This document shows, one piece after another, positions 1 to 43,779 of a stretch of 43,779 bases of DNA. Every line of letters begins with the position of its first letter. Position 1 is the stretch's first letter. Source of the stretch: Prochloron sp. SulCav_FS08_3_32_3330. Its GTDB lineage: Bacteria; Cyanobacteriota; Cyanobacteriia; Cyanobacteriales; DYNF01. The DNA lies in contig DYNF01000016.1 in NCBI GenBank assembly GCA_020721205.1, positions 14,255-58,033 of the forward strand, written 5' to 3'. Under the pieces are notes generated by a model that was not told where the DNA came from, did no database searches, and saw nothing but the letters and a program-made list of their open reading frames with translations. The translations under genes and the position numbers were made by a program.

Positions 1-272
1 GGGGTTGGGCATGGCATTTTTGAGGTTATTTGTTATTATCATAAATTAACGATGCTAGGTTTCCCCTACAGTTATTAAAAATGAGTTGGTAATTTGTAGG
101 GGCATGACATCAATAACTTATAATATATAGAGTTAATTTATAAAATGTCATGCCCAACCTCACGACAATTTAACATAAAAAAATATTATTTGTTATTAGT
201 TAATGGGGTTGGGCATGGCATTTTTGAGGTTATTTGTTATTATCATAAATTAACGATGCCATGCCCCTACAA
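1..272. repeat. Cluster of three palindromic repeat copies
   Basis: Positions 1-54 and 205-258 are an identical 54-bp direct repeat. The 205-272 copy has inverted ends (GGGCATGGCA at 211-220, TGCCATGCCC at 256-265). A third copy with the same kind of ends but a different centre lies between them in the opposite orientation (about 98-162, GGGCATGACA and TGTCATGCCC). The first copy has a damaged right end. This looks like a small non-coding hairpin element present three times. No gene is seen in this stretch. Confidence 0.75.
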
Positions 273-279
273 TTAAATC

Positions 280-313
280 AAAAGTCGGGGATTTTCGCAC
301 ATCCCCGACTTTT
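280..313 (-). terminator. Hairpin terminator after ycf46
   Basis: A 13-bp perfect inverted repeat (AAAAGTCGGGGAT / ATCCCCGACTTTT) with an 8-nt loop lies 20 bp past the ycf46 stop codon. T tracts follow on both strands. The same AGTCGGGGAT-type hairpin recurs at 4043, 24764 and 30520, and inside the methyltransferase gene at 12010, so it is a dispersed repeat used as a terminator. Confidence 0.7.
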
Positions 314-332
314 TGGTTTACACTATTTAATA

Positions 333-1850
333 TTAATTATTTTGTCCTTGAATAAAACGATTTAAACTATTTGATCTCGACGCAAGACGGGCTTTTCCAG
401 CATCTGCCCAATTTTTGAGAAACTGGATCTGTTCCTGTGCCGTACGCGCTAAAGGTACAATTTGACTAGCTGATTCTAATATATCATCAGTGGTGAAATC
501 TCGATTTTGACTAAACCCGATGTGCATAGCCTCGATTAAAGTTTGCTCAATTTCTGCCCCTGAAAAATCAGGCGTTTCATAAGCTAATCTCTTAATATCA
601 TAATTCTTGAGATTATGAGGGCGTAAACGGGATAAATGCACATTAAAAATAGCCTCTCTTTCCTCTTGTGAGGGTAATCCCACAAAAAATATTTCATCAA
701 AACGTCCTTTTCTGAGCATTTCAGGAGGTAAAGTTTGAATATTATTAGCGGTAGCAACTACGAAAACGGGAGATTTTTTCTCCCCTAACCATGTAATAAA
801 AGTCCCGAAAACCCTGCTAGTTGTACCTGAATCTCCTTTTCCTTCAATTCCTGAAAAAGCCTTATCAATTTCATCTATCCAGAGAATACAGGGAGAAAGA
901 GCCTCCGCTAAATTAATCATTTGACGGGTTCTTGATTCAGATTCTCCTACTAATCCTCCAAATAACCTCCCTACATCTAACCGTAATAAAGGTAAATGCC
1001 AATGATGAGCGATCGCCTTAGCGGTGAGGGATTTTCCCGTGCCTTGAATACCCACTAATAACAGCCCTCGGGGATGAGGTAAACCATAAGCCCTCGCCTG
1101 ATCACTAAATGCTCCTCCCCTTCTCAAAAGCCAGTCTTTGAGGTTATCTAAGCCTCCAATATCAGAAATTTGTTCTGTAGCAGGATAAAAATCTAAAATT
1201 TGAGTTTGTCTGATAGATTGACGTTTTTCCTCTAAAATTAACTCCACATCCTCAGATTCTATTTTTCCATGGGAAGCGATCGCCCTAGTTAAAACTCGTT
1301 TAACTCTTTCTAAAGATAAACCTTGAGCAGATCTTACTAATTCATTTAAAAAAGTTTCCGATAAATTTTGACCAGTAGAGCCTACTAATCTTTGAATTTC
1401 TATCTTCAATTCCGTTGTAGATGGTAAAGGAAAGTCAATAATAGTAAAGACTTCTGTTAACTCTTTAGGGATATTAACTTCTGAAGAAATAACAATAATA
1501 TTTTTCGGTTCAGACTTTAAACGTCGTGCCAAATTTCTCAATTTACGAGAAACAGAAATATCATCTAAAAAGCGTTGAAAATCCCTTAAAATAAAGATTC
1601 CCCCCGCATTAGTTGGTAATTTATCTAATAATTCTAAAGCTTGTAAAGGGTTTCTTTTACCTAAGCCTTGATGATTAGGATTATTTTGATAACCTTCCAC
1701 AAAATCCCATAAATATATATTCCGATTCCCCAATTTTTGAGCAACAGAAGTAATCGCATTTTCCGCCCTTTCTTCTTCAGAAGTGGGAATATAAATTAAA
1801 GGATAACAGGCGCGTAATAATAGTTGAAATTCCTCATTAAAAGTGATCAT
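333..1850 (-). CDS. ycf46: Ycf46-type AAA+ ATPase
   Basis: A 505-residue AAA+ ATPase of the Ycf46 family, conserved in cyanobacteria and red-algal plastids. Synechocystis Slr0374 is the named relative, linked in the literature to inorganic-carbon acclimation. The N-terminal ~230 residues are a degenerate ATPase-like region. The C-terminal AAA module has Walker A GIQGTGKS (about 267-274), Walker B ILWIDEID (about 322-329), sensor VATANN and an arginine-finger region RKGRFDE. I chose the ATG at 1850 (MITFNEEFQ). A 14-codon in-frame extension begins with TTG and runs into the PIN relic upstream. It is last in the rnpA-yidC-jag-yceD-ycf46 order but is separated from yceD by about 2.2 kb of accessory DNA. 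Family assignment is secure; function in the cell is not. Confidence 0.9.
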   Translation of the reverse strand: MITFNEEFQLLLRACYPLIYIPTSEEERAENAITSVAQKLGNRNIYLWDFVEGYQNNPNHQGLGKRNPLQALELLDKLPTNAGGIFILRDFQRFLDDISVSRKLRNLARRLKSEPKNIIVISSEVNIPKELTEVFTIIDFPLPSTTELKIEIQRLVGSTGQNLSETFLNELVRSAQGLSLERVKRVLTRAIASHGKIESEDVELILEEKRQSIRQTQILDFYPATEQISDIGGLDNLKDWLLRRGGAFSDQARAYGLPHPRGLLLVGIQGTGKSLTAKAIAHHWHLPLLRLDVGRLFGGLVGESESRTRQMINLAEALSPCILWIDEIDKAFSGIEGKGDSGTTSRVFGTFITWLGEKKSPVFVVATANNIQTLPPEMLRKGRFDEIFFVGLPSQEEREAIFNVHLSRLRPHNLKNYDIKRLAYETPDFSGAEIEQTLIEAMHIGFSQNRDFTTDDILESASQIVPLARTAQEQIQFLKNWADAGKARLASRSNSLNRFIQGQNN

Positions 1851-1860
1851 AATTTTTAGT

Positions 1861-2055
1861 TTAATTTTGATTGAATAATAAAAAGTCATCAATTTTTATT
1901 ATTTTAACATCTCGAAAAGGATTTAAGACTAATAAATTGTCATCCCCTATTATTATATAATAAGCGTTACCACTAACAGCTAACTCTAAATATTTATTAT
2001 CTTTAGAATCTCTACATTCAGTAATAACTTGATCCGGTTCAAAACTATTATTAGT
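1861..2055 (-). pseudogene. C-terminal relic of a PIN-domain toxin
   Basis: Minus-strand codons after the stop of the antitoxin relic read through an uninterrupted 64-residue stretch containing CRDSKDNKYLELAVSGNAYY, then IIGDDNLLVLNPF, then a final IDDFLLFNQN. This is the C-terminal third of a PIN_3-type putative toxin, where the R/DPKDNKFLELA and ITGDKDLL-like motifs are usual. The N-terminal two thirds, with the first PIN aspartate, are absent. It lies in the same frame as the antitoxin relic, suggesting a deletion that joined the start of the antitoxin to the end of the toxin. Confidence 0.7.
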
Positions 2056-2196
2056 TTATTCATCCGCTAATATCTCCTCTAAAATTTCAGGAAGACAAAG
2101 ACTTTCAATATTGTTCATGGTTATCTGATCAATTAAGCCACTTTTATGTAAATCTTTAACAGTATTTGTAATAGATTCGGCAATAGATTTTCTCAT
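2056..2196 (-). pseudogene. Truncated antitoxin-like reading frame
   Basis: A 46-codon frame starting MRKSIAESITNTVKDLHKSG with a good ATG. The sequence resembles the N-terminus of HTH-type antitoxins that accompany RelE/HigB- or PIN-type toxins, but it stops before any DNA-binding helix pair. It directly precedes the PIN relic in the same frame. Two palindromes upstream (2239-2260 and 2272-2287) could be its old operator. I treat it as the 5' part of a decayed TA operon. Confidence 0.5.
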
Positions 2197-2238
2197 GATT
2201 TTACCTCAATAATATCTCGATATAATTGTAATTAACCC

Positions 2239-2287
2239 GCAATGAAATTAATTTCATTGCTAACAAAACTCGTTCAATAAATTGAAC
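2239..2287. promoter_or_regulatory. Palindromes upstream of the TA relic
   Basis: A perfect 22-bp palindrome occupies 2239-2260 (half-site GCAATGAAATT). Arms GTTCAAT / ATTGAAC follow at 2272-2287. They lie 43-90 bp upstream of the antitoxin relic start on the minus strand, where TA operators usually sit. An operator role is inferred from position and symmetry only. The rest of 2200-2438 holds no gene that I can see. Confidence 0.35.
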
Positions 2288-2438
2288 TAGAAATTCGATT
2301 TTATCCCCGACTTTGAAAACACCCTGATTGTAGAGTGAGCAATGCCACCTTACGTTTAAACATTTTATACTTTATAATACTAAAATATGAATATAAAATC
2401 TAGTTAAATTTAACCAAAGCACTCTTAATCATAGAATT

Positions 2439-2552
2439 ATGACAACTCTACCTGATTTTAGCACTAAGGGCTATCAAGTTACGGAACTACTCCATGAAAA
2501 TAATCAAGGTGGTAGAATTACTTATAAAGTCCTTGAAGCAATCTTTTTTTGA
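2439..2552 (+). pseudogene. 5' remnant of a Ser/Thr protein kinase gene
   Basis: The ATG at 2439 opens a 37-codon frame, MTTLPDFSTKGYQVTELLHE followed by NNQGGRITYKVLEA, ending at a TGA after a T run. This matches the N-terminus of cyanobacterial Pkn2-type Ser/Thr kinases, which begin MTTLPDFS.KGYQV...LG...GGRITYKA and continue into the ATP-binding lysine. Everything after the first strands of the kinase lobe is missing. An AGTCGGGG-type repeat fragment occurs nearby at about 2301. Recognition is from memory of the family. Confidence 0.65.
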
Positions 2553-2614
2553 TTAAAATGTGATTCAATCAATGTTATCATAATTAAATTATTATTTGAC
2601 AGGAGCAAAAAATA

Positions 2615-3034
2615 ATGGTTGTTACTAATAAACCAAATTTATCAACTAGAGAATCTTTAGTGATAGAAACTACTAAAGATTTTACTAATGATTTAAACAA
2701 TTTAACTCAATTACAACAAAAACAAGTTGAGGCTAAATTACAACGAATTGAAAAAGCCATAGAAACGAATAACAATGATTATCTTTTTAAACATTTAAAA
2801 AAAATTCCTGCTATTAATTTATCTAAATATACATCTTCCTTACATTTATTAAAAGTAAATCATGATTTAAGAATTTTTCTTTTTTATGAAGATGATCCGA
2901 TTTTTAATCGTCAAGTAATGACTTTAATTAAGGTTTGTTTTACTCAAGATTTGAATAAGGTTTTAAAGGGTTTATGTGAATCTTTTTATCAAGAAAATTT
3001 AAACTCTCTCGGAGAATTTGATCATGAGAGATAA
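2615..3034 (+). CDS. RelE/ParE-like protein 1
   Basis: 139 residues with a GGAG-type ribosome site 11 bp before the ATG. The pattern KDFTNDLNNLTQLQQKQVEA, then LKKI....YTSSLHLLKVNHDLRIFLFYEDD, then MTLIKVCFTQDLNKVL fits the small RelE/ParE fold: two helices, then strands with a central R. It could be a ribosome-dependent or gyrase-directed toxin, or a degenerate relative. The next gene, also RelE/ParE-like, overlaps its end by 11 bp. No conventional antitoxin gene is visible between 2553 and 2615. AT-rich codon use resembles the neighbouring accessory genes. Confidence 0.5.
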   Translation: MVVTNKPNLSTRESLVIETTKDFTNDLNNLTQLQQKQVEAKLQRIEKAIETNNNDYLFKHLKKIPAINLSKYTSSLHLLKVNHDLRIFLFYEDDPIFNRQVMTLIKVCFTQDLNKVLKGLCESFYQENLNSLGEFDHER

Positions 3035-3404
3035 ACCTTTATATGATGAATATGGGGTAATTCGTGAAGCATGGAAAATTTTACCGCCAGAGTTTAGAGA
3101 TAAATTTTTAGAGGCTTTAGCTGAGTTAGAGGATAATGAATGTCATAGACAACGTAGTTTTCCTAAAACTCAATTACATCGGGTAACAGGCTCTCAAGAA
3201 GCGGTTTATCGTGCTTATATTGACAAAATATCAGGATGGCGATTACATATTATGTATGAAGATGGAGCTATTCATTTAAAAGATATTATTTCACCTGAAA
3301 AACATGATCCAGTTATTGAAGTTATTAAAAGTAAAAAGTATCGTTATCAAAAAAGTCAAGTTCAAGATAATAATAAGAAAAAATCTAACAAAAATAAAAA
3401 ATAA
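3024..3404 (+). CDS. RelE/ParE-like protein 2
   Basis: 126 residues from the ATG at 3024 (MRDKPLYDEYG), chosen because GGAGAA at 3011-3016 is correctly spaced. The frame can be extended two codons to a TTG. The core AYIDKISGWRLHIMYEDG, then IHLKDIISPEKHD, resembles cyanobacterial RelE-like cytotoxic-repressor proteins. The C-terminus is lysine/asparagine rich (NNKKKSNKNKK). It overlaps the previous gene and is followed after 11 bp by an Uma2 gene with its own AAGGAGG site, so the three form one transcription unit. One of the two RelE-like proteins may be a partner rather than a toxin; the sequence does not settle this. Confidence 0.5.
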   Translation: MRDKPLYDEYGVIREAWKILPPEFRDKFLEALAELEDNECHRQRSFPKTQLHRVTGSQEAVYRAYIDKISGWRLHIMYEDGAIHLKDIISPEKHDPVIEVIKSKKYRYQKSQVQDNNKKKSNKNKK

Positions 3405-3415
3405 AGGAGGTTTCA

Positions 3416-4036
3416 ATGATGAATATTACTTTAACTAAACCTGAACCAAAAACTGAAATTACTGCTGAAATTACTAAAGATAAATATACGATTGAGGAAT
3501 ATTTATCTTTAGAAGAAAAAGCTGAATTTAAAAGTGAATATCGTAATGGAGAAATTGTTAAAATGGCTGGTGGTACAATTAATCATAATGAAATAGCGGG
3601 TAATTTATGCGCTCATCTTAAATTTGGTTTAAGAAAGCAAAATTATCGAGTTTTTATTAATGATGTTAAATTATATATTCCTGAATATAATATCTATACT
3701 TATCCTGATGTTATGGTAATTGCCGATGAACCAATTTATCAAGAAAATAGTAATACAACTATTATTAATCCTTTATTAATTATTGAAGTTTTATCAACCT
3801 CAACTCAGGAATATGATCGAGGTAAAAAGTTTAAATATTATCGCTCTATTCCTGAGTTACAAGAATATATTTTAATTGATCAATATGAATATGGAATTGA
3901 ACAATTTGCTAAAAATCAAGAGGGAAAATGGGTATTAACTGAATATGAAAATCAAGAGGATATTTTAAAATTAGAATCAATAAATTGGGAAATTTCTTTA
4001 ACTGATATTTATGAAAAAGTTAATTTTAATATTTAA
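3416..4036 (+). CDS. Uma2-family (DUF820) endonuclease-fold protein
   Basis: 206 residues with a strong AAGGAGG at 3404-3410. The family has a PD-(D/E)XK nuclease-like fold and is greatly expanded in cyanobacteria; its biological role is unknown. Landmarks are the start YTIEEYLSLEEKAEFKSEYR, the central YTYPDVMVIADEP with the metal-site aspartate, then LLIIEVLSTSTQEYDRGKKF (E and K of the nuclease pattern), then YRSIPELQEYILIDQ. All key positions are present, so the protein looks intact. A hairpin terminator follows at 4043-4076. Confidence 0.9.
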   Translation: MMNITLTKPEPKTEITAEITKDKYTIEEYLSLEEKAEFKSEYRNGEIVKMAGGTINHNEIAGNLCAHLKFGLRKQNYRVFINDVKLYIPEYNIYTYPDVMVIADEPIYQENSNTTIINPLLIIEVLSTSTQEYDRGKKFKYYRSIPELQEYILIDQYEYGIEQFAKNQEGKWVLTEYENQEDILKLESINWEISLTDIYEKVNFNI

Positions 4037-4042
4037 TATTTT

Positions 4043-4076
4043 AAAAGTCGGATATTTTTAAAATACCCGACTTTTT
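4043..4076. terminator. Bidirectional hairpin between Uma2 and yceD
   Basis: The arms AAAAGTCGGATATTT and AAATACCCGACTTTT (one mismatch) are followed by a T run on both strands. It sits between the convergent ends of the Uma2 gene and yceD. It belongs to the AGTCGGG hairpin family seen elsewhere in the window. Confidence 0.7.
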
Positions 4077-4094
4077 TACTATCATTATCAATCC

Positions 4095-4595
4095 TTAATT
4101 ATCAACTATTAACTTTTGTAAAGAAGCCCAACGACTATCAATAATAGTTGGTGTTTCTTCTTCTTTAATTTCCGGCGCTCCTGTACAATTTTCCCCGCAA
4201 ATTTGACGAATGGGTAAACTTAAACAAATCTGTTCATAAAGCCATTTATTCGGATCAAAATGTCCATCTATTGGTAAACTTTCTGATAAATCTTCTACAT
4301 GAACTTCCCTTTCTAAAGGCAAATCCTCAAATTCATCAGCATTTTTATCTAACCAAATAATTTCAGAATTTTTTAACTCTAAACGATGATTATATTGTTG
4401 TAAACACCGATCGCAACTTAAAGTCATAATCGTGTGGGCATTAACAGTCACTTCTAAAAAAGTTCCTCCATGAGAAACAATTATTGTTCCCCGAATTGGC
4501 GTTAAAGTATTAATTCCGGCGATACATTCATCAATGGGAATTTCTAATTTATGTTCAGGAGTTTTTAAAAGTTGAGGAATATAAATAACTTCCAT
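4095..4595 (-). CDS. yceD: YceD / DUF177 family protein
   Basis: 166 residues of the DUF177 family. E. coli YceD affects 23S rRNA accumulation, and the plant and cyanobacterial relatives also act in ribosome assembly. Two cysteine pairs typical of the family are visible: SCDRCLQQYNH in the middle and ICGENCTGAPE near the end, a likely zinc site. The acidic stretch EDLPLEREVHVEDLSESLPI is also typical. It follows jag, with 125 bp of repeats between, in the conserved cyanobacterial order. Length is normal. Confidence 0.8.
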   Translation of the reverse strand: MEVIYIPQLLKTPEHKLEIPIDECIAGINTLTPIRGTIIVSHGGTFLEVTVNAHTIMTLSCDRCLQQYNHRLELKNSEIIWLDKNADEFEDLPLEREVHVEDLSESLPIDGHFDPNKWLYEQICLSLPIRQICGENCTGAPEIKEEETPTIIDSRWASLQKLIVDN

Positions 4596-4720
4596 AATTT
4601 AGTTATTAGTTATTAGTTATTCGTTATTAGTAGCACAGGCATCTACCCTGTGATCATTGTTAATTATGAGCGAGGGTGGACAATTATAATTAATTAAATT
4701 GCCCACCATCTAATTAAAAA
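4596..4720. repeat. Intergenic repeats between jag and yceD
   Basis: Contains a short run of TTATTAG-type heptamers (4601-4630), an ACAGG...CCTGT motif (about 4635-4653), and an inverted repeat GGGTGGACAATT (4674-4685) with AATTGCCCACC (4697-4707). The last belongs to the GGTGGGCAA palindrome family found at 7794, 23831 and 36828. Confidence 0.6.
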
Positions 4721-5206
4721 TTAACGCAATCGTACAATTAAACGGCGATCGGGTTCATGACCGAAACTCTCTGTATAAATATCATTGACCCGACTGAGAA
4801 AATAATGAACTTGACGACGTTCAGCCGAAGAAAGAGAGTGAATTTCCTCAGATACTCCTGTCATTCTCACTTTTTGAGCCACCGTATCAGCTAAAATTTT
4901 CAATTCAGCTTGACGACGCACCCGATAACCATTGAGTTCAACTGTAAGGGAGTGATGATCGTCCTCATTCACACCAATATTTAAAATGGAATTTGCTAAA
5001 TATTGAATTGCATCTAAACTATCCCCCCTTGTGCCAATTAAAATATCAACCTGTTCGGGAGTAAGATTGGTTTCATCAATGGTTAACCAATCTGAAGGAT
5101 CGTCTTCTATTCTATGGTTTTGTGCCACCTTAACATCGGCGGGAATATCCATAAATTGCAAAAGTTGCTCTAACCACTGCCGACTTTGTTCAATTTTATA
5201 AGCCAT
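4721..5206 (-). CDS. jag: KH-R3H RNA-binding protein (Jag/KhpB type)
   Basis: 161 residues. A KH-type domain in the first ~80 residues carries the GxxG-like loop IGTRGDSLDAIQYLAN. A C-terminal R3H domain is marked by LSSAERRQVHYFLSRV (the R-x3-H motif) and the basic end RRLIVRLR. The Jag_N domain seen in Firmicutes is absent, as is usual in cyanobacteria. The gene begins 9 bp after yidC, the classical pairing, so the two are co-transcribed. In other bacteria the protein binds RNA and influences cell elongation. Confidence 0.85.
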   Translation of the reverse strand: MAYKIEQSRQWLEQLLQFMDIPADVKVAQNHRIEDDPSDWLTIDETNLTPEQVDILIGTRGDSLDAIQYLANSILNIGVNEDDHHSLTVELNGYRVRRQAELKILADTVAQKVRMTGVSEEIHSLSSAERRQVHYFLSRVNDIYTESFGHEPDRRLIVRLR

Positions 5207-5215
5207 AATCTGTCT

Positions 5216-6367
5216 TTATCCTGATGTTTTCTCTTTTTTCTTAGACTTTTTGCGTTCAAAAGGAAGGGCTTCCTGAGCTTTTTGCGCTCTTTCTTGCTCC
5301 GCTACCAACTTTTGTAAATTCTCCGGTAAAGGTTCTTTCATTAAAATGAAAGTTTGAGCCGTTTGAAATATGTTGGCAATAACAATATACATTAATACCC
5401 CAGCAGGTAGGGGAAAAAATAGGAATAATCCCGAAAAAATGATCGGCGTTAACTTATTAACGGTTTGTTGTTGTTGAGCATCAGAGCCACCACTACCACC
5501 GCTACCTGATAACATTTGGTTAACATAAAGACTGATGCCAAAAAAGAGGATCATAATCAAGATATCCCAGTTAATTGACCCATCTGGATCCGTTACCCCT
5601 ACCTGTCCTAAAGCTTCAATGAATAAAAACCCTTTATTCGCCGCAATTCCGGGAATTGTGCCTTGAATAACCGCTTCTCCGGCTTCTAGGGCAGTAAATG
5701 ACCCATCAGGATTAATTTGGATTCTTTCTTGTCCTTTAGTAACAGTTAATTTTGGCTCAAGATTTTGATTAGGATAATCCGCATTAATTTTACTAAATGC
5801 TTTCCCTTCAGGAGTTTGAAATTCAATTTTACTGGTTTCACCTACCCCTATTTTTGTACCCGAAGGAAGTAAAGCCTCCACTTTGTAATGTACCCCGTCA
5901 TCTACATAAATATTTTGAGGTTTAGTGGCAAAAGGTTCAAGTTGAACTTGCTCAATTTTATCTTGGGGTAAAATTTGCACATTAAAAGTGTAATTGATAT
6001 CACTAAAGGGTGATCCCCGTAAAGTAGCAAAAAGAGCGAATAAAATAGGCATTTGTAACAAGAGGGGTAAACATCCGGCTAAAGGATTCCCAAACTCCTG
6101 CATTAATTTTCCCATTTCCTCCTGTTGTTTTTGAGGATTATCTTTATGACGCTGTTTAATCTCCTCTTGACGCTCCTTCATTAAGGGCTGAGTAATCTTC
6201 ATTTTTCTCATATTGCGGATCTGCCCGGCACTTAGGGGATATACCCCAAAGCGGATCACAAGGGTGAGGGCGATAATCGCAAAACCGTAACTTGGCACAA
6301 TCCCATAGAAAAAATCTAGGATTGGCAACATAACATTATTCGACAGAAATCCTATACCAAAATCCAT
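5216..6367 (-). CDS. yidC: YidC/Oxa1/Alb3 membrane protein insertase
   Basis: 383 residues. The N-terminal hydrophobic region starts [21 protein letters not shown] conserved first core segment, [20 protein letters not shown], carries the groove arginine, followed by the charged hairpin [20 protein letters not shown] and [21 protein letters not shown] soluble insertion of about 120 residues (roughly 130-250) is followed by two more membrane segments, [14 protein letters not shown] and [20 protein letters not shown]. The C-terminus is lysine-rich ([13 protein letters not shown]). It inserts thylakoid and plasma membrane proteins. It stands between the PH-domain gene and jag. Confidence 0.95.
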
Positions 6368-6442
6368 TCTTTTTTAACTTTTTATGTAATGTTTTCTTAG
6401 TTTAATATTTTTTGGATCTAATCCAAATTTTTTTTATAGTCT

Positions 6443-6491
6443 ACAGGCAATCTGCCTAGATCACGAGTTTAGATACAGGCAAGATGCCTGT
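6443..6491. repeat. ACAGGCAAGATGCCTGT repeats
   Basis: ACAGGCAATCTGCCT at 6443-6457 and ACAGGCAAGATGCCTGT at 6475-6491 are two copies of a small palindrome just before the PH-domain stop. The same unit appears at 24917-24939 and 26152-26174, extended to ...CCTGTGCCAC. Confidence 0.7.
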
Positions 6492-6492
6492 A

Positions 6493-6888
6493 CTACTTAC
6501 TTAAAATTGCTTCGGCAGTTTGACCTGTTTTAGCTGATACTTTTTCCACCATAAAATCACAAAGTTCTCTGAATTTTGGCACGGCGCGCATTTCCAAACG
6601 AGTGCCATTTTTCAATGTAATCACAATATCTCCCCATAAGCCGAGTCCTCGGGGAACTCTAATAATTGATTTTACCTCGTTATAAATAATATCTGTTTGA
6701 TCCCTTCCTAACCAACCACTGGTAATGGAAACTCGGCGATCGGTAATCCGATATCTTAACCATAAAGCTCTTACAATCGCACCAACGGTGATCGGTAAAG
6801 CAATAATCGTAAAACCTAATAAAATACCAAGGATTAGATCCCCGATATGGGGACCACCTTCATAATAAACATCTTCTTTAATGCCCAT
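6493..6888 (-). CDS. PH-domain membrane protein
   Basis: 131 residues. A short N-terminal part is followed by a hydrophobic stretch (IGDLILGILLGFTIIALPIT), and then a bacterial PH-like domain: RYRITDRRVSITSGWLGR, TDIIYNEVKSIIRVPRG and GDIVITLKNGTRLEM. This is the usual protein between rnpA and yidC in cyanobacteria; its role is unknown but it is probably tied to membrane biogenesis. Its start codon directly adjoins a degenerate second copy of the rnpA 3' end. Confidence 0.8.
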   Translation of the reverse strand: MGIKEDVYYEGGPHIGDLILGILLGFTIIALPITVGAIVRALWLRYRITDRRVSITSGWLGRDQTDIIYNEVKSIIRVPRGLGLWGDIVITLKNGTRLEMRAVPKFRELCDFMVEKVSAKTGQTAEAILSK

Positions 6889-6889
6889 G

Positions 6890-6950
6890 AATAATTCCTA
6901 TTTTGTTAAATAACTTCTTTCATTGTCTCAAAAAATGTTCCTATTCGCAC
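6890..6950 (-). pseudogene. Degenerate duplicate of the rnpA 3' end
   Basis: These 61 bp align without gaps to 7926-7986, the 3' end of rnpA, with 52 identities by my count. Read on the minus strand the relic gives CE*EHFLRQ*KKLFNKIGII, against CEYEHFLRELKKLLIKAGII in RnpA. The two in-frame stops show it is dead. It lies between the PH-domain start and the vapBC pair, so rnpA sequence flanks the inserted module on both sides. Confidence 0.8.
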
Positions 6951-7115
6951 TGCTTCATTTTGATCTCTACACAGAAAAGCGATCGCTTATTACCTTGCGA
7001 TCGCTCTATGACTAAAATTAAATTATCGGAAACTGGAAAAAAATTATTTTATCAATTTTTAAAGGGTTACAAACCCTATAATTTATAACTAAATTAATAC
7101 AGGAGTAAATCAACA

Positions 7116-7340
7116 ATGGAAAGTTTAAAATTACAAACTCATGTGGGAGAAAATGGAGTTTTACAACTTCAATTACCGATCATTAATCAAGATTTAGAAG
7201 TGATGGTAATTTATCAACCAATTGGGAAAAAAAGTCATTCAGAAGTGAAAAAACGGTTTCAAAAAATTCGTGCGCAATATGGAGAAAAAGTTTTCAGTAA
7301 TAGTGTGGAATTATTAAGAGAGGATCGACAAGATGGTTAA
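7116..7340 (+). CDS. VapB-like antitoxin
   Basis: 74 residues with AGGAG 11 bp before the ATG. The N-terminal strand-rich part (MESLKLQTHVGENGVLQLQL) and charged C-terminal helix (EVKKRFQKIRAQYGEKVFSN) follow the pattern of cyanobacterial antitoxins that precede PIN toxins: a short DNA-binding/dimer segment, then a toxin-binding helix. It overlaps the next gene by 8 bp, as expected for co-translated TA partners. It is inserted between rnpA and the PH-domain gene on the opposite strand. Confidence 0.65.
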   Translation: MESLKLQTHVGENGVLQLQLPIINQDLEVMVIYQPIGKKSHSEVKKRFQKIRAQYGEKVFSNSVELLREDRQDG

Positions 7341-7764
7341 ATTTGTAGTTGATGCTAATGTAGCAATTAAATGGGTAATTCCTGAAATTCATACAGATAT
7401 TGCTATTACTTTATTAGATGATGATACTAATATTTTGTTAGTACCTGATTTCTTTTTTCCAGAAATAGGAAATATCTTTTGGAAACGCATCAAAAGAGGA
7501 GAATCTACTCTTGATCAAGCACAGGAAAGTTTAAGGGAATTAAGACAAGTAAATTTACAAATTTTCCCTTCTGCTACTTTGATTAAAGATGCTTTAGCCA
7601 CTGCCAATAGAATTGATCAAGCAGTTTATGATTGTGTCTATTTAACCTTAGCTGTTAACCATAATGCTAAGATAGTGACAGCAGATGAGCGCTTTGTTAA
7701 TGCAATTCGTAATGATAGTTTATCTTCTTATGTTTGCTGGATTGAAGATTTCCCTAATCTTTAA
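7333..7764 (+). CDS. VapC-type PIN toxin
   Basis: 143 residues. PIN acidic residues are visible at VVDANVAIKW (first Asp), FFFPEIGNIFWKR (Glu), DQAVYDCVYLTLA (central Asp) and KIVTADERFVNAI (last Asp). The protein is probably a Mg-dependent RNase held in check by the upstream antitoxin. Full length with all catalytic positions, so likely active. A GGTGGGCAAC palindrome follows. Confidence 0.8.
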   Translation: MVKFVVDANVAIKWVIPEIHTDIAITLLDDDTNILLVPDFFFPEIGNIFWKRIKRGESTLDQAQESLRELRQVNLQIFPSATLIKDALATANRIDQAVYDCVYLTLAVNHNAKIVTADERFVNAIRNDSLSSYVCWIEDFPNL

Positions 7765-7793
7765 TAGTTAACTTTTTTCTAACATTAATAAGT

Positions 7794-7856
7794 AAGGTGG
7801 GCAACAAACAAAAAAATTATCTATTTTCCCAGTTTTTGAATAGTTGCCCACCCTAC
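7794..7856. repeat. GGTGGGCAAC inverted repeat
   Basis: The arms AGGTGGGCAAC (7795-7805) and GTTGCCCACCCT (7843-7854) enclose about 37 bp of AT-rich DNA. It lies between the convergent ends of vapC and rnpA, where it may end transcription on both strands. It belongs to the family also seen at 4674, 23831 and 36828. Confidence 0.65.
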
Positions 7857-7916
7857 AATTTACTATTAATTAATCATAATTCATCTTATTGCAAAGCAGT
7901 TTAGGATATTAACCGA

Positions 7917-8300
7917 TTAATTATTAATAATTCCTGCTTTAATTAACAACTTCTTTAATTCTCTCAAAAAATGTTCATATTCGCACTCGATCGCCGTGGA
8001 TCTGACAATAATTATTAATTTCCAACCTTGATTAATTAAAGGTAATAATTCCCGAAAACAGGCTTTAATTAAGCGTTTGATCCGGTTTCTTTCTACTGCT
8101 TTTTTACTAACTTTTTTACTAATGGAAATCCCTAGACAAGTAGGAGGTAAATCCTGATTACTTGAATTTGATTTTTGATCTGATTGGGGATCAAATAAGG
8201 CTTTTAAATTTAAGTTATCACTACGATAAAACCGTCCTTTTTCATAGACTTTTTTGAAATTACGCCAATTTTTTAACCGATATTTTTTTTGTAAACTCAC
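7917..8300 (-). CDS. rnpA: RNase P protein component
   Basis: 127 residues. It binds the RNase P RNA and helps mature tRNA 5' ends. Landmarks are the start RLKNWRNFKKVYEKGRFYRS, the central GISISKKVSKKAVERNRIKR RNA-binding signature (R-N-R-x-K/R-R) and the end CEYEHFLRELKKLLIKAGII. The start is GTG (MSLQKKYRL). rpmH normally lies just upstream in bacteria, but only about 90 bp with a hairpin separates this gene from the protease gene, and no L34 frame is there. Confidence 0.93.
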   Translation of the reverse strand: MSLQKKYRLKNWRNFKKVYEKGRFYRSDNLNLKALFDPQSDQKSNSSNQDLPPTCLGISISKKVSKKAVERNRIKRLIKACFRELLPLINQGWKLIIIVRSTAIECEYEHFLRELKKLLIKAGIINN

Positions 8301-8347
8301 AATCTTGATTGATTTTTATTTAAACAATTTATTTTATTTTTTTATTG

Positions 8348-8379
8348 TAGGTTGGGTTGAGGCACGAAACCCAACCTAC
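8348..8379. terminator. Hairpin after the protease gene
   Basis: A 12-bp perfect inverted repeat (GTAGGTTGGGTT / AACCCAACCTAC) with an 8-nt loop lies just downstream of the protease stop and upstream of rnpA, with an A/T-rich run towards rnpA. It is a repeat type common in cyanobacteria and a likely terminator. Confidence 0.6.
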
Positions 8380-8393
8380 TTGATTAAATTACT

Positions 8394-9593
8394 TTATTCT
8401 TCTTCATAATCCTCATCCTCAGATTCATCCTCAGATTCTTCTTCATAATCCTCATCCTCAGATTCTTCTTCAGATTCTTCTTCAGATTCTTCTTCACTTT
8501 CTTCTTCACTTTCTTCTTCATAATCCTCATCCTCAGATTCTTCTTCACTTTCTTCTTCACTTTCTTCTTCATAATCCTCATCCTCAGATTCTTCTTCACT
8601 TTCTTCCTCATAATCCTCATCTTCTTCTTCACTTTCTTCCTCAAATTCTTCCTCACAATCTTCATCTTCCTCCTCAGATTCTTCCTCCTCCTCAAACTCA
8701 TAATCTTCATCATCATATTCGCTTTCATCGTAGTCGTAGGAATCATCATCCTCATCATCATCATCCCACACATCCGTAAAATCAAGATCCGTCACATTAC
8801 GGATCGCCCAACAATCCCAACATAAGTCAGGATTTGCCATATAATCATAAGGAATATAACAATAACCTCCATCTCCCCAATCCTCACCCCAAGAATTACG
8901 CACAATAAACAATTTATGACTATCTAAATAACCCACACATAACATAGCATGATTTCCATGACTTTCACGCCCTCCCTCTGTGCTAAAATTAGGCATCGGT
9001 ACAATACCTTTTTTACGCGCATGATCAAAAGTTTTAAACAGTCTTAAACCAAAAGCAAAAGGATAACCTTCCGCTAAACAGTGTTTCATCGAATAAAGAT
9101 CCACCTCTATCTCATCAGCTTCCTCAATTAAAAAATTACTCGCTTCTTCCATTGCTTCGTCATGAGGCATTTCATTAACTAAATCTGGATGATAGCCCCA
9201 AGTTTCTTCACTACAAGCCCCATATTCTTCTAATACTTTAATCGCATTTGTAATAGTGCAACCTTCATCTTTCCCTTCCCAGCCATCAAAAACTCTGGCG
9301 TGATAATACACAAATAAACGACTCACATCTCCCGCTTCTCCTAGTTGTCGTTTTGCTAAATATTCATAAGCACCTACGAGGGAGTTAGCCACACAACTAT
9401 TAATAGCAGACTGATCTTCTACAGTAGTCATATAAGGGCGTAAATCCACTTTAGTAGGAAGTTGTGCCTCTCCAAAACGACTAGCTGAATATTTTTGTGA
9501 TTTCGGTGGTTTGGTGGTAGACTTTTGAAAACCACCTAATTTAATTTTTTTACCCGTAACTTTTTCGATTAAAACTGAAAATTTACCCGCCAT
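8394..9593 (-). CDS. Papain-like (C1) peptidase with long acidic repeat tail
   Basis: 399 residues. There is no signal peptide; the first ~45 residues are basic. Catalytic landmarks are the oxyanion Gln and Cys67 in EDQSAINSCVANSLVGAYEY, His215 in SHGNHAMLCVGY, and Asn233 in VRNSWGEDWGDGGY. All are present, so a cytoplasmic peptidase is plausible. From about residue 277 the rest (~120 residues) is almost only Glu, Asp, Ser and Tyr in repeats of the EESEDEDYE type. The DNA there is tandem-repetitive in units that are multiples of three, so slippage would change tail length without a frameshift. The substrate is unknown. The tail could bind cations or a basic partner, which is inference. Confidence 0.85.
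   Translation of the reverse strand: MAGKFSVLIEKVTGKKIKLGGFQKSTTKPPKSQKYSASRFGEAQLPTKVDLRPYMTTVEDQSAINSCVANSLVGAYEYLAKRQLGEAGDVSRLFVYYHARVFDGWEGKDEGCTITNAIKVLEEYGACSEETWGYHPDLVNEMPHDEAMEEASNFLIEEADEIEVDLYSMKHCLAEGYPFAFGLRLFKTFDHARKKGIVPMPNFSTEGGRESHGNHAMLCVGYLDSHKLFIVRNSWGEDWGDGGYCYIPYDYMANPDLCWDCWAIRNVTDLDFTDVWDDDDEDDDSYDYDESEYDDEDYEFEEEEESEEEDEDCEEEFEEESEEEDEDYEEESEEESEDEDYEEESEEESEEESEDEDYEEESEEESEEESEEESEEESEDEDYEEESEDESEDEDYEEE
8397..8700. repeat. Tandem repeats encoding the acidic tail
   Basis: Runs of TTCTTCAGATTC- and TTCTTCACTTTC-type units alternate with TCATAATCCTCATCCTC blocks. They encode E-E-S-E and D-E-D-Y-E repeats of the protease on the minus strand. Copies near 8440-8590 are almost identical, suggesting recent expansion. 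The other frame gives a Met/Arg/Lys-rich shadow that is not a gene. Confidence 0.85.
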
Positions 9594-9708
9594 AAATTTT
9601 GATACTCCTTAATCTAAGTACAAATATCAAAATGTCTAAGATTTTGATATTTTGTTAATATTTTGATTTTACTCTATCGGTACATTTTTTCAGGATAAAA
9701 AAATAGGC

Positions 9709-9759
9709 TCGTTGTGGTGCATTTAGCGTCACAATATAGTGCTAAATGCACCACAACGA
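9709..9759. terminator. 19-bp perfect hairpin upstream of the protease
   Basis: Arms of 19 bp, left TCGTTGTGGTGCATTTAGC (9709-9727) and right at 9741-9759, enclose a 13-nt loop. It sits 22 bp past the vapC stop at 9782 and about 115 bp upstream of the protease start. It may end the vapBC transcript or be a mobile hairpin. A related GTTCGTTGTTGCGCTTTAGC sequence is at about 16310. Confidence 0.6.
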
Positions 9760-9781
9760 ACAATTGCCTTTATATTGTGCA

Positions 9782-10213
9782 TTAGTTAATTGTCCAATCT
9801 TCTGTAATTAAATTTGGTATTTTCTTAAAATCTTTAGAATTTCGAGTTAATAAAATTAAATTATTAGCAATAGCAATACAGCCAATTCTTAAATCCATTG
9901 TTGCTACTTGAATTTTTTGCTCTCGCATTTGTTCAAAAATTAAAGTAGCTTTAGCATCAAAAGTTAATACGGGAGCAACAGCAAAACCTTTGAGTATTTC
10001 TGATAATAAATTATAGCCACGAATAACATCCTTGTTAGTTTTAGCACGATTAATTAAATTATGTGACCCAAGAGTTTGCTCATGAAAACTAACAATTGAT
10101 AAAGCAAAATCTGTCATCGGCACTTGAGACATCCTCTGAATTAATATCTTAAATTCCTGACAATTATGACGTTGTAAAAAGCTAATATGATCTGTATCTA
10201 AAAGATATTTCAT
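9782..10213 (-). CDS. VapC-type PIN toxin
   Basis: 143 residues. PIN landmarks are the start MKYLLDTDHISFLQR (first Asp), SIVSFHEQTLG (Glu), ATMDLRIGCIAIANNLILLT (Asp) and RNSKDF (last acidic position). The D-T-D-H-I-S start is typical of the VapC/FitB-like branch common in cyanobacteria. The start codon overlaps the antitoxin stop by one base (TAATG), so translation is coupled. It appears intact. Confidence 0.85.
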   Translation of the reverse strand: MKYLLDTDHISFLQRHNCQEFKILIQRMSQVPMTDFALSIVSFHEQTLGSHNLINRAKTNKDVIRGYNLLSEILKGFAVAPVLTFDAKATLIFEQMREQKIQVATMDLRIGCIAIANNLILLTRNSKDFKKIPNLITEDWTIN

Positions 10214-10428
10214 TATGATTGCTTAGTTTCCTCTGTCTGTTGATCTGATTGACGAAAAGCACGTCCATATTCTAAAACTTCCTCAAAAAGCTCCTCATCA
10301 GAAATTGATCCAATTAATTGCTGTAACCAATTATCAGAATTAGATTGATGTTCAAATTGATTTTTAAGCTTATAAACTGTTTCTTCTAAGTTATTTAATC
10401 GTTTTTCTAAAGTTACTTCGTCTAACAT
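10213..10428 (-). CDS. Antitoxin partner of the PIN toxin
   Basis: 71 residues. The protein is highly charged, with a leucine-heptad N-terminal helix (LEKRLNNLEETVYKLKNQFE) that suggests a coiled coil, and an acidic C-terminal part with DEELFEEVLEYGRAFR. This is the small companion often seen before DTDH-type PIN toxins; no AbrB or RHH motif is clear. Coupled to the toxin through TAATG. DNA-binding ability is uncertain. Confidence 0.65.
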   Translation of the reverse strand: MLDEVTLEKRLNNLEETVYKLKNQFEHQSNSDNWLQQLIGSISDEELFEEVLEYGRAFRQSDQQTEETKQS

Positions 10429-10539
10429 AATTTTTCTCCCTAAACCTAAATATTAATATTATAGCAATTGTCTTCTGGGAAATCAAGATCAAAAGTCGGC
10501 GATTTAACAAATACGGTCACTTTTCACAGCCTATTAATT

Positions 10540-13377
10540 TTACTCTATCATCTTAATTTCTTTTTCTGTTAATTCATATAATTTATATACTAATAAATCA
10601 ATTTCTCTTTCTAATTTACTGATATCAGCATCAGGATCATTTTTCTTAATTTTAATAATTTCATTAACTAATTTAATAAAAGGTTTTTCTTGTTTTTCGG
10701 TAATTTGTTTAACAGGAATTTGCTCAAAAAATACTTTACTTAATTCTCTCCCATTTTTACCTAATCTGGGAAAATTATCTTTAAAACAAAACAGCCATAA
10801 TTTAGAATTGAAGAAAGCTGTTAAATATTCAAGAAATTTACCTGTTAAAATATAACATTTTTGATTAGTATATAATTTATTTGTATCAAAAATAAAAGGA
10901 AAAAATTGAGTCATATTAGCATAAATAATTTTAGGTTTTTCAAATTCTTCAAGATAAGCACAATTTCTTAAATTATAAGGTGTTTTTCCCTGATCTGTGC
11001 GTTTTTTTAATTGAGGTAAAAATTGATCTAAATACTCTTTGATAGCAGGATAATCTTCAGCTTTTAAATAAGGAATATTTTGATGATTTTTTGTATAACC
11101 ATTATGGAAATTAATTAACCATAAATCTTGATAATTAGGATAATATTTATTAATATCTCTACCCCTTAAAAGAGGTTTAATTATTGTTTCAGATTTTGCA
11201 TCTTTAGTAATTAATTCCTGTCGTTTTTTACCATCAATAATAAAAGCTTCATTAAAACCTGTTAAAATCCCTCGATAAATATTAATATTCCAATCTTTTA
11301 AACTCACTCCTTGATCTTCAATTTTTTGCTTAATTTGTAACACTTGATCCTTTTCAAAACTCCAACTATTTTCGCTTAAATTATTTTGTTGAAAATCCTG
11401 TTTAATCTTTAACAAACTTTCAGTAAAAGCATTAGAATTGAAGTTATTTTTATCAAAATTAGCATATAATAAATGATTATTAGTTGATTTTTGCTTAACA
11501 AAACCTAAAATAGAAGCGTCTACCGTTGCTTCATCAAATATTGCTAAACCATTAAAATCAATAAAATGAGTAAGTTGAGTATTTTCTAATAAAAATAATC
11601 TCATTTGTTTACCATAATTAGCACGGGTAAACTTATTAGAAATAATAAACTGAAAAATCCCATTTTTATTAAGTAAATTATAACCTAATTCCACAAAATA
11701 AGTTAATAAATCAGCCATAGAATTATAAATAGAAAAATGTTGTTTTAAAATAGATTTAATAGCGGAAAATTCCTCTTGACGAAGATAAGGAGGATTACCA
11801 ATAATAATATCAAAACCGATAAAATCTCCTTGATTATTTAACACTTGAGGAAACTCAAAACGCCATTCAAAAGCATTTTGATAAAGTTTACTCCTTTCTA
11901 TGTCTTCAATCTCTATTTTTAAATCAGAATTTAAAGCAAAACGACTAATTAATGAATTACCATGTTTAATATTAATATCAATATTCGGTAAAGTTTCTAG
12001 TTGTCTATCAATCCCCGACTTTTCTAAAAAGTCGGGGATTTGATTATCATGATAATAACTATTTTTCAATAATTCAATCCACAATCTTAAACGACAAATT
12101 TTGACAGAATTACTATTAATATCCACTCCAAATAAACAATTTTCAATAATAGTTTTTTTCTCATGAAATAAAGTTTTTTGAACTCGTTGAGATTCTTTAT
12201 TATTCGGGTTATATTCAAAAAAATCACCGTCATTATTAATAATAATTAACTCATCATTTTCTACTGTTATTTCATAATCCCTTAACAATTTTCCCTCGGA
12301 ATCCATTAAGATTTTTAACTCACTTTTGATCGCAATAATTTCATTTAAAGCTGATACTAAAAAATGACCTGATCCTACCGCCGGATCACAAATTTTCAAA
12401 CTATTAATAATCTTATTAGCTTCTATTTTATCCTCAATTTTATTATGTAAATCATTAAAAGATTGACATTTCCAGCCCTTAAGATCATTAAACTTTTGTA
12501 TTATTGATCTTCTAATAGTTTCCCGACACATATACATAGTAATAAAGCTGGGAGTGAAAAATGAGCCATCTTGATAACCGTTAATTTTCTCAAAAATTAA
12601 ACCTAAAACAGAAGCATTAATTAAACTTTTATTTTCCTTTTTAACTCCTTCTAAACTTTGCGTCTTTGCGCCTTTGCGAGAAATAATAGCCCCTTCTGGA
12701 GACTCTCCAAAGTCATAACTATCTAAAAAATTAAACAAATATTCTAAACTATTTAACTTACCTTCTAACTTTTTTCCTTGACTATCTTTTAAAACAGAAT
12801 ACTTAAAAATTGGTAAATTTTCTGAAATTAAATTACTAATAACAATCGTTTGTTTTTCAATTTCTGTTACTTCAAAAAGTGAACTATTTAAGGAAGGAAT
12901 ATTACCCCATTTTTTTAAAATTGTAGCAGATCTTTCTTCAATTTTCCAAGCTAAAACTTGAAAAAATAAACAGTTTAAATCATCATAATTTTTAATTATA
13001 GTTAAATTCAGAAAACTATAAGTTAAATTCCCTTGATGATAACGAATTAATTGTGCTTCTAATAATTTTAAAAATAAAATCCGATTAATCCATGTTATAA
13101 TTAATTGTAAACCAAGATTAAATAATTGATCTTCTTCATTTTTTCCATATTTTTCTAACACTTCTAAATTTTCTAACTGATCAAGTTTATCTAATGTTTT
13201 AATTTGATTAAGGGCATTTTCTAACAATGATCCTTGATTTCTCTTAGCTATTTTTTCTCTTTGAATTAACTTTTTATTACCTTCTTTAACTTCCGTTAAA
13301 CCTAAAAGATATAATAATTCATAATAAAAGGCTTTATTTAAACTATTACTATCATTAGTTTTATTTTTAAAATTCAT
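10540..13377 (-). CDS. Eco57I/TaqI-like DNA methyltransferase, apparently 5'-truncated
   Basis: Adenine-specific DNA methyltransferase of the large type IIG-like class. From the ATG at 13377 it is 945 residues; the frame stays open to a TTG at 13479 inside cbiB, and residue numbers here count from that TTG. SAM motif I is ICDPAVGSGHFLVSALNEI (about 363-381), a further motif is GVDINSNSVKICRLRLW, and catalytic motif IV is IIGNPPYLRQEE (NPPY about 562-565). A TaqI-like target-recognition domain follows (PLLRGRDINKY). Full-length relatives known to me are about 1200 residues, with an N-terminal nuclease-like domain that is missing here. Two dispersed repeats sit in frame, at residues about 267-275 and 481-493. 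It may be a methylase-only remnant; activity is uncertain. Confidence 0.75.
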   Translation of the reverse strand: MNFKNKTNDSNSLNKAFYYELLYLLGLTEVKEGNKKLIQREKIAKRNQGSLLENALNQIKTLDKLDQLENLEVLEKYGKNEEDQLFNLGLQLIITWINRILFLKLLEAQLIRYHQGNLTYSFLNLTIIKNYDDLNCLFFQVLAWKIEERSATILKKWGNIPSLNSSLFEVTEIEKQTIVISNLISENLPIFKYSVLKDSQGKKLEGKLNSLEYLFNFLDSYDFGESPEGAIISRKGAKTQSLEGVKKENKSLINASVLGLIFEKINGYQDGSFFTPSFITMYMCRETIRRSIIQKFNDLKGWKCQSFNDLHNKIEDKIEANKIINSLKICDPAVGSGHFLVSALNEIIAIKSELKILMDSEGKLLRDYEITVENDELIIINNDGDFFEYNPNNKESQRVQKTLFHEKKTIIENCLFGVDINSNSVKICRLRLWIELLKNSYYHDNQIPDFLEKSGIDRQLETLPNIDINIKHGNSLISRFALNSDLKIEIEDIERSKLYQNAFEWRFEFPQVLNNQGDFIGFDIIIGNPPYLRQEEFSAIKSILKQHFSIYNSMADLLTYFVELGYNLLNKNGIFQFIISNKFTRANYGKQMRLFLLENTQLTHFIDFNGLAIFDEATVDASILGFVKQKSTNNHLLYANFDKNNFNSNAFTESLLKIKQDFQQNNLSENSWSFEKDQVLQIKQKIEDQGVSLKDWNINIYRGILTGFNEAFIIDGKKRQELITKDAKSETIIKPLLRGRDINKYYPNYQDLWLINFHNGYTKNHQNIPYLKAEDYPAIKEYLDQFLPQLKKRTDQGKTPYNLRNCAYLEEFEKPKIIYANMTQFFPFIFDTNKLYTNQKCYILTGKFLEYLTAFFNSKLWLFCFKDNFPRLGKNGRELSKVFFEQIPVKQITEKQEKPFIKLVNEIIKIKKNDPDADISKLEREIDLLVYKLYELTEKEIKMIE
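12010..12040. repeat. AGTCGGGGATT hairpin inside the methyltransferase gene
   Basis: A perfect 14-bp inverted repeat (AATCCCCGACTTTT / AAAAGTCGGGGATT, 3-nt loop) encodes the in-frame peptide IPDFLEKSGIDRQ on the minus strand, bounded by CAA codons on both sides (NQ...RQ). It is the same hairpin used as a terminator at 280, 24764 and 30520. Relatives as I recall them run straight from NQ to LETLPN, so this is an insertion that preserved the frame. Confidence 0.7.
12656..12681. repeat. RKGAKTQ-encoding dispersed repeat
   Basis: CTTTGCGTCTTTGCGCCTTT followed by GCGAGA reads SRKGAKTQS on the minus strand. This CTTTGCG repeat is a familiar dispersed element in bacterial genomes. It is more GC-rich than its surroundings and lies in a linker of the methyltransferase between the helical domain and the motif before the SAM site, where family members vary in length. 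Confidence 0.6.
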
Positions 13378-13418
13378 ATTCAAAAAAATCCGATCTACAA
13401 TTTTAATTTGATCTTCTG

Positions 13419-14405
13419 TTAAATGCTTTTTGTAAGATAAAAAATAATTGAGGCGATCGTTAACCAAATTAAACAACAATTACGGGTTAATTGTAAAGCT
13501 TGATTAATTTTTTCCATGGAAATGGGATCAATAGGATCACCTAAAAGGGGTTTTTCTTTGATCACCCCTTGATAAGTATTAATTCCCCCTAATTGTACCT
13601 TTAAAATCGCCCCATACACTGATTCACTCCAACCAGAATTAGGACTAGGATCTTTAATAGCATCTCTTTGACAAATTTGTAAAATTTGTTTTGGTTTTCC
13701 CGAAATTAATGCTAAAGTTAATACCGTTAAACGACAAGGAAACCATGTTAAAATATCTTCAAATTTTGCACTAAACCAACCTAAATCTAAAAAGGGTTCT
13801 TTTAAATAACCAATCATCGAATCTAATGTACTAGAAGCTTTATAGGCGATCGCCAAAGAAACAATCAAAATTGGATCAAAAAATAGCCCCATTAAAGCAT
13901 AAAATAAAGGTGCGGTAACACCATCGGTAGCATTTTCTGCTACAGTTTCTAATACGGCTCTAAGGATTTCATTTTCGTTTAAATTTTGGGTATCTCTACC
14001 CACATATTGACTAAGTTTTTCTCTTGCTTTTATGATATTTTGTTGTGTTAAAGGAGTTAAAACATCAAGGGAAGCTAATCTTAAACTTCGCCCGGCAAAG
14101 CAACTGGCAAGTAAAATTATTTCGAGGATTATAGCGATCCAATGATAAAATTGATTAACAAATTGTAGAAATATGTCCGTTAAGATTCCACTGCCAAATA
14201 TTAGGCATATCCCAAATATAATTCCGGCGAGGCGACGTTGCACAGCAGTGGCACAATATTTTAAGATTAATTGGGTCAAAAAATCAATGATCCGCCCCAT
14301 TATTTGTACAGGATGAAGCCAATTTTTGGGATCAGCTAGAAGGTAATCTAAGAGGGAAGCAAGAACTATAATAAGGATGGGGGTATAACTATCTAATGCT
14401 ATCAT
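13419..14405 (-). CDS. cbiB: Adenosylcobinamide-phosphate synthase
   Basis: 328 residues, an integral membrane enzyme of cobalamin biosynthesis that attaches the aminopropanol arm to adenosylcobyric acid. Landmarks are LLDYLLADPKNWLHPVQIMG (family signature D-x2-L-x-D-P-x-x-x-H-P-V), ENATDGVTAPLFYALMGLFF, YKASSTLDSMIGY and CQRDAIKDPSPNSGWSESVY (NSG-pseudocobalamin loop). Several membrane helices are apparent. The gene adjoins the GFA-like gene with no spacing. Its last 61 bp lie inside the open frame of the downstream methyltransferase. No cobalamin riboswitch is visible upstream. Confidence 0.9.
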   Translation of the reverse strand: MIALDSYTPILIIVLASLLDYLLADPKNWLHPVQIMGRIIDFLTQLILKYCATAVQRRLAGIIFGICLIFGSGILTDIFLQFVNQFYHWIAIILEIILLASCFAGRSLRLASLDVLTPLTQQNIIKAREKLSQYVGRDTQNLNENEILRAVLETVAENATDGVTAPLFYALMGLFFDPILIVSLAIAYKASSTLDSMIGYLKEPFLDLGWFSAKFEDILTWFPCRLTVLTLALISGKPKQILQICQRDAIKDPSPNSGWSESVYGAILKVQLGGINTYQGVIKEKPLLGDPIDPISMEKINQALQLTRNCCLIWLTIASIIFYLTKSI

Positions 14406-14795
14406 TTATTTTGTAATCTCATTAATATGGGTTTCCCAATTTTGTCCATCAAATAATTTTAGGGAAAAATGGTCTAAAATATCTTCATCTAAACAGTTAA
14501 GATTAACACTTATATCCTCGGGATGAGAGCGGGGCTGATAAAAACTATGGATCCCACAAATTTTACAAAAAGTATGTTTAGCTGTGAGAGTATTAAAAGT
14601 ATAGGTAGTTAAAAATTCTTGACCTTGAAGTAAGATAAAATATTCCCTAGAAACGATATAATGAATGAAGCCTTTTTTTCTACAAATAGAACAATTACAT
14701 TGGATAGCACTATCAGAATCAATCCTGACTTGAAACCTTACAGCCTTGCAATGACAACCACCTTGGTAACTTTTATCATTGATTTTCTTCACCAT
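14406..14795 (-). CDS. GFA/CENP-V domain zinc protein
   Basis: 129 residues of the Gfa-like fold. Cysteine groups for zinc are all present: GGCHCKAVRFQV, CNCSICRKKGFIHY and FCKICGIHSFYQPRSHPE, with the SHP and NLNCLDED motifs near the end. The founding member was proposed to join formaldehyde to glutathione, but most relatives have no proven reaction. The stop codon abuts the cbiB ATG, so the two genes are probably one transcript; a functional link to cobalamin is not implied. Confidence 0.85.
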   Translation of the reverse strand: MVKKINDKSYQGGCHCKAVRFQVRIDSDSAIQCNCSICRKKGFIHYIVSREYFILLQGQEFLTTYTFNTLTAKHTFCKICGIHSFYQPRSHPEDISVNLNCLDEDILDHFSLKLFDGQNWETHINEITK

Positions 14796-14837
14796 AATTA
14801 CGGATCCTGATTACAAGAATTATTGTTTAATTTTAAC

Positions 14838-15281
14838 TTAAATGATAAAACTGGTTTTTTCACCGATCGAAGCCTTCCAACTTCGGGCATCATAATAAAG
14901 ATCCGCTAAAGTTATACTATAAAGTGCTTCTTTTAATTTCTGATGAATACGTCTCCATAAACATATTGTTACCCAATCTTCTGCTTGGGTCTTATCTATT
15001 TCATAATTAGGGAAGGGATCAATTGTTTCTCCTACGGCTTCTAATATTTGTCCTAAAGAAATATAAGAAGGATCCATCGCCAATTGATAACCACCTTGTA
15101 CTCCTCTAACTGATCTTACAATACCTGCTTGACGCATTTTAATCAATAATTTTTCCAGATAAGGTGCGGGAAGATCCTGTCGAGATGCGATAGATTTTAC
15201 CGACACCGGACGATGTTTAGACTGTAAACTTAGATCTAGCAATGCCTTAACACTATAATGACCTCTAGTTGTTAACTTCAT
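14838..15281 (-). CDS. Rrf2-family transcriptional regulator
   Basis: 147 residues. An N-terminal winged helix (MKLTTRGHYSVKALLDLSLQ, then SVKSIASRQDLPAPYLEKLLI and VRSVRGVQGGYQLA) matches IscR/RirA/NsrR-type proteins. Only one cysteine (VTICLWRRIHQKL) is seen in the usual ligand region, where Fe-S cluster members have three. It may sense without a cluster or use other ligands, as discussed for some cyanobacterial Rrf2 proteins. It is divergent from cyAbrB across a 308-bp region. Confidence 0.85.
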   Translation of the reverse strand: MKLTTRGHYSVKALLDLSLQSKHRPVSVKSIASRQDLPAPYLEKLLIKMRQAGIVRSVRGVQGGYQLAMDPSYISLGQILEAVGETIDPFPNYEIDKTQAEDWVTICLWRRIHQKLKEALYSITLADLYYDARSWKASIGEKTSFII

Positions 15282-15589
15282 TTCCCTTATTTTATGGCAT
15301 AACTTTGCCTTAAGTCCCTTTATTTATTTAATTTTAGTTTACCCCCAAAAAGCAAAAAAAAAACTTTTGTAAATAAATTGAAAAAAATATTTTAAAAATG
15401 TACAATGATCGAGTATTATAAAAATATGAAAATAAATAAACAAACTTGACTTTATTCCCGATCAGATTAAGGAGATTAATCTCAAGATAAATCCATAAAT
15501 TTTTAAGGGATTCTGTTCAAGTTATAAGGCTTTATTTATTTCTCTTTTTAGTTAAATACAAGTAAATCTCAAGAAAAATACCAAAGTAT
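15282..15589. promoter_or_regulatory. Divergent promoter region of the Rrf2 gene and cyAbrB
   Basis: AT-rich region without a credible gene. A possible -10 (TATAAA) lies near 15418 after a long A/T tract, and AAGGAGATTAATCTCAAGA near 15470 contains an inverted GAGATTAATCTC. No firm operator is assigned. Its length is compatible with a long 5' leader for the cyAbrB gene, which has no strong Shine-Dalgarno site. Confidence 0.35.
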
Positions 15590-15973
15590 ATGAATAAAAA
15601 AGCCCAAGCTAATCCCTTAACTGGTCAAGAATTACTTGACAAAGTGAATAAACTAGGTAATGTTAGCAAAGAAGAAAAAGCTCGTCAATGTGGTTACTAT
15701 ACCACTACCAAAAATGGCATTGAAAGAGTAAATATGATGAAATTCCTGAATGCTTTAATTGATGCAGAGGGAATTGAATTAGATAGTAGTTCTAATGGTA
15801 CAGGTAGAGGAGGACGTTCTGCTAGTTATAAAATTAGTGTTCAATCTAATGGTAATCTTTTAATTGGTTCTGCTTATACGGGTAAAATGAATTTAAAACC
15901 CGGTGACGAATTTGAAATTACCCTCGGTCGTAAACACATTCATCTTAAACAAGTGGAAGAAGCGGAAGTCTAA
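15590..15973 (+). CDS. cyAbrB-type transcriptional regulator
   Basis: 127 residues of the cyanobacterial AbrB family, small DNA-binding proteins that govern carbon/nitrogen balance and many stress genes. The start LTGQELLDKVNKLGNVSKEE, the KARQCGYYT segment and the C-terminal SVQSNGNLLIGSAYTGKMNL followed by KPGDEFEITLGRKHIHLKQV are typical. Unlike classical AbrB, the swapped-hairpin domain is C-terminal. The NGNLLIGSAYT and GRKHIHL wording makes me favour the cyAbrB2 (Sll0822-like) branch over cyAbrB1, at moderate certainty. It is monocistronic. Confidence 0.85.
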   Translation: MNKKAQANPLTGQELLDKVNKLGNVSKEEKARQCGYYTTTKNGIERVNMMKFLNALIDAEGIELDSSSNGTGRGGRSASYKISVQSNGNLLIGSAYTGKMNLKPGDEFEITLGRKHIHLKQVEEAEV

Positions 15974-16104
15974 TTATTAACAGTTAACATTAAACATTAA
16001 ACACTGTTGTTTAAAGATTAAATTGTTACTTGTAATCTGATATTTTTACTTCAATTGTTTCAATACTTTAACTCCATCTTTGATCTAAGTAGTATCTTTG
16101 TACT

Positions 16105-16298
16105 ATTTAGAGGGCAAAAAATAAGCTTTTTAGTTTGTCTAGGATTAATCCGAGAAATTTACTAAAAAGCCCTTAAAATCACACAATAGTTATAAGTACC
16201 TTTTGGTGCTTTATATCTGAATAGCTAAATTATAACATCTCTCGTTACAGAGAGCCAAAGAAAACAGGTCTCTTTTCTGGAAACCTGTTTTTCTTGTT
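16105..16298 (+). ncRNA. Candidate structured small RNA or long 3' UTR
   Basis: A run of hairpins follows cyAbrB. Arms GCTTTTTAGT (16125-16134) and ACTAAAAAGC (16161-16170) enclose a GGATTAATCC palindrome. Next come AAGTACC/GGTGCTT around 16194-16212 and CTCTC/GAGAG (16239-16254). Last is a terminator, AAAACAGGT (16261-16269) with ACCTGTTTT (16283-16291) and a T-rich tail. No protein frame fits. This could be an independent small RNA or the 3' end of the cyAbrB mRNA. It does not show the Yfr1 single-strand motif. Boundaries are guesses. Confidence 0.4.
16261..16298 (+). terminator. Rho-independent terminator
   Basis: A 9-bp stem (AAAACAGGT / ACCTGTTTT) with a 13-nt loop, followed by TTCTTGTTTT on the plus strand. 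It closes the region after cyAbrB; the gene on the right ends on the opposite strand about 40 bp away. Confidence 0.65.
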
Positions 16299-16339
16299 TT
16301 AAATTAAGGTTCGTTGTTGCGCTTTAGCGCTATCTTAGT

Positions 16340-17710
16340 TTAAGGTCTAACCACACTTAAAGAGGCTTTACGACAGTTAAATAATTGAATTAAACCATCT
16401 GTTACAGCCCGAATGATCTGGGGATCACATCCTGCTAAAAATTCCTCTCCTGAGATTTTTTTATCAAAAAATGCCTTGACTCGATCATTTTGTTGACGCA
16501 TTTGTTCAAAACCCATTAATTTAACCATATAAGTAGTTAAAGGGGAATTTTTCAGATCATAATTAGAATTTTTGGTGCGTCCGTGTTCTAATAAATTTAA
16601 TACTTCTTTTTCGATTTCGTCATCGGGGTGATAACCTTGGTCAATATTCGGAATAAAATCCTCTAATTTATCAGCAGTAAAGCCTTGAGTGGGCAATTCT
16701 CCCATCATACTAGAAATGGGAATATCTCGTCCTAAACGTAAGGATAAAGCTTCTAAAAAGCCAATACTCAATAGTTTACAGCCTAAATATAAACGTCCGA
16801 TTTTTAAATTGCGATCGGCTAAGTCTAATAATTCTTGATATTCTTGATCATCGGGTACATTTTGATAATGTTGAAAGATAACTTCAGGTTTTAAGAAATT
16901 CATAAAACCTTCCATTTTTTGTAATGCGATCCGATATTCGGAAAAAGTATAAGAGGCTGGATTATGAAGATTATGATTAGTTTCAGGGAGTAAACTCCAA
17001 GTGCCATCTAAAAATTTAGCCGCACTAGGATTCGCAAAGCTTCCTACGTCACGGTTTGCCATTTTTACAGTACGTTGAATTGTTGCTACTATTTCTTCAT
17101 CTTTTAAAGCAATATTATATTTTTCATTGGCAATTTTCACCCTTTTATAAAGTAAATCACTGGCACTTTCTCCGTCTTTATTTTTTGTTCTAAAGGGAAT
17201 TGTTGCTTCAATACAAGCAACAATCTGTAAAATTAAATCTAAAGGGAGGATAAACTCAAAAACTTTTGCCGCTACTACCGCACTTAAAAATTCATTTTGA
17301 CCCGCAAAAGGAGAAAGGGGTTGACCAACGGTAAAGCCAAAAACAGTTAAAACTAATTCAAAAATATTATCTTGAGGTAATTCAGAAACATCTCTAATTA
17401 AGAGTTGTCCTCTGTATTCCTTAACAAAAGGAATGATATAATAACTCAGATTAAAATTGACACTTTGGTCTACTTGTACATAAACCACATCATGAAATAA
17501 AGCCGAAAGCACTTCCACGGGGTGATCTTCTCCACCGACTTCAAAAATATGTTCGGGGGTGTGAAAATAACGCCAAGGACCAGTCATAGTCTGGACAATT
17601 AACTCGGCTATTTTATTTAATTGAGTTTCCTCTATCTTAATCTGGAGTTTGTTTGTTGCCCAGATTAACTTATCTAAACATTGTTGACGATCTTGATCGA
17701 ATAAACTCAC
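16340..17710 (-). CDS. HD-domain protein, cyanobacterial conserved hypothetical
   Basis: 456 residues with a GTG start (MSLFDQDRQQ). An HD-type metal-binding pattern is visible near the N-terminus: H50 and H54 in YFHTPEHIFEVGG, then H73-D74 in VLSALFHDVVYVQVD. The second aspartate that completes a classical HD site is not obvious. The C-terminal half (NHNLHNPASYTFSEYRIALQ, then GRLYLGCKLLSIGFLEAL) has no recognised domain. It may be a phosphohydrolase of unknown substrate. It is divergent from rseP across 145 bp. Confidence 0.6.
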   Translation of the reverse strand: MSLFDQDRQQCLDKLIWATNKLQIKIEETQLNKIAELIVQTMTGPWRYFHTPEHIFEVGGEDHPVEVLSALFHDVVYVQVDQSVNFNLSYYIIPFVKEYRGQLLIRDVSELPQDNIFELVLTVFGFTVGQPLSPFAGQNEFLSAVVAAKVFEFILPLDLILQIVACIEATIPFRTKNKDGESASDLLYKRVKIANEKYNIALKDEEIVATIQRTVKMANRDVGSFANPSAAKFLDGTWSLLPETNHNLHNPASYTFSEYRIALQKMEGFMNFLKPEVIFQHYQNVPDDQEYQELLDLADRNLKIGRLYLGCKLLSIGFLEALSLRLGRDIPISSMMGELPTQGFTADKLEDFIPNIDQGYHPDDEIEKEVLNLLEHGRTKNSNYDLKNSPLTTYMVKLMGFEQMRQQNDRVKAFFDKKISGEEFLAGCDPQIIRAVTDGLIQLFNCRKASLSVVRP

Positions 17711-17855
17711 AACATCTTTCCCCTTTAACGAATATTGTTAATTATAATATTTATTAGTGATGGTTAACTTTTTATTTTACCTATTTTGTTGACCTTATTT
17801 TACATTACAATAGATCTAAAAAATTAATAAGATTATTTACTAATTAATCATAATT

Positions 17856-18938
17856 ATGTCAATTTTAGCAGCGATCGCAGTTTTAGGTATTTTAATTGTA
17901 GTTCATGAGTTAGGTCACTTTGCGGCGGCAAGACTACAAGGTATTCATGTTAATCGGTTTTCGATTGGTTTTGGACCGATTTTATTAAAGTATCAAGGAC
18001 CTCAAACTGAATACGCCCTGCGCGCTTTTCCTCTTGGGGGTTTTGTCGGTTTTCCTGATGATGATCCTGATTGTAACATTCCAGCAGATGATCCTAATTT
18101 ACTACGCAATCGTCCTATTTTAGATCGGGCGATCGTGATTAGTGCCGGGGTTATTGCGAATTTAATTTTTGCTTACTTTGTTTTAGTAACTCAAGCGAGT
18201 TTCGTGGGGATTTATACTCCTACTCAGCCCGGAGTTTTAGTGCCTCAAGTGGTGCAAAATTTCCCCGCCGATCAAGCAGGAATTAAAGCAGGTGATATTA
18301 TTTTAGGGGTTAATGATCAAGAATTAGGAATGTCTTTAGATGTGAGAGATCAATTTCAAGAGATTATTCAAAATTCGGCAAATCAATCGGTTAATCTCAA
18401 AATTAAACGGGATCAAGAAATTGTTAATTTAACAGTTATCCCTCAAGGGGATCCAGAAGGGAAAGGAAAAATTGGCGTTTCTCTTGATTTTAATGGAGAA
18501 TTTATTCGTAATCGTTTAAGTATTACGGAAGCTGTTAATTTTGGCAATAATGAATTTCAACGATTAACCCGTTTAACTGTCCAAGGTTTTTGGCAATTAA
18601 TTAGTAATTTTCAAGAAACTGCTTCACAGGTATCTGGACCTGTTAAAATTGTGGAATATGGTGCTACTATTGCCCAAAAAGATGCGGGAAGTTTATTTGG
18701 TTTTGCGGCTTTAATTAGTATTAATTTAGCCATTATTAACATTTTACCTTTACCCGCTTTAGATGGTGGACAATTAGTTTTCATCCTGATTGAAGGACTT
18801 TTAGGTAAACCTTTACCTTTAAAATTACAAGAAGGAATTATGCAAACTGGTTTAGTTTTACTGTTAGGTTTAGGTATGTTTTTAATTGTGAAAGATACTT
18901 TAAATTTAGCTGTGTTTCAAGATTTAATTTCTCGTTAA
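17856..18938 (+). CDS. rseP: Site-2 protease / RseP-type membrane metalloprotease
   Basis: 360 residues of the M50 family. The zinc motif is HELGH in IVVHELGHFAAARLQG; the third ligand is in NLAIINILPLPALDGGQL (N-x2-P-x-P-x-L-D-G). One PDZ domain lies between, at about residues 115-200 (VPQVVQNFPADQAGIKAGDI). Four membrane segments are likely. It cuts substrates within the membrane after a first cleavage, as in release of anti-sigma factors. Length is normal for the single-PDZ cyanobacterial form. A 32-bp palindrome follows. Confidence 0.92.
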   Translation: MSILAAIAVLGILIVVHELGHFAAARLQGIHVNRFSIGFGPILLKYQGPQTEYALRAFPLGGFVGFPDDDPDCNIPADDPNLLRNRPILDRAIVISAGVIANLIFAYFVLVTQASFVGIYTPTQPGVLVPQVVQNFPADQAGIKAGDIILGVNDQELGMSLDVRDQFQEIIQNSANQSVNLKIKRDQEIVNLTVIPQGDPEGKGKIGVSLDFNGEFIRNRLSITEAVNFGNNEFQRLTRLTVQGFWQLISNFQETASQVSGPVKIVEYGATIAQKDAGSLFGFAALISINLAIINILPLPALDGGQLVFILIEGLLGKPLPLKLQEGIMQTGLVLLLGLGMFLIVKDTLNLAVFQDLISR

Positions 18939-18955
18939 AAATTTAGTTATAATTC

Positions 18956-18987
18956 TTGTAGAGACGTAAAATTTTACGTCTCTACAA
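18956..18987. repeat. 32-bp perfect palindrome
   Basis: The half-site TTGTAGAGACGTAAAA is followed directly by its reverse complement. It is a dispersed GAGACGT...ACGTCTC repeat common in cyanobacterial intergenic regions, here just after the rseP stop, where it can act as a transcription end. A second A/T hairpin with arms ending in AAATCAAAAA and TTTTTTTGATTT follows at about 19019-19056. Confidence 0.8.
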
Positions 18988-19152
18988 AGTTTTTGGAATT
19001 TATGATCACTGTTGGGAGAAAAAAAATCAAAAAGTCAAGGTTTTTTTGATTTTTTATTAAATATTGTAAAATTTGTCAAGATTAGAGCAAAAAATATCTG
19101 TGTATTGTATTAATTGCTTAAAATTAATTTTTCTTAGATAACTAAAAAGCCT

Positions 19153-19539
19153 GTGATTACAATTATTTTGCTTCATCCTAGTCAAAACATTCCCCTTCAA
19201 ACTTGGTCATTTGATCAAGAGGAAAGTATTTCGATCGGGCGTTCGATCGAAAATGATATTGTGGTTTATAGTGCAGTAGTTTCCCGTTATCATATCCAAC
19301 TGAAAAAAAATGGACAATTGTGGGAATGTATTAATGTGGGTGCTAATGGTACTTTTGTAGATGGGGAAAAAATTACTGAAGTTGGTTTAGAAGATGGAAT
19401 GATTATTCGTTTAGCGGATACAGGTCCGAAAATTCAGGTAAAATTAGGAATAGGGGATCCAGAAGCTTTACAAAAAAGAAAAAAGAAAAAAGCTTCTTCC
19501 TCTCATGAAACCCTTAATACTTTTATTCGGGATGTTTAA
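19153..19539 (+). CDS. FHA-domain protein
   Basis: 128 residues, GTG start. A single forkhead-associated domain occupies most of the protein: ISIGRSIENDIVVYSAVVSR (Gly-Arg and the Ser/Arg phosphothreonine contacts), RYHIQLKKNG, then NVGANGTFVDGEKI. The C-terminus is a lysine-rich tail (RKKKKASSSHETLNTFIRDV). It should bind phosphothreonine peptides from Ser/Thr kinases. Its end overlaps the convergent thioesterase gene by 4 bp. Confidence 0.9.
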   Translation: MITIILLHPSQNIPLQTWSFDQEESISIGRSIENDIVVYSAVVSRYHIQLKKNGQLWECINVGANGTFVDGEKITEVGLEDGMIIRLADTGPKIQVKLGIGDPEALQKRKKKKASSSHETLNTFIRDV

Positions 19540-20015
19540 GTTTTACGAGTAATAGCATCAGTAATATCAGGAGGAAGTTGACGCATAATTTTTCCTTTTT
19601 TCGCATCAATTCCCACTAAAGTGACTTGTGCTGTTACATATAATTCTTGACCATCTAAAGATACAATTTGATAATCCCAATTTAAGCGCACTCCATCCAT
19701 TTTTAACACTGTTTTAATCAGCACTTCATGATGATCTAAACGAATCGCCCTGTGATAACGCAAGGATAACTCGACTACGGGCATTTCACAGCCTAAATTA
19801 ACTAAATCGGCATAATTTACCCCGATCGAGCGAAAATACTCAATTCTGGCTTCTTCTAGCCATTTTAGATAAGTGCCATGCCAGACGATCCCCGCATGAT
19901 CTGTATGATGAGGATAAATTTTAACGGGATATTCAAACCATGTTTCGGTTTTAGCGTTTAAAGTGCGATCGGGTGCGATCGCACTGGTAGGTAGTTGAGG
20001 AGAAAATTCAGACAT
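19536..20015 (-). CDS. Hotdog-fold acyl-CoA thioesterase
   Basis: 159 residues. The 4HBT motif is YPHHTDHAGIVWHGTYLKWL followed by EEARIEYFRSIGV, containing the catalytic aspartate in the T-D-H-A-G loop. It resembles YbgC and the cyanobacterial 1,4-dihydroxy-2-naphthoyl-CoA thioesterase of phylloquinone synthesis. The first ~25 residues are a non-conserved extension. Either substrate class is possible, so no symbol is given. Confidence 0.8.
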   Translation of the reverse strand: MSEFSPQLPTSAIAPDRTLNAKTETWFEYPVKIYPHHTDHAGIVWHGTYLKWLEEARIEYFRSIGVNYADLVNLGCEMPVVELSLRYHRAIRLDHHEVLIKTVLKMDGVRLNWDYQIVSLDGQELYVTAQVTLVGIDAKKGKIMRQLPPDITDAITRKT

Positions 20016-20022
20016 TTTTTGT

Positions 20023-20131
20023 TATTTATTATTTATTATTTGTTATTTGTCATTTGTCATTGGTCATTGGTCATTTGTCATTTGTCATTGGTCATTTGTA
20101 TCAACTATCCACTATCAACTATCAACTATCC
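20023..20131. repeat. Short tandem heptamer repeats
   Basis: Two adjacent runs of imperfect heptamers: TCATTTG/TCATTGG units (about 20041-20100) and ACTATCC/ACTATCA units (about 20103-20131). They are preceded by TTATTTA repeats. They separate msrA from the thioesterase gene. These are the slippage-prone heptanucleotide repeats well known in cyanobacteria. Confidence 0.8.
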
Positions 20132-20132
20132 A

Positions 20133-20774
20133 CTATCCACTGTATTTAACTTTTGTGCCACCTAAGCCACAATAACCACCCGGATTTTTCGCCAAATATT
20201 GTTGATGATAATCTTCAGCATAATAAAATTCAGGAGCATCTAAAATTTCCGTAGTAATTGTACCATATCCAGCCTCCATTAAAACCTTTTGATAATGTTC
20301 CTTAGAAGCCTCTGCTAAGGCTTTTTGTACCTCAGAATACGCATAAATTCCTGAGCGATATTGAGTGCCTCGATCATTTCCTTGACCCATGCCCTGAGTA
20401 GGATTGTGACTTTCCCAAAATACTTTTAATAAATCTTGATAGGAGATCATACTCGGATCATACACTACTAATACTACTTCATTATGTCCCGTCATTCCCG
20501 TACAAACTTCTTGATAAGTAGGATTAGGAGTTATTCCAGCACTATAACCTACGGCGGTAGTAAAAACGCCATTTTGTTGCCAAAACTTTCTTTCAGCCCC
20601 CCAAAAACAGCCTAAACCAAACATTGCCATTTCCATTTGTTCAGGATAAGGAGGTTTAAGAGGATTGTTATTAACAAAATGTTTAGCTGGAACGCTCATT
20701 TTAGTTGATCTTCCGGGTAAAGCTTCTGAGGCTGTAGGAAGGGAGGTTTTTTTACCAAATCCGAATAATCCCAT
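20133..20774 (-). CDS. msrA: Peptide methionine sulfoxide reductase A
   Basis: 213 residues. It reduces S-methionine sulfoxide in proteins. The catalytic cysteine is in [17 protein letters not shown]. Substrate residues follow in VGYSAG and [16 protein letters not shown], and the resolving cysteine is in GGYCGLGG near the end. The first ~45 residues precede the catalytic domain, with KPPYPEQM just before it. It is the MsrA type only, with no MsrB fusion. Cytosolic. Confidence 0.93.
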
Positions 20775-20882
20775 TGTTTTAATTCCTTTTGTTTAGATTT
20801 TTGTGATCTGATACTAATTAATATTGACAATTGTAACAAAATTTTGATTATTTGTCATTGGTTATTCCTTATTAGTTATTCG

Positions 20883-21437
20883 TTAATTATATTCAGGCAT
20901 AATTTTCGGTTTTAAAACAGAAGGAATCCTTTGTAAAATATTAGCAGTAATTTCTTCAGGAGTTTGATTAGATTCTATTTTAATCCTTAAATCTGCCTGT
21001 TGATATAAAGAGATTCTTTCTGCTAAAAGAAAACTTAACTTTGATTTTAAATCCCTTTCTTTTAATAAAGGTCTAGTGTCATCAATCGCCAATCTTTCCC
21101 CTAAAATATCCACATCCACATCTAAAAAAATTGTTAAACCATAATATAAATAACTCCAATTTTTCGGTTTAATTACGATTCCGCCCCCCGTAGCAATAAC
21201 ACTTCTTGTATAAGCAGAAATTTGCTCTAAAACTTCCGTTTCTAAAGTGCGAAAATAAGCTTCCCCTTCCTTAGCAAATATGTCATTAATTGTCGTTTGT
21301 GCAACTCTTTCAATCACCAGATCCGTATCAAAAAAACGATAATCTAATTCTTTAGCTAATAAGTGACCAATCGTACTTTTACCCGATCCCATCATACCAA
21401 TTAAATAAATATTAAGTCCTTGTAATAAATTATTCAT
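20883..21437 (-). CDS. aroK: Shikimate kinase
   Basis: 184 residues. It phosphorylates shikimate in aromatic amino-acid synthesis. The Walker A is IGMMGSGKSTIGHLLA; shikimate-binding parts are FFDTDLVIE and YFRTLETEVLEQI, then VIATGGGIV and the lid DDTRPLL. I start at the ATG at 21437 (MNNLLQGLN). The frame extends 24 codons further to a weak start, but that part does not resemble the family and lies in the promoter region shared with pgl. Confidence 0.93.
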   Translation of the reverse strand: MNNLLQGLNIYLIGMMGSGKSTIGHLLAKELDYRFFDTDLVIERVAQTTINDIFAKEGEAYFRTLETEVLEQISAYTRSVIATGGGIVIKPKNWSYLYYGLTIFLDVDVDILGERLAIDDTRPLLKERDLKSKLSFLLAERISLYQQADLRIKIESNQTPEEITANILQRIPSVLKPKIMPEYN

Positions 21438-21532
21438 AATTTCTCTTAAAATTAATCTAAAATCTAAAATTTTTAATATTATTGTATAATAAATCAATCC
21501 TAAATTCATAACTCATAAATAATAAGTTAAAC

Positions 21533-22261
21533 ATGGAAAAATTTATTGAAATCTTACCCGATCAGTCTACCTTAATTGAGCGATCGCTAGAAATTATCCT
21601 TGAGAAAATTCTCAATCTCATTGAAACTCAAGGAAAATGTACTTTAGTTTTATCAGGAGGAAGTACCCCAAAACCCTTATATGAAGCTATTTCTCGTCAA
21701 AATATACCTTGGGAAAAACTCTATCTATTTTGGGGAGATGAGCGTTATGTTAATCCCAATCATCCCGATAGTAACCTAAAAATGGCTCGTCAAGTGTGGT
21801 TAAATCAAGGGAAAATTCCCTCAGAAAATATTTTGGCAATGCCAACTTTAGCCGGAAATCCTGAGTATGATGCTCAGTTTTATCAAATTCAATTAGAGAA
21901 CTTTTTTGAGTTAAAAAAAGGAGAATTACCTGTATTTGATATTATATTATTGGGAATGGGAGATGATGGTCATACAGCCTCTTTATTTCCTCATACTAAA
22001 GCTCTGAAAGTTACCGATCGCCTTGTTACTGTAGGAGAAAAAAATGGTGAATCCCGTTTAACCTTAACTATTCCCGTGATTAATAATGCCCGAAATGTTA
22101 TTTTTATCGTCTCAGGGCAAAATAAACAAATGGCATTAGAACAAATTTTTGCTCCAAATCCCGATTATGAGGCTTATCCGGCTAGTACAATTCAACCAAA
22201 AGGAGAACTTTGGTGGCTTTTAGATCAAGCATCCGGGGCAAACTTAAACAGTCTTAAATAA
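21533..22261 (+). CDS. pgl: 6-phosphogluconolactonase
   Basis: 242 residues, DevB/SOL type. It hydrolyses 6-phosphogluconolactone in the oxidative pentose phosphate pathway, the main dark route in cyanobacteria. Motifs are LVLSGGSTPKPLYEA, LFWGDERYVNP.HPDSN and DIILLGMGDDGHTASLFPHT. It is intact and divergent from aroK. The next kinase gene follows after 74 bp. Confidence 0.93.
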   Translation: MEKFIEILPDQSTLIERSLEIILEKILNLIETQGKCTLVLSGGSTPKPLYEAISRQNIPWEKLYLFWGDERYVNPNHPDSNLKMARQVWLNQGKIPSENILAMPTLAGNPEYDAQFYQIQLENFFELKKGELPVFDIILLGMGDDGHTASLFPHTKALKVTDRLVTVGEKNGESRLTLTIPVINNARNVIFIVSGQNKQMALEQIFAPNPDYEAYPASTIQPKGELWWLLDQASGANLNSLK

Positions 22262-22335
22262 GTTATGGTAAAAAACTTGATTTTTTTATCATTTGTCATT
22301 ATTAATGATCCTTTAACCTTTAACAATTAAAAATT

Positions 22336-23829
22336 ATGTCTCAAACTGAATTAATTAAACAAATGCAAACACCGGAATTTTATCCTCATCCGGTCACATT
22401 ACCCATTGAAGTGATACAAACTCATGTTTCTACGGTATTTTTAACCGGAAATTATGCTTATAAATTGAAAAAAACTGTTAATTTTGGCTTTTTAGACTAT
22501 TCAAGTTTAGAAAAAAGAAAGCATTTTTTAGAAGAAGAATTGAGAATGAATAAAGATATTTCTCCTAATCTTTATTTAGAAATATTACCTATTTCTCAAA
22601 CAGGGAAAAATTTTGGTTTAAATAGTAATAAGGACATCGTAGAATATACTTTAAAAATGAATCAGTTTCCCCAAGAAAACCTCTTTATTAATATGTTTGA
22701 AGCAGGAAAATTAACAGGGGAAGATATGATTAAATTGGGGGAATTAGTAGCAGATTTTCATAAGCAGACTATCACCAATGATTATATTAAAACTTTTGGC
22801 ACTGTAGAGAAAATTGGACAATCTATTACGGAAAATTATCAACAAACGGAAAAATATATTGGTCTTGCTCAAACTCAACAATATTATGAAGAAACTAAGG
22901 CTTTTACTGATCATTTTTTAAGTAATAATCAAGAGTTATTTCAACAAAGACAAGATCAGGATAAAATTCGGGAATGTCACGGGGATTTACATTTAAAAAA
23001 TATCTGTTTATGGGAAGATAAAATACAGCTTTTTGATCGCATTGAATTTAATGAACCTTTCCGTTTTGTGGATGTAATGTATGATGTAGCTTTTGCTGTC
23101 ATGGATTTAGATGCAAGGGGTAAACAAGACTTTGGTAATATCTTCTTAAATACTTATATAGAGACGACTGGAGACTGGGAAGGTTTACAAGTTTTACCTC
23201 TATATTTAAGTCGTCAAGCTTATGTCAGAGCGAAAGTTACTTCATTTTTATTAGATGATCCTGCTATTCCTCAAACGGAAAAAGATCAGGCTCAAAAATC
23301 TGCTTCTGACTATTATAATTTAGCTTGGAAATATACTCAAAGAAATAAGGGTAAATTAATTTTAATGTCGGGTTTATCTGGCTCAGGAAAAAGCACTATT
23401 GCTAAGAATTTAGCTCAAGAAATTAATGCTATTCATCTGCGATCGGATGCTGTCAGAAAACATTTAGCAGGGATTTCTTTGAAAGAAAAAGGTGATAATA
23501 GTATTTATTCTGCTGACATGACAGAAAAAACTTATAACCGTTTATTAGAGTTAGGAAAACTCTTAACAAAACAGGGTTTTACTGTTATTTTAGATGCTAA
23601 ATATGATCGTATTAATTTACGTCAACCTGTGTTAAATTTTGCTAAGGAAAATAATCTTGATTTAGAGATTCTTTATTGTGATGCTCCTTTAGAAATTTTA
23701 AGCGATCGCCTGACAAAACGTAGCGGAGATATTTCCGACGCAACGCCTAACTTATTGCAACAACAAAAGGCAAATTTTGAAGATTTTACTGAAGTTGAAA
23801 AAGCTTATGTTAAAATTATTAATACTTAA
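22336..23829 (+). CDS. Two-domain kinase: aminoglycoside-phosphotransferase-like plus P-loop
   Basis: 497 residues. The first ~310 form an APH-like fold with catalytic loop RECHGDLHLKNICLW and metal motif LFDRIEFNEPFRFVDVMYD. The last ~170 form a P-loop kinase (LILMSGLSGSGKSTIAKNLA, then HLRSDAVRKHLAG and VILDAKYDRINLR). This fusion is widespread and usually annotated as a bifunctional aminoglycoside phosphotransferase/ATP-binding protein, but resistance is unproven; small-molecule phosphorylation is the safer statement. It appears intact. Confidence 0.85.
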   Translation: MSQTELIKQMQTPEFYPHPVTLPIEVIQTHVSTVFLTGNYAYKLKKTVNFGFLDYSSLEKRKHFLEEELRMNKDISPNLYLEILPISQTGKNFGLNSNKDIVEYTLKMNQFPQENLFINMFEAGKLTGEDMIKLGELVADFHKQTITNDYIKTFGTVEKIGQSITENYQQTEKYIGLAQTQQYYEETKAFTDHFLSNNQELFQQRQDQDKIRECHGDLHLKNICLWEDKIQLFDRIEFNEPFRFVDVMYDVAFAVMDLDARGKQDFGNIFLNTYIETTGDWEGLQVLPLYLSRQAYVRAKVTSFLLDDPAIPQTEKDQAQKSASDYYNLAWKYTQRNKGKLILMSGLSGSGKSTIAKNLAQEINAIHLRSDAVRKHLAGISLKEKGDNSIYSADMTEKTYNRLLELGKLLTKQGFTVILDAKYDRINLRQPVLNFAKENNLDLEILYCDAPLEILSDRLTKRSGDISDATPNLLQQQKANFEDFTEVEKAYVKIINT

Positions 23830-23830
23830 T

Positions 23831-23907
23831 TAAATGTAGGGTGGACAACTTTTTAAAAATTAATGATTAAATTGTAATTTATGATAAGTTGCCCACCCTA
23901 CAATTTA
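23831..23907. repeat. GTAGGGTGGACAACT inverted repeat
   Basis: TAAATGTAGGGTGGACAACT at 23831-23850 pairs imperfectly with AGTTGCCCACCCTACAATTT at 23887-23906, enclosing AT-rich DNA. It is a copy of the GGTGGGCAA palindrome family, placed just after the kinase gene. Confidence 0.7.
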
Positions 23908-23979
23908 GATTGTATAAATTAAAAGAAAAATAATAAAAACAATTAAATTTTTCTCAACTAAATATGAGGTTAAAAACTT

Positions 23980-24759
23980 ATGACAGTGCTAACTTCTGAA
24001 GCTCCAAATCTGACAAAAAATGAGTTATTTTTAACTCAAGAAACTCAACCGGAATTAATGCCAGAACCGGATATTAGTAATATAATTATTGATGATGGTA
24101 AACCAGTGGATAATCTTTTTAGTGAAAAACAACAACGGTTATTAACTTCAGTCGCTTATAGTTCTTTTAAGCTTGATTTTCCTTTTTTAATAACAGCAAA
24201 TGTGGGACTATTTTATGGGGTAAAAAAACCGCCTTTAGTTCCCGATGTGATGTTAAGTTTAAAAGTGAAATGTCCCGAAGATTGGAGTGAAAAGAAAAAT
24301 CAATCTTATTTTACTTGGAATTTCGGCAAATCTCCTGAAGTTGCGATTGAAATTGTCTCTAATAAAGTGGGACATGAATTAGATCAAAAATTAGCCAGTT
24401 ATCTTGATGCTGGAGTTGCTTATTATATCGTTTTTGATCCTTTAAAATACTTAAGTCAAAATGTTTTACAAGTATATAAAAGAGGAGCAATTCGTTATCA
24501 TTTACAAGATAATTATTGGCTAGAAGAAATCAATTTAGGTTTAACTTTATGGTCAGGAGAATTTGAAGGTCAATTCTGGAATCAATGGTTAAGATGGAGT
24601 GATCAATCGGGGAATATCTTATTAACAGGAGATGAAAAAGTTTTGTTAGAAAAAGAAAGGGCTGATCTTGAAAAGCAACGGGCTGATCTTGAAAAAGAAA
24701 GGGCTGATCGTTTAGCTCAAATTTTAAAAGAACAAGGCTTTGATCCTGATAATATTTAA
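23980..24759 (+). CDS. Uma2-family protein with coiled-coil tail
   Basis: 259 residues. The nuclease-like core has the metal-site motif PLVPDVMLSLKVK, then PEVAIEIVSNKVGHELDQKL (E and K positions), then DAGVAYYIVFDPL. The last ~45 residues carry a heptad-like repeat (LEKERADLEKQRADLEKERA) and end AQILKEQGFDPDNI, a tail common in the longer Uma2 subgroup. Predicted PD-(D/E)XK fold, role unknown. A strong hairpin terminator follows. Confidence 0.88.
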   Translation: MTVLTSEAPNLTKNELFLTQETQPELMPEPDISNIIIDDGKPVDNLFSEKQQRLLTSVAYSSFKLDFPFLITANVGLFYGVKKPPLVPDVMLSLKVKCPEDWSEKKNQSYFTWNFGKSPEVAIEIVSNKVGHELDQKLASYLDAGVAYYIVFDPLKYLSQNVLQVYKRGAIRYHLQDNYWLEEINLGLTLWSGEFEGQFWNQWLRWSDQSGNILLTGDEKVLLEKERADLEKQRADLEKERADRLAQILKEQGFDPDNI

Positions 24760-24763
24760 TCAC

Positions 24764-24801
24764 AAAAAATCCCCGAATTTTTCAAAAATTCGGGGATTTT
24801 A
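24764..24801 (+). terminator. Hairpin terminator after Uma2
   Basis: AAAAATCCCCGAATTTTT pairs with AAAAATTCGGGGATTTT around a very short loop, starting a few bases past the stop codon. It is a member of the CCCCGA/TCGGGG hairpin family. About 235 bp without a gene follow, holding an ACAGGCAAGATGCCTGTGCC repeat at 24917-24939. Confidence 0.75.
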
Positions 24802-25036
24802 TTCTCTTAATTAATCAATTTTTTAGTAAATAAAAGAGCATTTAAAATGTCTAATGTGGGATGGGCTTCTGGTTTCCTGTCTCTGAATAATTTATAATCC
24901 TATTTAATTAGTGAATCACAGGCAAGATGCCTGTGCCACAGTTATGATAAATCCAGTAACTTTTAAAATTTTGAGGTATAATTAACCAATATATAGACCT
25001 ATTGCCTATTTTAAAGAAAATTAAAGGAGAAGAATA

Positions 25037-25255
25037 ATGTTAGTCGAAACAAATATTAATCTTGATCTTGAACAATTAAAAAACTTAATTAGAGAAATTG
25101 TTGATGAGAGACTTAAACAACAAAAAGTTATATTCTCAAAACCTGATCAACAACAATTAAAACAAGTTTTTCAATCTATTGATAATCATATTTGGAAACC
25201 CCCTTCGGGTGTGCCTTCTACATTAGAAATGTTACAGGAGGATCGTAATCAATAA
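25037..25255 (+). CDS. Antitoxin of a broken TA pair
   Basis: 72 residues with AAAGGAG 9 bp before the ATG. It is acidic/basic helical (LDLEQLKNLIREIVDERLKQ) and ends IWKPPSGVPSTLEMLQEDRN, a C-terminal pattern common in cyanobacterial antitoxins that precede PIN toxins. Its stop overlaps the toxin start (TAATG). The partner toxin is cut short, so this may be an orphan now. Confidence 0.6.
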   Translation: MLVETNINLDLEQLKNLIREIVDERLKQQKVIFSKPDQQQLKQVFQSIDNHIWKPPSGVPSTLEMLQEDRNQ

Positions 25256-25533
25256 TGAAACATTATATTATTGATGCTAGTGTAGTTATTCAGCGATTTA
25301 TTCAACAAGAATATACACCACAAACCAAAATACTTTTTAATCATTTATTAGAAGGAGATCAATTTTATATACCTGAATTTTGTTTATTAGAATGTACCAA
25401 TATTATTTGGAAACAGGCTCGATTTTATGGACTTCCAGAAGATCAAGCACAATTATTAATCCAAGATTTACAAGCTATTTCTTTTCAAATTTATCCTGTC
25501 TCTAATCTATTTTATGGATTAATGAGGAGTTAG
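25255..25533 (+). pseudogene. Truncated VapC-type PIN toxin
   Basis: Only 92 codons, against about 130-145 for the family. The N-terminal PIN half is good: MKHYIIDASVVIQRFIQQEY (first Asp), then IPEFCLLECTNIIWKQA (Glu). The frame ends at NLFYGLMRS, before the two C-terminal catalytic aspartates. The stop is followed directly by ATTGAGGTATAATTAAC, nearly the same as TTTGAGGTATAATTAAC upstream of the antitoxin (about 24971), so repeat-mediated loss of the 3' end is possible. Unlikely to be an active nuclease. Confidence 0.7.
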
Positions 25534-25587
25534 GGAGGTTAGGGATTGAGGTATAATTAACAAAAATATAAATTAAGGTATATAATA

Positions 25588-25791
25588 GTGACAGAAAAAT
25601 CTCAAAAAGAAGATAATCCTCAACCCTGTAAAAGGTGTGAATATATGGGAGAATTTTTTTCTCCTGATCCCCATAATCCCTTAAAAATTTGTGCTTACAA
25701 ATGTAAAGGATATAATGCTTTAGCTACCTTTCCTTGGGATAAAAATAAACCATGTCCTCCATCTTTTGAGGGAAACTTTCCGGGTCCTTAA
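25588..25791 (+). CDS. Small cysteine-rich protein, unknown
   Basis: 67 residues from a GTG. Five cysteines: CKRC near residue 14, ICAYKC near 35, and PCPPSF near the end, suggesting a small metal-binding fold. The first and last parts are polar and disordered-looking (QKEDNPQP, EGNFPGP). No family recognised. It sits between the cut vapC and the Sel1-like gene, all on the same strand with short gaps. Confidence 0.45.
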   Translation: MTEKSQKEDNPQPCKRCEYMGEFFSPDPHNPLKICAYKCKGYNALATFPWDKNKPCPPSFEGNFPGP

Positions 25792-25836
25792 AATTTATTA
25801 TTAAACAATTATCTAAAAAATTAAGGAGAATTTAAA

Positions 25837-26115
25837 ATGTCTAATTTAGAAAAAGGTTTACAAGCTTTTGAAAATAAAAATTATAGCGAAACTCTGGCTT
25901 TATTAAAGCCTTTAGCAGAGCAGGGAAATGCAGAAGCACAATGTATAATTGGTAATTTATATCATTTAGGGCTTGGGATAGAAAAAGATATTAAACAAGC
26001 AATTAAATGGTATTCAAAATCGGCACAACAAGGTTATGTTATTGCGATGAATAATTTAAACACAATTTATATTATGGAAAATATAGATATTCAAAATAAT
26101 AAAATTGCGGTTTAA
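25837..26115 (+). CDS. Short Sel1-repeat protein
   Basis: 92 residues with AAGGAGA 10 bp before the ATG. It begins with a TPR-like helix pair (GLQAFENKNYSETLALLKPLAEQG) followed by one Sel1 repeat (AEAQCIIGNLYHLGLGIEKD, then IKQAIKWYSKSAQQGYVIAM). The next repeat starts (NNLNTIYIMEN) but loses the pattern and ends. Sel1 proteins are usually longer adaptors; this one is probably shortened. Sel1 genes often occur near polymorphic toxin genes, and the next gene is such a domain. Confidence 0.65.
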   Translation: MSNLEKGLQAFENKNYSETLALLKPLAEQGNAEAQCIIGNLYHLGLGIEKDIKQAIKWYSKSAQQGYVIAMNNLNTIYIMENIDIQNNKIAV

Positions 26116-26198
26116 TGGATTAATCAAGGTATAATTAATGTCTATATTATTACAGGCAAGATGCCTGTGCCACAAATAATAATTTAAACTTAGAAAAA

Positions 26199-26423
26199 AT
26201 GAAAAATGAAAACAGTCAAAGAAATTGGCAACAGGATAAAATATTAACATCTACTGAAATTGCTAAACTAAAACAAGCAGATTTTGATATTCATGAGCTT
26301 AAAAATGGGCGTAAAGCCTCTAAAAAAGATTTATATAAAGATAAAGAAGGAAATATTTATGTTAAACTAAAAGGGGGAATCGGGGAAGGTGAATTTACAG
26401 GTTTAAACATTAATGATTTTTAA
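26199..26423 (+). CDS. Stand-alone polymorphic-toxin-33-like domain
   Basis: 74 residues. The sequence LTSTEIAKLKQADFDIHELK, then NGRKASKKDLYKDKEGNIYV, then KLKGGIGEGEFTGLNINDF, matches what I know of the Ntox33 domain, a small predicted RNase at the C-terminus of secreted polymorphic toxins. Here it has only ~15 residues in front and no signal peptide, RHS or adhesin part. Either it acts inside the cell or it is a relic or reservoir cassette. The DUF4279 gene directly downstream is the likely immunity protein. Family recognition is from memory. Confidence 0.6.
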   Translation: MKNENSQRNWQQDKILTSTEIAKLKQADFDIHELKNGRKASKKDLYKDKEGNIYVKLKGGIGEGEFTGLNINDF

Positions 26424-26452
26424 ATAATTAATAATGAAAAGGAATGAATACG

Positions 26453-26965
26453 ATGAAATCAGAAATTTCTGTTACTTTTACGTTAACTGGCTTAAATTTT
26501 AAGCCAGATGATATTACTAATAAATTAGGAATTATTCCTACAAAAACTTGGCTAGTAGGAGATTTAATCAATCCTAAAACCCTTTTAAAAAGAAAAGAAA
26601 ATGGTTGGAGTTTACAATCTGAATTAGAACTTAATAATTATGAATTAGAAGATCATTTAAAAAATGTTTTAGAAAAATTACATTCTCAAAGTAATCTTTT
26701 AAAAGAGTTATGTCTCAAAAATTATGGTGAATTAAGTTGTATTGTCTATGCAATAGGAGAGGAAAGACCATCTATTCATCTTGATCAAGAGCTTATTCAA
26801 AAAATTCATCAATTAAACTGTGAAATAGATATTGATTTATATTTTTTACCTGATGAAGTTAAACCTAATCAGAACGGGAATTTTAATGATATTATTAATA
26901 ATAATATAAACGCTACTTTTTCTGTACCTCCTTTGTCCGAATCTTCTACAATAAAAAAATGTTAA
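26453..26965 (+). CDS. DUF4279 protein, likely immunity
   Basis: 170 residues from the ATG at 26453 (MKSEISVTF), chosen because AAAAGGA at 26437-26443 is correctly spaced from it; the ATG at 26444 touches that site. Typical DUF4279 features are LTGLNFKPDDITNKLGIIPT, KTWLVGD and ENGWSLQSELE, then a C-terminal half with DLYFLPDE. The family is described among immunity or contact-toxin neighbourhood proteins. It follows the toxin-33-like gene by 29 bp. Confidence 0.65.
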   Translation: MKSEISVTFTLTGLNFKPDDITNKLGIIPTKTWLVGDLINPKTLLKRKENGWSLQSELELNNYELEDHLKNVLEKLHSQSNLLKELCLKNYGELSCIVYAIGEERPSIHLDQELIQKIHQLNCEIDIDLYFLPDEVKPNQNGNFNDIINNNINATFSVPPLSESSTIKKC

Positions 26966-26994
26966 ATTATCCATTAAAAAAAATTGCAATATGA

Positions 26995-27873
26995 ATGAAA
27001 AATCAAGCAAAAAACTTTTCTTATGATGTTATTACCCTCAATCAAGAAGGGGCAGAAATTAACCGTAAAATTGGCAAAAATCAATGTTTTCAAGAAAATT
27101 TAGACAATCAAATATTATTAGAATTAGCCCTTATTCCCTCCGGTATCCTCTGGATGGGATGCCCTAAAACTGAATATAATACCTCCGCTAATCCTATACA
27201 TCAAGTGAAAATTACTGAGTTTTGGATGGGTATTTATCCCATTACTCAGGCACAATGGCGGATCGTTGCTAATTATCCTCAAATTAATCAATCTTTAAAT
27301 CCTGATCCTTCCTATTTTAAAGGTGATAATTTACCCGTCGAAAGAGTTTCATGGTATGAAGCAGTAGAATTTTGTAACCGTTTATCCTCTCAAACAGGAA
27401 GTTTTTATCGTCTTCCTAGTGAAGCGGAATGGGAATATGCCTGTCGTGGATTTAAGCAAATCAAAGGGATTAGTCACACACCTTTTCATTTTGGCGAGGG
27501 TATTTCCCCTCAATTCGCTAATTATAATCCTGATCATGAGGATAATCAGACTCAAAAAGCGATCTATCGTCAAGAAACTACCCCCGTCGGCAGTTTTCAA
27601 GTTGCCAATAATTTTGGTTTATGTGATCTCCATGGTAATGTGTGGGAATGGTGCTTAGATCCTTGGCATGATAATTATGAGGATTCACCCTCTGATCAAA
27701 CACCTTGGAATTATGGCGGTCAAACTAAAAATAGAGTATTAAGAGGAGGCTCTTGGAGTCTGAATGCTCATTATTGTACCAGTGCCTATCGAGATGGTTA
27801 TAGCTCTAAATTATCAGATTATGGCATCGGTTTTCGAGTCGTGTTAGATAACTTAAATGAGAATAGATTATAA
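26995..27873 (+). CDS. Formylglycine-generating-enzyme (SUMF1) family protein
   Basis: 292 residues. The FGE-sulfatase fold shows LALIPSGILWMGCPKTE, then FWMGIYPITQAQWRIV, LPVERVSWYEAVEFCNRLS, YRLPSEAEWEYACRG, NNFGLCDLHGNVWEWCLDPW and RVLRGGSWSLNAHYCTSAYR. Only one cysteine remains in the last motif, where true FGE has two copper ligands, so peptide oxidation is doubtful. Many cyanobacterial members are domains of kinases or reverse-transcriptase neighbours with other roles. The N-terminal FSYDVITLNQEGAEINRK leader is usual for this cyanobacterial group. Confidence 0.85.
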   Translation: MKNQAKNFSYDVITLNQEGAEINRKIGKNQCFQENLDNQILLELALIPSGILWMGCPKTEYNTSANPIHQVKITEFWMGIYPITQAQWRIVANYPQINQSLNPDPSYFKGDNLPVERVSWYEAVEFCNRLSSQTGSFYRLPSEAEWEYACRGFKQIKGISHTPFHFGEGISPQFANYNPDHEDNQTQKAIYRQETTPVGSFQVANNFGLCDLHGNVWEWCLDPWHDNYEDSPSDQTPWNYGGQTKNRVLRGGSWSLNAHYCTSAYRDGYSSKLSDYGIGFRVVLDNLNENRL

Positions 27874-27961
27874 TCCTCGTAACAGTTGTTACAGATTCTT
27901 GACAATTAATTTGTTAACCTTACAATTGAAATCTAAACAATAATTAATTAATGAGGCTAAG

Positions 27962-28720
27962 GTGAGTTTAATTTCTATTACTATTATTGAAGGTAATCCT
28001 CATTTGCGATCGCTGTTAGGTTGGCATTTGCAACAAGCGGGTTATCAAGTGCAACAAGTAGCGACGATTCAACAGGCGAGAAAGATTTTTTATCATCGTC
28101 AACCAACCTTAGTCATATTAGACTCAGATCTACCGGACGGGGATGGCATCGAATTTTGTTATTGGTTACATCAACAGCGACAATCTTTAATTTTGATGTT
28201 ATCAGCTAAGATCACAGAAAAAGATGTGGTGCAAGGGCTAAATGCGGGGGCTGACGACTATATCAAAAAACCTTTTGGAATGCAGGAATTTCTGTCAAGG
28301 GTGGAAGCCCTGATCCGACGGATGCGAGTCACTTGCGCCCCTTTATACCTAGATTATGGTGATCTCAAAATTGATTTAGTCCATCGTCGAGTGCAACTAA
28401 AAGGCGATTATGTAGATTTAACGCCCCAAGAATTTAGTTTATTATATGTTTTAGCACAAGCGGAAGGGGATCCTCTCAGTCGCTCTGAATTATTACAAAA
28501 AGCATGGCCCGATGCCATTGATAATCCTCGTACTATTGATACTCATGTATTATCCTTAAGGAAAAAAATTGAATTAGATCCAAGACAACCGAGTTTAATT
28601 CAAACAGTGCGCAATGTGGGTTATCGTTTTAATCCTGAGATTATTCAATCGGAAATACCGATTCCCTCCCCAGTTTTAGAATTAGAGCATTCAGGGAGAT
28701 CAAGTCGTACAATGGTTTAA
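27962..28720 (+). CDS. OmpR/PhoB-type response regulator, orphan
   Basis: 252 residues, GTG start. Receiver domain 1-120 with phospho-acceptor D54 in VILDSDLPDGDG and Lys in DDYIKKPFG. The usual acidic pair is weakened to IIEGNP, which hints at atypical activation. The winged-helix output is LDYGDLKIDLVHRRVQLKGD, then DLTPQEFSLLYVLAQ, TIDTHVLSLRKKIE and TVRNVGYRF. No histidine kinase is adjacent. It could be one of the cyanobacterial NblR- or Rpa-like regulators, but I cannot decide. A terminator hairpin follows. Confidence 0.88.
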   Translation: MSLISITIIEGNPHLRSLLGWHLQQAGYQVQQVATIQQARKIFYHRQPTLVILDSDLPDGDGIEFCYWLHQQRQSLILMLSAKITEKDVVQGLNAGADDYIKKPFGMQEFLSRVEALIRRMRVTCAPLYLDYGDLKIDLVHRRVQLKGDYVDLTPQEFSLLYVLAQAEGDPLSRSELLQKAWPDAIDNPRTIDTHVLSLRKKIELDPRQPSLIQTVRNVGYRFNPEIIQSEIPIPSPVLELEHSGRSSRTMV

Positions 28721-28763
28721 ATAATACATTAGCCCATAGATTAAAATCTATTGCTACTCAAAC

Positions 28764-28787
28764 AAAACCCGTAAAGACGGGTTTTTT
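28764..28787 (+). terminator. Rho-independent terminator
   Basis: AAAACCCGT / ACGGGTTTT with a 6-nt loop, followed by TTGC. It ends the response-regulator gene and faces the end of the SGNH gene. Confidence 0.8.
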
Positions 28788-28796
28788 GCACAAATA

Positions 28797-29777
28797 TTAT
28801 TTCTTACTTATTATTTGATCTTTAACCATTTGATCAATAACTAATTCTCCTAAAATTCTAGCACCATGTTCGGTAAAATGAACACCATCACTAATTCTAA
28901 CATAAGCTTTTTTCCCTGATTTATCTGGCATAATTGGGGAAAAATTCCCCTTAATTGCAAAAGCATTCCATGTGTCAACAAATTCTATTTTAGGATGTTT
29001 TGTACTCACTTCTTGATAAATTTGATTTAAGACCGGATAAAACTTATTAAAACGTCCCACATTAGAAATAGGTTGCCCGATCCAATATACCTTTTTCACA
29101 GAAGAATTAGATAATATTTGAGCATATTTTTCCACCCTTTCTCGATAAGTTTGTTGCCAATCTTGAGATAATGTAGAATGATATTCTCCTTGAGAATCTA
29201 AAATATCTTGATCATCATTACCCCCAAAAATTACAATTAAAACATCCGCTTGATAACCTTCAATAAATTGCGGAGTTTTTTCAAACCAATTATAATAATC
29301 TATTCTATTTAAACCTGTAGAAACTCGATAATCTAGTCTCACATTTTTGATCCGATAAAGTATTCTTAAATCATAATTTAAAATAACACTTAAATCGTAC
29401 ATAGTCGAATCCCCAATTAACAAAAATCTATCATAAGATTCCTTTTGATTTAGGTTAATATTTTCCGTAGATTTATGAATAGATATATCTTCAACTAAAG
29501 GAGGAATTTCTGGTAATTCCAACTCCACAGAATTTGAAGCAAAATTCTGATCAATTTCCTCAGAATTAATCTCTTTAAAATGATTCCATAGAGCTAATTC
29601 ATCTTTTTTAAATTGAGGTAATTCTATATTCCTAGCCATCGTTTTTAGTTGAGGATTACTAAATTTACTGGTAGCTAAACTTTTAATTAATAAAGGAAAA
29701 TTAACCCCCGTTAAAATAACAATAACAGAAATAAAAATAATTAAAAAATTTTGGTCTTTTTTTTCAAGATTTTTCAT
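28797..29777 (-). CDS. Membrane-anchored SGNH/GDSL hydrolase (DUF459-like)
   Basis: 326 residues. One membrane segment near the start (FLIIFISVIVILTGVNFPLL) implies the rest is periplasmic. The catalytic block I is FLLIGDSTMYDLS (nucleophile Ser), the Asn block is VIFGGNDDQDIL, and the C-terminal DGVHFTEHGARIL carries the Asp-x-x-His pair. This is the pattern of DUF459 or acyltransferase-associated SGNH proteins acting on cell-envelope polysaccharide or peptidoglycan. The substrate is not shown. Confidence 0.75.
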   Translation of the reverse strand: MKNLEKKDQNFLIIFISVIVILTGVNFPLLIKSLATSKFSNPQLKTMARNIELPQFKKDELALWNHFKEINSEEIDQNFASNSVELELPEIPPLVEDISIHKSTENINLNQKESYDRFLLIGDSTMYDLSVILNYDLRILYRIKNVRLDYRVSTGLNRIDYYNWFEKTPQFIEGYQADVLIVIFGGNDDQDILDSQGEYHSTLSQDWQQTYRERVEKYAQILSNSSVKKVYWIGQPISNVGRFNKFYPVLNQIYQEVSTKHPKIEFVDTWNAFAIKGNFSPIMPDKSGKKAYVRISDGVHFTEHGARILGELVIDQMVKDQIISKK

Positions 29778-29816
29778 AATTATACCAAATTTTAATTAGT
29801 TGCATTTATTACTTAA

Positions 29817-29878
29817 ATTGAGTAAAATTTGAGTAAAATTTGAGTAAAAAAAACTTTACTCAAATTAAGTAAAGCTTA
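29817..29878. terminator. GAGTAAA / TTTACTC hairpin
   Basis: GAGTAAAATTT is repeated three times (from about 29820) and followed by AACTTTACTCAAATTAAGTA, so several pairings into a long A/T-rich hairpin are possible. It stands between the SH3 protein gene and the SGNH gene, both on the minus strand, and probably ends the upstream transcript. Confidence 0.5.
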
Positions 29879-29902
29879 AAATAATTAAAATAATTAATCT
29901 AT

Positions 29903-30418
29903 TTACTCAACTTTTGCTGTATTTCCAGATTTTACCCAGCCTTCAACACCAGAAGAAGTACGGATTTTTTGCCATCCATCTTTTTCTTCTAAAATAACAA
30001 TTTGATCATTATAATACACCCCTCCGGCTCTCGAACCATCCATCGTAGGAGAAGATCGGATAACTAAGCCACTATTCCAACTAACTCGGGCTTTATACGC
30101 TCCTTGGGGTAATTTTTCTTCTTCTTTCTCTTTTTCAGGAGTAGTTTTAGGAGTGGGAGTAGGTTTAGGAGTGGGAGTAGCCGTAGCTTTAGGAGTGGGA
30201 GTAGCCGTAGCTTTAGGAGTGCTTGTAGGAGTAGCCGTAGCTTTAGTTTCTTTAGTTTCTATTTCAGTGACTTTTTCCTCATTAAAAGTAGGTTTAGGAG
30301 GTGAAGAAGCCATTTTACTAAGGAAATAATAACCAGCCCCCGCAGTGCCTCCCGCCAAGATTAAAACTCCGATGATAAAACCAAGAATAAATTGAATTAA
30401 AGTAATGATTTGTTTCAT
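29903..30418 (-). CDS. Membrane-anchored SH3b-domain protein
   Basis: 171 residues. An N-terminal membrane anchor (LIQFILGFIIGVLILAGGTA, ending GAGYYFL) is followed by a Thr/Pro/Ala linker of ATPTPK repeats (about 55-95). A C-terminal bacterial SH3 domain follows (YKARVSWNSGLVIRSSPTMD, then IVILEEKDGWQKIRTSSGVE, GWVKSG). Such proteins bind peptidoglycan or other envelope parts. It could act with the downstream SGNH hydrolase, which is also anchored, but co-transcription is doubtful because of the hairpin between them. Confidence 0.85.
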   Translation of the reverse strand: MKQIITLIQFILGFIIGVLILAGGTAGAGYYFLSKMASSPPKPTFNEEKVTEIETKETKATATPTSTPKATATPTPKATATPTPKPTPTPKTTPEKEKEEEKLPQGAYKARVSWNSGLVIRSSPTMDGSRAGGVYYNDQIVILEEKDGWQKIRTSSGVEGWVKSGNTAKVE

Positions 30419-30519
30419 AAATATTAGTCAAAAAATCTTTTGTTTAAAATTATTGTTTGATCAAAAAATTATTTATAGTTTAGCTTAAATTTTGAACTTT
30501 GGACAAAAAAATTATTGAT

Positions 30520-30586
30520 AAAAGTCGGGGATTTTCCTAGTTTTAAGTTTTGTGCCTAAATATATAAAAAAATCCCCGACTTTTTT
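30520..30586. terminator. AGTCGGGGATTTT hairpin
   Basis: AAAAGTCGGGGATTTT (30520-30535) pairs perfectly with AAAATCCCCGACTTTT (about 30568-30583) over a 32-nt loop, then more T. It lies just after the vapC stop at 30588 on the minus strand. It is the largest copy of the repeat family at 280, 4043, 12010 and 24764. Confidence 0.7.
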
Positions 30587-30587
30587 G

Positions 30588-30974
30588 TTAATCCCAAAGT
30601 TTTTCAATAGAATAATGATTAAAAGCTTGATCTTTACTAACTAAAACTAGATTATTATTGATTGCCTGAGCAATTAAAATGCGATCAAAAGGATCCCGAT
30701 GATATAAAGGTAAATTGCGAATAATAAGAGTATCTTCAAAAGAAATTGGTAATAAAGTAATATCTGAATTTTCTATAGCTTTACCAATTTCTGAATATTC
30801 TCTTTTGAGAGAAATTTTACCAATATTTAATTTAATCGCAATTTCCCAAAGACTAACAATACTAACATAAACATTATCAGCTTGTTCAATCGTTTCTTTA
30901 AGACTATTAGGTAAATTTTCGTCATCTTCAGTCAGCCAAATAAAAGCGTGAGTATCAAGCAATAAATTTTTCAT
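30588..30974 (-). CDS. VapC-type PIN toxin
   Basis: 128 residues. PIN landmarks are NLLLDTHAFIWLTEDDENLP (first Asp), SIVSLWEIAIKLNIGKI (Glu), YHRDPFDRILIAQAI (the R-D-P-F-D-R signature) and LVLVSKDQAFNHY (last Asp). This is the DTHAFIW/DPFDR subgroup, typically paired with DUF2281 antitoxins as here. Start and antitoxin stop overlap by one base (TAATG). Complete and probably active. Confidence 0.9.
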   Translation of the reverse strand: MKNLLLDTHAFIWLTEDDENLPNSLKETIEQADNVYVSIVSLWEIAIKLNIGKISLKREYSEIGKAIENSDITLLPISFEDTLIIRNLPLYHRDPFDRILIAQAINNNLVLVSKDQAFNHYSIEKLWD

Positions 30975-31216
30975 TACATATACCCCGCCAAATCTTCTAA
31001 AGGTGCATCAAAATCATCAGGTAAAGGTAAATTAAAAGTACCTTTTAAAATACCGATACGACGTTTGTTTTCTTGTTTTTCAACAGTTTGATCACCATTT
31101 TTATGATCAGAAAAATTGATTTTATCAATAAACTGTAATACCTCCGTTAATTGAGGAGCAGAAAGTTTATTAATTTCTTGTAATACTTCTTGACGAATAT
31201 CCGTTACAGTAGTCAT
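30974..31216 (-). CDS. DUF2281-type VapB antitoxin
   Basis: 80 residues. The N-terminal helix VTDIRQEVLQEINKLSAPQL is followed by TEVLQFIDKI. The conserved end GILKGTFNLPLPDDFDAPLE followed by DLAGYM is the hallmark of this cyanobacterial antitoxin family and contacts the PIN toxin. It is coupled to the toxin. The 178 bp upstream are AT-rich with a small GCATCG...CGATGC hairpin near 31336 and no gene. Confidence 0.85.
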   Translation of the reverse strand: MTTVTDIRQEVLQEINKLSAPQLTEVLQFIDKINFSDHKNGDQTVEKQENKRRIGILKGTFNLPLPDDFDAPLEDLAGYM

Positions 31217-31394
31217 AATTTACAACCCCTAATTTTTTGAAAATTAATTATTACTAATAATAGTATAACAAAAAAATTATAAATGTTAATAAAAATCAAC
31301 TTAAATTTAGTCGCTTTAGCAGACTTTTGCTATTAGCATCGTCAATTTATTGCGATGCGGTTTATTTCTCTTGCTTAAAAGAATAGAAATTAGA

Positions 31395-31652
31395 TTAATT
31401 ATGATTTATTTTCATTGATAAATTATTAGCTAGTTTAATCAAACCATCAATAGATAAATCTTCATCTAACATAATCCAATGAATCCCGTACCCTGAAGGA
31501 GAAATCTTATATAAATTTCTTTCAATTTCTGTAGCATTTACTAACTTATTAGATACTTGTTTTAAAGGTAAATAATAAGTTTTTTGATCAACAGTTATAA
31601 TCATTTCTTGATTAGAAAAATTGATTGATTCAATATTATGTATTTTATCCAT
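31395..31652 (-). CDS. DUF2442-like protein
   Basis: 85 residues from the ATG at 31652 (MDKIHNIESINF), preceded by GGAGG at the right distance. Features are IITVDQKTYYLPLKQVSNKL, NATEIERNLYKISPSGYGIH and the ending WIMLDEDLSIDGLIK, typical of DUF2442, a small family often found beside DUF4160 or other TA-like genes. Upstream a C-terminal scrap of another frame (LLQNLDEIAETWNQFFGG) ends at this gene and begins exactly at the MITE. Confidence 0.7.
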   Translation of the reverse strand: MDKIHNIESINFSNQEMIITVDQKTYYLPLKQVSNKLVNATEIERNLYKISPSGYGIHWIMLDEDLSIDGLIKLANNLSMKINHN

Positions 31653-31719
31653 AATTAACCTCCAAAAAATTGATTCCATGTTTCAGCAATTTCGTCTAAA
31701 TTCTGTAAAAGTATTTTTT
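31653..31719 (-). pseudogene. C-terminal scrap of an unknown gene
   Basis: The minus-strand frame NQKILLQNLDEIAETWNQFF plus GG, ending in a stop next to the DUF2442 start. It starts at the end of the MITE; the codon before it is a TAG within the element. The rest of the gene is not found on the far side, so insertion probably came with loss of sequence. Family unknown. Confidence 0.4.
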
Positions 31720-31869
31720 GGTTCTACTGGATATGTTATGCTAAATTAGCACGAAAGTCTGACAAAATGGAAAATTAAGTTATTGATAGATCATAAAAGC
31801 TCAAATTTTTAGATTGTAAGGCTTTTAGATGTTGACAATTATTTTTAGCATAACAAGTCCGGTAGAACC
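31720..31869. mobile_element. 150-bp MITE with 24-bp terminal inverted repeats
   Basis: The left end GGTTCTACTGGATATGTTAT plus GCTA (31720-31743) and the right end (31846-31869) are inverted repeats with about 21 of 24 matches. The right end read inward begins GGTTCTACCGGACTTGTTAT. There is no coding capacity, so it must be moved by a transposase elsewhere in the genome. I do not name the IS family. No convincing target duplication is visible. Confidence 0.75.
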
Positions 31870-31894
31870 TTAATTGAAAAGAAAACCACTATTC

Positions 31895-32119
31895 TTAATC
31901 CTTTTCTAATTGACTAATCAAAAGATTAGGAAAATTAATTGTTTCTAAACTGTTTAAATTTAACTTTGTTGAAGGATGATCAATATCAATACCAACAATA
32001 TTACCATTCTCATCAAAATCAACCACTAAATTCTCGCTTATTTCTTGAGAATCAACAGCCGATTTTTTTATTAATTCAATATATAAAGAATCGGTTTCTG
32101 GATAATAATGTAATTGCAT
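31895..32119 (-). CDS. DUF2283 protein
   Basis: 74 residues. MQLHYYPETDSLYIELIKKS, then VVDFDENGNIVGIDIDHPST, is the whole of the DUF2283 fold, a small beta-rich family found in TA-like pairs (often with DUF4258). No partner remains, since the MITE lies immediately downstream. A hairpin terminator separates it from the nuclease operon upstream. Confidence 0.8.
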   Translation of the reverse strand: MQLHYYPETDSLYIELIKKSAVDSQEISENLVVDFDENGNIVGIDIDHPSTKLNLNSLETINFPNLLISQLEKD

Positions 32120-32132
32120 AATTTAATAAATA

Positions 32133-32167
32133 AAAAAGTGTATTATCTCAAGAATAATACACTTTTT
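32133..32167. terminator. Strong hairpin after the ParA/nuclease operon
   Basis: A perfect 14-bp stem, AAAAAGTGTATTAT (32133-32146) and ATAATACACTTTTT (32154-32167), with a 7-nt loop and A/T runs on both sides. It ends the three-gene minus-strand operon that begins at 33830. Confidence 0.85.
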
Positions 32168-32182
32168 AACATTAATTAAATT

Positions 32183-32653
32183 TTACTTAAATAATTCTAA
32201 TGCTTCCTCATTAATATTACGCAAAGGTGGTAAGTCTTGAATTGCATTTTTAAAATTAGTTGTTTCTTCAAAAATATCCCTTAATGTTAAGAGATGAATT
32301 GTAAATTGATTTGTTAGTTTTTTACTATTTAGTGCAAGTTTTAAACGATCATAAAAACCATCTGTATAGCCTATTCCTGTTAAGAAAAAACCAAGATCAG
32401 CCTCATGTATAACTAAATTTCCCACAAAATCAGCAACATAAGAAGCATCTAATATATTTTGAGATAATTTAGACTGAAAATAAATCATTTTATTGTTGAT
32501 ATTTGCATAACCATCTATTCCGCCATCACCTCCAGCAACGCCCGGAGTTAAGCCTAAATGATAAGCAAAACGACGACCTAATTCTTGTTTTTGAGAAGTA
32601 TCACAGGCTAATATTCCTTTTACTATGCCTTGAAAAACTCTAGCTCTGTTCAT
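32183..32653 (-). CDS. Mrr-like PD-(D/E)XK restriction endonuclease
   Basis: 156 residues from the ATG at 32653; a GTG lies one codon earlier. The active-site pattern is clear: GVAGGDGGIDGYANI (Asp43/Asp47) and, 13 residues on, MIYFQSKLSQN (Q60-x-K62), the Mrr-type D-(Q)xK signature. The motif is followed by YVADFVGNLVIHEADLGFFL and TGIGYTDGF, matching the Mrr_cat fold. There is no separate DNA-recognition winged helix, so partners probably give specificity. It overlaps the upstream gene by 14 bp and is thus translationally coupled. Likely cuts DNA; substrate unknown. Confidence 0.75.
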   Translation of the reverse strand: MNRARVFQGIVKGILACDTSQKQELGRRFAYHLGLTPGVAGGDGGIDGYANINNKMIYFQSKLSQNILDASYVADFVGNLVIHEADLGFFLTGIGYTDGFYDRLKLALNSKKLTNQFTIHLLTLRDIFEETTNFKNAIQDLPPLRNINEEALELFK

Positions 32654-33161
32654 CACTATTTACCTCATTATTATTAATATTTAACGGCTGAAATAAATAG
32701 TTATGACGATACATTAACTCAGTACCAATAATAATACTTTCAGCTATTTGATCAAGCATATTTATCTTTTCCAAACTATCTTTTGTTAACCAAGTTAAAT
32801 TAAATTTTTTTCTAATAGTTTTAGAATTATTGATTTTATCATTTAGATCTAAATGTAAATTTTGCACAATTATTTTAATAGTTAAATTATTATGAACAGT
32901 TAAATAAAACTCAAGATAACTTATAGCTGAATTAATTAAAATACCAACAGCCAAACCAAAAACTTTATGCAAATCTTTTAGTTTTTTGATTGTATCTTCA
33001 GGAATAAATATGTCAGTTTCATTATTATCTTGATCTTGTCTTTCCATTTCTTCCACCGCTTTTTTGATTGCTTGATTTACTTTATTTCTAGTAGGTGTAA
33101 GTGAGTTAGGAGAAGATAATTTTGTATCTTCAGATAGTAATTGAGTAGTTTTATTTTCCAT
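32640..33161 (-). CDS. Probable ribbon-helix-helix DNA-binding protein
   Basis: 173 residues, no family recognised by name. After a polar first ~45 residues, TDIFIPEDTIKKLKDLHKVF then GLAVGILINSAISYLEFYLT fits the strand-helix-turn-helix layout of RHH (CopG/MetJ/ParG-like) proteins. KFNLTWLTKDSLEKINMLDQ then IAESIIIGTELMYRHNY may be a second such unit. Placed between a ParA-like ATPase and a nuclease, it is the natural candidate for a centromere-type or operator-binding partner. That role is inferred; no search could be run. Confidence 0.45.
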   Translation of the reverse strand: MENKTTQLLSEDTKLSSPNSLTPTRNKVNQAIKKAVEEMERQDQDNNETDIFIPEDTIKKLKDLHKVFGLAVGILINSAISYLEFYLTVHNNLTIKIIVQNLHLDLNDKINNSKTIRKKFNLTWLTKDSLEKINMLDQIAESIIIGTELMYRHNYLFQPLNINNNEVNSDEQS

Positions 33162-33173
33162 AGTTTAGTACCT

Positions 33174-33830
33174 CTATATGTCTAGTAATTGTTCAAAATA
33201 ATCTTGGGTATCTTCATAACCATTATATTCCCAAATATATTGCCTATCTTCATAGACAGCATCTTCTATAATATAATCTAAATCTCTCATCGCATTAGTT
33301 ACTGATAAATCATTAGGTTTATAGGGAAAAGATTTAATTTTTTCCCTAATCAAATTTTCCTCTATTCCTAATGGAACAATCATAACTTTTATTGGTTTAA
33401 CGACTCTACCTTGCATTCGTTCAACAACATCTAATGTTGCCGCTAAATTTTTCTTAGAACCTTTATTTTTATGAGATTTATTAATAGGAATAAAAATTAG
33501 ATCAGGTTCACTTCCAATAATTACTTGAACAATATTTGGAATTGGAGTATCCATATCTAAAACTATATAATCATATTGCTCTATATTAACTTTCTTTTTC
33601 TTTTTAATAGATATTCTCTCAGGATTAGTTATTACATGAACATCATTATTTTTATTTATTGTTTCATTATCAGAAGGTTCTTCACCTACAAAAAACATCC
33701 ATGAGTCAGCTTGATCATCACAATCAATTAATAGCACATCTCCACGTCTAGCTAATATTCCTGCAAGATGAACTGCTAGAGTAGTTTTTCCTACACCACC
33801 ACTGTTATGAGTGCAAAGAATTACTTTCAA
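33174..33830 (-). CDS. ParA/MinD-like ATPase
   Basis: 218 residues. The Walker A is HNSGGVGKTTLAVHLAGILA; the usual deviant KGGVGKT is altered to SGGVGKT, so the signature lysine is missing while the phosphate-binding Lys15 is present. Then VLLIDCDDQADSWMFF (switch I/Walker A'), YDYIVLDMDTPIPNIV (Walker B) and PDLIFIPINKSHKN. Length fits the short partition ParA type without an N-terminal HTH. The start is TTG (LKVILC) with GGAG about 11 bp upstream. First gene of a three-gene operon and divergent from alaS. Confidence 0.85.
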   Translation of the reverse strand: MKVILCTHNSGGVGKTTLAVHLAGILARRGDVLLIDCDDQADSWMFFVGEEPSDNETINKNNDVHVITNPERISIKKKKKVNIEQYDYIVLDMDTPIPNIVQVIIGSEPDLIFIPINKSHKNKGSKKNLAATLDVVERMQGRVVKPIKVMIVPLGIEENLIREKIKSFPYKPNDLSVTNAMRDLDYIIEDAVYEDRQYIWEYNGYEDTQDYFEQLLDI

Positions 33831-33937
33831 GATTAAATTTCTCCATTGATGAAAATATCACTATTAAGTATATCATATTTATCATATTAAGCACTTAAAA
33901 TGTAACAATAGTAAAAGTAAATCTATCATTAAAAACT

Positions 33938-36823
33938 ATGACAAAACAACCTCCAAAATTAACTGGAAACGAAATTAGAGATAAATTTCTCAACTATTTC
34001 CAAAGCCAACAACATCCTATTTTACCTAGTGCTTCCCTTGTGCCGGAAGATCCCACTGTGTTATTAACGATCGCCGGAATGTTGCCTTTTAAACCCATTT
34101 TCCTTGGGCAACAAAAGCCCGATCAGCCCCGTGCTACTACTTCTCAAAAGTGCATCCGTACTAATGATATTGAAAATGTGGGGCGTACTGCTAGGCATCA
34201 TACTTTTTTTGAGATGCTCGGAAACTTCAGTTTTGGCGATTATTTCAAGGGAAAAGCGATCGCAATGGCTTGGGAGCTTTCTACACAAGTCTATCAACTT
34301 GATCCTAACAATATTATTGTTAGTGTATTCAGAGAAGATGATGAGGCTTTCAATATCTGGCGTGATCAAATTGGTATTCCTGAGCATCGTATTCAGCGTA
34401 TGGGAGAGGATGATAATTTCTGGAAATCGGGTAATACTGGACCTTGTGGACCTTGTTCAGAATTATATTATGATTTTAAACCAGAATTAGGTGATGCTCA
34501 CATTGATTTAGAAGATGATAGCCGTTTTATTGAGTTTTATAATCTGGTATTTATGCAATATAATCGGGATGCGGAAGGTAATTTAACACCTTTGCAAAAC
34601 CAGAATATTGATACGGGTTTGGGCTTGGAAAGAATGGCTCAAATTTTGCAACAAGTACCTAATAATTATGAAACAGATTTAATTTTTCCGATTATAGAAA
34701 CAGCCTCTAAACTAGCAGGAATTGATTACAAAAATAGTGATGAGAAAACTAAAGTTTCTCTCAAAGTTATTGGTGATCATGTAAGAGCAGTTGTTCATTT
34801 AATCGCTGATGGTGTTACTGCTTCAAATACTGACAGAGGCTATGTTTTACGGCGTTTAATTCGTCGTGTGGTGCGTCATGGGCGTTTAATTGGCATTGAA
34901 GGTAATTTTATTAATCAAGTTGCGGAAACTGCTATAAAATTATCAGAACAAGTTTACCCTAATACCAGAGAAAGAGAAAGTTTAATTACACAGGAATTAT
35001 TAAGAGAAGAAGATAATTTCTTAAAAACTTTAGAAAGAGGTGAAACAATCCTATCAAGAATTACTTTAGGACTTGAAAGTTTGAAAAATCAACTTGAACA
35101 AGTAATTATTCCAAGTATAGATTTAACGTCAATGCAAAACTTATCAAAAATTGATTTTTCACAGATCAATAAACAAATCAAAGAGTCTTTAGAAAATGTT
35201 GATTTAACGTCAATGCAAAACTTCCCAAAAGTTGATTTTTCACAGATCAATAAACAAATCAAAGAGTCTTTAGAAAATGTTGATTTAACGTCAATGCAAA
35301 ATGCAATTAAAAAAAGTTTAGAAAACTTAACTGTAATATCAGGAAGTGATGCTTTTACTCTTTATGATACCTATGGTTTTCCTTTAGAATTAACTCAAGA
35401 AATAGCAGAAGAAAGCGGTTTAAAAGTTGATGTAGAAGGTTTTACTCAAGAGATGAAAATTCAACAGGAACGCTCAAAAGCCGCTCATGAAACGATTGAT
35501 TTAACTGTACAAGGTAGCATAGATAAATTAGCAGAACATATCCATCCCACTAAGTTTTTTGGCTATGATAATCTACAATATCAAGCAATAGTTGAAGCCG
35601 TTTTAATTGAAGGTAAAACTGTTAATCTTGCTAACGCTGGTGATACCATTCAATTAATTTTAAATGAAACTCCTTTTTATGCTGAATCTGGCGGTCAAAT
35701 TGGAGATAAAGGGTATTTAACCGGAGATAATTTACTAATTAATATCACAGATGTTCAGAAAGAATCGGGCTTTTTTGTGCATTATGGTACGGTGGAGCGA
35801 GGCACAATTAAAGTTAAGGATACTGTTAATGCTATTATAGATCGCTCTTGTCGTCGTCGCTCCCAAGCTAATCATACAGCTACTCATTTATTGCAATCGG
35901 CATTAAAGAAAATCGTTGATCCTTCTATCTCCCAAGCCGGATCCCTCGTGGATTTTGATCGCCTCCGTTTTGATTTTAATTGTCCTCGTAGCTTAAAATC
36001 AGAGGAATTAGAACAAATTGAGAGTCTAATTAATCAGTGGATTGCTGATGCTCATGATACTGATATTAATACAATGGTGATCGCTGAAGCTAAAGCTAAA
36101 GGTGCGATCGCTATGTTTGGGGAAAAATATGGTTCAGAGGTGCGTGTTGTGGATATTCCGGGGGTATCTATGGAATTATGTGGGGGAACTCATGTTAAGA
36201 ATACCGCCGAAATTGGGCTATTTAAAATAATATCTGAAACGGGTATTTCTTCAGGGGTAAGACGGATTGAAGCGGTGGCTGGAGCGTCGGTTTTAGCATA
36301 CTTAAATATACGAGATCAAGTAGTCAAAGAATTGGGTAGTAAATTTAAAGTTCAACCTGAAGAAATCTGCGATCGGGTTAACAATTTACAATCGGAATTA
36401 AAGGCAACTCAAAAAGAATTAGAAGCAGTAAAAAATGAACTAGCTTTAGTAAAATCTGAAGGCTTAATTAACCAAGCAGAAACCATTGGTGAGTTTAAAC
36501 TTTTGGTTGCTAACTTAGGCGAAATTGACGCTAAAGCATTGCAAACAGCAGGGGAAAGATTGCAACAAAAATTAGGAGAATCTGCCGTAATTTTAGCCTC
36601 AATTCCCGATAGCGACAAAGTTAGTTTAGTAGCCGCTTTTAGCCCTAAAGTTATCAAAGAAAAAGGTTTACAAGCGGGTAAATTTATCGGTGAAATTGCC
36701 AAAATTTGTGGCGGTGGTGGCGGTGGTCGTCCTAATTTAGCTCAAGCAGGAGGACGAGATCCTAGTAAGTTAAAAGAGGCTTTAGAAATTGCAAAAGAAA
36801 GGTTAATCAAGGTTTTAAGTTAA
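33938..36823 (+). CDS. alaS: Alanyl-tRNA synthetase with repeat insertion
   Basis: 961 residues, about 80 longer than typical AlaRS. The catalytic core has [29 protein letters not shown] (seen as [16 protein letters not shown]) and NTGLGLERM-like [11 protein letters not shown]. The editing domain has zinc ligands [16 protein letters not shown] and [16 protein letters not shown]. The C-Ala domain ends with [20 protein letters not shown]. Between [18 protein letters not shown] and [17 protein letters not shown] is an extra stretch (about residues 380-460) carrying 27-residue repeats. All catalytic motifs are intact, so the insertion must be tolerated. It is an essential single gene. Confidence 0.95.
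35120..35302 (+). repeat. 81-bp tandem repeats inside alaS
   Basis: 35120-35200 and 35201-35281 are near-identical 81-bp units (27 codons, [18 protein letters not shown] then ESLENV), followed by the first 21 bp of a third unit at 35282-35302. The differences are only a few bases, so the duplication is recent. The peptide is predicted helical. The DNA just before and after (SLKNQLEQ..., [10 protein letters not shown]) looks like older decayed units. Confidence 0.9.
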
Positions 36824-36827
36824 TGTT

Positions 36828-36893
36828 AAGGTGGGTAAATTATTATTAATCATGATTTTAATAAATTAATATTAGTAAATTTGCCCACCCTAT
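36828..36893. repeat. GGTGGGTAAAT inverted repeat after alaS
   Basis: AAGGTGGGTAAAT (36828-36840) pairs with ATTTGCCCACC (about 36879-36891). Its right half, read on the other strand, shares GGGCAAATTTACTAATATTA with the 95-bp repeats at 41039 and 43674, so these are the same element family. Confidence 0.7.
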
Positions 36894-36901
36894 AAACTTA
36901 A

Positions 36902-37627
36902 TTATTTTGGAATAGTTAACAATTGACTTTTTTGTGGAAAATATGTTTGCTCATAATTAATTGTTAAAGCTGTAGATAACTCACGAATTTTACCTAATTC
37001 ATCTACACGCATATTACCAGATAATACTTCCTTAAGAATAATCGAGTATTCTTTTAATTCTTCATGTAAATCTGGATCAACATCTTTTCCTCTTATTAAA
37101 TTAAGCTGTACATTGTCTAAATCATTTTCTACATTTTCTAATAAATATCTTTCATCGTTTAAGCCTTTTTGTCTAAGTTTTCTTTTTAAAAGTGGATATC
37201 GTACTTTTTCAAAATCGTTAGCTAAATCAAAATAGACAACTGGTACTTTATAATCATTCTTTTTTTTAATACAATCAAGTACATAATTTGCATCTTTGCT
37301 AACTTTTATTTGAAGTCCAGCAACATTACCTCCTCTTTTAACTTGTCGTTTACTTAATCCTTTTAACATAAGTAATTCAGAACTTGGATCATCTTTATGA
37401 ACCCAAACAATATCTCTTTGTGGATCATTAGGTGAAAATAATTTTGGAAATTTTCTTTTTGTTGATGTAAGACCAGTTCCCCAAGCTACATATTCATCCA
37501 AAGATTGAATTAATTTTTTACCCCTTCTTGCTATTTTTGCCCATTGCATATTTTTGTTTTGATCTTCTTTGCAACTTCTCACAATAAGAGCTTCTGTAAT
37601 TTTTCCGAGTAATAGTCCAATGAGCAT
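36902..37627 (-). CDS. Unknown protein, basic
   Basis: 241 residues, no family recognised. Visible features are a hydrophobic start MLIGLLLGKITEALIVRSCK (the start could instead be the Met at residue 27, MQWAKIARRG, which is near a more polar beginning), a central DIVWVHKDDPSSELLMLKGL, VPVVYFDLANDFEKVRYPLL and a helical charged C-terminal half. No secretion signal beyond the weak start, no cysteine cluster. If the first Met is real, its start codon overlaps by 8 bp the start of the divergent gene at 37620. Confidence 0.45.
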   Translation of the reverse strand: MLIGLLLGKITEALIVRSCKEDQNKNMQWAKIARRGKKLIQSLDEYVAWGTGLTSTKRKFPKLFSPNDPQRDIVWVHKDDPSSELLMLKGLSKRQVKRGGNVAGLQIKVSKDANYVLDCIKKKNDYKVPVVYFDLANDFEKVRYPLLKRKLRQKGLNDERYLLENVENDLDNVQLNLIRGKDVDPDLHEELKEYSIILKEVLSGNMRVDELGKIRELSTALTINYEQTYFPQKSQLLTIPK

Positions 37628-38531
37628 TAATTCTGAATATAATAATTTTGGATTTCAAATTGATTTTATTAAAGATTCATCAAATCCTGAAAGAGTATTT
37701 CGTACTTTTTTAGGTTTAATAGATTTTTGTGAAACTACACATAAACTTTTGATTAAATCATTAGATATTAAAGCTACACCTACTTTAAGACTTAGAGAAA
37801 TTGAACAGGGGTCTATTAAAGTTTTTTTGCAAACAATTATTAATCTTTCTGATTCAGAAAATTTATCATTAAAATTAATTTATGATTATCTAAATAAAGC
37901 ACGAAGTTTAATTATTGAGTTTGTTAATAAAAGACATAAAATTAATAGTTATTCAGAAATTAAAGAACTACAGAATAGGCTAAAATCTTTAGCGGAAGAA
38001 ACGAACAGTAATCCATTAGGAATTTATCAATCTATTAATGATAAGGAGTTATTAGATATAATAGATAAATTTCAAAAACCTTGTTTAGAATTACAAGCGG
38101 GTGATAAATTAGCTTATTTAGTTAATAATAAAAAGTTAATAATTAATCGTGATTTTGTTCTTTCTGAGCAAGATAAAGAATATTTACTTGTTAAAGAAAC
38201 AAGAGAATCTGAATTAGAAATGATCTTAAAAGTGAAAAAACCTGATTATTTGGGTGATTCTAAATGGGAATTTAGATATCAAAAAAGAATCATAAATATT
38301 AAATTTAATGATAGTGAATGGCTATCTAAATTTCGTCAAAAATTAGTTATAATTGCTCCCGGAGATGCCATTAAAGCAAAAGTTAAAATTATTGAACAAT
38401 ATGATCATGAATATGAGCTTATATCTATTGAATATACTTTAAATAAAGTATTAGATATTATTTATAATGTCCCAGAAAAACAACTTTCTTTATTACCTGA
38501 TTCTAAAAATAGGACAGAGGATGAAAATTAA
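37620..38531 (+). CDS. Unknown protein, divergent partner
   Basis: 303 residues from the ATG at 37620 (MSINSEYNNFGFQ). No family recognised with confidence. The first half, FQIDFIKDSSNPERVFRTFL then GLIDFCETTHKLLIKSL and REIEQGSIKVFLQTIINLS, looks like an alpha/beta domain. The second half (LVIIAPGDAIKAKVKIIEQY then DHEYELISIEYTLNKVLDII) is strand-rich. It is Lys/Ile/Asn rich like the rest of the island. It ends 4 bp into the convergent PIN gene. A defence or stress role is only suggested by neighbours. Confidence 0.45.
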   Translation: MSINSEYNNFGFQIDFIKDSSNPERVFRTFLGLIDFCETTHKLLIKSLDIKATPTLRLREIEQGSIKVFLQTIINLSDSENLSLKLIYDYLNKARSLIIEFVNKRHKINSYSEIKELQNRLKSLAEETNSNPLGIYQSINDKELLDIIDKFQKPCLELQAGDKLAYLVNNKKLIINRDFVLSEQDKEYLLVKETRESELEMILKVKKPDYLGDSKWEFRYQKRIINIKFNDSEWLSKFRQKLVIIAPGDAIKAKVKIIEQYDHEYELISIEYTLNKVLDIIYNVPEKQLSLLPDSKNRTEDEN

Positions 38532-39016
38532 TATTTGATCTTTTCCCATTCTTGGGCATTATCTTGAGCAATAATTTTTAAATGTTTAACATTAGTGGTA
38601 GCAATTAAAATTTCTTGCCCTTGGTTTTCTTCTTTTAATAAACTCCATTGAGCTAAAATAATCATATCAGCATCAATATTTTTATTGTCTGCTGTGGGTA
38701 AATTTATATTGCGAATTTTTGCCCAATTTTCAGCCGATTTTTCCATTACTTCCGTTGTTAAAGGTAAAAAATCAATTATTTTTTCTTGTTTAAAATTATC
38801 TAAATTTTCTAATCCTTTACTATTAATTCTGATAAATTCTCGTCTTACTTCATAATCGGAAATTTGCGAAGTACAAATATAAACTCCTTTGGCTAAAAGA
38901 GAATAAAACCAATTAAGACATTGTTTTATTTTTATTTTTTTATCTTCTGCTAATGATTTATCATCAATAGGATAACAAAGCAAATCAAGCACTCCTGAAT
39001 CTAATAAAATAATCAC
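38528..39016 (-). CDS. PIN-domain protein
   Basis: 162 residues, GTG start. PIN positions are MIILLDSGVLDLLCYP (first Asp), TSQISDYEVRREFIRI (Glu), NKNIDADMIILAQWSLL (central Asp) and IATTNVKHL, where the last acidic residue is replaced by Asn. Cyanobacterial relatives of this DSG-start type exist without an obvious antitoxin. The gene upstream in the same direction (39040) is a helical 245-residue protein that might be its partner. Activity is likely but not sure. Confidence 0.65.
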   Translation of the reverse strand: MIILLDSGVLDLLCYPIDDKSLAEDKKIKIKQCLNWFYSLLAKGVYICTSQISDYEVRREFIRINSKGLENLDNFKQEKIIDFLPLTTEVMEKSAENWAKIRNINLPTADNKNIDADMIILAQWSLLKEENQGQEILIATTNVKHLKIIAQDNAQEWEKIKY

Positions 39017-39039
39017 TTGTATTTATTCCTTAATTTTTA

Positions 39040-39777
39040 TTAATTATTGATCAATGTTTGATTACGTTTATTATTAATTTCTTCTAATCTTTTTTTCGCC
39101 CAAACCATCGCTTTTTGATTTTTTGCTAATTGTTCTTCATGTGTTTTTCCTAAGTTGGTCATATAAGAAGATAAAGTATTTTTTTTATGATCTTCTTCTC
39201 TAACTTTATTTAATAAATATTGAGCAGTTTCTTCTAAAATTTTAGTTGATTTATCTTTTCTTAAAGTTACAGCTTTATCAATAGCTTGAGGAATTAATAA
39301 AGTAGCCTGACGATATTTTTTAAAGAGATTTTCTTGCTGATAAAGAGATGGTAGTAATAATTTAATTTTTAATAGTAAACCTTGAAAGCCTATAAATTTA
39401 TTACCAGTTTGAGCAAAATTATTAGCTAAATGAATAAAGAAATCACGAGTTTCTGGTGAAAAAATATCCCAACATGATTCTATTGCTTCTGATATTTTTT
39501 GCATTTTATCAAGATAAACATTAATATTTTTGGGAATTTCTTGATCATATTCAATCTTAATTTTTATAGCTGATAAATATTTTTCTGTACCTGTAATAAT
39601 TTCTATTAAAGTATCATCAATATTTTGACTTTTTAAAGCAGAAATCTCTCTAAAAAATTCATAAGCTGAATCTTCTAAAGAGTTTGGTGTTAAATAAACA
39701 GCCGCAATTGATTGTATATTTTTTAGCTCTTTAGTGCTTCCGTTTAGTTGTTCGTAAGATAGATCAAGGATTGTCAT
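39040..39777 (-). CDS. Unknown helical protein
   Basis: 245 residues, almost entirely helical by appearance (LKNIQSIAAVYLTPNSLEDS, IESCWDIFSPETRDFFIHLA, KILEETAQYLLNKVREEDHK). No catalytic motif or membrane segment. It precedes the PIN gene by 23 bp on the same strand, so it may be co-transcribed. A second copy of its last 50 bp occurs at 40300-40349 (46 of 50 identical), pointing to a lost paralogue or a rearrangement here. Confidence 0.5.
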   Translation of the reverse strand: MTILDLSYEQLNGSTKELKNIQSIAAVYLTPNSLEDSAYEFFREISALKSQNIDDTLIEIITGTEKYLSAIKIKIEYDQEIPKNINVYLDKMQKISEAIESCWDIFSPETRDFFIHLANNFAQTGNKFIGFQGLLLKIKLLLPSLYQQENLFKKYRQATLLIPQAIDKAVTLRKDKSTKILEETAQYLLNKVREEDHKKNTLSSYMTNLGKTHEEQLAKNQKAMVWAKKRLEEINNKRNQTLINN

Positions 39778-39888
39778 ATTGTACCTCCCTTAGGTTAAGC
39801 TTAATAATTATATTATATACTATAATCTGATAAATGTATATAATTGAACAAAATATACAATATTTATTCGTGGAAAGGAGTTTCAACT

Positions 39889-40137
39889 ATGAAAACTATT
39901 GATATAACAACAAATACATCAAATATTAATGAAATTTTAGCTTTAGCAGTAAAAGAAACCGTTATTATTAAAACTGCTGATGGTAAAGAATTTCTATTAG
40001 CAGAAATTGATGATTTTTCTCAAGAAATAGAATTAGTTAGTCAAAATGAAGAATTAATGAATTTTCTTAAAGAAAGATCACAAGATACAAAAAGATATAA
40101 ACTTAATCAAGTTAAACAATTATTAAATAATCAGTAA
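39889..40137 (+). CDS. Prevent-host-death-like antitoxin
   Basis: 82 residues from the ATG at 39889 with AAAGGAG 9 bp upstream; the longer frame from 39844 is not needed. MKTIDITTNTSNINEILALA then VKETVIIKTADGKEFLLAEI and DDFSQEIELV is a well-known small cyanobacterial antitoxin type. It is helical, acidic and ends LNQVKQLLNNQ. The usual toxin should follow; only short scraps (40143-40349) are found, so the antitoxin is orphaned. Confidence 0.65.
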   Translation: MKTIDITTNTSNINEILALAVKETVIIKTADGKEFLLAEIDDFSQEIELVSQNEELMNFLKERSQDTKRYKLNQVKQLLNNQ

Positions 40138-40142
40138 AATTA

Positions 40143-40349
40143 TGCAAAACTTAAACATTATAATTCCACATCTAAAACAAGAATTAAAAGCTGATGAAAA
40201 ACCTTTAATTAAAAATATTAATAAAGAAGGATTTTTACTATGATTGAAAATCAAACACAATTAATTCTTAAAACAGAATTAGGAGCAATTAACAATGAAT
40301 TTTATTAATTATTTATTAATATTTGATTACGTTTATTATTGATTTCTTC
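40143..40349. pseudogene. Gene scraps after the orphan antitoxin
   Basis: A plus-strand 33-codon frame (MQNLNIIIPHLKQELKADEK...) and a 22-codon frame (MIENQTQLILKTELGAINNE) may be ends of antitoxin or toxin genes. At 40300-40349 the minus strand reads EEINNKRNQILINN then stop, a copy of the 3' end of the 245-residue gene. No functional gene is supported. Confidence 0.5.
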
Positions 40350-40427
40350 AAAAAACTATGTTATTATGATACTATAGTTATCTGTTTTGAAAATTTCTTA
40401 ACTTTTATTAAGTTCAAGGAGAAAATT

Positions 40428-41021
40428 ATGGCTTTTAGTGAATATAAATCTATTGAACAAGTACAAAAAGAATATAATATTAAATATCTTGAAGAAAATT
40501 TTATTGATTTCATTGATTTAACTCCTTCTGAATCTTTTATTAATGAGTTTCAATTTAATCAAGAAAATATTGATATTTTTACTTCGGAAGCTTCTCGTTG
40601 TGAAAATATTATTTACCCAATTTTAAGGGAAGTTTACAAAAAATTCATAGATAAATATACTTTATGGAGTCATAAAGGTATTAGTTATGATAATAAATTA
40701 AGTGGTATCCCTGATTATTTATTTTCTACTAAATCTGAATTAGGAAAAACAGTTTTAGGTTTACCAATTTTGTTAGTAGTGGAAGCTAAACAAAATAATT
40801 TTATTGAAGGTTGGGGACAATGTTTAGCGGAATTAGTGGCAGTACAAAAAATTAATCAAAATGACATTAATCCTGTATTTGGAATTGTGACAGATGGTGA
40901 ATTATGGCAATTTGGTAAGTTAGAAACTAATATTTTTACTAAACATAAATCTAGTTTAACCCTTGATCATTTAACTCAACTTTTTCAGGCGATCGGATTT
41001 TTATTATCCACAGTTAAATAA
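40428..41021 (+). CDS. PD-(D/E)XK-like protein, unknown
   Basis: 197 residues from the ATG at 40428 with AAGGAGA upstream; a 35-codon hydrophobic extension is not supported by a ribosome site. A nuclease pattern is visible: LSGIPDYLFS (Asp) and, about 20 residues on, PILLVVEAKQNNFIEGWGQC (E-x-K) followed by LAELVAVQ. Similar small proteins in cyanobacteria are conserved hypotheticals thought to relate to type I/III restriction subunits. Its last 33 bp form the start of a 95-bp direct repeat that recurs at 43624. Confidence 0.65.
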   Translation: MAFSEYKSIEQVQKEYNIKYLEENFIDFIDLTPSESFINEFQFNQENIDIFTSEASRCENIIYPILREVYKKFIDKYTLWSHKGISYDNKLSGIPDYLFSTKSELGKTVLGLPILLVVEAKQNNFIEGWGQCLAELVAVQKINQNDINPVFGIVTDGELWQFGKLETNIFTKHKSSLTLDHLTQLFQAIGFLLSTVK

Positions 41022-41083
41022 TGCTTTAAGTTAATCGTAAGGTGGGCAAATTTACTAATATTAATGATGGAAATTATAATTAA
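40989..41083. repeat. 95-bp direct repeat, left copy
   Basis: It starts GCGATCGGATTTTTATTATC in the last codons of the PD-(D/E)XK-like gene and extends past its stop through GGTGGGCAAATTTACTAATA. It is identical base for base to 43624-43718. The left edge coincides with a HIP1-like GCGATCG core. Confidence 0.97.
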
Positions 41084-41152
41084 AATTAATTAAATTTGAA
41101 AGTAAAATATATATTAAGAGAAGTAAAAATAAACATAACTATTAATGAAATT

Positions 41153-41890
41153 TTAAATTTTTTCCTTATCATAACTTAATTGTTCAATTAATTTAATTAA
41201 GGTTCTAAAAATACGATTACACCAATAACATTTTTTTCTTACTTTTTCTACATTAATTATTGCTAATAATTTCGGGGGATGCTGAGATTTGTTGTATTTT
41301 TTTGAGCTACCATCAATATTTTTACAATGTTTTGTAGCGTGTTCTATCCATTTTTGTAAATTATACTTTGTCACATTTTCAATATTATCTTTATCATTTT
41401 CTAAACCATTAATTATTTTAGTATCTACAAAATTATCTCCATAAAATTGTCTTAAAGTTTCTAAATCAGCAATAAACCAAGCTTCCATGGTTTGTACCAT
41501 TAAATGACAATGATCATCACTTAAATTTAAAGATTGCCATTTATCCTGTTTATTTGTTTCTAAATATTGCCAAGGTGACTGATCTTGAGATATTTTACCT
41601 TCTGAATCAACTAACAAAATATTAAAAGCTTCAGGATGTGATTCTAACGCTTTTGAAAAATCATTATATGCCAATTTTCTCCCCCCACACATTATAATTT
41701 CTAAATTAATATTTTTTGATTGTGCTAAATCTTTAATTTCTTTAAAAAAACTTTGAAAACCTCTCCTTAAACCCGCTTCTTTTTCTTTTCCTTGGTTAAG
41801 TTTAGATTTAAAATTAGGATTTTTAATTTCTAATTTTTTCTTATTATCTTCTCCTAAACCTTCAATATAAATACGAATTTCTTTAATCAT
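41153..41890 (-). CDS. DUF4276 (Toprim-like) protein
   Basis: 245 residues. Conserved DUF4276 positions are present: KEIRIYIEGLGEDNKKKLEI (first acidic residue), LEIIMCGGRKLAYNDFSKAL, FNILLVDSEGKISQDQSPWQ (the D-x-E acidic pair) and HCHLMVQTMEAWFIADLETL. The family is related to the Toprim/OLD nuclease fold. Its start is 3 bp after the ATPase stop, so the two are co-translated. ATPase plus Toprim-like nuclease is the architecture of OLD, Gabija and PARIS anti-phage systems; this pair is plausibly such a system. Confidence 0.85.
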   Translation of the reverse strand: MIKEIRIYIEGLGEDNKKKLEIKNPNFKSKLNQGKEKEAGLRRGFQSFFKEIKDLAQSKNINLEIIMCGGRKLAYNDFSKALESHPEAFNILLVDSEGKISQDQSPWQYLETNKQDKWQSLNLSDDHCHLMVQTMEAWFIADLETLRQFYGDNFVDTKIINGLENDKDNIENVTKYNLQKWIEHATKHCKNIDGSSKKYNKSQHPPKLLAIINVEKVRKKCYWCNRIFRTLIKLIEQLSYDKEKI

Positions 41891-41893
41891 TTT

Positions 41894-43126
41894 TTATTTC
41901 AAATAACCTCCAAGTTCCCCCATTCTCCATAAATCTCCAAGGGTATAATCTTCAAGCCATTGTTTTAATTTTTTTGATTCAAGACGTTTTAAATAAGTGC
42001 CTTCTTTATTCCGTTCACATATTAAGATTGATTCAGGAATTTCACTTAAACCAGAAACTAAAGCATCAGAATGAGTTGTAACAATTAATTGAGTTTTTTG
42101 AGATGCTTCAATTAATAATTCAGCAATATTTGGAATAATATCAGGATGTAAGCCAATTTCTGGTTCTTCAATACAGATTAAAGGAGGTGGGCTAGGATGT
42201 AAAAAAATACTTAATAAACAAAGATAACGTAAAGTTCCATCTGATAAACGATAAGCAGAAATCGGAGAAGTTAAATCTTTTTCTTTAATAAAAATCTGTG
42301 CAGTATTGCCATTAAAAATAATATAAATATCTTCTACTTTCGGATAAAACTTTTGTAATTCTTTAACTAAACGAGGTTTTAAACCCCTATATTCTAAATT
42401 ATTAATAACTACAGCTAAATTACTCCCATCTTCTAATAAAAAATTGTTGGGTAAATCTGTTGGTTGTGGTTTTCTTGAAGGTGTATATCTTCCTACATTC
42501 CATTCTTGATAAATCTTAAATTCTGAAAAATTATTCCCTAAATAAGTTAATTCAGGAAATAAAATTGAATCTTTTTTCTGTGATAAAATTGATTGTTCAA
42601 AATTAATATCTTCTCTTTTTAATTGACGTTTAATATCTCTTGTATTTTTTGAAAAATTATCATTTTCTTCTAATATATTTCTATAATTTAAAGCTGGACT
42701 ACCATTTTGATAACGATAATAAAAATCTTCTTGATCTTCAGAAATTTTAGATTCATTTTCGATAACTTCATCAACTATTTCAAATTTTTGTCCAACCATT
42801 GTAAAACGTAAACAATATTTTAGAGGTATATTTTTTTGATAGTTCTCTCGATCTTCGTAATTTATAATTGTTTCAATTGATGCAGTAGATAGTTCTTCTT
42901 TTCCTTTCCACAGCCATTGTTCAACTCCACCTCCTTTAATAATTGGTGTAGATAAATCTTGCGGAGTTGCCTTTAATAAAGCCAATGCTTCAATTAAATT
43001 CGATTTACCGGAAGCATTTGTGCCTATTAAAACATTCAGAGAGTTTAATTTGATAGCCTGAGTATTACTCCCATAAGATAAAAAATTTTGAAGTTTTATT
43101 TCTTGTAAAAATGTTTTATTTATCAT
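41894..43126 (-). CDS. SMC/ABC-like AAA ATPase (AAA_21/AAA15 type)
   Basis: 410 residues. The Walker A is NVLIGTNASGKSNLIEALAL near residue 38; the ABC signature-like AYRLSDGTLRYLCLLSIFLH, Walker B PPPLICIEEPEIGLHPDIIP and switch His in QLIVTTHSDALVSGL are in the C-terminal half. The middle ~200 residues are a poorly conserved coiled/linker region. This is the RecF/OLD-type ATPase used in many defence systems. First gene of the pair with DUF4276. The promoter region is shared with the divergent HigA-like gene. Confidence 0.88.
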   Translation of the reverse strand: MINKTFLQEIKLQNFLSYGSNTQAIKLNSLNVLIGTNASGKSNLIEALALLKATPQDLSTPIIKGGGVEQWLWKGKEELSTASIETIINYEDRENYQKNIPLKYCLRFTMVGQKFEIVDEVIENESKISEDQEDFYYRYQNGSPALNYRNILEENDNFSKNTRDIKRQLKREDINFEQSILSQKKDSILFPELTYLGNNFSEFKIYQEWNVGRYTPSRKPQPTDLPNNFLLEDGSNLAVVINNLEYRGLKPRLVKELQKFYPKVEDIYIIFNGNTAQIFIKEKDLTSPISAYRLSDGTLRYLCLLSIFLHPSPPPLICIEEPEIGLHPDIIPNIAELLIEASQKTQLIVTTHSDALVSGLSEIPESILICERNKEGTYLKRLESKKLKQWLEDYTLGDLWRMGELGGYLK

Positions 43127-43212
43127 ATTTTTTTATTATCTTACTATCACAAATTATTTTAGTTTGTATATTATCATGTTTTAATAAATATGTCAAATTG
43201 AGAATTGGAAAA

Positions 43213-43596
43213 ATGACGACTGGTTTAAAACAATCTAGTAATTATTATCTTGATTTAATTATAACATTTCTACCCCGTCCTATTAACAACGAACAAGAAT
43301 TAATTACTACTCAAAACCGCATTAATAGTATTTTAGACAAAAGCAATTTAACTCAAGATGATCAAGATTATTTAAAAATATTAGGAATGTTAGTTTATGA
43401 ATATGAAAATAAACAGGAAATAATCCCTAAACTTGAAGGTGTAGAATTATTGAAAGCTATCTTACAAGAAGATAAGTTACAACCTCAAGATTTAGTAGGA
43501 ATATTCGAGAGTGAATCTGTTATTTTAGAAATCTTAGAAAATAAACGTCAAATTAGCCAAGATGAATTAGATAAGTTAACTAACTTATATTTATAA
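43213..43596 (+). CDS. HigA-like antitoxin/regulator
   Basis: 127 residues from the ATG at 43213 (MTTGLKQSSNYYLDLI). Typical features of the cyanobacterial HigA (COG5499) family are FLPRPINNEQELITTQNRIN then SILDKSNLTQDDQDYLKILG and MLVYEYENK, followed by a C-terminal HTH-like part (LQPQDLVGIFESESVILEIL). It ends at LDKLTNLYL, a little earlier than usual. No higB toxin gene lies upstream. It is divergent from the ATPase with only 86 bp between starts, so it might repress that operon. Confidence 0.75.
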   Translation: MTTGLKQSSNYYLDLIITFLPRPINNEQELITTQNRINSILDKSNLTQDDQDYLKILGMLVYEYENKQEIIPKLEGVELLKAILQEDKLQPQDLVGIFESESVILEILENKRQISQDELDKLTNLYL

Positions 43597-43623
43597 AATA
43601 TCTTTGTTAATGATTTAATTGTA

Positions 43624-43718
43624 GCGATCGGATTTTTATTATCCACAGTTAAATAATGCTTTAAGTTAATCGTAAGGTGGGCAAATTTACTAATATTAAT
43701 GATGGAAATTATAATTAA
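43624..43718. repeat. 95-bp direct repeat, right copy
   Basis: Identical to 40989-41083, including the codons for AIGFLLSTVK and the stop of the PD-(D/E)XK-like gene, but with no upstream coding part. It marks the right edge of a 2.54-kb block (41084-43623) holding the ATPase, DUF4276 and HigA-like genes. The last 61 bp of the window hold nothing I recognise. Confidence 0.97.
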
Positions 43719-43779
43719 TAAAATTTTGGTTATAGTCGAAGGAGAAATCTCTTTCTCCAACTCTACTTCAGAACGGAAC

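What the first reader, a model, noticed from the sequence alone, without database searches (positions are those of the whole stretch)
32133..33830. Three-gene operon: ParA-like ATPase, probable RHH protein, Mrr-like nuclease
The sequence shows a TTG-started ParA-type ATPase with altered Walker A (SGGVGKT), a 173-residue protein with RHH-like layout, and a nuclease with G-x-D-G-G-I-D-G...Q-x-K, overlapping or 12 bp apart and closed by a 14-bp hairpin. ParA plus an RHH partner is a known partition layout, but coupling to an Mrr-type nuclease is not a system I can name. It could position a nuclease on the nucleoid, act as a plasmid-competition device, or be a new defence module.
Basis: partly seen in the sequence, partly recalled or inferred. 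Interest (0 to 1): 0.78.

Follow-up and report, generated by a model that had tools for sequence, protein, structure and literature searches.

The report
ParA–tandem-RHH–nuclease cassette of cyanobacteria
Three small genes that are always found side by side in some cyanobacteria encode a DNA-positioning ATPase, a two-in-one DNA-binding protein and a DNA-cutting enzyme; they form a real but undescribed unit that probably aims a nuclease at particular DNA, although its purpose is untested.

Summary
The three genes form an almost obligate cassette in Cyanobacteriales. A profile of the nuclease finds 49 loci in 37 of 391 genomes, nearly all with ParA and the middle gene beside it. The reverse searches agree: 43 of 44 ParA places and all 48 middle-gene places lie in such cassettes, and the one exception is a decayed cassette. 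The middle protein is predicted to be a single-chain tandem ribbon-helix-helix (RHH) protein; its best fold match is F-plasmid TraY. The nuclease has a restriction-endonuclease fold with a conserved D…QxK site. The ParA lacks the signature lysine in two thirds of copies, as in β-McdA type 1. The genes co-evolve and are mostly under purifying selection. Copies are chromosomal and scattered among housekeeping genes, with no upstream repeat array and no defence-island setting; one copy sits on a Synechococcus plasmid next to an Abi gene. Classical partition is therefore unlikely. Best reading: the RHH protein chooses DNA, ParA provides an ATP-dependent DNA-bound platform, and the nuclease cuts (compare VirC1/VirC2/VirD2), most likely against foreign DNA. 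The co-working is strongly supported; the biological role is inference. No published description was found.

The parts
33174..33830 (-). ParA/MinD-type ATPase, 218 aa, TTG start; Walker A SGGVGKT at 33783-33803 (Ser at the signature-lysine position)
   Evidence: AAA_31 3e-13, CbiA 3e-11; conserved TTG start in many relatives; alignment A6
32640..33161 (-). Middle protein, 173 aa, single-chain tandem RHH DNA-binding protein
   Evidence: AlphaFold (two beta-alpha-alpha units, pLDDT about 90 or more); Foldseek top hits are F TraY; phrog Arc-like repressor, weak, E 0.0035
32895..33020 (-). RHH unit 1 (residues 48-89: strand 48-54, helices 55-68 and 72-89)
32697..32819 (-). RHH unit 2 (residues 115-155: strand 115-121, helices 124-132 and 139-155)
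32183..32656 (-). Mrr-like PD-(D/E)xK nuclease, 157 aa; active-site D48 (32513-32515), Q61-x-K63 (K63 at 32468-32470)
   Evidence: Mrr_cat 9e-6; AlphaFold; Foldseek EcoT38I, AspBHI, MspJI; motif conserved
32133..32167 (-). 15-bp hairpin, A+T-rich, flanked by A and T runs; probable terminator
   Evidence: z -4.8; not met by the GC-rich terminator scan
33881..33908 (-). Possible sigma-70-type promoter TTGTTA-16-TATGAT, about 50 bp before the TTG start
   Evidence: no more such sites than chance in the region, so weak

Best explanation
The three genes make one DNA-targeting machine. The tandem-RHH protein binds particular DNA sites and is the specificity part (fold predicted; DNA binding inferred). 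The ParA-type ATPase, in its ATP form, binds DNA non-specifically next to or together with the RHH protein and gathers or positions it on DNA (inferred from the ParA/RHH pairs ParF-ParG and VirC1-VirC2). The Mrr-like nuclease is recruited by that complex and cuts the DNA (fold and active site shown; activity and recruitment inferred). The most likely use is removal or exclusion of foreign DNA such as plasmids or phages carrying the recognised site. The operon is probably autoregulated by its RHH protein.
For: Near-obligate linkage: 49 loci by nuclease, 43 of 44 ParA places and 48 of 48 middle-gene places in cassettes; the one exception, G354, is a decayed cassette with broken ParA and broken middle gene. 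Same strand and order at every complete locus, short gaps or overlaps at most of them. Distances of the three proteins correlate (r 0.73-0.76, Mantel p 2e-4). dN/dS mostly well below 1 for all three. The middle protein diverges fastest (mean identity 20%, against 44% nuclease and 38% ParA), as expected of a specificity subunit. Tandem-RHH fold like F TraY, PD-(D/E)xK restriction fold, active-site Lys in 37 of 40. Patchy presence, tree spread across families (18 label changes against a minimum of 6) and frequent decay (16 of 49 incomplete) suit a defence-type gene. The plasmid copy lies beside an Abi gene on a plasmid that has its own separate parA.
Against: No PADLOC system matches beyond a weak generic type IV restriction model (8.4e-5). 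Neighbours are mostly housekeeping genes, not defence genes. ParA is broken or missing at 9 loci where the other two still cover the profile, so ParA may not be essential. Any self/non-self discrimination is unknown. Distribution appears restricted to cyanobacteria. No activity has been measured.
Confidence: 0.42

Rival explanations
1. A toxin-antitoxin-like or selfish maintenance cassette: the nuclease is harmful to its own cell, the tandem-RHH protein is its antidote and repressor, and ParA is an accessory. It persists by addiction.
For: Whenever the nuclease covers the profile the middle gene is present (42 loci by coverage), while ParA is broken or absent in 9 of them (L055, L056, L066, L067, L070, L080, L088, L090, L091). 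ParA 10 lesions against middle gene 0-1, one-sided p about 0.004-0.02 if lesions scaled with length. L055 and L090 are independent ParA deletions that keep middle gene and nuclease. RHH proteins are common antitoxins (established knowledge).
Against: TA systems do not normally carry a ParA; ParA co-evolves with the pair and is under purifying selection where intact. The nuclease is also often broken while the others survive. Small numbers; one middle gene (L090) has a C-terminal frameshift.
Confidence: 0.22
2. A selfish mobile or homing-type element: the nuclease cuts alleles without the cassette and ParA/RHH help target the site; the life cycle is invasion, decay and loss.
For: Scattered single copies between housekeeping genes, up to 4 per genome, empty orthologous sites in sister genomes, many decayed copies, mixing between families in the tree.
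Against: No target-site duplication or terminal repeats at the junctions examined; within a genus the copies sit at the same sites and look vertically inherited; purifying selection on all three genes.
Confidence: 0.13
3. A cargo-positioning or DNA-maintenance system: ParA distributes an RHH-nuclease complex over the polyploid nucleoid for repair or resolution, like McdA positions carboxysomes.
For: The ParA profile matches McdA structures (6non, 6noo). Loss of the signature lysine is shared with beta-McdA type 1 (PMC8262871).
Against: A housekeeping role would predict wide conservation, but only about 10% of genomes have it. ParA is dispensable for retention of the other two genes. One third of copies keep the lysine.
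Confidence: 0.13
4. A true partition (parABS-like) system of an integrated plasmid, with the nuclease as hitch-hiker.
For: Small ParA followed by an RHH protein is the layout of type Ib partition (established knowledge); one copy is on a plasmid.
Against: Chromosomal in nearly all cases; the plasmid has another ParA; no repeat array upstream in 27 loci; ParA plus RHH never seen without the nuclease except as a decayed remnant.
Confidence: 0.06

Closest known systems
VirC1-VirC2 (with relaxase VirD2) of the Agrobacterium Ti plasmid
   Same: ParA-like ATPase plus an RHH DNA-binding protein that act not in partition but with a DNA-cutting enzyme at a cis site (PMC8406263; VirC2 as a single-chain RHH is from memory of Lu et al. 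2009).
   Different: The third protein here is a PD-(D/E)xK nuclease, not a relaxase; no T4SS or relaxase gene is seen nearby; ParA is below the VirC1 cut-offs (18.2 bits against 24). Analogy, not membership.
F-plasmid TraY
   Same: Single-chain tandem RHH fold; best Foldseek match, probability 0.94 (PMC12117103).
   Different: E-value only 0.15, no sequence similarity found, no conjugation context.
ParF-ParG / delta-omega (ParA + RHH partition)
   Same: Small ParA followed by an RHH partner.
   Different: Tandem rather than dimeric RHH, no upstream repeat array, chromosomal, fixed nuclease partner.
beta-McdA type 1 (McdAB)
   Same: ParA-type ATPase without signature lysine; PDB profile match.
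   Different: The partner is an RHH protein, not McdB; no mid-protein extension; the lysine is kept in a third of copies.
Mrr-type (type IV) restriction endonucleases
   Same: Mrr_cat domain with D...QxK, restriction-endonuclease fold.
   Different: Only 157 aa with no modification-recognition domain; specificity would have to come from the partners.
Wadjet / MksBEFG and other anti-plasmid systems
   Same: Chromosomal multi-gene unit pairing a DNA-associated ATPase with a nuclease.
   Different: ParA and RHH instead of an SMC complex; a different nuclease type.

Membership tests
ParA/MinD ATPase superfamily | P-loop fold with curated Pfam score | tested here: met
   AAA_31 50.5 bits against cut-off 27, CbiA 43.8 against 25.4
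ParA/MinD ATPase superfamily | Deviant Walker A with signature lysine (KGGxGK[ST]) | tested here: not met
   Ser in the window; K in 12, S 10, D 7, N 5, G 2 of 36 relatives
Type Ib partition (ParF-ParG) | Small ParA plus RHH partner in one operon | tested here: met
   though the RHH is tandem
Type Ib partition (ParF-ParG) | Centromere repeat array near the operon | tested here: not met
   No array: repeats no longer than in shuffles in 26 of 27 upstream regions; L061 has a short AATTCAA run
Type Ib partition (ParF-ParG) | Serves the replicon that carries it | tested here: not met
   Several copies per chromosome; the plasmid copy coexists with another parA
RHH superfamily | beta-alpha-alpha units forming an RHH pair | tested here: met
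   Two units in one chain, pLDDT about 90 or more; TraY fold match, prediction only
RHH superfamily | Sequence-specific DNA binding | not testable with these tools
   needs DAP-seq or EMSA
Mrr-like PD-(D/E)xK nucleases | Mrr_cat score, fold and D...QxK motif | tested here: met
   26.2 bits against cut-off 21; Foldseek EcoT38I 5e-4; K in 37 of 40, R in 3 close relatives
Type IV restriction enzymes | Separate domain recognising modified DNA in the same protein | tested here: not met
   157 aa with no further domain in Pfam or the model
VirC1-VirC2 | Sequence membership in VirC1 | tested here: not met
   PF07015 18.2 bits against cut-off 24; NF010423 18.8 against 313
VirC1-VirC2 | Association with relaxase/T4SS | tested here: not met
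   No such genes among nearest neighbours; a T4SS-domain gene about 10 kb away on the one plasmid
McdAB | McdB partner / carboxysome locus | tested here: not met
   The partner is predicted RHH; neighbours are varied
Known antiphage systems (PADLOC) | Match to system proteins | tested here: not met
   Only mREase_IV at 8.4e-5 over 58 residues; ParA and middle protein none
Defence genes by context | Enrichment near defence genes | tested here: not met
   119 neighbours of 30 sites: no PADLOC family in more than 2 members; no formal background set
Type II toxin-antitoxin | Antitoxin always retained with an active toxin | tested here: inconclusive
   Middle gene retained with every profile-covering nuclease; small numbers, one frameshift
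Homing / mobile element | Precise insertion, target duplication or terminal repeats | tested here: inconclusive
   Empty sites found, no duplication seen; some empties may be deletions

The most novel reading that the evidence does not exclude
A new class of immune or inter-element conflict system in which a ParA-type ATPase and a single-chain tandem-RHH protein scan or mark DNA and direct a stand-alone PD-(D/E)xK nuclease to it: a ParA-guided nuclease, restricted to cyanobacteria.
Probability: 0.33. Interest if true: 0.82.

Novelty: new variant of a known kind. Interest (0 to 1): 0.62.

Why it matters
ParA ATPases are known to move plasmids, chromosomes and organelles; a fixed, co-evolving partnership with a nuclease would add DNA destruction to that list. 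Because the cassette lies outside defence islands, guilt-by-association screens would miss it. Natural variants (signature lysine present or lost, ParA deleted, nuclease Lys to Arg) give ready-made comparisons to test which steps need ATP switching and cleavage. The parts are small and can be tested in laboratory strains.

Tried and rejected
Rfam scan of the window: no hits. First genome-contig scan with the nuclease found only generic Mrr-domain proteins without the partner genes. No relatives in phages or viral contigs. Outside cyanobacteria: 0 of 301 genomes of the phylum of L010 (titled Chloroflexi) and 0 of 369 of the class of L002 (titled Gammaproteobacteria); these are samples with no positive control in those groups. 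All hits listed from a phylum-wide draw were in the same order. Sequence searches of the PDB with the nuclease and middle-protein profiles gave only chance hits, so fold comparison was used instead. Upstream regions were searched for parS-like arrays without success. Junctions were searched for target-site duplications without success. Literature searches found no description of this trio; the DefensePredictor paper lists PD-(D/E)xK, P-loop NTPase and RHH as its commonest domains but does not mention ParA in its main text. Metagenome contigs could not be searched and no complex could be modelled.

Full report
Observation. ParA and the middle gene are 12 bp apart; the middle gene and the nuclease overlap. 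A 15-bp hairpin at 32133-32167 closes the unit (-13.7 kcal/mol, z -4.8). The TTG start is credible because many relatives keep TTG at the same position.

Families. ParA matches AAA_31 and CbiA above the curated cut-offs; the nuclease matches Mrr_cat above its cut-off; the middle protein matches nothing in Pfam. PADLOC gives only a weak generic type IV restriction match.

Is it a unit? Yes. Sixty relatives gave nuclease relatives in six genomes, all with the same neighbours. A nuclease profile in 391 genomes of the order found 37 positive genomes, up to four copies each. I fetched 49 loci; 33 have all three genes at near full profile coverage and almost all the rest show remnants. Reverse searches: 44 ParA places at E up to 1e-35, of which 43 are in cassettes; the 44th (G354) has a broken ParA followed by a broken middle gene and no nuclease, so it is a decayed cassette. 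All 48 middle-gene places in the positive genomes are in cassettes. Order and strand never change at complete loci and gaps are mostly short.

Co-evolution and selection. In 21 non-redundant trios the pairwise distances of the three proteins correlate at r 0.73-0.76 (Mantel p 2e-4). dN/dS is clearly below 1 for nearly all pairs in all three genes. The exception is a nuclease lineage in one genus whose catalytic Lys has become Arg (QCRL): there the nuclease ratio is 1.1-1.2 in two comparisons while ParA and the middle protein stay near 0.2-0.5. That fits loss of nuclease constraint after loss of the catalytic residue, on few substitutions.

Folds. AlphaFold models the middle protein as two beta-alpha-alpha units in one chain, high confidence in both units. 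The best Foldseek matches are chains of the F-plasmid relaxosome; one of the matched entries is described as lacking TraM, which points to TraY, an RHH protein that holds the whole RHH dimer fold in one polypeptide (PMC12117103). The E-value is weak (0.15) though the probability is 0.94, so I rest on the topology more than on the match. The nuclease model matches EcoT38I, AspBHI and MspJI.

ParA. The signature lysine is Ser in the window and is replaced in 24 of 36 relatives. The P-loop lysine is invariant. Loss of that residue is also a feature of beta-McdA type 1 (PMC8262871), and McdA structures are among the profile's PDB hits.

Where it lives. Copies lie in large chromosomal contigs (4.7-7.2 Mb in complete genomes), next to varied housekeeping genes. 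A scan of 119 neighbours shows no defence enrichment, though no background set was run. The single plasmid copy among 72,556 records is in Synechococcus elongatus UTEX 3055, beside an Abi gene and near an integrase; that plasmid has its own separate parA. The nuclease tree mixes families (18 label changes, minimum 6), so there has been horizontal transfer, or old duplication with loss. Within one genus the copies sit at shared sites and empty sites occur in sister genomes, without target-site duplications. One genus member (G157) seems to keep upstream remnants at an otherwise empty site, so some empties are deletions.

How lesions fall. Among 42 loci whose nuclease covers the profile, ParA is broken or missing in nine; the middle gene is present in all, with one C-terminal frameshift (L090). 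Two deletions removed nearly all of ParA yet kept the other two; in one (L055/L014) the ParA start is fused in frame to the middle gene. If lesions scaled with gene length this bias has p about 0.004-0.02. So the middle protein and nuclease look like the core pair, which leaves a TA-like reading open. Coverage by profile does not exclude early stops; L070 and L071 have one near the nuclease start.

Mechanism. ParA plus an RHH protein acting with a DNA-cutting enzyme has a precedent outside partition: VirC1 and VirC2, which work with the VirD2 relaxase at the T-DNA (PMC8406263). By analogy I propose that the RHH protein picks the DNA, ParA-ATP builds a DNA-bound platform, and the nuclease cuts. 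Shown: linkage, folds (predicted), conserved active sites, selection. Inferred: DNA binding, recruitment, cleavage, role. The lack of a repeat array and the chromosomal multi-copy state speak against partition. The fast divergence of the middle protein fits a specificity role.

Novelty. The parts are known; the fixed trio is not described in the papers I could search, in PADLOC or in NCBIfam, so I call it a new variant of a known kind, and keep open that it is a new class of system.

Noticed in passing
window 35120-35301 (inside alaS, 33938-36823): Alanyl-tRNA synthetase carries an in-frame insertion of roughly 90 residues made largely of an 81-bp tandem repeat (2.2 copies, 97% match), absent from the 876-aa relative in L063.
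   Followed up: partly
window 30588-32119: Directly downstream lie small genes typical of toxin-antitoxin neighbourhoods: DUF2283, DUF2442, and a DUF2281-PIN (VapBC-like) pair.
   Followed up: partly
G000:C143:58999-60613 (L061): The window's own genome holds a second, diverged cassette (nuclease 38% identical), in a different subfamily with a canonical KGGVGKT ParA.
   Followed up: yes
L059, L060, L062, L068 (one genus): Nuclease catalytic QxK has become QxR, with relaxed dN/dS in the nuclease but not in ParA or the middle protein in two comparisons.
   Followed up: partly
window alaS; L063, L066, L069, L094: Cassettes lie next to alaS in two unrelated settings: divergent at its 5' side in the window, after its 3' end in genus g10. 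May be coincidence.
   Followed up: partly
L068 around 10700-10820, and many places in genus g10: A dispersed repeat of about 100 bp occurs dozens of times in each genome of this genus.
   Followed up: no
L080, L084, L086 and L083, L090, L099: In two families the cassette lies by the same gene group (87-aa gene, 140-aa gene) but at different positions; shared ancestry or a hotspot is undecided.
   Followed up: no
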